Source: Rhizobiales bacterium Ga0077556 | GTDB taxonomy: Bacteria > Pseudomonadota > Alphaproteobacteria > Rhizobiales > Phreatobacteraceae | Direction of reading: 5' to 3' | Assembly: GCA_001464235.1 (NCBI GenBank) | Contig: LNFH01000203.1 | Span: 1-46,126, forward strand | DNA length: 46,126 nucleotides | Shown: piece by piece, positions 1 to 46,126 of the stretch | How positions within the stretch are numbered: the first letter of the stretch is position 1 | Layout of the letters: the number at the start of each line of letters is the position of its first letter | Position numbers and translations under genes: made by a program | Notes under the pieces: generated by a model | What the model saw: the letters and a program-made list of their open reading frames with translations, nothing else | Databases searched by the model: none | Told to the model about the DNA's origin: nothing

Positions 1-291
1 GGCGCCGCCCACCTGCCGGGGATGGCGGCGGCCCTGACGCCGCTCCCCGTCTTCGGCGTGCCGGTGGAGAGCAAGGCGCTGTCCGGCGTCGATTCGCTCC
101 ATTCCATCGTGCAGATGCCGGGCGGAATTCCGGTGGGCACCCTCGCCATCGGCAAGCCGGGCGCGATCAACGCTGCGCTGCTCGCGGCCGCCGTGCTCGC
201 CCTCAACGACCCGGCCCTCGCCGGGCGGCTCGACGCCTACCGTGCGCGCCAGACGGCCGCCATCGCGGAGCGCCCCCGTGACGATCTCTGA
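1..291 (+). CDS. purE: PurE, N5-carboxyaminoimidazole ribonucleotide mutase (C-terminal part, cut by window start)
   Basis: The last 96 residues of PurE, open from the first base. The enzyme moves the carboxyl group of N5-CAIR to give CAIR in purine synthesis, in the cytoplasm. Visible are the family blocks [29 protein letters not shown] and [11 protein letters not shown], which line the nucleotide-binding site of class I PurE; these are seen directly. The N-terminal half, with the SGSxSD-type motif, lies outside the window. It overlaps purK by 14 bases, the usual purEK arrangement, so the two are translated together. Confidence 0.96.
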
Positions 292-1333
292 CCGCTCGGT
301 CGGCCCGGACCAGATCATCGGCATCCTCGGCGGCGGGCAGCTCGGCCGCATGCTGGCGCTCGCCGGCGCGCGGCTCGGCCTGCCCTTCGACGTGGTCCGG
401 CGCATCACCGAGGCCGACTATTCCGACGAGGAGGCGCTGGCGCGCTTCGCCGGCGACGTCGACGTCGTCACCTACGAGTTCGAGAACGTGCCCGCCCGCG
501 CCGCCGACTTCCTGGCGAGCCGCCTTCCGGTGCGGCCGGGACCCATGGCCCTCACGGTCTCGCAGGACCGCGTCCGGGAGAAGACCTTCGCCCGGGAGTG
601 CGGCCTCGCCGTTCCCGACTTCGCGCCCATCGATTCGGTGGACGACCTCGCCCGCGCCCTGGAGACGATCGGCCGCCCCGCCGTTCTGAAGACGCGACGC
701 TTCGGCTATGACGGCAAGGGCCAGGTGGTGATCCGCGCCGGAGACGATCCGGCCCGTGCGATGGCGGCGATCGGCCACCAGCCGGCCATTCTCGAGGCCT
801 TCGTCTCGTTCGAGAAGGAGATTTCCGTCCTCGTCGTGCGCGGCGTCGACGGTGAAATCCGCCACTACGATCCGGTGGAGAACGTCCATCGCGGCGGCAT
901 CCTCAGGACGTCGACGGTTCCGGCCTCGATCGACGTGTCGCTCGGCGCGCGCGCCGCGCTCACCGGAACGGTCCTCGCCGAGAAGCTCGACTATGTGGGG
1001 GTCCTCGCGGTCGAGCTCTTCGTGACCCGCGACGGCCAGCTGCTGCTCAACGAGATGGCGCCGCGCGTCCACAATTCCGGTCACTGGACGGAAGCCGCCT
1101 GCCATTGTTCCCAGTTCGAGAACCACATGCGTGCCGTCGCCGGCCTGCCGCTCGGCTCGACATCGCGCCATTCCGACGCGGTGATGCAGAACCTCATCGG
1201 CAACGGCGTCGACAAATGGCGTAGGCTCGCGGCCGAGGACGACAGCGTGCTGCACCTCTACGGCAAGCGTGACCAGCGCGAGGGCCGCAAGATGGGGCAT
1301 GTCACGCGGCTTTCGCCGCTCAGCCGAGACTGA
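278..1333 (+). CDS. purK: PurK, N5-carboxyaminoimidazole ribonucleotide synthase
   Basis: ATP-grasp enzyme that makes N5-CAIR from AIR, bicarbonate and ATP, feeding PurE. 351 residues, normal for the family. N-terminal nucleotide-fold motif GGGQLGRM at about residues 18-25, ATP-grasp core containing [12 protein letters not shown], and the catalytic block [15 protein letters not shown] followed by FENHMRAV, all typical of PurK. I chose GTG at 278 because GGAG sits seven bases before it; an earlier GTG at 242 would overlap purE by 50 bases and adds residues unlike the family. The 3' end overlaps the convergent transporter gene by 14 bases. Confidence 0.96.
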
Positions 1334-2213
1334 GCAGGAGCGCGACGCCGCTGACGATCAGGGCGATGGCGAGACCCTCGCGGGGGCTCGTCGCCTGCTT
1401 GATGATGGCGCCCGACACGATGCCGGCGAAGAGCACCTCGACGAGGGCGAGGGTGCGCACCTTGGCGACCGTCTCCAGGGCGAAGGCGAGAAACCAGAAC
1501 TGCGAGGCGAAGGCGCCGAGGAAGCCGGCCGCGACCGAGGGCCGCCAGGCGCGGAAGATCGTCACCAGTCCCGCCCGGTCGGTGATGGCGAGATAGGCGG
1601 TGAGCACGGCCGTCTGGATGAACAGGCTCCAGGCGAGGGTGGTGGTGGCGGCGAGCAGGAAGCTCTCCGTGTCGAGGCTGCGGATGGCGCCCCGGAAGCC
1701 GACGGAGGCGAGGCCGAACAGCGCCGCCGAGACGATCCCGAGCGCTGCCGGGCGCAGCGACTGCTCGGTGCCGGGCTTCCACGACATCAGCACGATCCCC
1801 GACGTGGCGACGAGGATGGCCAACCAGGCCCAGCCGGTCAGGTGGTCGCCGAGCAGCACGACGCCGAAGAGGGCGACCAGGACGGGCTCGGTCTTCGTAT
1901 AGGCGGTGGTGACGACGAAGGAGCGCTCGCGCATGGCGGCGAGCATCAGCGCGGTGGCGCCGATCTGCGCCAGGGCGCCGGCGAGCGTCCACGCGAGGAA
2001 CCCGGTGGAGACCGACGGCGCGCGGGCCGGCACGGCCAGATGGACGATTGCGAGGAAGAGCAGCGCGAAGGGAAAGCCGTAGAGAAAGCGCACATGGGTG
2101 GCGCCGATCGTGCCGAGGCGCTCGGTGAGGCTGCGCTGCAGGGCGTTGCGCGCGGTCTGGGCGGCGGCCGCGACGACGGTGAAGACGGCCCAGAGCCAGG
2201 GCATGACGAGCAT
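1320..2213 (-). CDS. EamA/DMT-family membrane transporter
   Basis: 297-residue integral membrane protein with about ten hydrophobic segments in two similar halves, the layout of drug/metabolite (EamA, RhaT-like) transporters. A motif such as VTTAYTKTEPVLVALFG near the end of the first repeat is typical of the family. The substrate cannot be told from sequence; relatives export amino acids, sugars or other metabolites. Start ATG 2213 has GGGAG seven bases upstream. It stands alone on the minus strand, convergent with purK, whose coding end it overlaps by 14 bases. Confidence 0.85.
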   Translation of the reverse strand: MLVMPWLWAVFTVVAAAAQTARNALQRSLTERLGTIGATHVRFLYGFPFALLFLAIVHLAVPARAPSVSTGFLAWTLAGALAQIGATALMLAAMRERSFVVTTAYTKTEPVLVALFGVVLLGDHLTGWAWLAILVATSGIVLMSWKPGTEQSLRPAALGIVSAALFGLASVGFRGAIRSLDTESFLLAATTTLAWSLFIQTAVLTAYLAITDRAGLVTIFRAWRPSVAAGFLGAFASQFWFLAFALETVAKVRTLALVEVLFAGIVSGAIIKQATSPREGLAIALIVSGVALLLSLG

Positions 2214-2294
2214 CAGAGCACTCCCGATGCCTGCCTATCGGCTCTTCGGGCGCGGCGGGTCAATCGCGGCCGGTGCAGGGCAGCGGTGCCGGCG

Positions 2295-2543
2295 TCAGCG
2301 CAGGCCCGCCTGGCGGATCGCCGCGGTGCAGGACTGGGACAGCTGGCTCTGGTTGCTGCGCAGGCACGCCGAGACCCTGGCCGAATCGGTGCCGGCGCTC
2401 GGGCACTTGGCGTCGAGGTCCGGCTTGCAGGCGCGGTAGATGCTCATCCGCTGGGAGAAGGAGAGGTTTTCGGCCTGGGCGAGGGCGGGAAGCGGCGCGA
2501 GATTCGCGAGAAGGGCGAGGGCGATGACGGTTCTGCGTGTCAT
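2295..2543 (-). CDS. Small secreted cysteine-rich repeat protein
   Basis: 82 residues. Residues 1 to about 24 form a clear signal peptide (two Arg, hydrophobic stretch, ALAQA cleavage-like site), so the mature protein of about 58 residues is predicted periplasmic. It has four cysteines at 39, 47, 60 and 72 in a C-x7-C-x12-C-x11-C pattern with CL and LS..C, resembling the Cys-rich repeat first described in Golgi GLG1 proteins and common as small exported proteins in Alphaproteobacteria. Function unknown. Its ATG overlaps the stop of the Rsm22-like gene (ATGA), so it is translationally coupled to it. The 81 bases between its stop and the EamA gene hold nothing I recognise. Confidence 0.7.
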   Translation of the reverse strand: MTRRTVIALALLANLAPLPALAQAENLSFSQRMSIYRACKPDLDAKCPSAGTDSARVSACLRSNQSQLSQSCTAAIRQAGLR

Positions 2544-3523
2544 GGCGGCTCCGGCGGTTGGATGTCGAAAGCGTCGCCCCAGCCGAGCCGGCGCGTCAAG
2601 CGGTGGGCCTCGCGGTCGCGGCTCGGGACGCTGCGCGAGACCGCACCCGCGGGTGAGCAGAGCGTGAAGGTCGTGCCCGCCTTGTCGGCGCGGGGCGGGC
2701 GCAGGATGCGCGACGCGGCCGGGGTGACGGCGATGCCGGGCCGGGCCGCCACGAGATAGGCATAGCGCTCGTCCTCGAAGGGGACGTCGGCGCCCTTGGC
2801 GGCCTTGTGGGCACGCAGGCGCGGCAGGCGGGCGGAGAAATGGCACCAGTCGGGCGGCGCGACCGGGCAGGGGGTCTCGCCGGTGCAGGGCGCGGCGATG
2901 CGCGCCCCAGCGGCCAGGAGGGCGGCGCGGGCGGCCGCGATGACGGCGAAGCCCGCGGGGGTCCCCGGCTCGACCAGCACGAGCAACTGGCCCGCGGCGG
3001 CCCAGAGACTGCGCGCGGCGACCGCGATGTCGGTCGGCTTCAACTCGTTGAGGGCGTAGCTCGCCATCACGAGGTCCGCGGCCGGCAGAGCCTCGGCGCC
3101 GAGCTTCGCGGTGCGCCAGTCGGCGGCCGCGACGAGTTCCGGTCCCGACGCCGCAAGATCGCGGCCGAGGTCGATCATGCCGGCATGGGTGTCGCGCAGC
3201 GCGGCCCGCTCGAGGCTGTCGAAGACGGTGGCGGCGGCCCAGGTCGCGGTGCCCGGCCCGCAACCGACGTCCAGCACCGAGCGGGGGGCGCAATCGGTGC
3301 GGGCCGCCGCCTCAAGCAGGACGGCGGCGCAGGCGGCATAGGTCGCCGGCATGCGCGCCACGGCATAGGCGGCGAGATCGACAGGGGACGGCAGCCGCGA
3401 GCCGCGGCCGGCGCGGTAATCCGCCGTCAGGCGGGCGCTGGCGGCGGCGAGCTCGCGTCCGGGAAAGCGGCCGGCGAGCCCGTCGAGGGCAGCCCTCAGC
3501 GCCGGCGGCAGGTCGGCGCTCAA
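2540..3523 (-). CDS. Rsm22-family small-subunit ribosome methyltransferase-like protein with four-cysteine cluster
   Basis: 327 residues, SAM-dependent methyltransferase fold: motif I VLDVGCGPG at 83-91, followed by LVMASYALNEL (151-161) and VLVEPGTPAG (182-191). The downstream block CTGETPCP..PDWCHFS and FEDERYAYLV is diagnostic of the Rsm22 family, whose mitochondrial members (yeast Rsm22, human METTL17) assist small ribosomal subunit assembly. Cysteines at 213, 219, 227 and 289 match the spacing I recall for the METTL17 4Fe-4S ligands; iron-sulfur binding is inference. The start is TTG 3523, overlapping the SDR stop (TTGA); no ATG or GTG lies in frame nearby. Bacterial function is not established. 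Confidence 0.82.
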   Translation of the reverse strand: MSADLPPALRAALDGLAGRFPGRELAAASARLTADYRAGRGSRLPSPVDLAAYAVARMPATYAACAAVLLEAAARTDCAPRSVLDVGCGPGTATWAAATVFDSLERAALRDTHAGMIDLGRDLAASGPELVAAADWRTAKLGAEALPAADLVMASYALNELKPTDIAVAARSLWAAAGQLLVLVEPGTPAGFAVIAAARAALLAAGARIAAPCTGETPCPVAPPDWCHFSARLPRLRAHKAAKGADVPFEDERYAYLVAARPGIAVTPAASRILRPPRADKAGTTFTLCSPAGAVSRSVPSRDREAHRLTRRLGWGDAFDIQPPEPP

Positions 3524-4311
3524 TCCTGCACCGGCACCGTGTAGTTCAGCCCGAGGCGGCCGCCGTCGGCATAGATGGTCTGGCCGGTGATGTAGCTGGA
3601 GGCGTCCGAGGCCAGAAAGACGGCGACCTTGGCGATCTCGTCGGGCTCGCCGAGGCGGCGCAGCGGCGTGCGGGAGAACAGCCGGTGGCGCGCGGCCTTG
3701 TCGGTGTTGACGCTCGCCAGCATCTCTGTGGCGATGGAGCCCGGGCCGATGGCGTTGACGCGGATGCCGTATTCGGAGAGGCCGAGCGCCATGACGTTGG
3801 TGAGCTGGCCGACGCCGCCCTTGGACACGCAGTAGGGCGTCTGGTTGACGATGGCGAGCCGGGCGTTGACCGAGCTCATGTTGACGATGGCGCCGGGCGT
3901 CTTGCCGACCTTGACCTGCTCGACCATGCGGCGGGCGACGGCCTGTCCGACGAGGAACGAGCCCTTGAGGTTCACCCTCAGGACCTTGTCGAAATCGGCC
4001 TCGGCGAGGTCGAGGAACTCGGCGCTGTGGACGATGCCGGCATTGTTCACGAGGATGTCGATGTCGCCGCCGAAGGCCTTGCGCGCGCCCTCGACGAGGG
4101 CGGCGACGGATGCCGCATCGCCGACATCGGCCTGGACGAAGGCCGTTTTGCCGGTCTTGCCGATCTCGTCGGCCGTCGTCTTGCCGCCCACGGCGTCGAT
4201 GTCGGAGAGGACGACGCTGGCGCGCTCCTTCACGAAGCGCTCGGCTATCGCCTTGCCGATGCCGCGCGCGGCCCCCGTGACGATGGCAACCTTGCCGTCC
4301 AGTGCGCCCAT
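3520..4311 (-). CDS. Short-chain dehydrogenase/reductase (SDR), NAD(P)-dependent
   Basis: 263-residue classical SDR. Cofactor motif TGAARGIG at 12-19, NNAG at 89-92, catalytic Ser at 146/147 (NMSS), Tyr160 and Lys164 (YCVSK), and the PG..(A)TEM block after it are all intact, so an active cytoplasmic oxidoreductase is expected. Resembles FabG/glucose-1-dehydrogenase-type enzymes, but the substrate cannot be assigned. Asp37 region (SDID) suggests preference for NAD over NADP (inference). Start ATG 4311 has GGGGGA five bases before it. First gene of a coupled set with the Rsm22-like and Cys-rich genes downstream. Confidence 0.88.
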   Translation of the reverse strand: MGALDGKVAIVTGAARGIGKAIAERFVKERASVVLSDIDAVGGKTTADEIGKTGKTAFVQADVGDAASVAALVEGARKAFGGDIDILVNNAGIVHSAEFLDLAEADFDKVLRVNLKGSFLVGQAVARRMVEQVKVGKTPGAIVNMSSVNARLAIVNQTPYCVSKGGVGQLTNVMALGLSEYGIRVNAIGPGSIATEMLASVNTDKAARHRLFSRTPLRRLGEPDEIAKVAVFLASDASSYITGQTIYADGGRLGLNYTVPVQD

Positions 4312-4398
4312 GGTGATCCCCCGATGTCGGTACAGAAGGCGCTTCTAGACCAGAAGCGCAGGCTGCGGGAGGGGGCGCGGAGAAGGGGCGTGCTGCGC

Positions 4399-4935
4399 TC
4401 AGACCTTCTGGAGCGTGCGGTGCGGCCCCTCGGGCAGCGTCACGGCGATGGCGTCGCCGGGCCGGACGGCCCCGCCGGTGATGACGATCCCCATGATCCC
4501 GGCCTTGCGCACGAGGTTGCCCTCCGCGTCGCGGTCGAGCGTCGCCTGCATCAGCCCGTCCTGGAACCGGTCCATCTGGATGCAGGGATTGCGCAGTCCG
4601 GTGATCTCGATGACCGCATCTCCGATGGAGAGCCGGGCGCCGGTCGGCAGGCCCAAGAGGTCGATGCCGGACGTGGTGATGTTCTCCCCGAGCTCGCCGG
4701 GGGCGACGGAAAAGCCCTTCGCCGCCAGTTCGTCGAAGAGTTCGGCGTGGATGAGGTGGACCTGACGCAGGTTGGGAAGCGTCGGGTTGAAGCGGGCGCG
4801 GGAGCGGTGCTTCACGGTCACCCCGCAATGGGCATCGCCCGCCACGCCCTCGCCGGCGACGAGGGTGATCTCCGCGACGGAGGCCTTCGAAAACCGGTGC
4901 CGGCGGTCGAGGCTGACGGAAATGACCTTGCCCAT
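4399..4935 (-). CDS. MOSC-domain protein
   Basis: 178 residues, almost entirely one MOSC (molybdenum cofactor sulfurase C-terminal) domain. Seen are GEGVAGDAHCG (28-38), GELGENITTSGIDLLGL (80-96), the cysteine at 118 in NPCIQMDRF, which in MOSC proteins is the proposed sulfur or persulfide carrier, and KAGIMGIVITGG. Relatives such as YiiM and YcbX transfer or use sulfur with Mo-cofactor and detoxify N-hydroxylated compounds, so that is the likely field of action (family knowledge); the exact reaction is unknown. ATG 4935 has GGAGG six bases upstream. Separated by 87 bases from the SDR downstream, possibly the same transcript. Confidence 0.87.
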   Translation of the reverse strand: MGKVISVSLDRRHRFSKASVAEITLVAGEGVAGDAHCGVTVKHRSRARFNPTLPNLRQVHLIHAELFDELAAKGFSVAPGELGENITTSGIDLLGLPTGARLSIGDAVIEITGLRNPCIQMDRFQDGLMQATLDRDAEGNLVRKAGIMGIVITGGAVRPGDAIAVTLPEGPHRTLQKV

Positions 4936-5061
4936 GGCATGCCTCCACGCGAAAGCGGCCTTGTGCCCCGGCGCCGGCGGCCTGTCACCCCGGGGACAAC
5001 GGGGCAGGCCCCTGCGGCGGCAGCGATGGACGGGGCGCGCCCGCGGCCCTATTCAGGCCGG

Positions 5062-5684
5062 ATGCCCAGCACCGTTCTCTTCGACCTCGACGGGACCCTC
5101 ACCGATCCCGCGCCCGGAATCATCGGCTCGTTCCGCAAGGCGCTCGCCGATCTCGGCCATGAGCCGCCGCCCTATGAGACGCTCGGCTGGATCATCGGAC
5201 CGGCCCTGCGGCTGTCCTTTCCGAAAGTGATGGGGGAGGGGGCGGACGCGGAGGCCGCCGTCGAGCGCTACCGGGTCCACTATCGCGCCGGCGGCATGTA
5301 CGACCTCACCCTCTATCCCGGCATGATGGACGCCGTCACCGCGATCGGCACGGCGTCGGAGCGCATGTTCGTCTGCACGGCCAAGCCCGAGCCCTATGCG
5401 ATCCCGATCGTCGAGCGGTTCGGCTACGCGCCGCATTTCCAGCGCGTCTATGGCGCGGCGCTCGACGGCAGCCTCGAATCGCGGAACAGGGCATCGATCC
5501 CGCCGATACCGTGATGATCGGCGACCGGATGCACGACATCCACGCGGCGCAGCGGCACGGCATCGCCTCGATCGGCGTCGCCTGGGGCTATGGCGGCGTG
5601 GTGGAACTCAGGGAAGCCGGCGCGACGGCGATATGCCAGCGGCCGCAGGACCTGCCGGAGATGGTGGCGGCGCTCCTGGCGTAA
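5062..5684 (+). pseudogene. HAD-superfamily phosphatase (Gph-like), broken by an internal out-of-frame deletion
   Basis: Phosphoglycolate phosphatase-like HAD hydrolase. From ATG 5062 the reading frame shows the nucleophile motif FDLDGT (7-12, Asp8/Asp10), the cap domain and motif II VCTAKPEP, then derails after GALDGSLESR at about 5483 and stops at 5514. From 5484 a different frame continues the family sequence for 66 residues: EQGIDPADTVMIGDRMHD with the motif IV aspartates, GVAWGYG, and stop TAA at 5682. About a dozen residues, including the expected motif III lysine, are missing, so roughly 37 or 40 bases (1 modulo 3) appear deleted, or misassembled. As given, no active enzyme can be made. 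Confidence 0.8.
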
Positions 5685-5705
5685 CCCCGGGAGGGTCGGC
5701 CTCCC

Positions 5706-5734
5706 TTGCACTCGCCGGCCGGATCGTGTAGTGC
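5706..5734 (+). promoter_or_regulatory. Candidate sigma-70-type promoter of rpsB-tsf
   Basis: TTGCAC at 5706-5711, preceded by CC so that it also reads as the alphaproteobacterial CTTG start, then a 17-base spacer and TAGTGC at 5729-5734. Transcription would begin near 5741, giving a leader of about 110 bases before rpsB. The -10 is weak against consensus, but the same TAGTG core occurs in the lexA promoter of this window. Assigned by eye; it lies just behind the broken HAD gene. Confidence 0.4.
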
Positions 5735-5765
5735 CCCGGCCATTCCACACGCGGACCCGCGGCTG

Positions 5766-5803
5766 AGGACGAATGTCCTTTGCCGCTCCGGTGGCGACGG
5801 AGC
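5766..5803 (+). promoter_or_regulatory. Tandem hairpins in the rpsB leader
   Basis: Two perfect small stem-loops lie back to back in the presumed rpsB leader. The first pairs AGGAC (5766-5770) with GTCCT (5775-5779) over a GAAT loop. The second pairs GCTCCG (5785-5790) with CGGAGC (5798-5803) over a seven-base loop. In other bacteria S2 represses its own mRNA through a leader structure; that this is such a site is inference only. Confidence 0.35.
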
Positions 5804-5852
5804 CTCACCCGAGGCCGGCCATAGTCCGCGGAGGCACAACCGGAGAAGACCC

Positions 5853-6851
5853 ATGGCGCTGCCCGATTTCAGCATGCGTCAGCTTTTGGAAGCTGGCTGC
5901 CACTTTGGCCATCAGGCCCACCGCTGGAACCCGAAGATGAACCAGTACATCTTCGGCGTCCGCAACAACATCCACATCCTCGATCTCGCCCAGACCGTGC
6001 CGATGCTGCATCGTGCGCTCGTCGCCGTGTCCGACACGGTGGCCAAGGGCGGCCGCGTCCTCTTCGTCGGCACCAAGCGCCAGGCCCAGGAGGCGATCGC
6101 CGCCGGTGCCAAGCAGTGCGCCCAGTACTACGTGAACTCCCGCTGGCTCGGCGGCACGATGACCAACTGGAAGACCGTGTCGGGCTCGATCTCGCGCCTG
6201 CGCAAGCTGGACGAGGCGCTGGCCTCGGGCGGCGCCGGCTACACCAAGAAGGAAGCGCTGACCCTCGCCCGCGAGAAGGACAAGCTGGAGCGCAACCTGG
6301 GTGGCATCAAGGACATGGGCGGCGTGCCGGACCTGATGTTCGTGATCGACACCAACAAGGAGGCGATCGCCATCCTCGAGGCCAAGCGCCTCGGCATCCC
6401 GGTCGTCGCCATCGTCGACACCAACTGCGATCCGGACGGCATCACCTATCCGATCCCGGGCAATGACGACGCCGGCCGCGCCATCTCGCTCTACTGCGAC
6501 CTGATCGCCCGCGCCGCCATCGACGGCATCGGCCGCGCCCAGGGTTCGTCGGGCATCGATCTCGGCGCCTCCGAGAAGCCGATGGTCGAGGACCTGCCCG
6601 AGGCCGCCGCTCCCGCCGGCGTCGAGCGTCTCGCCGGCCCGCGCGGCCCGGCCGACGAGCTCATCAAGCTCACCGGCGTGTCGCCGGAGATCGAGAAGCA
6701 GCTCAACGACCTCGGCATCTTCCACTACTGGCAGATCGCCGGCTTCACCCCGGCCGATGCCGCCAAGATCGGCGACAGCGTCGGCCTGCCGGGCCGCGTC
6801 CAGGGCTGGATCGACCAGGCCAAGACGCTGGTCGAGGCCGAGGCCGCCTGA
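5853..6851 (+). CDS. rpsB: 30S ribosomal protein S2, with C-terminal extension
   Basis: Binds the 30S head-body junction and is needed for S1 attachment. 332 residues against about 240 in E. coli. The S2 core covers residues 1 to about 230, with [17 protein letters not shown] at 11-29, [24 protein letters not shown] and the end of the core at SLYCDLIA. The remaining ~90 residues consist of an acidic/Ala-Pro linker and a helical tail ([20 protein letters not shown] to the end) that looks like a helix-hairpin-helix domain, as found in Rhizobiales S2 proteins. RBS GGAGAAG precedes ATG 5853. First gene of rpsB-tsf. Confidence 0.98.
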
Positions 6852-6920
6852 TCCAAGCCGCCAGCCGGCGTCATCCGCGCGACACGAAAGCCGTGTTGGG
6901 CGGAGATCGGTTCTGAGTTC

Positions 6921-6948
6921 CGGCCGGCTCGCTTCCGCGGGCCGGCCG
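6921..6948 (+). terminator. Hairpin between rpsB and tsf (possible attenuator)
   Basis: CGGCCGGC (6921-6928) pairs perfectly with GCCGGCCG (6941-6948), leaving a 12-base loop, and TTTCCC follows. With only three T it should terminate partially at most. E. coli has an attenuator at the same place between rpsB and tsf, where it lowers tsf output or stabilises rpsB mRNA; the same role here is inference. Confidence 0.4.
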
Positions 6949-6986
6949 TTTCCCTTCCCACAGACTTTCAATTCGAGGACGGACCC

Positions 6987-7910
6987 ATGGCGAACATCAC
7001 CGCCCAGATGGTCAAGGAACTGCGCGAGATGACCGGCGCAGGCATGATGGACTGCAAGTCCGCGCTGAACGAGACCGGTGGCGACATCGAGGCCGCGGTC
7101 GATCTGCTGCGCAAGAAGGGCCTGTCCAAGGCTGCGAAGAAGGCCGGCCGCGTCGCCGCCGAGGGCCTGGTCGGCATCGTCACCGCCGGTCCGAAGGCCG
7201 CCGTGGTCGAGGTCAACTCGGAGACCGACTTCGTCGCCCGCAACGAGCAGTTCCAGAACCTGGTCAAGTCGATCGCCGACGTCGCACTGAAGACCGGCAA
7301 CGAGGTCGACGCGATCCTCGCCGCGCCCGCCGCCTCGGGCGGCACCGTCGCCGACGCCATCGCCTCGGCGGTCGCCACGATCGGCGAGAACATGACTCTG
7401 CGCCGCGCCTCCGTGCTGTCCGTGTCGGACGGTGTCGTCGGCAGCTACATCCACAACGCCGTCGAGCCGGGCCTCGGCAAGATCGGCGTGCTGGTGGCGC
7501 TCGAGTCGACCGGTTCCAAGGACGAGCTGGCCGCCCTCGGCCGCATGGTCGCGATGCACGTCGCCGCCGCCAACCCGCTGGCGCTGGACGCCGAGGGTCT
7601 CGACCCGGCCGTCGTTGCCCGCGAAAAGGCCATCCTCGCCGAGAAGAACGCCGGCAAGCCGGAGAACGTCATCGCCAAGATCGTCGAGTCGGGCATCAAG
7701 ACCTATGCCAAGGAGGTCTGCCTCCTCGAGCAGATCTACATTCATGACGGCGGCAAGACGGTGGCCCAGGCGCTGAAGGAAGCCGAGAGCAAGGTCGGCG
7801 CGCCGATCAAGCTGAAGGCCTTCACCCGCTTCGCCCTCGGCGAGGGCATCGAGAAGGCCGAGAGCGACTTCGCCGCCGAGGTCGCGGCGCAGGCCGGCCT
7901 CAAGAGCTGA
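6987..7910 (+). CDS. tsf: Elongation factor Ts
   Basis: Nucleotide-exchange factor that removes GDP from EF-Tu. 307 residues, normal length. N-terminal UBA-like domain with the signature [16 protein letters not shown] (about 12-27) and [10 protein letters not shown], then the core with [16 protein letters not shown] (about 73-88), which contacts EF-Tu, and the second half with [12 protein letters not shown] and EVCLLEQ.YIHD. GAGGA lies eight bases ahead of ATG 6987. Follows rpsB after 135 bases containing a hairpin and ends just before a strong terminator, so rpsB-tsf forms its own unit, apart from pyrH-frr. Confidence 0.98.
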
Positions 7911-7937
7911 CGCCAGACATCATCCAGGATTTTGAGG

Positions 7938-7967
7938 AAGGGGCGGATTTTCCGCCCCTTTTTCTTT
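7938..7967 (+). terminator. Rho-independent terminator of rpsB-tsf
   Basis: AAGGGGCGGA (7938-7947) and TCCGCCCCTT (7951-7960) form a perfect ten-base stem over a TTT loop, followed by TTTCTTT. It sits 28 bases behind the tsf stop. The stem symmetry and the A's before it mean it could also serve the convergent isomerase gene, which ends at 7977. Confidence 0.9.
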
Positions 7968-7976
7968 GGCGCCGCG

Positions 7977-8621
7977 TCAGGCGGCCAGCGCCTCCTCCAC
8001 GTCGCGCAGGCGATCCTTGCCGAAATACATCTCGCGTCCGATGAAGAAGGTCGGCACCCCGAAGGCGCCCCGGCCGACGGACGCCTCGGTGTTGGCGATG
8101 AGCCCGGCCTTGACGTCCGGCGCCTGGGCCGCCTCCAACAGGGCCGCGCCGTCGAGACCGGAGGCGTCCATGGCGGTCCTGAAGACGGCCGGGTCGTCCA
8201 TCTTCTTGGGCTCGACCCACATGTGGTGGAACGCCGCCTCGACATAGGGGCCGAGGCGCCCCTCCTTGTCCATGGCCACCGCCCCGCGCATCAGCATCAG
8301 CGTGTTGACCGGAAAGAACGGGTTCATCTGGAAGTCGGTCAGCCCGTGCCGGGCGATGAAGCGCGCCGTCTCGAGACGCTCGTAGGCCAGCTTGTTGCGA
8401 ATGCCGGCGAAGGCCTCGAAGGGCGAGCGGTTGTGCGTCGCCTTGAAGATGCCGCCGAGCAACACGGGCACGTAGCGCAGGGTCGCGCCGGTCCGCTCGG
8501 CGATGCCGGGCAGCACCTTGTGGACGAAATAGGCATTGGGACTGCCGACGTCGAAGTGAAATTCGACCAGCCTGGGTCCGTTCAGCGGCATGGGCGCCTC
8601 GTCGTCGGCATCTGCGTCCAT
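7977..8621 (-). CDS. DsbA-fold 2-hydroxychromene-2-carboxylate isomerase-like protein (GST kappa type)
   Basis: 214 residues, thioredoxin-like DsbA/GST-kappa fold. The active-site region [12 protein letters not shown] (21-32) has serine (Ser27) where DsbA has CxxC, as in 2-hydroxychromene-2-carboxylate isomerases of aromatic degradation, which use glutathione. The cis-proline block GVPTFFIG near the C-terminus is present. Start choice: ATG 8621 overlaps the SDR stop (TGATG) and has GGAG eight bases upstream; in-frame ATG 8627 is possible. The real substrate is unknown. Second gene of an operon with the Tyr-less SDR. Confidence 0.85.
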
Positions 8622-9355
8622 CACCATGTCTCCCCGTAGGGACGGATGTCGAGTTCGTGTGTCCACGCATCACGCGGCTGGCCGTGGAGCTGCCAGTAGG
8701 TCTCGGCGATGGAGGCGGGGTTCATGAGCTCGTCCGGCGCGACGTCGTCCATGCCGGTGCGCTCGCGCCGGAGGTTGCGCACGAAGGGCGTGTTGACGCC
8801 AGCGTCGATGACGAGGTGGGCGACGTGGATGTTCTTCGGCCCGAGTTCCCGCGCCATGCTCTGGGCCAGGGCACGCAGGCCGAACTTGGCGCTGGCGAAG
8901 GCGGCGAAGCCCTCCCCGCCGCGCAGGCTGGCTGTGGCGCCGGTGAAGAAGATGGAGCCGCGGCCCCGCGGCACCATGAGGCGCGCCGCCTCCCGTCCGG
9001 TGAGGAACCCGCCGTAGCAGGCGAGCTCCCAGACCTTGCGGAACACCCGCTCGGTTGTGTCGAGGATGGGAAAGCGGACGTTGCCGCCGACGTTGAAGAC
9101 GCAGACCTCCAGCGGCGCATGGGCATCGGCCTCGGCGAGGAAGGCGGTGACCTCGTCCTCGCGGCGCGCATCGACGCTGCGGCCGAAGCAGGTCCCGCCG
9201 GCCGCGGCGATCTGCTGTTCCAGTGCCGCGAGCCTGTCGCCGTTGCGGCGGCCGGCGAAGACCGCATAGCCGCCGGCGGCGAAGCGGCGGGCGATGGCGG
9301 CGCCGATATGGTCTCCGGCACCGACGATGGCGACGGTGGCCTTCGGGTTCGGCAT
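8621..9355 (-). CDS. Atypical SDR-family protein lacking the catalytic tyrosine
   Basis: 244 residues with an SDR Rossmann fold. The cofactor loop reads VGAGDHIG (11-18) instead of TGxxxGIG, NNAG is replaced by NVGG (88-91), and the YxxxK position reads FASAK, that is Phe153 and Lys157. From memory, the string [20 protein letters not shown] typifies a widespread SDR subfamily with this Phe, so it is probably not a local mutation. Without Tyr, normal hydride-transfer chemistry is doubtful; it may bind NAD(P) or act differently. GGAG lies eight bases before ATG 9355. Its stop overlaps the isomerase start, so the two likely act together. Confidence 0.85.
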
Positions 9356-9393
9356 GGGCGAGGCTCCGGTGCTGGCAGGGCGGGCGGGGGGAG

Positions 9394-9421
9394 CCTATAT
9401 CGTGTATCAGCACGATGCCAA
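9394..9421 (-). promoter_or_regulatory. Promoter with palindromic operator for the SDR-isomerase operon
   Basis: On the minus strand TTGGCA (9421-9416) and TATAGG (9399-9394) are separated by 16 bases. The spacer is filled by a perfect inverted repeat: ATCGTG at 9399-9404, six bases TATCAG, CACGAT at 9411-9416 (plus-strand reading). Transcription would start near 9387, about 32 bases before the SDR start codon. A dimeric repressor, for example TetR-type, bound here would block polymerase; no regulator gene is adjacent, so the protein is unknown. Confidence 0.5.
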
Positions 9422-9524
9422 GGGGCGGGGGTGCGCGGCGTCTCGGCTGTTGCGCCCGGCGGCCATTCCGCTAAACCCGGCGCACCACACATCTCGGACG
9501 ACGAAGACGAATCGGGGGAACGAT

Positions 9525-10227
9525 ATGGCCGGGCCACGCTATGGGCGCGCGCTGGTGAAGGTGTCCGGCGAGGCGCTGGCGGGCGACCAGGAGTTCGGGT
9601 TCGACGCGGCGACGATGAAGACCATCGCCGAGGACCTCATCGCCGCTGCCAAGGCCGGCACCGGCATCGCGGTCGTGGTCGGCGGCGGCAACATCTTCCG
9701 GGGCCGGCAGATCGCCGGGATCGGCCTCAGCCGGGTCGACGCCGACGCCATCGGGCGGCTCGCGACGGTTATGAACGCCATCGCGCTGGCGGGCCAGATC
9801 AACGCTCTCGGCCATCCCGCCGTCGCCCTCTCGGCCGAGCCGGTCCCGGAGGCGCTCGACGTCTACACGGTGCGCCATGCGCTCGCCCATCTCGCAGCGG
9901 GCAAGATCGTGGTCCTCGGCGGCGGCATCGGCGTGCCGCTGCTGACCACCGACACCACGGCCACCATGCGCGCCGTGGAGCTCGGCTGCGACGTCGTGCT
10001 GAAGGGCACCAACGTCGACGGCATCTATTCGGCCGATCCGAAGCGCGATCCGACCGCCGTGCGTTTCGACCGGCTCACCGCCGACGAGGCGATCGCCCGC
10101 GATCTCAAGGTGATGGACACGGCCGCCTTCGCGCTTGCCCGGGAGAACCGTCTTCCGATAATCGTGTTCTGGCGCCGTCGCGTCGGTGCTGGCGGGCGAG
10201 GGCCGATGCACCGTGGTCACCGTCTGA
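9525..10227 (+). pseudogene. pyrH: UMP kinase PyrH, frameshifted near the C-terminus by an apparent 14-base deletion
   Basis: Amino-acid-kinase-fold enzyme phosphorylating UMP to UDP. From ATG 9525 (GGGGGA upstream) come VKVSGEAL (11-18), [10 protein letters not shown] (51-60), [15 protein letters not shown] (159-173) and [14 protein letters not shown], ending at residue 215. Then the frame changes: the expected tail [18 protein letters not shown] and stop TGA 10225 lie in the next frame from 10171. Fourteen missing bases, coding for about SIHEP, would restore a 238-residue protein, the family length. As written, the frame runs on without a stop into frr (10850). PyrH is normally essential, so assembly error must be excluded. 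The UMP-site motif is also unusual ([11 protein letters not shown]). Confidence 0.82.
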
Positions 10228-10283
10228 CCGCGCCAGTGACCTTCCCGCGGATCCCTCCGCGCAATCTCCAAGAGGCGTACCCC

Positions 10284-10850
10284 ATGGCCGCGTCCCCGAC
10301 CTTCGATCTTGGCGACCTCACGCGTCGCATGCAGAGCTCGATCGCATCCTTCAAACACGAACTGGGCACGCTGCGCACCGGCCGCGCCTCGCCGAACCTC
10401 CTGGACCCGATCCAGGTCGAGGCCTATGGCCAGTCGATGCACATCAACCAGGTCGCGACCGTGAGCGTGCCCGAGCCGCGCCTGCTCTCCGTCCAGGTCT
10501 GGGACCGCGCCATGGTCGGTCCGGTGGAGAAGGCGATCCGCGAGTCGAGCCTCGGCCTCAATCCGCAGACCGAGGGCCAGGTCATCCGCCTGCGCATTCC
10601 CGAACTGACCCAGGACCGCCGCAAGGACATGGTCAAGGTCGCGCACAAATATGCCGAGGGCGCGCGCGTGGCGATCCGCCACATCCGCCGCGACGGGATG
10701 GACATCCTGAAGGCCAAGGAGAAGGATCACTCCATGAGCGAGGACGAGAACGTCCGCGCCGCCGATCAGGTTCAGAAAGAAACCGACAAGCACATCGCCG
10801 AGATCGACCAGCTGCTCGCGCAGAAGGAAAAAGAGATCATGACGGTCTGA
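10284..10850 (+). CDS. frr: Ribosome recycling factor
   Basis: 188 residues, family length, splits post-termination ribosomes together with EF-G. Seen are [27 protein letters not shown] (starting about residue 13; the conserved TGRAS), the domain with [11 protein letters not shown] and the C-terminal helix with RRKDMVK and VAIRHIRRD, ending in a charged helix. ATG 10284 follows pyrH by 56 bases. Because of the pyrH deletion this gene is in the same open frame as pyrH, so automatic callers may give one 441-residue fusion from 9525; homology supports the start at 10284. Confidence 0.96.
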
Positions 10851-10864
10851 GTGCTGAAACGGAC

Positions 10865-11638
10865 ATGACCATGGTGGACCGACAAGGCCTGGCCGCTGAA
10901 CAGGGTGTCGCCGAGGCGGCGCCCGCAGCGCTGCCGCGTCATGTCGCCATCATCATGGACGGGAACGGCCGCTGGGCGAAGCAGCGCGGCCTGCCGCGCA
11001 TCGAGGGCCACCGGCGCGGCGTCGACGCCCTGCGTCGCACCCTGCGGGCGGCACGCGAGATCGGGATCGAGACCGTGACGGTCTATTCCTTCTCCTCGGA
11101 GAACTGGTCGCGCCCGCCGGCCGAGGTGTCGGCGCTGATGGGCCTGCTCAAGCGCTTCATCCGCAACGACCTCGCCGAACTGCACGAGGCCGGGGTGCGC
11201 GTGCGCATCGCCGGCGACCGCGACAGCCTCGAACCCGACATTCGCCTGCTGCTGACGGAAGCCGAGGCGCTGACGAGGGGCAACACCCGCCAGACGCTGA
11301 TCGTCGCCTTCAACTACGGCTCGCGCCAGGAGATCGCCGCCGCCGCGCGAACGCTGGCGGCCGAGGTCGCAAGGGGCGAGCGCAGTGCGGAGAGCATCAC
11401 GCCCGAGGCCATCGAGGCGCGGCTCAGCACCGCCGGGATTCCCGATCCGGACCTCGTCATCCGCACCTCCGGCGAGATGCGACTGTCCAATTTCCTCATG
11501 TGGCAGTCGGCCTATGCCGAACTCGTCTTCCAGCCGATCCTCTGGCCCGACTACGGACGCGAGGCGCTGATGGAGGCGCTCGTCGAATATGGTCGCCGCG
11601 AGCGCCGCTACGGCGGCCTCGGCTCCGTCGGCGCCTGA
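10865..11638 (+). CDS. uppS: Undecaprenyl diphosphate synthase (cis-prenyltransferase)
   Basis: Adds isopentenyl units to farnesyl diphosphate to make the C55 carrier lipid for peptidoglycan and polysaccharides. 257 residues. Conserved region I MDGNGRWA (31-38, catalytic Asp32), SSENW, the block FNYGSRQEI, and region [20 protein letters not shown] are all present. The first ~24 residues are a variable tail. ATG 10865 or 10871 both possible; neither has a strong RBS. Starts 14 bases after frr and abuts cdsA by one base. Confidence 0.95.
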
Positions 11639-11639
11639 C

Positions 11640-12488
11640 ATGCGGCCCGACGAGCGCCCCGCCGGCGCCTTCTCCGATCCGGACCTGAAGAAGCGAGTCG
11701 TCTCCGCGCTGGTGCTCATTCCGGTCGCCATCTTCACCGCCTGGCTCGGCGACTGGCCCTTCGCCATCCTGTGGCTCTGCGGCGCGGCGCTGGTGCTGCG
11801 CGAATGGAACCGGCTGGTCCTCCCCGAGGCGCCGCCGGCACTCTATGCCGGCGAACTCGTCGCGCTCACCGCCGCGCTCGGCCTCGAACGCTATTTCCTC
11901 AATCCCGGTTTCGCCATGGTGGCCCTCGGCGCCGGCGCCGGCGTCGCCCTGGCGCTCAGCCCGCAGGGGCGATCCCGCTGGGCCATCGCAGGGCTCCTCT
12001 ATGCCGCCGCCGTGGTGCTCGGGCCGACGATCCTGCGGGACGACAACGCGCTGGGGTTCGTCGCCATCCTCTGGCTCTTCGCCGTGGTCTGGGGCACCGA
12101 CGTCGCCGCCTACTTTGCCGGCCGCTCCATCGGCGGGCCGAAGCTGTGGCCGCGTCTGTCGCCGAAGAAGACCTGGTCCGGGTTCATCGGCGGCACGCTG
12201 ATCGGAACGGTGATCGCCCTGGTGGTGGTGCGGCTCGCCGGCATTCCCCTCAGCGTCGGCCTGGCGATCGCGACGTGGGTCATCGCCGCGCTGAGCCAGG
12301 GCGGCGACCTCTTCGAATCCTCGGTCAAGCGGCGCTTCGCGGCCAAGGATGCGGGATCGCTCATTCCCGGCCACGGCGGCGTCATGGACCGTCTCGACGG
12401 CTTCCTCGTCGCCGCGGTCGCAGCGGCGGCGCTCGGCCTGATGCGCGGCGGCTCGGCCAACCCGGCCGCCGGGCTGCTGGTGTGGTGA
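11640..12488 (+). CDS. cdsA: Phosphatidate cytidylyltransferase (CDP-diacylglycerol synthase)
   Basis: Inner-membrane enzyme making CDP-diacylglycerol, the precursor of all phospholipids, including the substrate of the Pcs enzyme encoded at 39137. 282 residues with about eight membrane segments. The family signature near the C-terminus, SVKRRFAAKDAGSLIPGHGG followed by VMDRLDG, is intact, and WGTDVAAYFAGRSIGGPKL is the other conserved block. ATG 11640 comes one base after the uppS stop. An upstream in-frame ATG (11589) inside uppS is less likely. Overlaps dxr by four bases (GTGA). Confidence 0.95.
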   Translation: MRPDERPAGAFSDPDLKKRVVSALVLIPVAIFTAWLGDWPFAILWLCGAALVLREWNRLVLPEAPPALYAGELVALTAALGLERYFLNPGFAMVALGAGAGVALALSPQGRSRWAIAGLLYAAAVVLGPTILRDDNALGFVAILWLFAVVWGTDVAAYFAGRSIGGPKLWPRLSPKKTWSGFIGGTLIGTVIALVVVRLAGIPLSVGLAIATWVIAALSQGGDLFESSVKRRFAAKDAGSLIPGHGGVMDRLDGFLVAAVAAAALGLMRGGSANPAAGLLVW

Positions 12489-13660
12489 GCGTGCGCCGCC
12501 TCACCATCCTCGGGGCGACCGGCTCGGTCGGCACCAGCACGCTCGACATCGTCGCGCGCCACCGCGACCGTTTCGCCGTGGAGGCCGTGACGGCCAACGG
12601 CGACGCGGCGGGCCTCGCCCGCCTCGCGCGGGAGTTCGGCGCCCGTTTCGCCGCCGTGGCGGATGAGGCCGCCTATCCGGCGCTCCGGGACGCCCTCGCC
12701 GGCAGCGGCATCGAGGCTGCGGCCGGCCCTGCGGCGGTGGCTGCCGCGGCGGCGCGACCCGCCGACATGGTCGTCGCGGCGATATCCGGCGCGGCCGGCG
12801 TCGAGCCGGTGCTGGCCGCGATCGGGCAGGGGACGACGGTGGCGCTCGCCAACAAGGAGAGTCTCGTGGCCGCCGGCGCCATGGTGATGGGGGCCGCGAC
12901 GGCGGCTGGCGTCGCCATCCTTCCCGTCGATTCCGAGCACAATGCCGTCTTCCAGGCGCTGGCGGGCTCGCGCATGGAGGATGTCGAGACGGTCTGGATC
13001 ACCGCGTCCGGCGGCCCCTTCCGCACCTGGGACGCGGCGGCGATCGCGGCGGCGCGGCCCGAGGATGCGCTCAAGCATCCCAATTACGCCATGGGAGCCA
13101 AGGTGACGGTCGACTCGGCCGGGCTGATGAACAAGGGGCTCGAACTCATCGAGGCGCACCACCTGTTCTCGTTGCCGCCGGACCGGCTGAAGGCGTTGAT
13201 CCATCCTCAGCAGGTGGTGCACGGCATGGTGGGCTATCGCGACGGGTCGATCGTGGCGCAGCTCGGTGCCGCCGACATGCGCGTGCCGATCGCCCATTGC
13301 CTCGGCTTTCCGGAGCGGATCGACGGGCCGTCGCGGCGTCTCGACTTCGCCGCCATCGCGACCCTGACCTTCGAGGAGCCCGATCTCGTCCGCTTCCCGG
13401 CCCTGCGCCTCGCCATCGAGGCGATGACCGCCGGGGGGAGGGCGCCGACCGTGCTCAACGCCGCCAACGAGGTGGCCGTGGAAGCCTTCCTCACACGCGA
13501 CATCGGCTTCTGCGACATCGCGCCGCTCGTCGAGGCGGTCCTGGCGGCGGAAGGCGTCGGCCCCGCTCCGGCCACATTGGACGATTTATGGTTGATTGAC
13601 CATGCCGCCAGACAGCGGGCGAGGGCCACTATGCTTAACGCCCGGGCTGCGGCATCTTGA
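12485..13660 (+). CDS. dxr: 1-deoxy-D-xylulose 5-phosphate reductoisomerase
   Basis: Second step of the MEP isoprenoid pathway, NADPH-dependent, giving 2-C-methyl-erythritol 4-phosphate, which ultimately feeds UppS. 391 residues. NADPH motif LGATGSVG (9-16), metal/catalytic block PVDSEHNAVFQ, the substrate loop containing SGGPFR, MGAKVTVDSAGLMNKGLE and HPQQVVHGMV are all present. GTG 12485 overlaps the cdsA stop; GTG 12491 is two codons later and also possible. Lies in the uppS-cdsA-dxr-rseP order common in Alphaproteobacteria. Confidence 0.96.
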   Translation: MSVRRLTILGATGSVGTSTLDIVARHRDRFAVEAVTANGDAAGLARLAREFGARFAAVADEAAYPALRDALAGSGIEAAAGPAAVAAAAARPADMVVAAISGAAGVEPVLAAIGQGTTVALANKESLVAAGAMVMGAATAAGVAILPVDSEHNAVFQALAGSRMEDVETVWITASGGPFRTWDAAAIAAARPEDALKHPNYAMGAKVTVDSAGLMNKGLELIEAHHLFSLPPDRLKALIHPQQVVHGMVGYRDGSIVAQLGAADMRVPIAHCLGFPERIDGPSRRLDFAAIATLTFEEPDLVRFPALRLAIEAMTAGGRAPTVLNAANEVAVEAFLTRDIGFCDIAPLVEAVLAAEGVGPAPATLDDLWLIDHAARQRARATMLNARAAAS

Positions 13661-13715
13661 ACGTGGGAGGGTATGAGTCTCGGATTTCCGCGGCTGATGC
13701 CCATGGGACATCGCA

Positions 13716-14858
13716 ATGAACGTCGTTTCCGCTCTGGGCGGATGGGGCCAGACCCTGATCTGGACCATCATTCCGTTCCTGTTCGTCCTGACCGTCGTGG
13801 TGTTCTTCCACGAGCTCGGGCACTTCTGGGTGGCACGCCGCAACGGCGTGCGCGTCGAGGTGTTCTCGATCGGTTTCGGACGCGAACTGGTGGGATTCAA
13901 CGACCGCCACGGGACCCGCTGGAAGCTCTGCCTCATTCCTCTCGGCGGCTACGTGAAGTTCTACGGCGATGCCGACGCGGCCTCGACGCCCGATTTCGAC
14001 GCGGCCTCGGCCATGACCGAGACCCAGCGCTCCGAAAGCTTCTTCCACAAGTCCATCGGCCAGCGCGCTGCCATCGTGGCGGCCGGGCCGATCGCCAACT
14101 TCATCCTCGCCGTCGTCATCTTCGCCGGCGTCTTCACCCTCTTCGGGAAGCCCATCACCCAGCCGCGTGTCGAGACGATCGTCGCCGACAGCGCCGCGCA
14201 GAGGGCCGGCTTCCAGCCGGGTGACCTCGTCGTCGCCATCGGCGGGCGGCCGATCGAGAGCTTCTCCGATATGCAGCGCATCGTCGGCTCCAGCGCCGGC
14301 GAGACGCTGATCATCAAGGTGCAGCGCGACGGCCGCGAGCTCGACCTGACCGCCGTCCCCACCGTCTTCGAGTTCAAGGACCGCTTCGGCGGCACCCACC
14401 GCATCGGCCGGCTCGGCATTTCGCGCTCGAACCAGCCGGGCGACACGCAGATCCGCCGCTACGACCCCTTCACCGCGACCTGGATGGGCATGAAGGAAAC
14501 GTGGTTCGTGGTGGAGCGCACCTTCGCCTATCTCGGCGGCGTCGTGATGGGTACGCAGAGCGCAGACCAGCTCGGTGGCCCGATCAGAATCGCCCAGGTC
14601 TCCGGCGAGGCCGCGCAGATCGGATTCGTCGCCCTCCTGAGCCTCGCGGCGCTCATCTCCGTGTCCATCGGCCTCCTCAATCTCTTCCCCATTCCGATGC
14701 TCGACGGCGGCCATCTCGTCTTCTACGCCATCGAGGCCGTGCGCGGCCGTCCGATGAGCGAAGGGGCCCAGGAAATGGCGTTCCGCTTCGGTTTGGCGCT
14801 GGTTCTGATGCTGATGATCTTCGCCACCTGGAACGACATCCGGGGGCTCGTCGGCTGA
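13716..14858 (+). CDS. rseP: RseP-type site-2 zinc metalloprotease (one PDZ domain)
   Basis: Intramembrane protease that cleaves membrane-bound regulators such as anti-sigma factors. 380 residues. HELGH at 32-36 in the first membrane helix supplies two zinc ligands; the third comes from NLFPIPMLDGGH in the C-terminal half. One PDZ domain (about 150-200, QRAGFQPGDLVVAIGG) lies between, where E. coli RseP has two. Four membrane segments are visible. ATG 13716 follows dxr by 55 bases. The downstream neighbour bamA fits its envelope-stress role. Confidence 0.95.
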   Translation: MNVVSALGGWGQTLIWTIIPFLFVLTVVVFFHELGHFWVARRNGVRVEVFSIGFGRELVGFNDRHGTRWKLCLIPLGGYVKFYGDADAASTPDFDAASAMTETQRSESFFHKSIGQRAAIVAAGPIANFILAVVIFAGVFTLFGKPITQPRVETIVADSAAQRAGFQPGDLVVAIGGRPIESFSDMQRIVGSSAGETLIIKVQRDGRELDLTAVPTVFEFKDRFGGTHRIGRLGISRSNQPGDTQIRRYDPFTATWMGMKETWFVVERTFAYLGGVVMGTQSADQLGGPIRIAQVSGEAAQIGFVALLSLAALISVSIGLLNLFPIPMLDGGHLVFYAIEAVRGRPMSEGAQEMAFRFGLALVLMLMIFATWNDIRGLVG

Positions 14859-15024
14859 TGGCAGGCGTGGCGAACCGGCAACGGATTTCGAAAAACCGGC
14901 CGGGCCGGGGTGGTGCGGTTTGCACTCCCGGACAAACCGGTTACAAGCGTGTCGCCCGGGCGGAATCCACGGGTGGTTCGCGTTCGCGTGAAACCGACAT
15001 ACCAAACAGACAGGCGCGTGCTTC

Positions 15025-17598
15025 ATGACTTCTTTCGCTCGGACGGTCCGAACGGTCGTGATCGCAGGGACGATGACCGCAGTGGGCGTGGTGATGGCCA
15101 CGACCGCGGGCATGGTGCTCTCGACAGAGGTGAATGCGCAGTCGGCGAGCGGTATCGTCGTTCAGGGCAACCGCCGCATCGAGGCGGATACGGTCCGTTC
15201 CTACTTCCGCACCGGCCCTGGTGAGCCGCTGACTGCCGCCCGCGTCGACGAGGCCATCAAGGCCATGTACGCGACGGGCCTGTTCCGCGACGTCCGCGTC
15301 AGCCGCCAGGGCGGCCGTCTCGTCGTCCAGGTCGCCGAGAACGAGGTCATCAACCGTGTCGTCTTCGAGGGCAACCGTCGCCTGAAGACCGAGCAGCTTC
15401 AGGGCGAGATCGAGTCGCGGGCCCGTGGCACCTTCTCCCGCGCCACCGTCCAGTCCGACACCCAGCGTCTCTACGACGTCTATCGCCGCACCGGCCGCTA
15501 CGAGGTCGAGATCGTTCCGAAGACGATCGAGCAGCCGAACGGCCGCATCGACCTGATCTTCGAGATCACCGAGGGCAAGAAGGCCGGCGTGCGCGCCATC
15601 AATTTCGTCGGCAACAACGCCTTCGGCCGCCAGCGCCTGCTGGACGTGATGTCGACGGCCGAGACCGGCATCCTCTCCTGGCTCAAGTCGAACGACGTCT
15701 ATGACGCCGACCGCCTGAACGCCGACCAGGAGGCCATCCGCCGCCTGTACCTGCGCGCCGGCTACGTCGACATGCGCATCCTCTCGGCGCGCGCCGACTT
15801 CGACCAGGCCGCCAACTCGTTCAACATCGTCATCGAGATCGAGGAAGGTCCGCAGTACCGGATCGGTTCGGTTGACGTGCAGTCGAACATCCGCGACGTC
15901 GAGGGTTCGACCCTGCGCGGCGCGGTGAAGACCCAGCCCGGCGCTGTCTACAACGTCGAACTCGTCGACAAGTCGCTCGAGGACGTGACCCTCGAGGTCG
16001 CCCGCCGCGGCTATGCCTTCGCCTCCGTCCGCCCGCGCGGCGAGCGTGATCCCTCGACCCTGACCGTCAACCTCGTCTACGTCGTCGAGGAAGGCCCGCG
16101 CGTCTATGTCGAGCGCATCAACGTGCGCGGCAACACCCGCACCCAGGACCGCGTCATCCGCCGCGAGTTCGACATGGCCGAGGGCGACGCGTACAACCGC
16201 GTGCTCGTCGACCGCGCCGAGCGCCGCCTGAAGAACCTCGGGTTCTTCAAGGAAGTGAAGATCACCACCGAGCCGGGTTCGGCCGCCGACCGCGTCATCG
16301 TCAACGTCGAGGTCCAGGACCAGCCGACGGGTGCCTTCTCGATCGCCGGTGGCTACTCGACCGCCGACGGCTTCATCGCCGAGGCCTCCGTCGAGGAGCG
16401 CAACTTCCTCGGCCGCGGCCAGTTCGTCCGCCTCGGCGGCATGTTCGGCCAGCGCTCGCGCGGCATCAACTTCTCCTTCACCGAGCCCTTCCTGATGGAC
16501 TACCGTCTGTCGGGTGGTTTCGACCTGTTCTACCGGCACACCAGCCGCGCCACCTACCAGCCGTTCGAGTCGACCTCCTACGGCGGCACGCTGCGCCTCG
16601 GCATCCCGATCACCGAGCAGTTCGCGGTTCAGCTGCGCTACAGCGCCGTGTCGCAGCGGATCTCCATCCGCGACGACCAGACGAACTGCTACAGCAGCTA
16701 CACGGGCCAGCTTCGCCAGTACAACAACAACGGCACGCTCTCCTATTTCGAGGGTGGCGACCCGCGGGCGGCGACCGCCGGCACCGACCAGGGCGCGGCC
16801 TCGCTGGCGGCGGACGGCACGATCAACACCGCCGGCCTCGGCCGGGCCTACAACTGCCTCGACGACGGCGAAGTCTCGGGGGCGCTGCGCGCCATCAACA
16901 ACCGCACGCGCTTCATTTCGATGCTCGGCTATTCGCTGATCTATTCGAACCTCGATCGCGCCATCAATCCGAGCCAGGGCCTCTACGCCGAGCTGCGTCA
17001 GGACGTGGCCGGCATCGGCGGCAACGCCCGCTTCGTCCGCACCACGGGTGACGCGCGCTACTACCACGACCTGACCAACGACTGGATCGCCATGCTGCGC
17101 GTCCAGGGTGGTCACATCGCCGGTCTCGGCGGCAAGCTCGACTCGGTGGACCAGTTCTTCATGGGTCCGGAGCTCGTTCGCGGCTTCCAGACTGCCGGTA
17201 TCGGTCCCCGCGACTTCGCGATCCGCAACGCCGCGGCCGGTGTCGGCCTCGACCGTGCGGCCGACGCGGTCGGTGGCACCATGTACTGGGGCGCCTCGGC
17301 AGAGGTCACCTTCCCGATCACCTTCCTGCCGAAGGACTTCGGCATGCGCGGCGCGCTCTATGCGGATGCTGGCTCGGTGTGGGGCTACAGCTCGATCAAC
17401 TCGTTCAATACGGGCGGGACGAACCTGCTGGTCGACCTCCAGGGGTCGGAAGCCCACAAGATCCGTTCCTCCGTCGGTGTCGGCCTGTTGTGGAACTCGC
17501 CCTTCGGCCCGATCCGCTTCGACTATTCCTTCGTCCTCTCGAAGGCGAGGGGCGACCAGACGCAGGCCTTCCGCTTCTCGGGCGGCACGCGCTTCTGA
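15025..17598 (+). CDS. bamA: BamA, outer-membrane protein assembly factor
   Basis: Core of the BAM complex that inserts beta-barrels in the outer membrane. 857 residues: signal peptide to about residue 40 (EVNAQS), five POTRA repeats to about 430 (recurrent GN.R and YxxxGY patterns such as [30 protein letters not shown]), then the barrel ending in the aromatic signature ...GTRF with terminal Phe. The conserved VRGF of loop 6 is present (ELVRGFQ). A 55-residue Gly/Asn/Ala-rich loop between Cys555 and Cys611, the only cysteines I see, is a likely disulfide-closed surface loop. The 166 bases before it show no clear promoter. Confidence 0.97.
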
Positions 17599-17647
17599 CC
17601 GCCGGCGTCCCTGTCCCGGGGGCGCTGCGGTCCCTGGCGGGATGATC

Positions 17648-18706
17648 ATGACGGAACCCCAGTTCCTTGTTCCGGCCGAGGCGATGACAGTCGCCTCGGT
17701 CGCGGCCTTTCTGAAGGCCGAATGGGCCGGCGGCGACGGCGACCGTTCCATTGGCCGTGTTGCGGCGCTGGCCAACGCCTCGCCCGACAGCCTGACCTTC
17801 CTCGACAACCCGAAATATGCCGACCAGCTCGCGGTGACGCGCGCTGCGGCCTGTCTCGTCTCCGGCCGGCAGCGTGACCTCGTTCCGGCAGGCGTCGCGG
17901 CCATCGTGGTCGCACATCCGCACGCGGCCTTCGTCTCGGTCTCACGCAAGCTCTATCCGCAGGCGCTGCGTCCGCAGTCGCTGTTCGGCGCCACCGGCAT
18001 TTCGCCGGGCGCGATGATTCATCCGTCCGCGCGGCTGGAGCCGGGCGTGGTGGTCGATCCGGGCGTGGTCGTCGGGCCCCAGGCCGAGGTCGGCTCTGGG
18101 ACGCTGCTCGCCGCGGGATGTGTGGTGGGGCCCGGGGTCAGGATCGGGCGCGACTGCGCCGTCGGCCCGCACGTCTCGCTGATCCACGCGCTACTCGGCA
18201 ACCGGGTCATCGTCCATGCGGGCGTGCGCATCGGCCAGGACGGCTTCGGCTTCGAGCTCGGCCGGCAGAAGCACGCCAAGGTGCCGCAGGTCGGGCGGGT
18301 CATCATCCAGGACGACGTGGAGATCGGCGCTAATACCACGGTGGACCGCGGCCATGTGCTGGACACCGTGATCGGCGAGGGCACCAAGATCGACAACCTC
18401 GTGCAGATCGCCCACAACGTCGAGATCGGCCGCCATTGCGTCATCGTCAGTCAGGTCGGGATTTCCGGCTCGGCCCGGCTCGGCGATTTCGTCATGTTGG
18501 GCGGGCAGGTCGGCGTCAACAATCACGTCACCATCGGCCACGGCGCCCAGATTGCCGCCACCTCCATCGTCAAGGATGATGTGCCCGACGGGGCGCGCTG
18601 GGGCGGCCGGCCGGCCAAGCCGGTAAGGGACTGGTTCCGCGAGATCGCCGCGGTGGAACGGCTGGCGCGCGCAAGGCCGGCCGACAAGGACGAGGGGGCT
18701 TCCTGA
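17648..18706 (+). CDS. lpxD: UDP-3-O-(3-hydroxyacyl)glucosamine N-acyltransferase
   Basis: Third acylation-stage enzyme of lipid A synthesis, adding the N-linked hydroxyacyl chain. 352 residues: uridine-binding N-terminal domain to about 110, then a left-handed beta-helix with hexapeptide repeats ([20 protein letters not shown] and following), the LpxD block GQDGFGFE and the catalytic-histidine region [16 protein letters not shown]-terminal helix follows [15 protein letters not shown] 17648 or 17642 are both possible; GGCGGG is better spaced for 17648. Two bases separate its stop from fabZ. Confidence 0.95.
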
Positions 18707-18708
18707 CG

Positions 18709-19164
18709 ATGAACGAGACGACGACCAGCATCGATACGGCCGGCATCCAGAAGATCCTCAGCGTGCTGCCGCACCGCTATCCGTTCCTGCTCATCGACAA
18801 GATCGTCGACATCCGCGGCGACGAATTCGGCATCGGCATCAAGAACGTCACGGCCAACGAGCCGCAGTTCATGGGGCACTTTCCCGGCAATCCGATCATG
18901 CCCGGCGTGCTGATGATCGAGGGCATGGCCCAGACCGGCGGCGTCATGGCGCTGACCTCGGTGGGCGGCACCGGCAAGCTCGTCTTCTTCATGACCATCG
19001 ACAAGGCGAAGTTCCGCAAGCCGGTCACGCCCGGGGACCGGATCGAGTATCACATGACGAAGATCGCCAAGAAGCGTAACATCTGGTTCTACCGCGGCGA
19101 GGCCATGGTCGACGGCAAGCTGGTCGCGGAGGCCGAACTGTCGGCCATGCTGGCGGACGCCTGA
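18709..19164 (+). CDS. fabZ: 3-hydroxyacyl-[acyl-carrier-protein] dehydratase FabZ
   Basis: Dehydrates beta-hydroxyacyl-ACP in fatty acid elongation and competes with LpxA/LpxD for hydroxyacyl-ACP. 151 residues, hot-dog fold. The active site [20 protein letters not shown] carries His57 and Glu71. [12 protein letters not shown] near the N-terminus is the other hallmark. ATG 18709, three bases after lpxD and three before lpxA, in the standard lpxD-fabZ-lpxA-lpxI-lpxB order. Confidence 0.97.
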
Positions 19165-19167
19165 CCC

Positions 19168-20019
19168 ATGACCAGCCGCGCGACCGAGATCCATCCTCTG
19201 GCCTATGTGGCGCCCGCGGCCCGACTGGGGCAGGGGGTCAGCATCGGCCCGTTCTGCACGGTGGGTCCGGACGTCGAGATCGGCGACGGCGTGACGCTGC
19301 ACTCCCACGTCAATCTCGACGGTCATACGAGCATCGGCGCGCGCAGCGAGATCTTTCCCTTCGCCTCCATCGGGACCGCGCCGCAGGACCTCTCCTACAA
19401 GGGCGATCCGACCACGGCGAGCATCGGCGAGGATTGCGTCATCCGCGAGAGCGTCACGGTGAACCGGGGTACGCCGAAGACCGGCGCCACGACCATCGGC
19501 GACCGCTGCTTCCTCATGGCCTATGCCCATGTCGCCCATGACTGCCGGGTCGGCAACAACGTCATCTTCGCCAATGCGGCAACCCTCGGCGGCCACGTGA
19601 AGGTCGGAGACTACGTCTTCCTCGGCGGACTCTGCGCCGTCCACCAGTTCACCCGGATCGGCGACTTCGCCATGGTCGGCGGGGTGACGGGCGTCAAGGA
19701 CGACGTCATTCCCTACGGCATGGCCTTCGGCGCCAACGGCACGTCGGGCGAGCTGATCGGCCTCAACGTCGTCGGCATGAAGCGCCGCGGCCTCAGCCGC
19801 GACGACGTGCGCACCGTGCGCGCCTGCTACGAGACGCTGTTCTACGGCGTCGGCACCTTCGCAGAGCGCCTCGCCGACGCCACGGCCGCCTATCGTGACC
19901 ATCCTGCCGCCGGACGCCTGATCGCCTTCATCGAGGCGGGGGAGAAGCGGCCGGTGATGATGGCCGCGCCGAAGAAGACCCGGGTGGCCGGCGCGGGCCC
20001 GTCCGCCGCCGATGAGTGA
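19168..20019 (+). CDS. lpxA: UDP-N-acetylglucosamine acyltransferase
   Basis: First step of lipid A synthesis, cytoplasmic trimer. 283 residues, slightly longer than E. coli LpxA at the C-terminus. Hexapeptide beta-helix from the N-terminus; the catalytic histidine lies in AYAHVAHDCRVGNN (His124), and GTPKTGATTIGD is the typical connecting loop. The C-terminal helical part contains GLNVVGMKRRGLSRDD. No strong RBS; likely coupled to fabZ, which stops three bases upstream. Its end overlaps lpxI by eight bases. Confidence 0.96.
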   Translation: MTSRATEIHPLAYVAPAARLGQGVSIGPFCTVGPDVEIGDGVTLHSHVNLDGHTSIGARSEIFPFASIGTAPQDLSYKGDPTTASIGEDCVIRESVTVNRGTPKTGATTIGDRCFLMAYAHVAHDCRVGNNVIFANAATLGGHVKVGDYVFLGGLCAVHQFTRIGDFAMVGGVTGVKDDVIPYGMAFGANGTSGELIGLNVVGMKRRGLSRDDVRTVRACYETLFYGVGTFAERLADATAAYRDHPAAGRLIAFIEAGEKRPVMMAAPKKTRVAGAGPSAADE

Positions 20020-20863
20020 GACGAGCCCGCTCGGCATCATCGCGGGGGCGGGGAGCTTTCCTCTCGCGCTGGCGCGGGCGGCGACGGCGCAGGGACGTCC
20101 GGTCTTCGCGCTCCTCTTGAAGGGAATCGCAGGGCCCGAACTCCAGGCCTTTCCGCACGCCTGGATCGGCATCGGCCAGTTCGGCGCCATGGTGGCCCAG
20201 GCGCGCAAGGCCGGCTGCCGCGATCTGGTGCTGATCGGTTCCCTGGTCAGGCCCAATCTCTGGACCACCGTGCCGGATCTCGGCGGCCTGCGCGTGCTGC
20301 CGGACATCGTCCGGCTGTTCCGCGGCGGCGACGACCATCTCCTGCGCGGCATCGCTGGCATTTTCGAGCGCCACGGCTTCCGCCTGCTCGGCGCCCATGA
20401 GGTGGCGCCCGAGCTGCTGATGCCGGAGGGGCCCCTCGGCGGGGTGCGCCCGACCGCAACCGACCTCGAGGACATCGCGCTCGCCCGCGGCGCCATCGCG
20501 GCGCTCGGCCCCTACGACGTCGGCCAGGGCATGGTGATCGGCAACCGCCGCATTGTCGCCGTGGAGGGCGCGGAGGGCACCGACGGCATGCTCGACCGCT
20601 GCGCCACCATGCTCGCCGCCGGCCGGCTGAAATGGCCGCGCGGAACCGGTCTGCTCGTCAAGGCGCCGAAGCCCGGCCAGGACCGGCGCATCGACATGCC
20701 CGCCATCGGCCCGGATACGGTGGCCAAGGCCGCCGCCGCGGGGCTGAAGGGCATTGCGGTCGTCGCCGGATCGACCCTCGTCGTCGACGTGGAGGAGGTC
20801 ATCCACCTCGCCGACAGGCACGGCCTCTTCGTCGTCGGTGTGCCCGCCGGCGAAGCGCCATGA
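20012..20863 (+). CDS. lpxI: UDP-2,3-diacylglucosamine pyrophosphatase LpxI
   Basis: Hydrolyses UDP-diacylglucosamine to 2,3-diacylglucosamine 1-phosphate. LpxI (former DUF1009) replaces LpxH in most Alphaproteobacteria, and none of the LpxH metallophosphatase motifs occurs here. 283 residues; GIIAGAGSFPLALARAA at the N-terminus, the middle block DLVLIGSLVRP and the C-terminal GIAVVAGSTLVVD match the family. It sits between lpxA and lpxB, overlapping lpxA by eight and lpxB by four bases, exactly as in Caulobacter-type clusters. Confidence 0.94.
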   Translation: MSETSPLGIIAGAGSFPLALARAATAQGRPVFALLLKGIAGPELQAFPHAWIGIGQFGAMVAQARKAGCRDLVLIGSLVRPNLWTTVPDLGGLRVLPDIVRLFRGGDDHLLRGIAGIFERHGFRLLGAHEVAPELLMPEGPLGGVRPTATDLEDIALARGAIAALGPYDVGQGMVIGNRRIVAVEGAEGTDGMLDRCATMLAAGRLKWPRGTGLLVKAPKPGQDRRIDMPAIGPDTVAKAAAAGLKGIAVVAGSTLVVDVEEVIHLADRHGLFVVGVPAGEAP

Positions 20864-22023
20864 CGCGGCCGCTCGACGTCTTCATCATCGCCGGCGAGGA
20901 ATCCGGGGACCAGCTCGGCGCCCACCTGATGGACGGCCTCGTGGCCCTGCGGGGCGCGCCGGTGGCCTTTCGCGGTGTCGGCGGGCGGCGAATGGCGACG
21001 CGGGGCCTCGCCTCGCAGTTCCCCATGGCGGAGATCGCGCTCTTCGGCCTCACCTCCATCATCGTCCACATTCCCCGCGTCCTCAGGCGCATCCGTGAGA
21101 CCGTGGCGGCGATCCTGGCGCGGCCGCCGGACGTGCTGGTGCTGATCGACGCGCCGGGCTTCAACCGGCGGGTGGCGCGCCAGGTCCGTAAGGCGCGGCC
21201 CGAGATCCCGATCGTCTTCTACGTGTCGCCCACGGTCTGGGCCTGGCGGCCGGGACGGGCGGCGGAGATGCGGCCCTATGTGGACCAGCTTCTCGCCCTG
21301 CTGCCGTTCGAGCCGGAAGTCCATCGGCGCCTGGGCGGGCCGCCGACGACCTATGTCGGTCATCCCATCAGCGAGCGGCTCGCCGACGTCAGACCGGGTC
21401 CGGACGAGGCCCTGCGGCGCGATGCGGCGCCGCCCCAGGTGCTGGTCCTGCCCGGGAGCCGCCGCAACGAGATCATCAGGCTCTCACCGCTCTACGCCGC
21501 GGTGCTGGCGCGGGTCGAGGCCGGGCTCGGACCGGTCGACTGGGTGCTGCCGGCCGTTGCCCAGCATCGCGACCTCATCGCGCGCGAGGTGTCTGCCTGG
21601 CCGGTGAAACCGCGCATCGTCGAGGGGGAGGATGCGAAGTTCGCCGCCTTCCGGTCGGCACGCGCGGCGCTCGCCTGTTCGGGAACCGTGACGCTGGAAC
21701 TCGCGGTTGCCGGCGTTCCGCAGGTCGTCGCCTACCGCACCGGCTGGCTGGAGGCGCAGATCGCCCGCCGGCTGATCACGGCGGAGACGGCAGTGCTGGC
21801 CAACCTCGTGCTCGGCGAGAAGGTGGTGCCGGAATTCCTGCAGGAATACGGGACGGTAGATGCCGTCTCGGCCGCGCTGGCGGCGATCATCGTCGACGGT
21901 CCGGAGCGCCGACGCCAGGTCGAGGCCTTCGCCCGCCTCGACGACGTGATGGACTTTTCCGGCGAGGCACCGAGCGTCAGGGCCGCACGGATCGTGCTCT
22001 CCGCCGTCCGGTCCACCCCATGA
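20860..22023 (+). CDS. lpxB: Lipid-A-disaccharide synthase
   Basis: Joins UDP-diacylglucosamine with the LpxI product to make the lipid A disaccharide, on the inner face of the inner membrane. 387 residues, GT19 family. Seen are AGEESGDQLGAHLM at the N-terminus, YVSPTVWAWRPGRA in the middle, LPGSRRNEI for nucleotide binding, and ALACSGTVTLELAVAGVPQV near the C-terminus. ATG overlaps the lpxI stop (ATGA). Last gene of the long envelope run; a hairpin follows within ten bases. Confidence 0.96.
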   Translation: MTRPLDVFIIAGEESGDQLGAHLMDGLVALRGAPVAFRGVGGRRMATRGLASQFPMAEIALFGLTSIIVHIPRVLRRIRETVAAILARPPDVLVLIDAPGFNRRVARQVRKARPEIPIVFYVSPTVWAWRPGRAAEMRPYVDQLLALLPFEPEVHRRLGGPPTTYVGHPISERLADVRPGPDEALRRDAAPPQVLVLPGSRRNEIIRLSPLYAAVLARVEAGLGPVDWVLPAVAQHRDLIAREVSAWPVKPRIVEGEDAKFAAFRSARAALACSGTVTLELAVAGVPQVVAYRTGWLEAQIARRLITAETAVLANLVLGEKVVPEFLQEYGTVDAVSAALAAIIVDGPERRRQVEAFARLDDVMDFSGEAPSVRAARIVLSAVRSTP

Positions 22024-22030
22024 AAGCGAA

Positions 22031-22050
22031 CGGGGCGCCGAAGCGCCCCG
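22031..22050 (+). terminator. Hairpin between lpxB and gltA (possible bidirectional terminator)
   Basis: CGGGGCGC (22031-22038) and GCGCCCCG (22043-22050) form a perfect eight-base stem with a CGAA loop, seven bases behind the lpxB stop. A second stem, CGGCGG (22063-22068) with CCGCCG (22073-22078), lies just before the gltA stop. Neither has a T-run, so efficiency is uncertain, but the position between two convergent genes fits a shared transcript end. Confidence 0.5.
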
Positions 22051-22081
22051 CTGAACTCTGACCGGCGGATGCCCGCCGCGA

Positions 22082-23380
22082 TCACTTGCGCCGGGAGATC
22101 GGGGTGTAGTCGCGGCGCGGCTCACCCGTATAGAGCTGGCGCGGGCGGCCGATCTTCTGCTGCGGGTCCTCGATCATTTCCTTCCACTGGGCGATCCAGC
22201 CGACGGTGCGGGCGAGGGCGAAGAGCACGGTGAACATGTCGGTCGGGAAGCCCATCGCCTTGAGGGTGATGCCCGAATAGAAGTCGATGTTCGGATAGAG
22301 CTTCTTCTCGATGAAATAATCGTCCGACAGGGCGATGCGCTCCAGTTCGACGGCGACGTCGAGCAGCGGGTCGTCCTTGATGCCGAGCTCGCCGAGGACC
22401 TCGTGGCAGGTCTTCTGCATGATCTTGGCGCGCGGATCGTAGTTCTTGTAGACGCGGTGGCCGAAGCCCATCAGGCGGAAGGGATCGTTCTTGTCCTTCG
22501 CCTTGGCGACGAATTTCGGAATGTTCTCCACCGAGCCGATCTCGCCGAGCATCTTCAGCGCGGCCTCGTTGGCGCCGCCGTGGGCGGGGCCCCAGAGGCA
22601 GGCGATGCCGGCGGCGATGCAGGCGAAGGGATTGGCGCCCGACGAACCGGCGAGGCGCACGGTCGAGGTCGAGGCGTTCTGCTCGTGGTCGGCGTGGAGG
22701 ATGAAGATGCGGTCCATGGCGCGGGCGAGGACCGGGTTGGCCTTGTACTCCTCGGCCGGCACGGAGAAGCACATGCGCAGGAAGTTCGACGCGTAGTCGA
22801 GCGAGTTCTGCGGATACACGAAGGGCTGGCCGATGGAGTACTTGTAGGCCATGGCGGCCAGCGTCGGCAGCTTGGCCACGAGGCGGATCGACGAGATCAT
22901 CCGCTGCTGCGGGTCGGCGATGTCGATGGAGTCGTGGTAGAAGGCCGAGAGAGCGCCGACGGCCGCGACCATGACGGCCATCGGATGGGCGTCGCGGCGG
23001 AAGCCGGTGAAGAAGCGGCTCATCTGGTCATGCACCATGGTGTGGTGCGTGACGCGGTAATCGAAGTCGGCCTTCTGGGCAGCCGTCGGCAGGTCCCCGT
23101 AGAGCAGCAGGTAGCAGGTCTCGAGGAAGTCGCCGTGCTCGGCGAGCTGCTCGATCGGATAGCCGCGATAGAGCAGGACGCCCTCGTCACCGTCGATATA
23201 GGTGATCTTGCTTTCGCAGCTGGCGGTGGAGGTGAAGCCCGGGTCGTAGGTGAACATACCGGTCTGCGCATAGAGCTTGCCGATATCCACGGTCGACGGG
23301 CCGACGGTGCCGTTGGAAATCGGCAGCGGGATGGTCTTGTCGCCAAGAGTGAGTGTCGCGGTCTTTGCGCTTGCGGACAT
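22082..23380 (-). CDS. gltA: Citrate synthase (hexameric type II)
   Basis: Condenses oxaloacetate and acetyl-CoA, entry step of the TCA cycle. 432 residues, normal for Gram-negative type II enzymes. Conserved blocks: the long [20 protein letters not shown] with a catalytic histidine, [15 protein letters not shown] with a second histidine, [15 protein letters not shown], and [14 protein letters not shown] with the catalytic-Asp neighbourhood downstream. I took ATG 23380 (AAGGGG nine bases upstream); the frame stays open to 23488, but those 36 residues do not fit the family. Monocistronic or after gltX. Confidence 0.97.
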
Positions 23381-23502
23381 CAGCAACCCCTTGAATTTCC
23401 TATCTGAATATGCGTGCCCGCCCATGGTGCCGAACACCCGTCGCGCCCTCAAGACCGGATAGACGCTTTTTGACCGAGCGGCAAGCACGTGGGGCTGCGT
23501 AG

Positions 23503-23545
23503 GCCCCGCCTTGCGACATAGGTATGACGCGCTCGGAGGCGGGCC
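23503..23545 (-). terminator. Imperfect hairpin downstream of gltX
   Basis: Plus-strand GGCCCCGCCT (23503-23512) can pair with AGGCGGGCC (23537-23545), a nine-base stem with one bulge and a 24-base loop, directly behind the gltX stop codon. There is no T-run after it in the gltX direction, so it is weak evidence for termination between gltX and gltA. Confidence 0.25.
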
Positions 23546-23546
23546 G

Positions 23547-24965
23547 TCAGGCGCTCATCTGGTCGGCGATGCGGGCGAGGCTCTCCTCCCGGCCGAGCAC
23601 CTCCAGCACGTCGAAAATGCCGGGGGAGGTGGTACGGCCGGTGAGCGCCGCGCGCAGCGGCTGGGCCAGCATGCCGAGCTTGACGCCGCGCGCCTCGGCC
23701 TCGGCGCGCACCGCGGCATCGGCGGCCGCGGCCGTCCATTCGGGCAGCGCCGCGAGACGCTGGTGCAGCGCGGCGAGGTGGGCGCGCGCGTCCGGGGTCA
23801 GCAGGGCGGCGGCCTTGTCGTCGACAGGAAGCGGCCGGCTGGCGAGAATGAAGCCGGCGCCGTCGATCAGCTCGAGCACGGTCTTGGCGCGCTCCTTGAT
23901 GCCGGGCATGGCCTTCATCACCTGGGCGCGGCGCTCCGGCGTGAGGGCGGCGGCGACGTCGGCCCCACCCTCGATGTGGGGCAGGATGTCGTCGATGGCG
24001 GCGAGCAGCCGGTCATCGGCGGCATGGCGGATGTAGTGGCCGTTGACCGCCTCGAGCTTGGCGAAGTCGAAGCGCGCCGGCGAGCGGCCGACGGCGGAGA
24101 GGTCGAAGGCCTCGACCATCTCCTCGGTGGAGAAGAACTCCTTGTCGCCCTGGCTCCAGCCGAGGCGCACCAGGTAGTTGCGCAGCGCCTCCGGCAAATA
24201 CCCCAGCGCGCGGTACTGCTCGACGCCGAGCGCGCCGTGGCGCTTGGAGAGCTTGGCGCCGTCCGGCCCGTGGATGAGCGGGATGTGGGCCATGGCCGGC
24301 ACCGGCCAGCCCAGCGCCTCGTAGATCTGCGTCTGGCGCGCCGCATTGGTCAGGTGATCGACGCCGCGGATGATGTGGGTGATGCCCATGTCGTGGTCGT
24401 CGACGACCACGGCGTGCATGTAGGTGGGCGTGCCGTCGGAGCGCAGCAGGACGAGATCGTCGAGGTCCTTGTTGGGGATGACGACCCGGCCCTGGACGAG
24501 GTCATCGACGACCGTCTCGCCGTCCTGGCGCGCCTTGAGGCGGATCACCGGCTTGATGCCGGCGGGGGCCTCGGAGGGATCGCGATCGCGCCAGCGACCG
24601 TCATAGCGCGGCGGGCGGCCCTCCTTCATGGCCAGCGCCCGCATCTCGTCCAGCTCCTCGGGGGAGGCATAGCAGTGATAGGCGCGGCCGGCGGCGAGCA
24701 ACTGGCGCGCCACCTCGGCGTGCCGCTCGGCGCGGGCGAACTGGTAGATCGTCTGGTCGTCCCAGCCGAGGCCGAGCCACGAGAGCCCATCGAGGATCGC
24801 GTCGATCGCCTCGGTGGTCGAGCGCTGGCGGTCGGTGTCCTCGATGCGCAGCAGCATCTTGCCGCCGGTCTTCCTGGCATAGAGCCAGTTGAACAGCGCG
24901 GTGCGCGCGCCGCCGATGTGCAGGAAGCCCGTCGGGGACGGCGCAAAGCGGGAGACGACGGTCAT
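23547..24965 (-). CDS. gltX: Glutamyl-tRNA synthetase
   Basis: Class I aminoacyl-tRNA synthetase charging tRNA-Glu, and in many Alphaproteobacteria also tRNA-Gln for later amidation. 472 residues. HIGG (16-19) stands for the HIGH motif, and AKLSKRHG carries KLSKR. The segment [11 protein letters not shown] is the glutamate-binding block. The anticodon-binding C-terminal domain is complete (ending IADQMSA). ATG 24965 has GGAAGA close before it. Gene order gltX-gltA next to comEC and lexA is a common Rhizobiales arrangement. Confidence 0.97.
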
Positions 24966-25024
24966 GATTCTTCCGAAGACGACAGGGGAAGCCGGGCCGC
25001 GCTAGGCTCGGCGCCGGAAAGCGC

Positions 25025-27355
25025 GTGGCTGTAGCATGTTGTGAACGGCTTGGGGAGCGGCCCCATGGGTGCGGGGCGTTGAGAGGGCGGGCGAAAGCCA
25101 TCGCCGCCGTGCTGGCCGGCCGGGGTGCCGCGCCGGCCGGTGTCGCCGTCTCGCCCGTCGTCGAGGCCTGGCGCGGACGTGTCATCGCCTGGGGCGCCCT
25201 GGAGCTCGAGCGGGGCCGGGCCTTCCTCATGCTGCCGGTGGCGATGGGCGCCGGCATCCTCCTCTATTTCGCCGCTCCCGAGGAACCGTCCCTGGCGGCG
25301 CCGCTGTTGCTTTTCGCGGGCCTCGCGATGCTCGCCGTCCGCCTGCGCCACAGCTACGGCGCCTTTCTCGTCGCGACGGGGTTCGCGGCGGTCGTCGCCG
25401 GCTTTGCCGCAGGGACGGGCAAGACCCGCCTCATGGCCCATCCCGTGCTTGCCGCGGAAACCGGGCTGCTGCGCATCGAGGCCTGGGTGGAGGGCGTCGA
25501 GAAGCGCGAGGGCGGTGACCGGCTGACGCTGCGTGTCATCGCCGTCAGCCCGGTTCTCGACCAAGCGCCGCAGCGCATCCGCGTCACCAGCCGCACGCGC
25601 ACCGCGGTCGCCGCCGGTCAGGCGGTCACCCTGTCGGCGCGGCTGCGGCCGCCGGCCGATCCCGCCGCTCCCGGCCAGTACGATTTCGGCCGCGACGCCT
25701 ATTTCCAGGGGCTGGGCGCGAGCGGCTTCGTCGTCGGGCCCGTGACACCCGGGGCGACCGGTGCCGGCACCGTCGCGCCCTGGCCGGTGCGCCTCAAGGC
25801 CGCCCACGAGAGCCTGCGCGGTGCCATCAGCGAGCGCATCCGCGCCGCCATTCCCGGCACGTCCGGCGCCATCGCCGATGCCCTCGTCACCGGCCGGCGG
25901 GACGGCATCCCCGAGGGGATCAACGAGACCATGCGGGCGGCCGGCACCTACCACATCCTGTCCATCTCCGGCTTCCACATGGCGCTGGTGGCGGCGCTCG
26001 TCTTCGCCCTCGTGCGCGGCGGCCTCGCGCTCGTGCCGGCGCTGGCCCTGACCCGTCACGTCAAGGCCTGGGCGGCCCTGGTGGCGCTCGCCGTCGCCAC
26101 CGCCTACCTCGTCATCTCCGGCGCGGAGGTCGCCACCCAGCGCTCCTGGATCATGATCGCGGTGGTGCTGGTCGGCGTGGCGCTGGACCGCGGCGCGCTG
26201 ACGCTGCGCACCCTGGCGCTGGCGGCGCTCGCCGTGCTCGCCATCGCGCCGGAGAGCCTGCTGGGTCCGAGCTTCCAGATGTCCTTCGCCGCGACCCTCG
26301 CCCTCGTCTCCGGGTATGTGACGCTCAGGCCCTGGGCCGAGCGCAACTCCGGCGACCCGGCAGGCCTCGGGCGCTCGCTGCTCCTCGTCACCAACGGCAT
26401 CATCGGGCTCGCCGCCAGCTCGTTCCTCGCGTCGCTGGCGACCACGCCCTATGCCGCCTTCCACTTCAACACGGTCCACCTCTACGGCGTGGCGGGCAAC
26501 CTCCTCGGCGCGCCGATCATCGAGTTCGTCGTCATGCCGCTCGAAATCCTCGCCCTGCTGCTCTGGCCCTTCGGCTGGGACAGGCCCGTGTGGGCATTGG
26601 CGGGGCTCGGCATCGACCTCTTCGTCAAGTCGGGCGAGTGGGTCGCGTCCTGGCCGGGCGGGCGCATCATCGTGCCCTCGCTGCATCCGGCGGGGCTCCT
26701 GACGCTCTCGGCCGGCTTCATCGTGGTGGCGCTCCTGTCGACGCCGCTGCGCTGGCTCGGCCTTCCGGCGGTCGCCCTCGGCCTGGCGCTGGCGCCTGCC
26801 GGCCAGCGGCCGCTCATCCTGATCGACGGGGAGGGGGCGACGGTCGCCGCCCGCGCCCCCGACGGGCGCCTGCGGGTGGTCTCCGCCCGCGGCAACCGTT
26901 TTGCCGTCCAGCGCTGGCTCACCGCCGAGGCGGACGGCCGCAGCGCCGCCGACGAGACGATCCAGCAGGGCGTGCGCTGCGACCCGCTCGGCTGCGCCAT
27001 GCCGCTGGCAGGCGGCGGGCGCATCGCCGTGCCGCGTCACCCGGACGCGGTGGCCGACGACTGCCGCGAGGCGCGCATCGTCGTGACGCGCCACCCGGTG
27101 CCCGCCGGATGCGCGGCGACGGTTGTCGACCTGCGCGCCATCGCCTGGACGGGTGCGGTGCGGCTCCATGGCGGGGAGAGCGGCCTCAGCGTCGAGGCCG
27201 CCCGGCCGGAGGGCGCCGACAGGCCCTGGTTCCGGCCGCGCCCTGCGGGCGAAGCGCCCCGGCTCATCCGAACACCGGCAGGCGCTCGCGAGACCGTGCG
27301 TCCGCCGGAGGCTGCGAGCGAGCCGCTGGACGACGATCCGGAGCCGGCTCAGTAA
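25025..27355 (+). CDS. comEC: ComEC/Rec2-family membrane protein, no recognisable metallo-hydrolase domain
   Basis: Channel protein family for DNA uptake across the inner membrane. 776 residues from GTG 25025; later starts (TTG 25079, GTG 25109) are possible because the first ~30 residues look non-conserved. Order: two or three membrane segments, an OB-like DUF4131 region (RIEAWVEGVEKREG...), then the competence domain with TYHILSISGFHMALVAAL and about eight more membrane segments. The last ~170 residues are soluble and lack the HxHxDH motif of ComEC beta-lactamase-like domains; two CD/DC pairs occur instead. Divergent from gltX, convergent with lexA seven bases away. Confidence 0.9.
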   Translation: MAVACCERLGERPHGCGALRGRAKAIAAVLAGRGAAPAGVAVSPVVEAWRGRVIAWGALELERGRAFLMLPVAMGAGILLYFAAPEEPSLAAPLLLFAGLAMLAVRLRHSYGAFLVATGFAAVVAGFAAGTGKTRLMAHPVLAAETGLLRIEAWVEGVEKREGGDRLTLRVIAVSPVLDQAPQRIRVTSRTRTAVAAGQAVTLSARLRPPADPAAPGQYDFGRDAYFQGLGASGFVVGPVTPGATGAGTVAPWPVRLKAAHESLRGAISERIRAAIPGTSGAIADALVTGRRDGIPEGINETMRAAGTYHILSISGFHMALVAALVFALVRGGLALVPALALTRHVKAWAALVALAVATAYLVISGAEVATQRSWIMIAVVLVGVALDRGALTLRTLALAALAVLAIAPESLLGPSFQMSFAATLALVSGYVTLRPWAERNSGDPAGLGRSLLLVTNGIIGLAASSFLASLATTPYAAFHFNTVHLYGVAGNLLGAPIIEFVVMPLEILALLLWPFGWDRPVWALAGLGIDLFVKSGEWVASWPGGRIIVPSLHPAGLLTLSAGFIVVALLSTPLRWLGLPAVALGLALAPAGQRPLILIDGEGATVAARAPDGRLRVVSARGNRFAVQRWLTAEADGRSAADETIQQGVRCDPLGCAMPLAGGGRIAVPRHPDAVADDCREARIVVTRHPVPAGCAATVVDLRAIAWTGAVRLHGGESGLSVEAARPEGADRPWFRPRPAGEAPRLIRTPAGARETVRPPEAASEPLDDDPEPAQ

Positions 27356-27362
27356 AACCGGT

Positions 27363-28055
27363 TCAGTAACGCCGGATCAGGCCGACGAGCTTGCCCTGAA
27401 TCTGCACGCGGTCGGGGCCCAGCACGCGGGTCTCGTAGGCGGGGTTGGCCGCCTCCAGCGCGATGGAGGTTCCGCGCTTGCGCAGGCGCTTCAGGGTCGC
27501 TTCCTCGTCGTCGATGAGGGCGACGACGATGTCGCCGGTCTCGGCGCTGTCGCCCTTGCGGATCAGGGCGAGGTCGCCCTCGAGGATGCCAGCCTCGATC
27601 ATCGAATCACCGCGCACTTCAAGGGCATAGTGCTCACCGCGGGTGAGCATTTCAGGCGGAACCGAAATCGTCGACGTTCGCTGTTCGATGGCCTCGCGCG
27701 GCACGCCGGCCGCGATGCGGCCCATCAGCGGCACGGCCACCGGCATTACCACGTCGTCGTCCTGGACGGGCGGACGGGCGCGGCCGAGCGAGCCCTCGAT
27801 GACGCTCGGCGAGAACTTGCCGCGGGCGGGACCGGCCGACTGCTCGGGCTGTCGAATCACTTCCAGGGCGCGGGCGCGATTGGGTAGCCGGCGAATGAAT
27901 CCGCGCTCCTCCAGCGCCGTGATGAGGCGATGGATGCCGGACTTGGACTTCAGGTCCAGCGCCTCCTTCATCTCGTCGAAGGAGGGGGGCACGCCGCTTT
28001 CCTTCAGCCGCTCCTGGATGAAGCGGAGAAGTTCATGTTGCTTGCGCGTCAGCAT
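27363..28055 (-). CDS. lexA: LexA, SOS-response repressor
   Basis: Represses DNA-repair genes until RecA-ssDNA triggers self-cleavage. 230 residues. Winged-helix DNA-binding domain 1-70 ([20 protein letters not shown] is the recognition region). Cleavage site Ala116-Gly117 in RIAAGVP, catalytic Ser151 (RGDSMIEAG) and Lys189 (TLKRL) are all present, so autocleavage should work. The linker is longer than in E. coli, as usual in alphas. Two SOS boxes lie upstream, so it represses itself. Confidence 0.97.
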
Positions 28056-28094
28056 CGGTTCCCGTCCCCTGCAGTGCCGTCGGCCGACTCAACC

Positions 28095-28109
28095 GAACAG
28101 ATCATGAAC
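28095..28109 (-). promoter_or_regulatory. SOS box (LexA operator), proximal to lexA
   Basis: GAAC at 28095-28098, seven bases, GAAC at 28106-28109 on the plus strand, which reads GTTC-N7-GTTC towards lexA. This is the exact direct-repeat LexA operator of Alphaproteobacteria. It lies just downstream of the predicted -10, over the expected transcription start. Confidence 0.88.
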
Positions 28110-28111
28110 AA

Positions 28112-28140
28112 TCACTATCTGTTCTTTATGTGTTCCGCAA
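28112..28140 (-). promoter_or_regulatory. Candidate lexA promoter
   Basis: On the minus strand TTGCGG (28140-28135), a 17-base spacer and TAGTGA (28117-28112). The fit to consensus is moderate, but both LexA boxes are placed so that they would block it, one in the spacer and one at the start point. The leader to the lexA ATG would be about 50 bases. Confidence 0.5.
28121..28135 (-). promoter_or_regulatory. SOS box (LexA operator), distal
   Basis: GTTC at 28121-28124, seven bases, GTTC at 28132-28135 (plus strand), which reads GAAC-N7-GAAC towards lexA. It fills the spacer between the predicted -35 and -10. Centre-to-centre distance to the other box is 26 bases, about two and a half helical turns, and the two boxes point in opposite directions. 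Confidence 0.88.
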
Positions 28141-28166
28141 CCGTTGAGATCCGGTAAAGGCGCCGC

Positions 28167-29369
28167 CTAGCTGTCGAGGCGGATGATCCGGCAGGGGCTG
28201 CCCGCCATGGCGGCGGGGGCGTGCGGGGGTCGCAGGATCAGCGCCTCGGCCTCGGCGAGCACCCGGATCATCGAGGAATCCTGCACGGGGAAGGGGGTGG
28301 CCACCAGCCGGCCGTCGCGCACGGCCAGCGTCGCCCTGAGGTGGTCGGCCCGCAGGTCGTTGGCCGGCACGTCCGCACCCAGGACGGCTTCTTCCGCCTC
28401 GTCGGCCGAATCGCCCCGTCCGGCGAGGCGCAGCAGCAGCGGCCGCAGGAAGAGTATGGCGCAGACGAAGGAGGCGACGGGATTGCCCGGCAAGCCGAGG
28501 AGCCGCATGGGGCCGAGGTCGGCCATCATCAGCGGCTTGCCCGGCCGCATGGCGATCTTCCAGAATCCGAGGGTTGCGCCCTCCGTGGCGATGACCTGCT
28601 GCATCAGGTCGTATTCGCCGACCGAGGCGCCCCCCGAGGTCACGAGGACGTCGTGGCCCTGGCTGCGGGCGAGGCGGACGCGGGCGAGGGTCTCGTCCAG
28701 CCGGTCGGGGGAAATGCCGAGAAGGGTCGGTTCGCCGCCGGCCCGGCGCACCACGGCGGCGAGCGCCAGGGCGTTGGAGGAGACGATCTGCCCGGGGCCG
28801 GGCGCGGTCCCCGGCTCCACGAGTTCGTCGCCGGTCGACAGGATGGCGACGCGGGGCCGGCGGTGGACCGGCACGGTGGCGTGGTTCATGGCGGCAGCGA
28901 GGGCGAGGCGTCGCGGGTTCATCAGCGTACCCGCCGAGAGCCCCGTCAGGCCCTCGGTGAAGTCGAGGCCGCGGCGGCGGATGAACTTGCCGGGTCGGGC
29001 GCCGCCGGTGACGACGACACGGTCTCCCTCGCGGCCGACATCCTCCTGCATGACGACGGCGTCGGCCCCGGCGGGAACGGGGGCGCCGGTGAAGATACGC
29101 ACGGCCTCTCCGACGGAAACGCTGCCCGCGAAGCCGCGCCCGGCCGCCGATTCGCCGATGACCCGCAGCGACCCGGGAAGATCCGCGGCGCGGACAGCGT
29201 AGCCGTCCATGGAGGAGACGTCGTCCGGCGGCTGGCTGCGGCCGGCGACGAGGTCACGGGTGAGGACGCGGCCGTCGCAGTCGCCGACGGCGATCCACTC
29301 CTCGGGGAGGGGCTGGGCACCCGCCAGGACGCGGGCCAGCGCCTCGTCGACGGGCAGCAGTCCCGCCAT
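28167..29369 (-). CDS. moeA: Molybdopterin molybdenumtransferase MoeA
   Basis: Inserts molybdate into adenylated molybdopterin in the last step of Mo-cofactor synthesis. 400 residues. Domain order as in MoeA: N-terminal segment with DVSSMDGYAVRA (about 50-61), IFTGAPVPAGADAVVMQED (about 92-110), then the MogA-like domain with ILSTGDELV, VTSGGASVGEYD and LLGLPGNPVAS, and the C-terminal barrel. All key motifs are intact. Starts three bases after the moaC stop, so moaC-moeA are co-translated. Supplies cofactor for enzymes such as the xanthine dehydrogenase at the right end. Confidence 0.96.
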   Translation of the reverse strand: MAGLLPVDEALARVLAGAQPLPEEWIAVGDCDGRVLTRDLVAGRSQPPDDVSSMDGYAVRAADLPGSLRVIGESAAGRGFAGSVSVGEAVRIFTGAPVPAGADAVVMQEDVGREGDRVVVTGGARPGKFIRRRGLDFTEGLTGLSAGTLMNPRRLALAAAMNHATVPVHRRPRVAILSTGDELVEPGTAPGPGQIVSSNALALAAVVRRAGGEPTLLGISPDRLDETLARVRLARSQGHDVLVTSGGASVGEYDLMQQVIATEGATLGFWKIAMRPGKPLMMADLGPMRLLGLPGNPVASFVCAILFLRPLLLRLAGRGDSADEAEEAVLGADVPANDLRADHLRATLAVRDGRLVATPFPVQDSSMIRVLAEAEALILRPPHAPAAMAGSPCRIIRLDS

Positions 29370-29372
29370 CGC

Positions 29373-29858
<486 letters not shown>

Positions 29859-29922
29859 GGACCGCACGTAGCGCCTTCGCGAAGCGTCCGCAACGGGTTG
29901 TCCAGCCGGGGCGGGCAGGCCT

Positions 29923-30591
29923 TCAGGCCGCGAGTTCCGCCGCCGCCTGGCGGATGGCGCCGGCGATCGTCTCCGGGGCTTCGGCGCCGGCGATGCCGTA
30001 GCGGCCGGCAACGATGAAGAAGGGCACGCCGGTGACCCCGATGCGCTGGGCCGAGGCATATTCGCGCTGCGTCCGCTCGACGTCGGCGTCCGTGGGGAAG
30101 AGCTCGGCCAGGAGCGAGGCGTCGAGGCCGCAGGCGGCACCGATGGCGATGAGTTCCTCGTCGTCGGCGAGATTGCGGCCCTCCACGAAGAAGGCGGTGA
30201 ACAGCGCCTCGACGACACGCCCCTGGATGTCGGGCGAGCGCGCCCAGAGGATCAGCCGGTGGGCGTTGAGCGTGTTCGGGGCGACGGCGATGCGCTCGAA
30301 GTCGAAGGCGATGCCCTCCTCGGCGCCGATTCCGGTGAGGCGCTCGTGAATCTGGCGGATGCGCTCGGGGTCGCCGAACTTGTCCAGCATGTACTGGCGC
30401 CGCGGCTTGCCTTCCGGCGGCAGGTCCGGGGCAAGCTGGTATGGCCGCCAGTGGATTTCCGTGGGGACGTCCGGGACGAGGGCCAGAGCCTTTTCCAGCC
30501 GGCGCTTGCCGACGAAGCACCAGGGGCAGACGACGTCGGAGACGACGTCGATCGTCAGCACGGGCGGGGTCGAGGATGGGGTGTCGGCCAT
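29923..30591 (-). CDS. FrnE-like DsbA-family oxidoreductase
   Basis: 222-residue thioredoxin-fold protein of the DsbA/FrnE group. CPWC at 22-25 in [15 protein letters not shown] is the redox motif, with a long helical insert and the cis-Pro loop [10 protein letters not shown]. No signal peptide, so it acts in the cytoplasm, unlike true DsbA. FrnE proteins are linked to oxidative stress or polyketide chemistry in other bacteria; the role here is open. GGGAG lies six bases before ATG 30591. Stands between the ANL-like gene (28 bases upstream) and moaC (64 bases downstream), and could be the third gene of the operon starting at 34110. Confidence 0.88.
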
Positions 30592-30619
30592 GGTGGGCTC
30601 CCGGGGGCAAAGCCCAGAT

Positions 30620-32272
30620 TTAATACCCCGCGGCCGCGCGCGCCACGCTCAGGAGCTGTGCAAGGGCGGAATGGGCATCGCCGAGCGGGTCTAGGATGGG
30701 CTCCGGCTCGCGCGGGCGGGTGTCCTCGAAGGGCAGCTGCCCGGCCTGGCGGGTGCCTCCGGGGATGGCGAGGGGAGTGACCCCGGTCTCAAGGAGCCGG
30801 CCGGCGAGGCCCGCGATGGCCCGTCCGTCACCGACCACCCCCGAGACGCGGTCGCCGAGGAGGGCGTCGGGCCGGATCACCGGCGCGATCTCGCCGCCGG
30901 CCTCGACATAGGCGGCGCGGATCGCGCTCTCGGCGAAGCGGCGTCCGCCGATGGAGACGACGCCCGGCTCGCGCGAGCCGATGGAGACGGTCTTGCGCGC
31001 CTTGTCGGCGGCGGCGGGCAGGCCGGTGTCGCGGAAACCATCTCCGTCCACGGACCAGAAGGGCGGCACGCCGTTCTCGGCCCCGGGCGGGAAGGCGGCG
31101 CGGGGCACCATGGCGCCGCGCAGCTCCAGCCGCCCCTCGGGGCCGACGCGCGATTCGATCAGCACCGGCGACTGGCCGCCCGAGGTGTGGGTGTCCGGGC
31201 CGAGCATGATCGCACCCGCGCCGTCCTTCAGGGCGCGGGCGACCGCGGTCTCGCCGATGCCCAGGAAGACGTCGACGGCAAGGCCCTCGGCGACAGCCTC
31301 GGCGAAGGCCTGCGGCTCGACGGGACGACGCGAGAAAAGGGCGAGATGGCGGAGCGAGGGCCGCTGGGCGAGGGGGGCGGAGACGACGGCTGCCGCGGCG
31401 GCTGCCGGCAGCACGGCATGGGTGGCGCCGTCGGGGGCGAGACGGTCGACGACGATGCGCAGGGCGAGCGGCGGATGGGCGACGAGGGTGCCCCCCGACA
31501 TGAGCCAGGGCACGACCTGCAGCGCGAGCCCCGCGAAGCAGTCGGGGGCAAGCGTCGCGGCGAAGACCGAATGCTCGTCCGGCACGCCTGCCATGAAGGC
31601 GGCGAGGCCGCCGGCGATCAGCTCGTTGTGGCTGCGAGGGACGGCGATGTGGCCGTCGGCCACGGCGTCGGCGGTCACCACTGCGACGTGGTCGGCGGGA
31701 TTGTCGGGCCGGGCGACCTCGACCCGCTCGGCCGGCGCCGGGTTCGCCAGCACGTCGTCGAGCGGAATGACGCCGTCGAGTGCCGGACCGCCCAGCGACA
31801 GGACGAAGCGCACGGAGAAGGTTTCCGCCGCGGCGAACCGCATCATGTCGGCGCAGTCGACAGGACCGGCGCGGCCGGCCGTCAGGATGGCGCGGGCGCC
31901 GATGCGCTGGAGGTGGGCGGTGGTCTCGCGGCGGCCCCAGCCGAGGGGGATCGGCGCGGCGACGAGGCCGGCGCGCAGCAGCGCCAGAACCGAGATGATC
32001 GCGTCGCTGGAGAGCGGGAACTGCGTCGCGACGACCGCGTCCGTCGGCAGGCCCATGTCCCGGAGCCGCCCGGCGAGGGCGTCGACGAGCCCATCGAGCT
32101 CGCCCCAGGAGAGCTGCCGCGGCTCGCCGCCGATGAGATGTGGGCGGTTCGGCGCGTCGGAGAGCGCCCGCGCCGTCGGGCGGATCTCGGCGGCGCGGCG
32201 CAGCAACGAATCGAGCGTCGCGCGTCCCGCCAGGCCCGACGCCGTACCCTTCCTGCCGCGCCCCAGAATCAC
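30620..32272 (-). CDS. Degenerate adenylate-forming (ANL superfamily) protein, probable pseudoenzyme
   Basis: 550 residues with the layout of acyl-CoA synthetases/AMP ligases: N-terminal LSWGELDGLVDALAGRL (about 54-70), the A1-like LALLRAGLVAAPIPLGWG, and the later DGDGFRDTG reminiscent of the FRTGD motif. The catalytic signatures are eroded. The nucleotide loop TSGTTGxPKG is replaced by VTADAVADGHIAVPRS (199-214), the YGxTE motif by FLGIGETAV, and no PxxxxGK lysine motif is seen at the C-terminus. Known ANL chemistry needs these residues, so a binding or regulatory role, or unusual chemistry, is inferred. GTG 32272 overlaps the stop of the solute-binding-protein gene (GTGA), so the two are coupled. 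Confidence 0.72.
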   Translation of the reverse strand: MILGRGRKGTASGLAGRATLDSLLRRAAEIRPTARALSDAPNRPHLIGGEPRQLSWGELDGLVDALAGRLRDMGLPTDAVVATQFPLSSDAIISVLALLRAGLVAAPIPLGWGRRETTAHLQRIGARAILTAGRAGPVDCADMMRFAAAETFSVRFVLSLGGPALDGVIPLDDVLANPAPAERVEVARPDNPADHVAVVTADAVADGHIAVPRSHNELIAGGLAAFMAGVPDEHSVFAATLAPDCFAGLALQVVPWLMSGGTLVAHPPLALRIVVDRLAPDGATHAVLPAAAAAAVVSAPLAQRPSLRHLALFSRRPVEPQAFAEAVAEGLAVDVFLGIGETAVARALKDGAGAIMLGPDTHTSGGQSPVLIESRVGPEGRLELRGAMVPRAAFPPGAENGVPPFWSVDGDGFRDTGLPAAADKARKTVSIGSREPGVVSIGGRRFAESAIRAAYVEAGGEIAPVIRPDALLGDRVSGVVGDGRAIAGLAGRLLETGVTPLAIPGGTRQAGQLPFEDTRPREPEPILDPLGDAHSALAQLLSVARAAAGY

Positions 32273-34110
32273 TGTCCGTCAGCCCCACCGGCGTCACGAC
32301 GCCACCACGTCTCAACGAGATAGCCGAAAACGGATGATTCGGCAGGCATGCCGATGTGATTCCAGCGCGCAATCCACTGGGACGGCTGGTGGAACAGCGG
32401 CACCCAGTAGAATCCGGAGGTCACGACCCGGTCGAGAGCCCGCGCCGCGGTGACGAGATCCTCGCGCCGGCGGGCCTCGACGATCGCCTCGACGAGGCGG
32501 TCCACCGCCGGATCGGCGATCCCCGGCAGGTTGCGGCTGCCCGGCGACTGGCCGGCGGCGACGCCCCAGTAGAAGGCCTGCTCGTTGCCGGGGGAGAGCG
32601 AGGTGTTCCACCAGCGGTAGTCGACCATGTCGAAGTCGTAGTCGCGCAGCCGGCGGTCGTATTGCACGGCGTCGACGTTGCGCACGGCCATGCGGATGCC
32701 CGCCCGCTGCAGGAAGCGCTGGTAGGTGAGGGCGAGGCGCTCCTGATCCCGCGTCGCCACGAGGAACTCGAAGGTGAAGGGACGCCCGGTGGCGGCATGG
32801 CGCATGACCCCGTTGTCGAGGCGCCAGCCGGCGGCGGCGAACAGCGCGAGGGCCTGCCGCAGGCGGTTGCGGTCGCTGCCGGTGCCGTCGGAGGCGGGCA
32901 CGGCATAGGTGCCGTCGAGGACGTCCTCCCGCACCCCGGCGCCCGCCGTGGCGAGGAGCCGGCGTTCCTCCGCCGTCGCGGCCCGGCCGCGCGAGGAGAG
33001 CTCCGAGCCCTCGAACAGCGACTGGGTGCGCTCGAAGCCGCCGGCATAGAGAGCCCGGTTGGTCCATTCGAAGTCGAAGAGGAGGCCGAGCGCCTCGCGG
33101 ATGCGCACGTCCTGGAACGGCGCGCGGCGGGTGTTCATCGTCAGCCCGCGGATGCCCTTCGGCGTGCCGGGGCGCAGCGTCTCCCGGACGATGCGGCCCT
33201 CGCGCATGGCGGGGAAGTCGTAGCCCGAGGTCCAGCGGCCGGGATCTGTCTCGACGCGGCTGTCGACGAGGCCCTTCTTGAACGCCTCGAAGAGCGTGTT
33301 GCCGTCGCGATAGAAGTCGAAGCGGATCTCGTCGAAGTTGAAGAGGCCGCGGTTGATGGCAAGGTCCCGGCCCCACCAGTTCGGGTCGCGCCGGAGGGTG
33401 AGACTCTCGCCGGCCCGGACCTCGCCGATGACGTAGGGCCCGGAGCCGACTGGCGGCTCCAGCGTCGTCTCCTCGAAGGTCGCCGGGTCGGTCGCGTGGG
33501 TGGGGAGGATCGGCATCAGGCCGAGGATCAGCGGCAGCTCGCGGTCATTGGCGCCGGCGAGGTCGAAGCGGATCGTCCGTTCGTCGATGAGATCGACGCT
33601 CTTCACCTTCCGGTAGTAGCTGCGGTGGTTCGGTCGCCCGCGCTCCCGGAGGAGTTCGAAGGAGAAGCGCACGTCGGCGGCGGTAACCGGCCGGCCGTCG
33701 GAGAAGCGGGCGCGCGGATCGACGTGGAAGATGATCCAGGAGCGGTCGTCGGGGAGTTCCAGGCCGGCGGCGATCTGCGGATAGAGGGTGAAGGGCTCGT
33801 CGTAGGAGCGCGCCAGCAGCGTCTCGTAGAGATATTGCCGGGCGCCGGGGACGGGCAGGCCGCGCACGACGAAGGGGTTCAGCGTGTCGAAGGTGCCCTG
33901 CACGCCGAGTACGATGCGCCCGCCCTTCGGCGCCTCCGGATTGACGTAGCGGCGGTGGGCGAGGTCGGGGGCGCTCGCGGGCTCGCCGTGCATGGCGAGC
34001 GCCTGGCGCACGGGTGCGCGCGGCACGTCGGCCGCAGCCCTGGCGGCGGCGGCCTGGGGCGCGATCAGGAGGGCGGCGGCGACGAGGCGGAGGAGGACGC
34101 GATGCAGCAT
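32269..34110 (-). CDS. Periplasmic extracellular solute-binding protein (family 5, YejA-like)
   Basis: 613 residues with a signal peptide (1 to about 25, ending AAAARA). Oligopeptide-type ABC binding protein: PKGGRIVLGVQGTFDTLNPF, FHVDPRARFSDGRPVTAADVRFSFELL, VGSGPYVIGEV and DPNWWGRDLAINRGLFNFDEI match YejA-like proteins, which bind peptides or similar solutes. No permease or ATPase gene is beside it, so it is an orphan that must share a transporter. ATG 34110 was chosen over TTG 34137 because the signal peptide begins there. Overlaps the ANL-like gene by four bases. Confidence 0.9.
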   Translation of the reverse strand: MLHRVLLRLVAAALLIAPQAAAARAAADVPRAPVRQALAMHGEPASAPDLAHRRYVNPEAPKGGRIVLGVQGTFDTLNPFVVRGLPVPGARQYLYETLLARSYDEPFTLYPQIAAGLELPDDRSWIIFHVDPRARFSDGRPVTAADVRFSFELLRERGRPNHRSYYRKVKSVDLIDERTIRFDLAGANDRELPLILGLMPILPTHATDPATFEETTLEPPVGSGPYVIGEVRAGESLTLRRDPNWWGRDLAINRGLFNFDEIRFDFYRDGNTLFEAFKKGLVDSRVETDPGRWTSGYDFPAMREGRIVRETLRPGTPKGIRGLTMNTRRAPFQDVRIREALGLLFDFEWTNRALYAGGFERTQSLFEGSELSSRGRAATAEERRLLATAGAGVREDVLDGTYAVPASDGTGSDRNRLRQALALFAAAGWRLDNGVMRHAATGRPFTFEFLVATRDQERLALTYQRFLQRAGIRMAVRNVDAVQYDRRLRDYDFDMVDYRWWNTSLSPGNEQAFYWGVAAGQSPGSRNLPGIADPAVDRLVEAIVEARRREDLVTAARALDRVVTSGFYWVPLFHQPSQWIARWNHIGMPAESSVFGYLVETWWRRDAGGADGQ

Positions 34111-34325
34111 GGGTTCCGGCCTGTTGGGCTGCCTCAATCCCTAGCATGAGGCCGGGTGATTCCGGCTTTTCAACGGGACGGCGAGCCGCTATTGAGCGCG
34201 ACCAGGGACAGCGCCACCGTGTCGCCACGTTCGGCAGCGACATAGCGCGTCCGAATCCGACCCATTAAGGTCCGGCCCGCACAGGCTCTCCGCTTGCGCT
34301 TCGGACACGATCGAAAGGACCTTTC
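34111..34325. other. Divergent intergenic region between the binding-protein and IalB genes
   Basis: 215 bases carrying the promoters of both divergent genes; I could not pick convincing -35/-10 pairs. AAGGTCC at 34267-34273 is complementary to GGACCTT at 34317-34323, which includes most of the IalB-gene RBS (AAAGGA, 34314-34319). If transcribed, this could fold and hide the RBS. No open frame of note. Confidence 0.4.
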
Positions 34326-35114
34326 ATGTCGTTCCCCGCCAAAGCCGCGGCTCGCGTCGGTGCAGGCCTCGCTCTCGCGCTGGTGCCCGCTCTCGCCCTG
34401 GCCCAGGCGCAGCAGCCGCAGCGCCCGGCGCAGCGTCCCGCCCAGCCGGCTCCGACCCCGCCCGCGGCCCCGGCGGCCGGTGCCGACAGCCTCGGCGCCA
34501 TCCAGACGCCGTGGGTGAAGCTCTGCGACCAGGTTCCGACCGACGAGCGCACACCGCCGACGACGAAGAAGCTCTGCATGGTGGTGCAGGAGACCCGCGC
34601 CGAGAACGGCCAGATGCTCGCCTCGGTGCAGATCCGCGACCTCGAGGGCGAGAAGCCGCGCCTCATCATCGCCGTTCCCGTCGGCATGTCGCTGCAGCCC
34701 GGCATCCGCGTCGTGCTGGAAGGCCAGGGTCAGCCGCAGCCGCAGGCGCTGCGCTACGAGGTCTGCCTGCCGAACGCCTGCTTCGCGCAGATGGAGCTCC
34801 AGCCGGAGTTCCTGACCCGCATGAAGCGCTCGACGAACCTGAACATCCAGGTCGTCAACATGAACAACCGCGCCATCTCGCTCGGCATGTCGCTGCAGGG
34901 CTTCCAGGCCTCCTACGACGGCGAGCCGGTGGACCCGAAGGCCTACGAGGAGAGCCAGCGCCGCCTGCAGGCGGAGCTCCAGCGCCGCGGCGAGGAGGCC
35001 CAGCGCCGCCTTCAGGAGCAGCAGCAGCGCCAGCAGCAGGGCGGCGTTCCCGGCGCCGCGCCCGTTCCGGGTGCTCCGGCCGGCATGCAGCCGCTGGCCC
35101 CGCCGCAGCGCTGA
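34326..35114 (+). CDS. Invasion-associated locus B (IalB)-family secreted protein
   Basis: 262 residues. Signal peptide 1 to about 26 (ALALAQ), a Pro/Gln/Ala-rich linker to about 52, then an IalB domain: WVKLCDQ, KLCMVVQETR, LIIAVPVGMSLQPGIRV, YEVCLPNACFAQMEL and NRAISLGMSLQGFQASYDG, with four cysteines in the family pattern. The tail from about 207 is a charged Arg/Gln/Glu helix (coiled-coil-like) ending in a Gly/Pro-rich stretch. IalB proteins are periplasmic; in Bartonella one is linked to erythrocyte entry, but they are common in free-living Rhizobiales and function is unclear. RBS AAAGGA precedes ATG 34326. Confidence 0.88.
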   Translation: MSFPAKAAARVGAGLALALVPALALAQAQQPQRPAQRPAQPAPTPPAAPAAGADSLGAIQTPWVKLCDQVPTDERTPPTTKKLCMVVQETRAENGQMLASVQIRDLEGEKPRLIIAVPVGMSLQPGIRVVLEGQGQPQPQALRYEVCLPNACFAQMELQPEFLTRMKRSTNLNIQVVNMNNRAISLGMSLQGFQASYDGEPVDPKAYEESQRRLQAELQRRGEEAQRRLQEQQQRQQQGGVPGAAPVPGAPAGMQPLAPPQR

Positions 35115-35140
35115 CGACGGCGACGTCTGTTTCGAGACGA

Positions 35141-35169
35141 GGGCGCGGGCCGGTTCCGCGCCCTTTTTT
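35141..35169 (+). terminator. Rho-independent terminator after the IalB gene
   Basis: GGGCGCGG (35141-35148) pairs with CCGCGCCC (35156-35163) over a seven-base loop, followed immediately by six T (35164-35169). A textbook intrinsic terminator, 26 bases behind the stop codon, so the IalB gene is a single-gene transcript. Confidence 0.92.
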
Positions 35170-35243
35170 CATGCATCCGCCGTTCCACGGAATTGTGCGG
35201 TGCAACCGCCTCCTGTAGCGCTGGACGCAACGAGGAGTGGGAC

Positions 35244-36284
35244 ATGAAGCTGCCGCGCAACGTCTACAAGCCGCTCGCGATCGGGGCCCCCGAGCCCTAC
35301 CGGGAACTGCCGGTGCGGCTGGAACGCATGATCCATTTCGTGCCGCCGCACATGGAAAAGGTGCGGGCCAAGGTGCCGGAACTCGCCAAGAGCGTCGACG
35401 TCGTCCTCGGCAACCTCGAGGACGCGATTCCGCTCGATGCCAAGGAGGCCGCCCGCGCCGGCTTCATCGCCATGGTGAAGGAGACCGACTTCGGCACCAC
35501 CGGGGTGTGGACCCGCGTCAACGCCCTGAACTCGCCGTGGATTCTCGACGACCTGACGCAGATCGTCGCCGAGGTCGGCGACAAGCTCGACGTCATCATG
35601 CTGCCGAAGGTGGAAGGGGCCTGGGACATCCATTACCTCGACCAGCTCCTCGCCCAGCTCGAGGCGCGTCACAGGGTCGCCAAGCCCATCCTCATCCACG
35701 CCATCCTCGAGACCGCCGAGGGGGTGAAGAATGTCGAGGAGATCGCCGCCGCCTCGCCGCGCATGCACGGCATGAGCCTCGGGCCGGCGGATCTCGCGGC
35801 GTCGCGCGCCATGAAGACGACACGCGTCGGCGGTGGCCATCCCGAATACAAGGTCGTCGCCGATCCGGGCGGGGAGGGGCCGCGCGCCGTCTACCAGCAG
35901 GACCTGTGGCACTACACCCTCGCCAAGATGGTGGATGCCTGCGCCGCCAACGGCCTCAAGGCCTTCTACGGCCCGTTCGGCGACTTCTCCGACGCGCTCG
36001 CCTGCGAGACCCAGTTCCGCAACGCCTTCCTCATGGGCTGCGCCGGCGCCTGGACGCTGCATCCCTCGCAGATCGACATCGCCAAGCGCGTCTTCTCGCC
36101 CGATCCGGACGAGGTCGCCTTCGCGGCGAAGATCCTCGCCGCCATGCCCGACGGATCGGGCGCGGTGATGATCGACGGCAAGATGCAGGACGACGCCACC
36201 TGGAAACAGGCCAAGGTGATCGTCGACCTCGCGCGCATCGTGGCTGCCAAGGATCCCGCCTTCGCCGACCGCTATGCGATCTGA
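35244..36284 (+). CDS. HpcH/HpaI-family CoA ester lyase (L-malyl-CoA / beta-methylmalyl-CoA lyase-like)
   Basis: 346 residues, TIM-barrel CoA lyase. Family hallmarks: [11 protein letters not shown] (metal-binding Asp/Glu region), [59 protein letters not shown] and [10 protein letters not shown]. This pattern matches malyl-CoA lyases of Rhodobacter and Methylobacterium, which split (methyl)malyl-CoA to glyoxylate plus acetyl- or propionyl-CoA; citramalyl-CoA lyases are related. No other ethylmalonyl-CoA or serine-cycle gene is near, so the pathway is inference. GAGGAG lies before ATG 35244. Confidence 0.85.
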
Positions 36285-36392
36285 AGGGCGCCGGCATCCG
36301 TAGAACAAGCAGATGGGCGTTGACATGACGGCGCCGGGTCGCTTTTGTCCCGCGCCCATACCGCCCCATCGTCGCAAGGGACCTCGACCGGC

Positions 36393-36728
36393 GTGATCGA
36401 CAAGCCACGGCAAGCCAAATTCAAGATCGGGCAGATCGTGAAGCACCGGATCCACCCGTTCCGGGGCGTGGTGTTCGACGTGGACCCGACCTTCGCCAAC
36501 ACGGACGAGTGGTACGAGGCGATCCCGGCTGAGCTCAGGCCGTCGAAGGACCAGCCGTTCTACCACCTGTTCGCCGAGAACGACGTGACGGAATACATCG
36601 CCTACGTCTCCGAGCAGAACCTCCTGGTCGACACCAGCGGCGAGCCGATCCGGCACCCGCAGGTGGACGAGGTGTTCGAACGCGATCCCGACGGCGAATA
36701 CCGGGTGAAACGCACAGGCTTGCACTGA
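36393..36728 (+). CDS. hspQ: Heat shock protein HspQ (hemimethylated-DNA-binding YccV-like domain)
   Basis: 111 residues, nearly all one HspQ/YccV domain: FKIGQIVKHR..PFRGVVFDVDP, PSKDQPFYHLFAENDVTEYIAYV and SEQNLLVDTSG. In E. coli HspQ binds hemimethylated oriC DNA and also acts as specificity factor for Lon protease, and is heat-induced. GTG 36393 chosen since the family begins shortly before KFKIGQ; a TTG at 36345 would add 16 unlike residues. Stands 108 bases after the CoA lyase gene. Confidence 0.9.
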   Translation: MIDKPRQAKFKIGQIVKHRIHPFRGVVFDVDPTFANTDEWYEAIPAELRPSKDQPFYHLFAENDVTEYIAYVSEQNLLVDTSGEPIRHPQVDEVFERDPDGEYRVKRTGLH

Positions 36729-36738
36729 ACCCGGCCCT

Positions 36739-36759
36739 GCCGCCGTTGACCCCGGCGGC
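36739..36759 (+). terminator. Hairpin after hspQ
   Basis: GCCGCCG (36739-36745) pairs perfectly with CGGCGGC (36753-36759) over a seven-base loop, ten bases behind the hspQ stop. No T-run follows, so this is only a possible transcript end. Confidence 0.3.
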
Positions 36760-36806
36760 CCCGCCCGGTAGCGGTCGCTGACCTTCCGCCGCCCAGCGAT
36801 CCGTTC

Positions 36807-37802
36807 ATGCTCCAGGTCCTCAACCTCGCGATGCCGTTCTTCGGCCTGATCGCGCTCGGCTTCTTCACAGCGCGCTACAAGGCGTGGAAGGGAACGCCGA
36901 TTCCCGAGGCCGGCCTCGGCTGGATGAACTTCTTCCTCATCTACATCGCGCTGCCGGCGCTGTTCTTCCGCATCCTCGCCCAGACGCCGCTGGAGAAGCT
37001 CAACAACGTGCCCTTCGTCGTGGGCACGACCTTCGCCACCTTCACGGTCTTCGTGCTCGGCTTCGCCTATGTGGCGTGGCGCTCGGGCGGCCATACGGGC
37101 CATGCGACGGTGGCGGGCGTCGCCGCCGCCTACGGCAATATCGGCTACATGGGGCCCGGGCTCGCCTTCTCCACCATCGGGTCGGAGGCGGCGGCGCCGG
37201 TCGCGCTGATCTTCTGCTTCGACAACATCCTCCTCTTCTCGCTCGTGCCGCTGTTGATGGCGCTCGACGGCACCACGCGCCGCTCCATCCTGTCGGTGGT
37301 GGGGGAGGTGATCGTGAAGATCGTCACCCATCCCTTCATCCTGGCGACGGTCGCGGGCGTCATCTCGGCCTTCCTGCAGTTCAAGCCGCCGGAGATGCTC
37401 GACCGGCTGCTCGCCTTCCTGCAGAACGCCGCCGCTCCCGTCGCGCTCTTCACCCTCGGGGTCACGGTGGCGCTGCGCATGGAGAGCTTCGCCGCGCTGG
37501 CGCGGGTCGCCGCCGCCATCTCGCCGATCCTGGCGCTGAAGCTGCTGATCCACCCGGCGCTGGCGATCCTGATCCTGTCCTTCCTCGGGACCTTCGAGCC
37601 CTCATGGGTCTATGCCGCGGCGCTGATGGCCTGCCTGCCGCCGGCGCTCAACGTCTTCATCATCGCCCGGCAATACGACACCTATGTCGAGGAGGCCTCG
37701 AACGCGGTTCTGCTCGGCACGGTGGTGTCGGTAGGAACGCTGACGACGGTGCTCTATCTCGTGAAGAACGAGCTTCTGCCGATCAACATCTTCACGCCGT
37801 GA
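36807..37802 (+). CDS. AEC-family transporter (auxin efflux carrier-like permease)
   Basis: 331 residues with about ten hydrophobic segments in two halves, as in the AEC family. The first half has NLAMPFFGLIALGFFTAR, typical of the family start; AAYGNIGYMGPGLA is the conserved crossover region of the first half; CLPPALNVFIIARQYDTY followed by AVLLGTVVSVGTL is its mirror in the second half. Bacterial members carry dicarboxylates such as malonate or malate. Pairing with the malyl-CoA-lyase-like gene upstream could suggest an organic acid, but that is inference. Convergent with the FAD monooxygenase, four bases apart. Confidence 0.88.
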   Translation: MLQVLNLAMPFFGLIALGFFTARYKAWKGTPIPEAGLGWMNFFLIYIALPALFFRILAQTPLEKLNNVPFVVGTTFATFTVFVLGFAYVAWRSGGHTGHATVAGVAAAYGNIGYMGPGLAFSTIGSEAAAPVALIFCFDNILLFSLVPLLMALDGTTRRSILSVVGEVIVKIVTHPFILATVAGVISAFLQFKPPEMLDRLLAFLQNAAAPVALFTLGVTVALRMESFAALARVAAAISPILALKLLIHPALAILILSFLGTFEPSWVYAAALMACLPPALNVFIIARQYDTYVEEASNAVLLGTVVSVGTLTTVLYLVKNELLPINIFTP

Positions 37803-37806
37803 GCCC

Positions 37807-39030
37807 TCAGGCGGCGTCGCGCGCCTCGGGGCGCATCAGCCGGGGCGTCGCCTGCGAGGGCTGGAGCCCCTCGCGCATGAAGGCGCGGCGCAGCGGACCG
37901 ATCTGGTCGAGGGCCCAGAGGCCGGCGCCGCGCACGAGGTGCACCGGCATGAAGGGCGACAGCAGCGAGCGGTTGAGCACGTCGATGGCGAAGGTGCGGC
38001 TGACGATGTCGGCGCGGCGGGCGCGGTCATAGGCGTCCATGGCGCGGGTGCCGCCGGGCGGTTCGCCGGCGGCGCGGGCATCGGCCAGGCATTCGGCGAG
38101 GGCCGCACCGTCCCGCATGCCGAGGTTCAGCCCCTGCGCCCCGATGGGCGGCACGACATGGGCGGCCTCGCCGACGAGGGCGGCACCGGGGACACCGAAC
38201 CGTCGGGGCGTCATGGCGCCGAGGTCGTAGCGGCCGCGCCCCGGTTCCAGCACCACCTTGCCGAGGATCGCCTGCGAGCGCTTCTCGATCTCGCGGGCGA
38301 AGGCGCCGTCGTCCATTTTCAGCAGCGCGTCCGCCTCGCGGGGCGTGACGACGCAGACGAGGCTCGACCGGTCCCCAGGCAGCGGCACCAGCGTGAAGGG
38401 ACCTGTGGGCGTGTGGAACTCCGTCGAAACGTCGCCATGGGGCCGGCTGTGGCGAAAAGTGGCGGTCACCGCCGATTGCGGATAGCGCGTCTCGACGACC
38501 TCGATCCCGGCGGCGGTCCTCACCTGCGAGCGGCGACCGTCGGCGCCGGCGACGAGGGGCGCGGAGAGCGTTCCGCCGCCTGCGAGGGTCAGGGTCGCTC
38601 CCTCCGAGAGGTCGACGCCGGTGACCATGTCGTCGATGAGGGTGATTCCGCGCTCGCGGGCCGAGGCCAGCAGCGCCGCGCCGATGTCGTCGTTGGCGAT
38701 GTTGTGGCCGAAGGCGTCGAGGCCGATCTCGCTGGAACGGCCCTCGAAGATCGGTGCGCGCAGAAGGCTGCCGGTGGCGTCGACCAGGCGCATCACCCTG
38801 AGCGGCGCGGCGTGCGGCCTCAGGCGATCCCAGACACCGAGGCGCTGCAGGGCGAGGACGGAACCGTCGAGCAGGGCGGAGGTGCGCCGGTCGCTCGTCC
38901 GGCCGGGCAGGGCGCCGACGACGGCCACGTCGAAGCCCGCTTCATGGACGGCGAGGGCGGCGAAGAGCCCCGCGGGCCCCGCGCCCACCACGACGACGTC
39001 GAAGCTGGTCCTGGTCGCGCTGTCGCTCAT
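37807..39030 (-). CDS. UbiH/COQ6-family FAD-dependent monooxygenase
   Basis: 407-residue flavoprotein hydroxylase. FAD motif VVVGAGPAGLFAAL (14-27), the NAD(P)H/FAD motif VAGADGRRSQVR in the middle and the second FAD motif GEAAHVVPPIGAQGLNLG are intact. This combination marks the UbiH/UbiF/UbiL group that hydroxylates the ubiquinone ring, with molecular oxygen; which ring position cannot be told. Length and motifs are family-like. ATG 39030. Transcribed divergently from pcs; 106 bases between them show no clear promoter. Confidence 0.87.
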   Translation of the reverse strand: MSDSATRTSFDVVVVGAGPAGLFAALAVHEAGFDVAVVGALPGRTSDRRTSALLDGSVLALQRLGVWDRLRPHAAPLRVMRLVDATGSLLRAPIFEGRSSEIGLDAFGHNIANDDIGAALLASARERGITLIDDMVTGVDLSEGATLTLAGGGTLSAPLVAGADGRRSQVRTAAGIEVVETRYPQSAVTATFRHSRPHGDVSTEFHTPTGPFTLVPLPGDRSSLVCVVTPREADALLKMDDGAFAREIEKRSQAILGKVVLEPGRGRYDLGAMTPRRFGVPGAALVGEAAHVVPPIGAQGLNLGMRDGAALAECLADARAAGEPPGGTRAMDAYDRARRADIVSRTFAIDVLNRSLLSPFMPVHLVRGAGLWALDQIGPLRRAFMREGLQPSQATPRLMRPEARDAA

Positions 39031-39136
39031 GCGTCTTGCCGCCTGATGCTGTCCGGGGCCACTCTCCTAGCATCCGGCCGCGCCCCGCCCAAGGTCCAAG
39101 ACGCCGCGGGGGATGGTCAGCATGAGAGGGGCGGGC

Positions 39137-39838
39137 ATGGCGAACGAGGACAGGGGCGGGATCGCGGCCGCAGTCGCCGTCCACGTCTTCACGGCGTCGG
39201 GCGCCGTGCTCGGCCTGCTGGCGCTGGTGGCGGCGTCCGAGCGGCGCTTCGCCGCCGTCTTCGTCTGGCTCGGACTCGCCCTGGTGGTGGACGGGATCGA
39301 CGGCACCATCGCCCGCCGGCTGCGCGTCTCCGAACGGCTGCCGCGCTATTCCGGCGACATCCTCGATCTCGTGGTGGACTACCTCACCTATGTGGTCGTG
39401 CCCGTGCAGGTGCTGATCCAGGCGGAGCTGGTGCCGGCGCCTCTCGCCTGGCCGCTGGCGGCGGCGATCCTCGTCTCCTCCGCCTTCTATTTCGCAGACA
39501 CCGAGATGAAGACGCCGGGGGGTGGGTTCCGCGGCTTTCCCGCCATCTGGAACGTGGCGGTCTTCCTCGTCCTCGTCTTCCGGCTGCCGCCGGCCCTCAA
39601 CGCAGTGATTGTGGCGGCCCTGGTGGCGGCGACTTTCGCCCCCTTCGTCTTCGTCCATCCGTTCCGGATGGAGCGCCTGCGGCCGCTGACCCTCGGCGTG
39701 CTGGCCGTCTGGATGGCAGCAGCCGCTGCGGCGGTGGCGGCAAACCTCGCTCCGTCGGTGCCCGTCGCCGTCGCGCTGGCGCTGGCGACCCTCTATCTCG
39801 GCCTCGTCGGAATCGTGCTCGGCGAGCGGGTCAGGTGA
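39137..39838 (+). CDS. pcs: Phosphatidylcholine synthase
   Basis: Membrane enzyme joining choline to CDP-diacylglycerol to make phosphatidylcholine, a route typical of Rhizobiales and some pathogens. 233 residues, about eight membrane segments. The CDP-alcohol phosphotransferase motif is complete with Asp52, Asp55, Gly56, Ala59, Arg60, Gly73, Asp77 and Asp81 (DGIDGTIARR ... GDILDLVVDY). FYFADTEMKTPGGGFRGFPA is the Pcs-specific block that sets it apart from other CDP-alcohol transferases. ATG 39137 has AGAGGGG five bases upstream; ATG 39113 and 39122 are possible. Overlaps the convergent sulP gene by eight bases. Confidence 0.92.
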   Translation: MANEDRGGIAAAVAVHVFTASGAVLGLLALVAASERRFAAVFVWLGLALVVDGIDGTIARRLRVSERLPRYSGDILDLVVDYLTYVVVPVQVLIQAELVPAPLAWPLAAAILVSSAFYFADTEMKTPGGGFRGFPAIWNVAVFLVLVFRLPPALNAVIVAALVAATFAPFVFVHPFRMERLRPLTLGVLAVWMAAAAAAVAANLAPSVPVAVALALATLYLGLVGIVLGERVR

Positions 39839-41531
39839 GCGCGAGACGGGCCTCGGCCGCCCGCATCGCCGCGTCCGGTGAAGCCGCGAGGGTGACGCGC
39901 GGCTCGGCGATGCCGAAATGGGCGAGGGTCTGGCGGCCGCCGTCGCGCAGGCCGGTAATGACCACGGCGGTGCCGGCCCGCTCCAGCTTGTGGACGAAGC
40001 TCTCCAGCGTGTAGGCGCCGGTGGTGTCGAGGAAGGGCACGTCGGTCAGGTCGAGGATGAAGACGGCCGGCGGGTCGCCGATCCGGTCGAAGACGGAGGC
40101 CACCGTCGCCGCCGCCCCGAAGAAGAAGGCGCCGCTCAGCCGGTAGGTGACGATGCGGCGGTCCGCGCCATGTGCCGGCTCGTAGCGCCCGTTGCCCTCC
40201 GCGCCGTCGGCGACGTCCTCGTCGATCAGGCGGACCTTGCTGTCCACCGCCATCGCCTCGGCCATGCGGTGCATGAAGAGCAGCGAGCCGAGGACGATGC
40301 CGACGCCGATGCCGGCGGTCAGGTCGACGAAGACGGTGAGCAGGAAGGCGGCGAGCAGCACCAGCGCATCGCCGGCCGAGGCGCGCAGCAGCATGGCGAA
40401 CTCGCGCTTCTCCGCCATGTTCCAGGCGACGATGGCGAGGACGCCGGCGAGCGCCGCCAGCGGCACGTAGCTCATCAGCCCGCCGGCGAGCGCCAGGAAG
40501 ACGAAGAGGAAGACGGCGTGGGCCATGCCGGCGACGGGTCCGCGCGCGCCGGCGCGCACGTTGGTCGCGGTGCGGGCGATCGTGCCCGTGACGGGCAGGC
40601 CGCCGAACAGGGCGGAGGCGATGTTGGCGACGCCCTGGGCGACGAGCTCGCAATTGGAGCGGTGACGGCGGCCGGTCATGCCGTCGGCGACGACCGCCGA
40701 GAGCAGCGATTCGATGCCGCCCAGCATGGCGAAGGCGACGGCGGGAACCAGAAGCTCCCGGACCCGGGTGAGGGAGAGCCCGGGCAGGCCGTTGAAGCCG
40801 ATGCCCGTCGGAAGCGCCCCGAACCGCGAGCCGATCGTCTCGACGGGCAGGGTGAAGAGCGCCGTCGCCGCCGCGCCGGCCGCCACCACGACCAGCATGC
40901 CCGGCACGGCCGGCCGCCAGCGCTTCAGCGCGAGGATGCCGCCGATGGCGAGCGCGGCGATGACCACGGCGACCGGATTGACGGTCGGAAGCGCCTGCCA
41001 GAGCACGGGCAGCTTGTGCAGCATCTCCGGCGGCTCGGGCCCTGAGAGCCGCAGCCCGAGGAGGTCGCGCACCTGGCTGACGAAGATGATCACCGCGATG
41101 CCGGCGGTGAAGCCGACCGTCACCGGATAGGGAATGTACTTGATGTAGGTCCCGAGCCGGAGAAAGCCCACCGCGACCAGCATGATCCCGGCCATGAAGG
41201 TGGCGATGACCAGGCCGTCATAGCCGTGGATCGCGATCGTCGAGGCGACGAGGGGAATGAAGGCGCCGGCCGGGCCGCCGATCTGGAAGCGCGAGCCGCC
41301 GAGGGCGGAGATGAGGAAGCCGCCGACGATGGCGGTGATCAGCCCCTTGTCCGGCGTCGCGCCCGAGGCGATGGCGATCGCCATGGAGAGCGGCAGGGCG
41401 ACGATGGCGACCGTGAGGCCCGCCACCGCGTCGGTACGCAGGTCCTTGAGGCCATAGCCCTCGCGCAGCACCGTCACCAGTTTCGGGGTGAACAGCTCGC
41501 GGAAGGACGCTTGCGGGGCGAGACTCGGCAT
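39831..41531 (-). CDS. SulP-family anion transporter with STAS domain
   Basis: 566 residues. About 11-14 membrane segments from residue 30 to about 420 with the SulP signatures AVAGLTVAIVALPLSMAIA, IGGPAGAFIPLV and GGLPVTGTIARTATNVRAG, then a cytoplasmic STAS domain (about 460-560; VFILDLTDVPFLDTTGAYTL, with the usual Asp-Thr-Thr phosphosite-like loop). Relatives carry sulfate, bicarbonate, molybdate or dicarboxylates; its site beside a molybdoenzyme operon is suggestive only. Start ATG 41531; the frame is open to 41723 but that part is low-complexity and unlike the family. Divergent from uraH. Confidence 0.92.
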   Translation of the reverse strand: MPSLAPQASFRELFTPKLVTVLREGYGLKDLRTDAVAGLTVAIVALPLSMAIAIASGATPDKGLITAIVGGFLISALGGSRFQIGGPAGAFIPLVASTIAIHGYDGLVIATFMAGIMLVAVGFLRLGTYIKYIPYPVTVGFTAGIAVIIFVSQVRDLLGLRLSGPEPPEMLHKLPVLWQALPTVNPVAVVIAALAIGGILALKRWRPAVPGMLVVVAAGAAATALFTLPVETIGSRFGALPTGIGFNGLPGLSLTRVRELLVPAVAFAMLGGIESLLSAVVADGMTGRRHRSNCELVAQGVANIASALFGGLPVTGTIARTATNVRAGARGPVAGMAHAVFLFVFLALAGGLMSYVPLAALAGVLAIVAWNMAEKREFAMLLRASAGDALVLLAAFLLTVFVDLTAGIGVGIVLGSLLFMHRMAEAMAVDSKVRLIDEDVADGAEGNGRYEPAHGADRRIVTYRLSGAFFFGAAATVASVFDRIGDPPAVFILDLTDVPFLDTTGAYTLESFVHKLERAGTAVVITGLRDGGRQTLAHFGIAEPRVTLAASPDAAMRAAEARLALT

Positions 41532-41629
41532 CTGGCTCGGGTTCGGCGGGGGGTGGGGAAGCCTAGGCGCGGCGCCGTCCCCGACGCGTCCGCACAAATA
41601 CGTGCCCGTCCGGCAGGTCAGCCATTCTT

Positions 41630-41642
41630 TTTGCGGTGCAAA
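41630..41642. promoter_or_regulatory. Short palindrome in the sulP-uraH intergenic region
   Basis: TTTGC (41630-41634), GGT, GCAAA (41638-41642): a perfect five-base inverted repeat, 46 bases before the uraH start and 98 before that of sulP, in an otherwise GC-rich 157-base region. It could be an operator for a purine-catabolism regulator. No regulator gene is seen; evidence is the symmetry only. Confidence 0.25.
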
Positions 41643-41688
41643 GCCGGCGTCTTCGTGCTCACAATGGCAAGACGTGAGGAGCTTCCGC

Positions 41689-42045
41689 ATGCCCGGACAT
41701 CTTTCCACCCATGTCCTCGACACGGCGGCCGGCCGGCCGGCGGCGGGGATCGCCTACCGCCTCTATGCCATCGAGGGCGACACGCGCCGCCTCATGGCCG
41801 AGGGTCGCACCAATGCCGACGGTCGCGCGCCCGAGCCGCTGCTGACGCCGGCGACGATCCGCAGCGGCCCCTACAGCCTCGAATACGACGTCGCCGCCTA
41901 TCACCGCGCGGCGGGCGTCCCGGTCAGCGATCCGCCCTTCCTGGACGTGGTGACGCTGCGGTTCAACGTCACGGCGCTGGACCAGCACTACCACGTTCCG
42001 CTCCTGCTCTCGCCCTACGGCTACACGACCTATCGCGGCTCATGA
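41689..42045 (+). CDS. uraH: 5-hydroxyisourate hydrolase (transthyretin-like)
   Basis: Opens the 5-hydroxyisourate ring made from urate, giving OHCU, in purine catabolism. 118 residues. N-terminal signature LSTHVLDTAAGRPA (His8), central YSLEYDVAAYHRA, and the C-terminal YRGS with HYHVPLLLSPYGYTTYRGS, which are the active-site blocks that separate HIU hydrolases from transthyretins. GAGGAG lies seven bases before ATG 41689. Its stop overlaps the xdhA start (ATGA), making it the first gene of the xdh operon. No signal peptide, so cytoplasmic. Confidence 0.95.
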   Translation: MPGHLSTHVLDTAAGRPAAGIAYRLYAIEGDTRRLMAEGRTNADGRAPEPLLTPATIRSGPYSLEYDVAAYHRAAGVPVSDPPFLDVVTLRFNVTALDQHYHVPLLLSPYGYTTYRGS

Positions 42046-43517
42046 CGACACGGCCCATCCGCTTCCTGCACCGGGGCGCCGTGGTCGAGGCGCCGGGCTT
42101 TCCGCCGATGACGACCGTGCTCGACTGGCTGCGCCTGGAGCGCCGCCTGACCGGCACCAAGGAGGGCTGCGGCGAGGGCGACTGCGGTGCCTGCACCGTC
42201 GCCCTCGGGCGGGTGAAGGACGGCCGGCTCGCCTACGAGCCCGCCAATGCCTGCATCATGCTGCTCGGGCAGCTCGACGGCGCCGAGCTCGTCACGGTCG
42301 AGGACCTGGCGTCGGGTGGGCGCCTCCACCCGGTGCAGCAGGCTCTGGTGGACCATCACGGCTCGCAATGCGGTTTCTGCACGCCGGGCTTCGTCATGAG
42401 CCTGTTCACCCTCTACCAGGAGGGCGCCGGCGCGGACCGCGAGGCGGTGCTGGAGAGGCTCGCGGGCAATCTGTGCCGCTGCACCGGCTACCGGCCCATC
42501 GTGGACGCGGCGCTCGCCGCCTGCTCCACGCCCCCCGACGATGCCCATGCCCGGCGGAGCGCGGCGACCGCCGCGACGCTGGCAGACCTCGCCGATGGCG
42601 ACGACGTCTTCGTCGGCAACGAGGAGGCCTTCTTCGCCGCGCCAGCCTCGCTCGACGCCCTCGCGTCGCTCATGCAGCGTCATCCCGACGCGACGCTGGT
42701 GGGCGGGTCGACCGATGTCGGGCTGTGGATCACCAAGCAGCTGAGGACGCTGCCGAAGCTCGTCCATACCGGGCGCGTGGCGGAACTGCGCACTCTCACG
42801 GTGACGGACGAGGCGCTGACGATCGGCGCGGCCGTCACCTATGGCGAGGCGGCGGTGGCCCTCGGCGCCCTCGACCCTGACGTCGCGCTGCTCCTCCAGC
42901 GCCTCGGCTCGGCACAGGTGCGCACCGCCGGCACGATCGGCGGCAACGTCGCCAACGGCTCGCCCATCGGGGACATGCCGCCACTCCTCATCTCCCTGGG
43001 GGCTGAGGTGGCGCTCCGTCATGGCGAGGCCGTGCGGACGCTGCCGCTGGAACGCTTCTTCATTGCCTATGGCCGTCAGGACCGCGCGCCCGGCGAGGTC
43101 GTCACCCATCTGCGGGTGCCGCGCCTCGCCGCCGGTGAGCATCTGCGGGTGTTCAAGATCGCCAAGCGCCATGACCAGGACATCTCGTCGGTGATGCTGG
43201 CCATGGCGGTGAGGCTGGACGGCGGACGGATCGCCGGGGCGCGCATCGCCTTCGGCGGCATGGCGGGCATCCCGAAGCGCGCGGAAGCGGTCGAGCAGGC
43301 TCTGGACGGCGTCGCCATCGATGACGGTGCGGCCATCGGCCGGGCCGTGGCGCGGCTGGGCGAGGATTTCACCCCGCTGGACGACCACCGCGCCTCGGCG
43401 GCCTACCGGCTGAAGGTCGCCGCAAACCTCGTCATCAAAGGCCTCGCCGAGATCGCCGCCGGCGACCGCTCGGCGACACGGCTTACGCCGCTCAGGGGAG
43501 CCTCCCATGCGGCCTGA
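42042..43517 (+). CDS. xdhA: Xanthine dehydrogenase small subunit (2Fe-2S and FAD)
   Basis: Electron-transfer subunit of xanthine dehydrogenase. 491 residues. The plant-ferredoxin-like domain carries Cys43, Cys48, Cys51 and Cys71 (EGCGEGDCGACTV), the second cluster domain Cys110, Cys113, Cys145 and Cys147 (CGFCTPGF ... LCRCTGYRPI). From about residue 190 follows the FAD domain: TLVGGSTDVGLWITK, VRTAGTIGGNVANGSPIGDMPP. The C-terminal CO-dehydrogenase flavoprotein domain is complete. Overlaps xdhB by 11 bases. Electrons from the Mo site in XdhB pass through it to NAD. Confidence 0.96.
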   Translation: MTTRPIRFLHRGAVVEAPGFPPMTTVLDWLRLERRLTGTKEGCGEGDCGACTVALGRVKDGRLAYEPANACIMLLGQLDGAELVTVEDLASGGRLHPVQQALVDHHGSQCGFCTPGFVMSLFTLYQEGAGADREAVLERLAGNLCRCTGYRPIVDAALAACSTPPDDAHARRSAATAATLADLADGDDVFVGNEEAFFAAPASLDALASLMQRHPDATLVGGSTDVGLWITKQLRTLPKLVHTGRVAELRTLTVTDEALTIGAAVTYGEAAVALGALDPDVALLLQRLGSAQVRTAGTIGGNVANGSPIGDMPPLLISLGAEVALRHGEAVRTLPLERFFIAYGRQDRAPGEVVTHLRVPRLAAGEHLRVFKIAKRHDQDISSVMLAMAVRLDGGRIAGARIAFGGMAGIPKRAEAVEQALDGVAIDDGAAIGRAVARLGEDFTPLDDHRASAAYRLKVAANLVIKGLAEIAAGDRSATRLTPLRGASHAA

Positions 43518-45819
43518 GCGGGACGGGGAGGGGCTGCGGCACGTCCGCCGGTCGATCCGCCACGACGCGGCCGAGCGGCACGTCACGGGCGAGGCGCCCT
43601 ATATCGACGACATCCGCGAGCCGGAGGGCACGCTGCACGTGGTCCCCGGCGGCGCACCCGTCGCGGCCGGCCGGCTGACGCGGCTGGACCTGTCCGCCGT
43701 GCGCGCCGCTCCCGGTGTCGTCGCGGTGCTCACCGCCGCCGACATTCCCGGCGCCAACGACGTCAGCCCGGTCGCCGGCGACGATCCGCTCTTCGTCGCC
43801 GAGACCATCTCGTTCCACGGCCAGCCGCTCTTCGCCGTAGTGGCGGAGAGCCGGGACGCGGCGCGGCGTGCGGCGCGGCTCGCCGTGATCGAGGTGGAGG
43901 AGACGGCGCCCCTCGTCGACGTCGCCGAGGCGCTTGCGGCCGATGCCGACCTGATGCCGGCCTATGCCTTCCGGCGCGGCGATCCGGAGGCCGCCATCGC
44001 GGCGGGCGGACACCGGCTCGCGGGCGAGCTGCGCATCGGCGGCCAGGAACATTTCTACCTGGAGGGGCAGGCGGCGCTGGTCGTGCCCGAGGAGGACGGC
44101 ACCTTCCTCATCCATTCCTCCACCCAGCATCCGAGCGAGGTGCAGCACGTCGTCGCCCGCGTCCTCGCCCTGCCGGACGCGGCCGTCGAGGTGGCGGTGC
44201 GGCGCATGGGCGGCGGCTTCGGCGGCAAGGAGAGCCAGGCGAGCGGCTGGGCGGCCATGGCGGCGCTGGCGGCGCGGCTCACCGGTCGGCCCGCCAAGAT
44301 CCGCCTCGACCGCGACGACGACTTCGTCATGACCGGCAAGCGCCACGACTTTCTCGTCGGCTACAGCGCCGCCCACGACGCCGCCGGCCGGCTGGAGGCG
44401 GTCTCGGTGCAGTTCGCCGGCCGTTGCGGCTACAGCCACGACCTGTCGTCCTCGATCAACGACCGGACGATGTTCCACGCCGACAACGCCTATTTCTATC
44501 CGCAGGTGCACATCCACTCGCGCCGGCTGAAGACGCATACCGTGTCCAACACCGCCTTCCGCGGCTTCGGCGGACCGCAGGGCATGGTCTTCGCCGAGCG
44601 GCTGATGGACCGCATCGCCTGGGCGACCGGGCGCGACCCGATCGACGTGCGTTATGCCAATCTCTACGGCAGCGACGACCGCAACATCACGCCCTACGGC
44701 ATGACGGTGGAGGACAACGTCGCCGGGCCGATCATGCGGCAGCTCGAGGCCTCCAGCGACTACCGGCGCCGGCGGGAGGAGATCAGGGCCTTCAACGCGC
44801 GCTCGCGGCACCTGAAAAAGGGACTCGCCCTGACGCCGGTGAAGTTCGGCATCTCCTTCACCACCACTTTCCTCAACCAGGCCGGCGCGCTGGTCCACGT
44901 CTACCAGGATGGCTCCATCCACCTGAACCACGGCGGCACCGAGATGGGGCAGGGGCTCTTCATCAAGGTCGCGCAGGTGGTGGCGGAGGAGTTCGGCGTC
45001 GCCCTCGACCGGGTGCGCATCACCGCGACCCACACCGGCAAGGTGCCCAACACCTCGCCGACGGCGGCTTCCTCCGGCACGGACATGAACGGCATGGCGG
45101 CGAAGGCCGCGGCGGCCGAGATCAAGGGGCGGATCGCCGAGTTCATCGCCCGCGACTGGCAGGTGCCGGTGGCGAGCATCGCCTTCCGCGACGACCGGGT
45201 GTGGTCGGGCGAGAAGAGCGTGACCTTCGCGGAGGCGGTGAAGAAGGCCTACCTCGCCCGCACGCACCTGTCGGCCGCCGGCTTCTATGCGACGCCGAAG
45301 ATCACCTGGGACAGGCCGAAGGCGACCGGCCGTCCGTTCTTCTATTTCGCCTATGGCGCCTCCTGCTCGGAGGTGACGATCGACACGCTGACGGGCGAGT
45401 TCACCCTCGACAGGGTGGACATCCTCCACGACGCCGGCCGTTCGTTGAACCCGGCCATCGACATCGGCCAGATCGAGGGCGGCTTCGTGCAGGGCATGGG
45501 CTGGCTGACCATGGAAGAGCTCGTCTTCGACGCGAAGGGGCGGCTGCGCACCCACGCGCCCTCGACCTACAAGATCCCCACCGCCCGCGACGTGCCGGCG
45601 GATTTCCGCGTCGCCTTCTTCGACAATCCGAACCGCGAGGACACGATCTACCGGTCGAAGGCCATCGGCGAGCCGCCGCTGATGCTGGCCAATTCCGTCT
45701 TCTGCGCCATCGCCGACGCGGTTCATGCGCTCGCGCCGGGACGCGCGGTGGCGCTCGACGCGCCGGCGACGCCGGAGGCGATCCTCTTCGCCTGTGCGCG
45801 GCAGACCGGCGAGGTCTGA
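43507..45819 (+). CDS. xdhB: Xanthine dehydrogenase large subunit (molybdopterin-binding)
   Basis: Catalytic subunit oxidising hypoxanthine and xanthine to urate. 770 residues, family length. Seen in order: GEAPYIDDI near the N-terminus, [10 protein letters not shown] (substrate-channel Gln/Glu), [11 protein letters not shown] (pterin loop), [12 protein letters not shown] with the substrate Arg, [29 protein letters not shown], and the catalytic-base motif [10 protein letters not shown] close to the C-terminus. All expected catalytic residues are present, so the enzyme should be active if sulfurated cofactor is inserted by XdhC. Three bases separate it from xdhC. Confidence 0.96.
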
Positions 45820-45822
45820 GCC

Positions 45823-46126
45823 GTGGAGGTCTGGCCCCGCATCGCAGCACTGATCGCCGCCGAGGGGGCCTGCGCCCTCGTCAGCGTCATGGCGACGCGA
45901 GGCTCGGTGCCGCGGGGTCCCGGCGCGCGGATGATCGTGCGGCCGGACGGCGCCTTCTTCGGGACGATCGGCGGCGGCACGCTCGAATGGCAGGCGCTGG
46001 CGAAGGCGCAGGCGCTGCTCGAACGCCGGGACGACGCGGCCCTCGTCCTCGACCAGCCGCTGGGTCCGGCGCTCGGCCAGTGCTGCGGTGGCCACGTCAC
46101 TCTCGCCATCGAGCGTTTCGGGGCAG
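45823..46126 (+). CDS. xdhC: XdhC, molybdenum cofactor sulfuration/insertion protein (N-terminal part, cut by window end)
   Basis: First 101 residues of XdhC, which binds Mo-cofactor, protects it during sulfuration and hands it to XdhB. Seen are [20 protein letters not shown], the [15 protein letters not shown] block, and QCCGGHV, all XdhC/CoxI family landmarks. Start GTG 45823 lies three bases behind xdhB. The Rossmann-like C-terminal half is outside the window. Confidence 0.94.

Follow-up and report, generated by a model that had tools for sequence, protein, structure and literature searches.

As set out by Cooley and Wright (2024, PMC11017572), assembly errors can make intact genes look broken, giving rise to false pseudogenes. 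Literature searches on pyrH-frr fusions with a frameshift, and on deletions or misassemblies introduced when metagenome-assembled genomes are built, returned no paper. In the 11 other Phreatobacter genomes that made up our genus sample, PyrH (UMP kinase) is a separate protein of 238 residues and its gene is followed by frr, the gene for ribosome recycling factor (RRF). A wider sample, covering the genus and wider relatives, comprised 109 pyrH loci, 105 of them distinct. PyrH ends 22-33 residues after position 215 in every one of these loci, and frr lies at most 1 kb downstream in 107. The locus described here is found in a contig of 46,126 nucleotides (the whole stretch of DNA analysed, hereafter the window) from a draft genome of Phreatobacter sp. 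As assembled, its pyrH reading frame runs without interruption into frr. That two essential genes should truly be fused would, if confirmed, be surprising.

The break in pyrH

The features of the window are collected in Table 1. As the initial annotation had proposed, pyrH has 14 bases fewer than its counterpart in all 11 genus relatives, the gap falling between positions 10170 and 10171. Alignment gave the same gap against the closed genome G007, the draft G003 and the 330-contig assembly G009. Two further predictions were borne out. The rest of the PyrH tail and its stop codon lie in the next frame (10171-10227), and the frame that starts at 9525 meets no stop before that of frr at 10850, leaving 441 codons open. 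The lost residues, on the other hand, had been given as about SIHEP; they read SLDAP in all 11 relatives, each of which has the 14 bases.

Table 1. Coordinates of the features of the window. G007, G003 and G009 are the relatives named in the text.
Feature	Position	Strand	Evidence
purK, 36 bases missing (multiple of three)	383..384	+	-36 vs G007, G003, G009
HAD-type phosphatase gene (5062-5684), 28 bases missing	5477..5478	+	-28 vs G007, G003, G009
pyrH (UMP kinase) residues 1-215, in frame to the break, ends PIIVF	9525..10169	+	TIGR02075, 239.6 bits
Junction: 14 bases absent that 11/11 genus relatives have	10170..10171	+	alignment
Rest of PyrH tail (18 residues + stop), out of frame, unchanged	10171..10227	+	codon comparison with four relatives
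56-base spacer from stop of PyrH tail to frr, with AAGAGG motif	10228..10283	+	sequence
frr (ribosome recycling factor), intact, own ATG, 188 residues	10284..10850	+	TIGR00496, 211.7 bits; PF01765, 223 bits

The displaced tail is identical in all 18 residues to that of each of the four relatives with which it was compared, its codons showing 0-5 synonymous differences and no others. Relative to G007, pyrH shows 45 synonymous and 12 other codon differences, and frr 27 and 2, respectively. The start of frr lies 53-60 bases past the pyrH stop codon in the 11 genus relatives and 56 bases past the stop of the tail in the window; the AAGAGG sequence in this spacer we take to be a candidate ribosome-binding-like motif. 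In profile searches, frr passed the TIGR00496 cut-off of 149.1 bits at full length from its own start (profile positions 3-176 of 176). PyrH remained below the curated cut-off of TIGR02075 (243.9 bits), whether the 215-residue part or the whole open frame (237.8 bits) was scored; the intact pyrH of G007 reached 261.3 bits, and the shortfall fits the cut-off tail of the window protein.

The open frame itself finds a simple explanation in base composition. The G+C content of the window is 70%, and the frr frame is open upstream past PyrH residue 215 in 6 of the 11 genus relatives and closed in the other 5, pyrH stopping in its own frame. Such GC-rich DNA keeps the frr frame free of stops upstream, and the fused frame is no more than a by-product of this: the 14-base loss happens to put pyrH into an open frr frame.

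The pyrH gene is essential in bacteria, and loss of PyrH is expected to be lethal. A search of the genome with the PyrH protein matched one place, the window locus. The AA_kinase family (PF00696) had four matches, corresponding to argB, lysC, proB and the pyrH of the window, while a DNA search with pyrH-frr yielded, besides its own locus, just two short weak matches. Thus, the assumption that pyrH is present in single copy held in this draft of 4.4 Mb and 483 contigs, which is 89.47% complete, a further copy in the missing part being possible. In the 11 genus relatives, the PyrH protein has a single strong match per genome.

Short private deletions across the draft

Four contigs of the draft, namely the window (C203), C428, C383 and the first 20,000 bases of C400, were compared with G007 and G003, about 154 kb being aligned to the former and 138 kb to the latter. 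Only gaps private to one genome were counted. The last three came from a set of 16 contigs; a fourth of that set, C350, was left aside since it matched G007 only in part. An artefact should appear as an excess of like errors, blind to the reading frame and rare in relatives, and this is what was found: private deletions of at least 10 bases numbered 16 in the draft as opposed to 1 in G007 and 2 in G003. All 16 measure 14-38 bases and they occur in all four contigs. Twelve break the frame; the other four have a length divisible by three, a share close to the third that chance would give. The private gaps of the two references are 13-14 bases long; the one in G007 falls outside conserved ORFs and the two in G003 inside ORFs picked by script. 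Setting the cut at 8 bases or more gave 15 deletions in the draft, one deletion and one insertion in G007, and one deletion and three insertions in G003. With other reference pairs, the deletion counts were 16 for the draft, 1 for G007 and 3 for G003 (two of the 3 adjacent). Two net changes, of -32 bases at C428:15562 and of +16 at window position 5688, just after the phosphatase stop codon, enter the clustered count only and are not among the 16; nor are three smaller private deletions of 5, 6 and 6 bases, which fall below the cut. No private deletion of 7-13 bases was seen in the four contigs of the draft, which hints at one software cause.

Other kinds of private change were not raised in the draft. 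Insertions of at least 5 bases numbered 7, compared to 4 in G007 and 25 in G003; one- or two-base frame changes, in a hand count with intergenic regions included, numbered 10, 13 and 31, respectively. Over the window region, G009 has no such private deletion despite being fragmented into 330 contigs, so that the fragmented state of a draft is not enough by itself to produce them.

Besides the gap in pyrH, two of the 16 deletions fall in the window, in purK and the HAD-type phosphatase gene (Table 1), and we take them to be artefacts of one kind with it; the other 13 lie in contigs C428, C383 and C400. Genes were named only where a family model confirmed them, in G007, since the ORF picked at some of the C428 sites may be in the wrong frame. 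The genes so identified in these three contigs include serC, with 14 bases missing; the acetylornithine deacetylase gene argE, which lacks 23 and 15 bases within the one gene; an mlrC-type gene, from which 38 bases are missing twice; and the gene for an ABC-type permease, with 31 bases missing. For the proteins at C400:4661 and C428:59795, no NCBIfam family gave a match at 1e-20. Judging from the codon comparisons of pyrH and frr, the genome otherwise differs from G007 by mostly synonymous changes, and frame-blind losses in such genes would not be expected of a living lineage. Contig C383 also contains, at about 11380-11610 of L131, some 200 bases with matches to numerous sites of G007 and G003 in both orientations. 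They probably belong to a family of repeats interspersed in genomes of the genus, the halves of the repeat being partly inverted.

Readings of the apparent fusion

The initial annotation had put forward an assembly error, a programmed slip or a real fusion as possible causes of the open frame. Conserved genes of the same draft have lost 14-38 bases at many private sites, which speaks for an assembly error. Since similar short losses occur in other genes of this draft, such an error almost certainly underlies the apparent fusion protein. From the comparisons made here, we would put at about 96% the probability that the 14-base loss in pyrH arose in the draft assembly. Most likely, this Phreatobacter sp. 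encodes a normal UMP kinase of 238 residues, with frr downstream as a gene of its own. Pieces of 14-38 bases would have been lost here and there during assembly, probably when the ends of contigs were set directly against each other or a short gap was joined up and the bases within it left out, and the source reads would be predicted to contain the 14 bases. The four contigs contain no runs of N, and no microhomology at the junctions was evident by eye. Hairpins were considered as a cause of the gaps and rejected: folding energy at the 16 sites was like that of random stretches (mean z 0.07), the pyrH site being the lowest, that is the most structured, of the 16 (z -2.24).

Were the deletion real and present in the strain, it could give rise to a working 441-residue PyrH-RRF fusion, with RRF possibly made from its own start as well. 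The continuous open frame and the recognition of both the PyrH and RRF domains by profile search in the conceptual fusion are consistent with this reading, but the fusion would replace the last 23 residues of an essential enzyme found once in the genome, and the tail left out of frame shows no decay. Moreover, the compared contigs of the draft hold 15 other like gaps, and no PyrH-RRF fusion was found among the 109 loci (105 distinct), none of which has the same continuous frame with a conserved new tail. We thus regard a real fusion as very unlikely. Still less likely is a genome truly decaying by many short deletions, or a contig that mixes strains of a population carrying such deletions. Either would account for the presence of deletions in all four compared contigs, yet the one- and two-base frame changes are no more frequent in the draft than in G007 or G003, and the genes struck include pyrH and serC, pyrH and frr being otherwise mostly synonymous relative to G007.

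That a strain-specific deletion yields a translated PyrH-RRF protein, in which the UMP kinase still works without its native last 23 residues while tethered to RRF, seems to us extremely unlikely. Least probable of all is a programmed slip or hop that restores the PyrH tail during translation. The conserved tail does lie one frame away, and shifting by +1 after TTC would bring it back into frame; however, such a shift cannot supply the lost codons and would still leave out the five SLDAP residues present in all 11 genus relatives, none of which needs a shift to read its plain, uninterrupted frame.

Significance and comparison with known systems

The pyrH-frr fusion is almost certainly no real feature of this organism, and its value is that of a quality warning. 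Extrapolating from 16 deletions in 138-154 kb, we estimate that false deletions of this short kind may number about 450-500 in the draft of 4.4 Mb. "Fusions", "truncations" and "pseudogenes" taken from it are not trustworthy unless set beside a relative. Compared with an ordinary pyrH-frr pair, the window is alike in gene order and spacing and differs solely by the 14 missing bases. The errors described in PMC11017572 are frameshifts and internal stops in many public assemblies, whereas a single draft is concerned here and the errors are clean losses of 14-38 bases.
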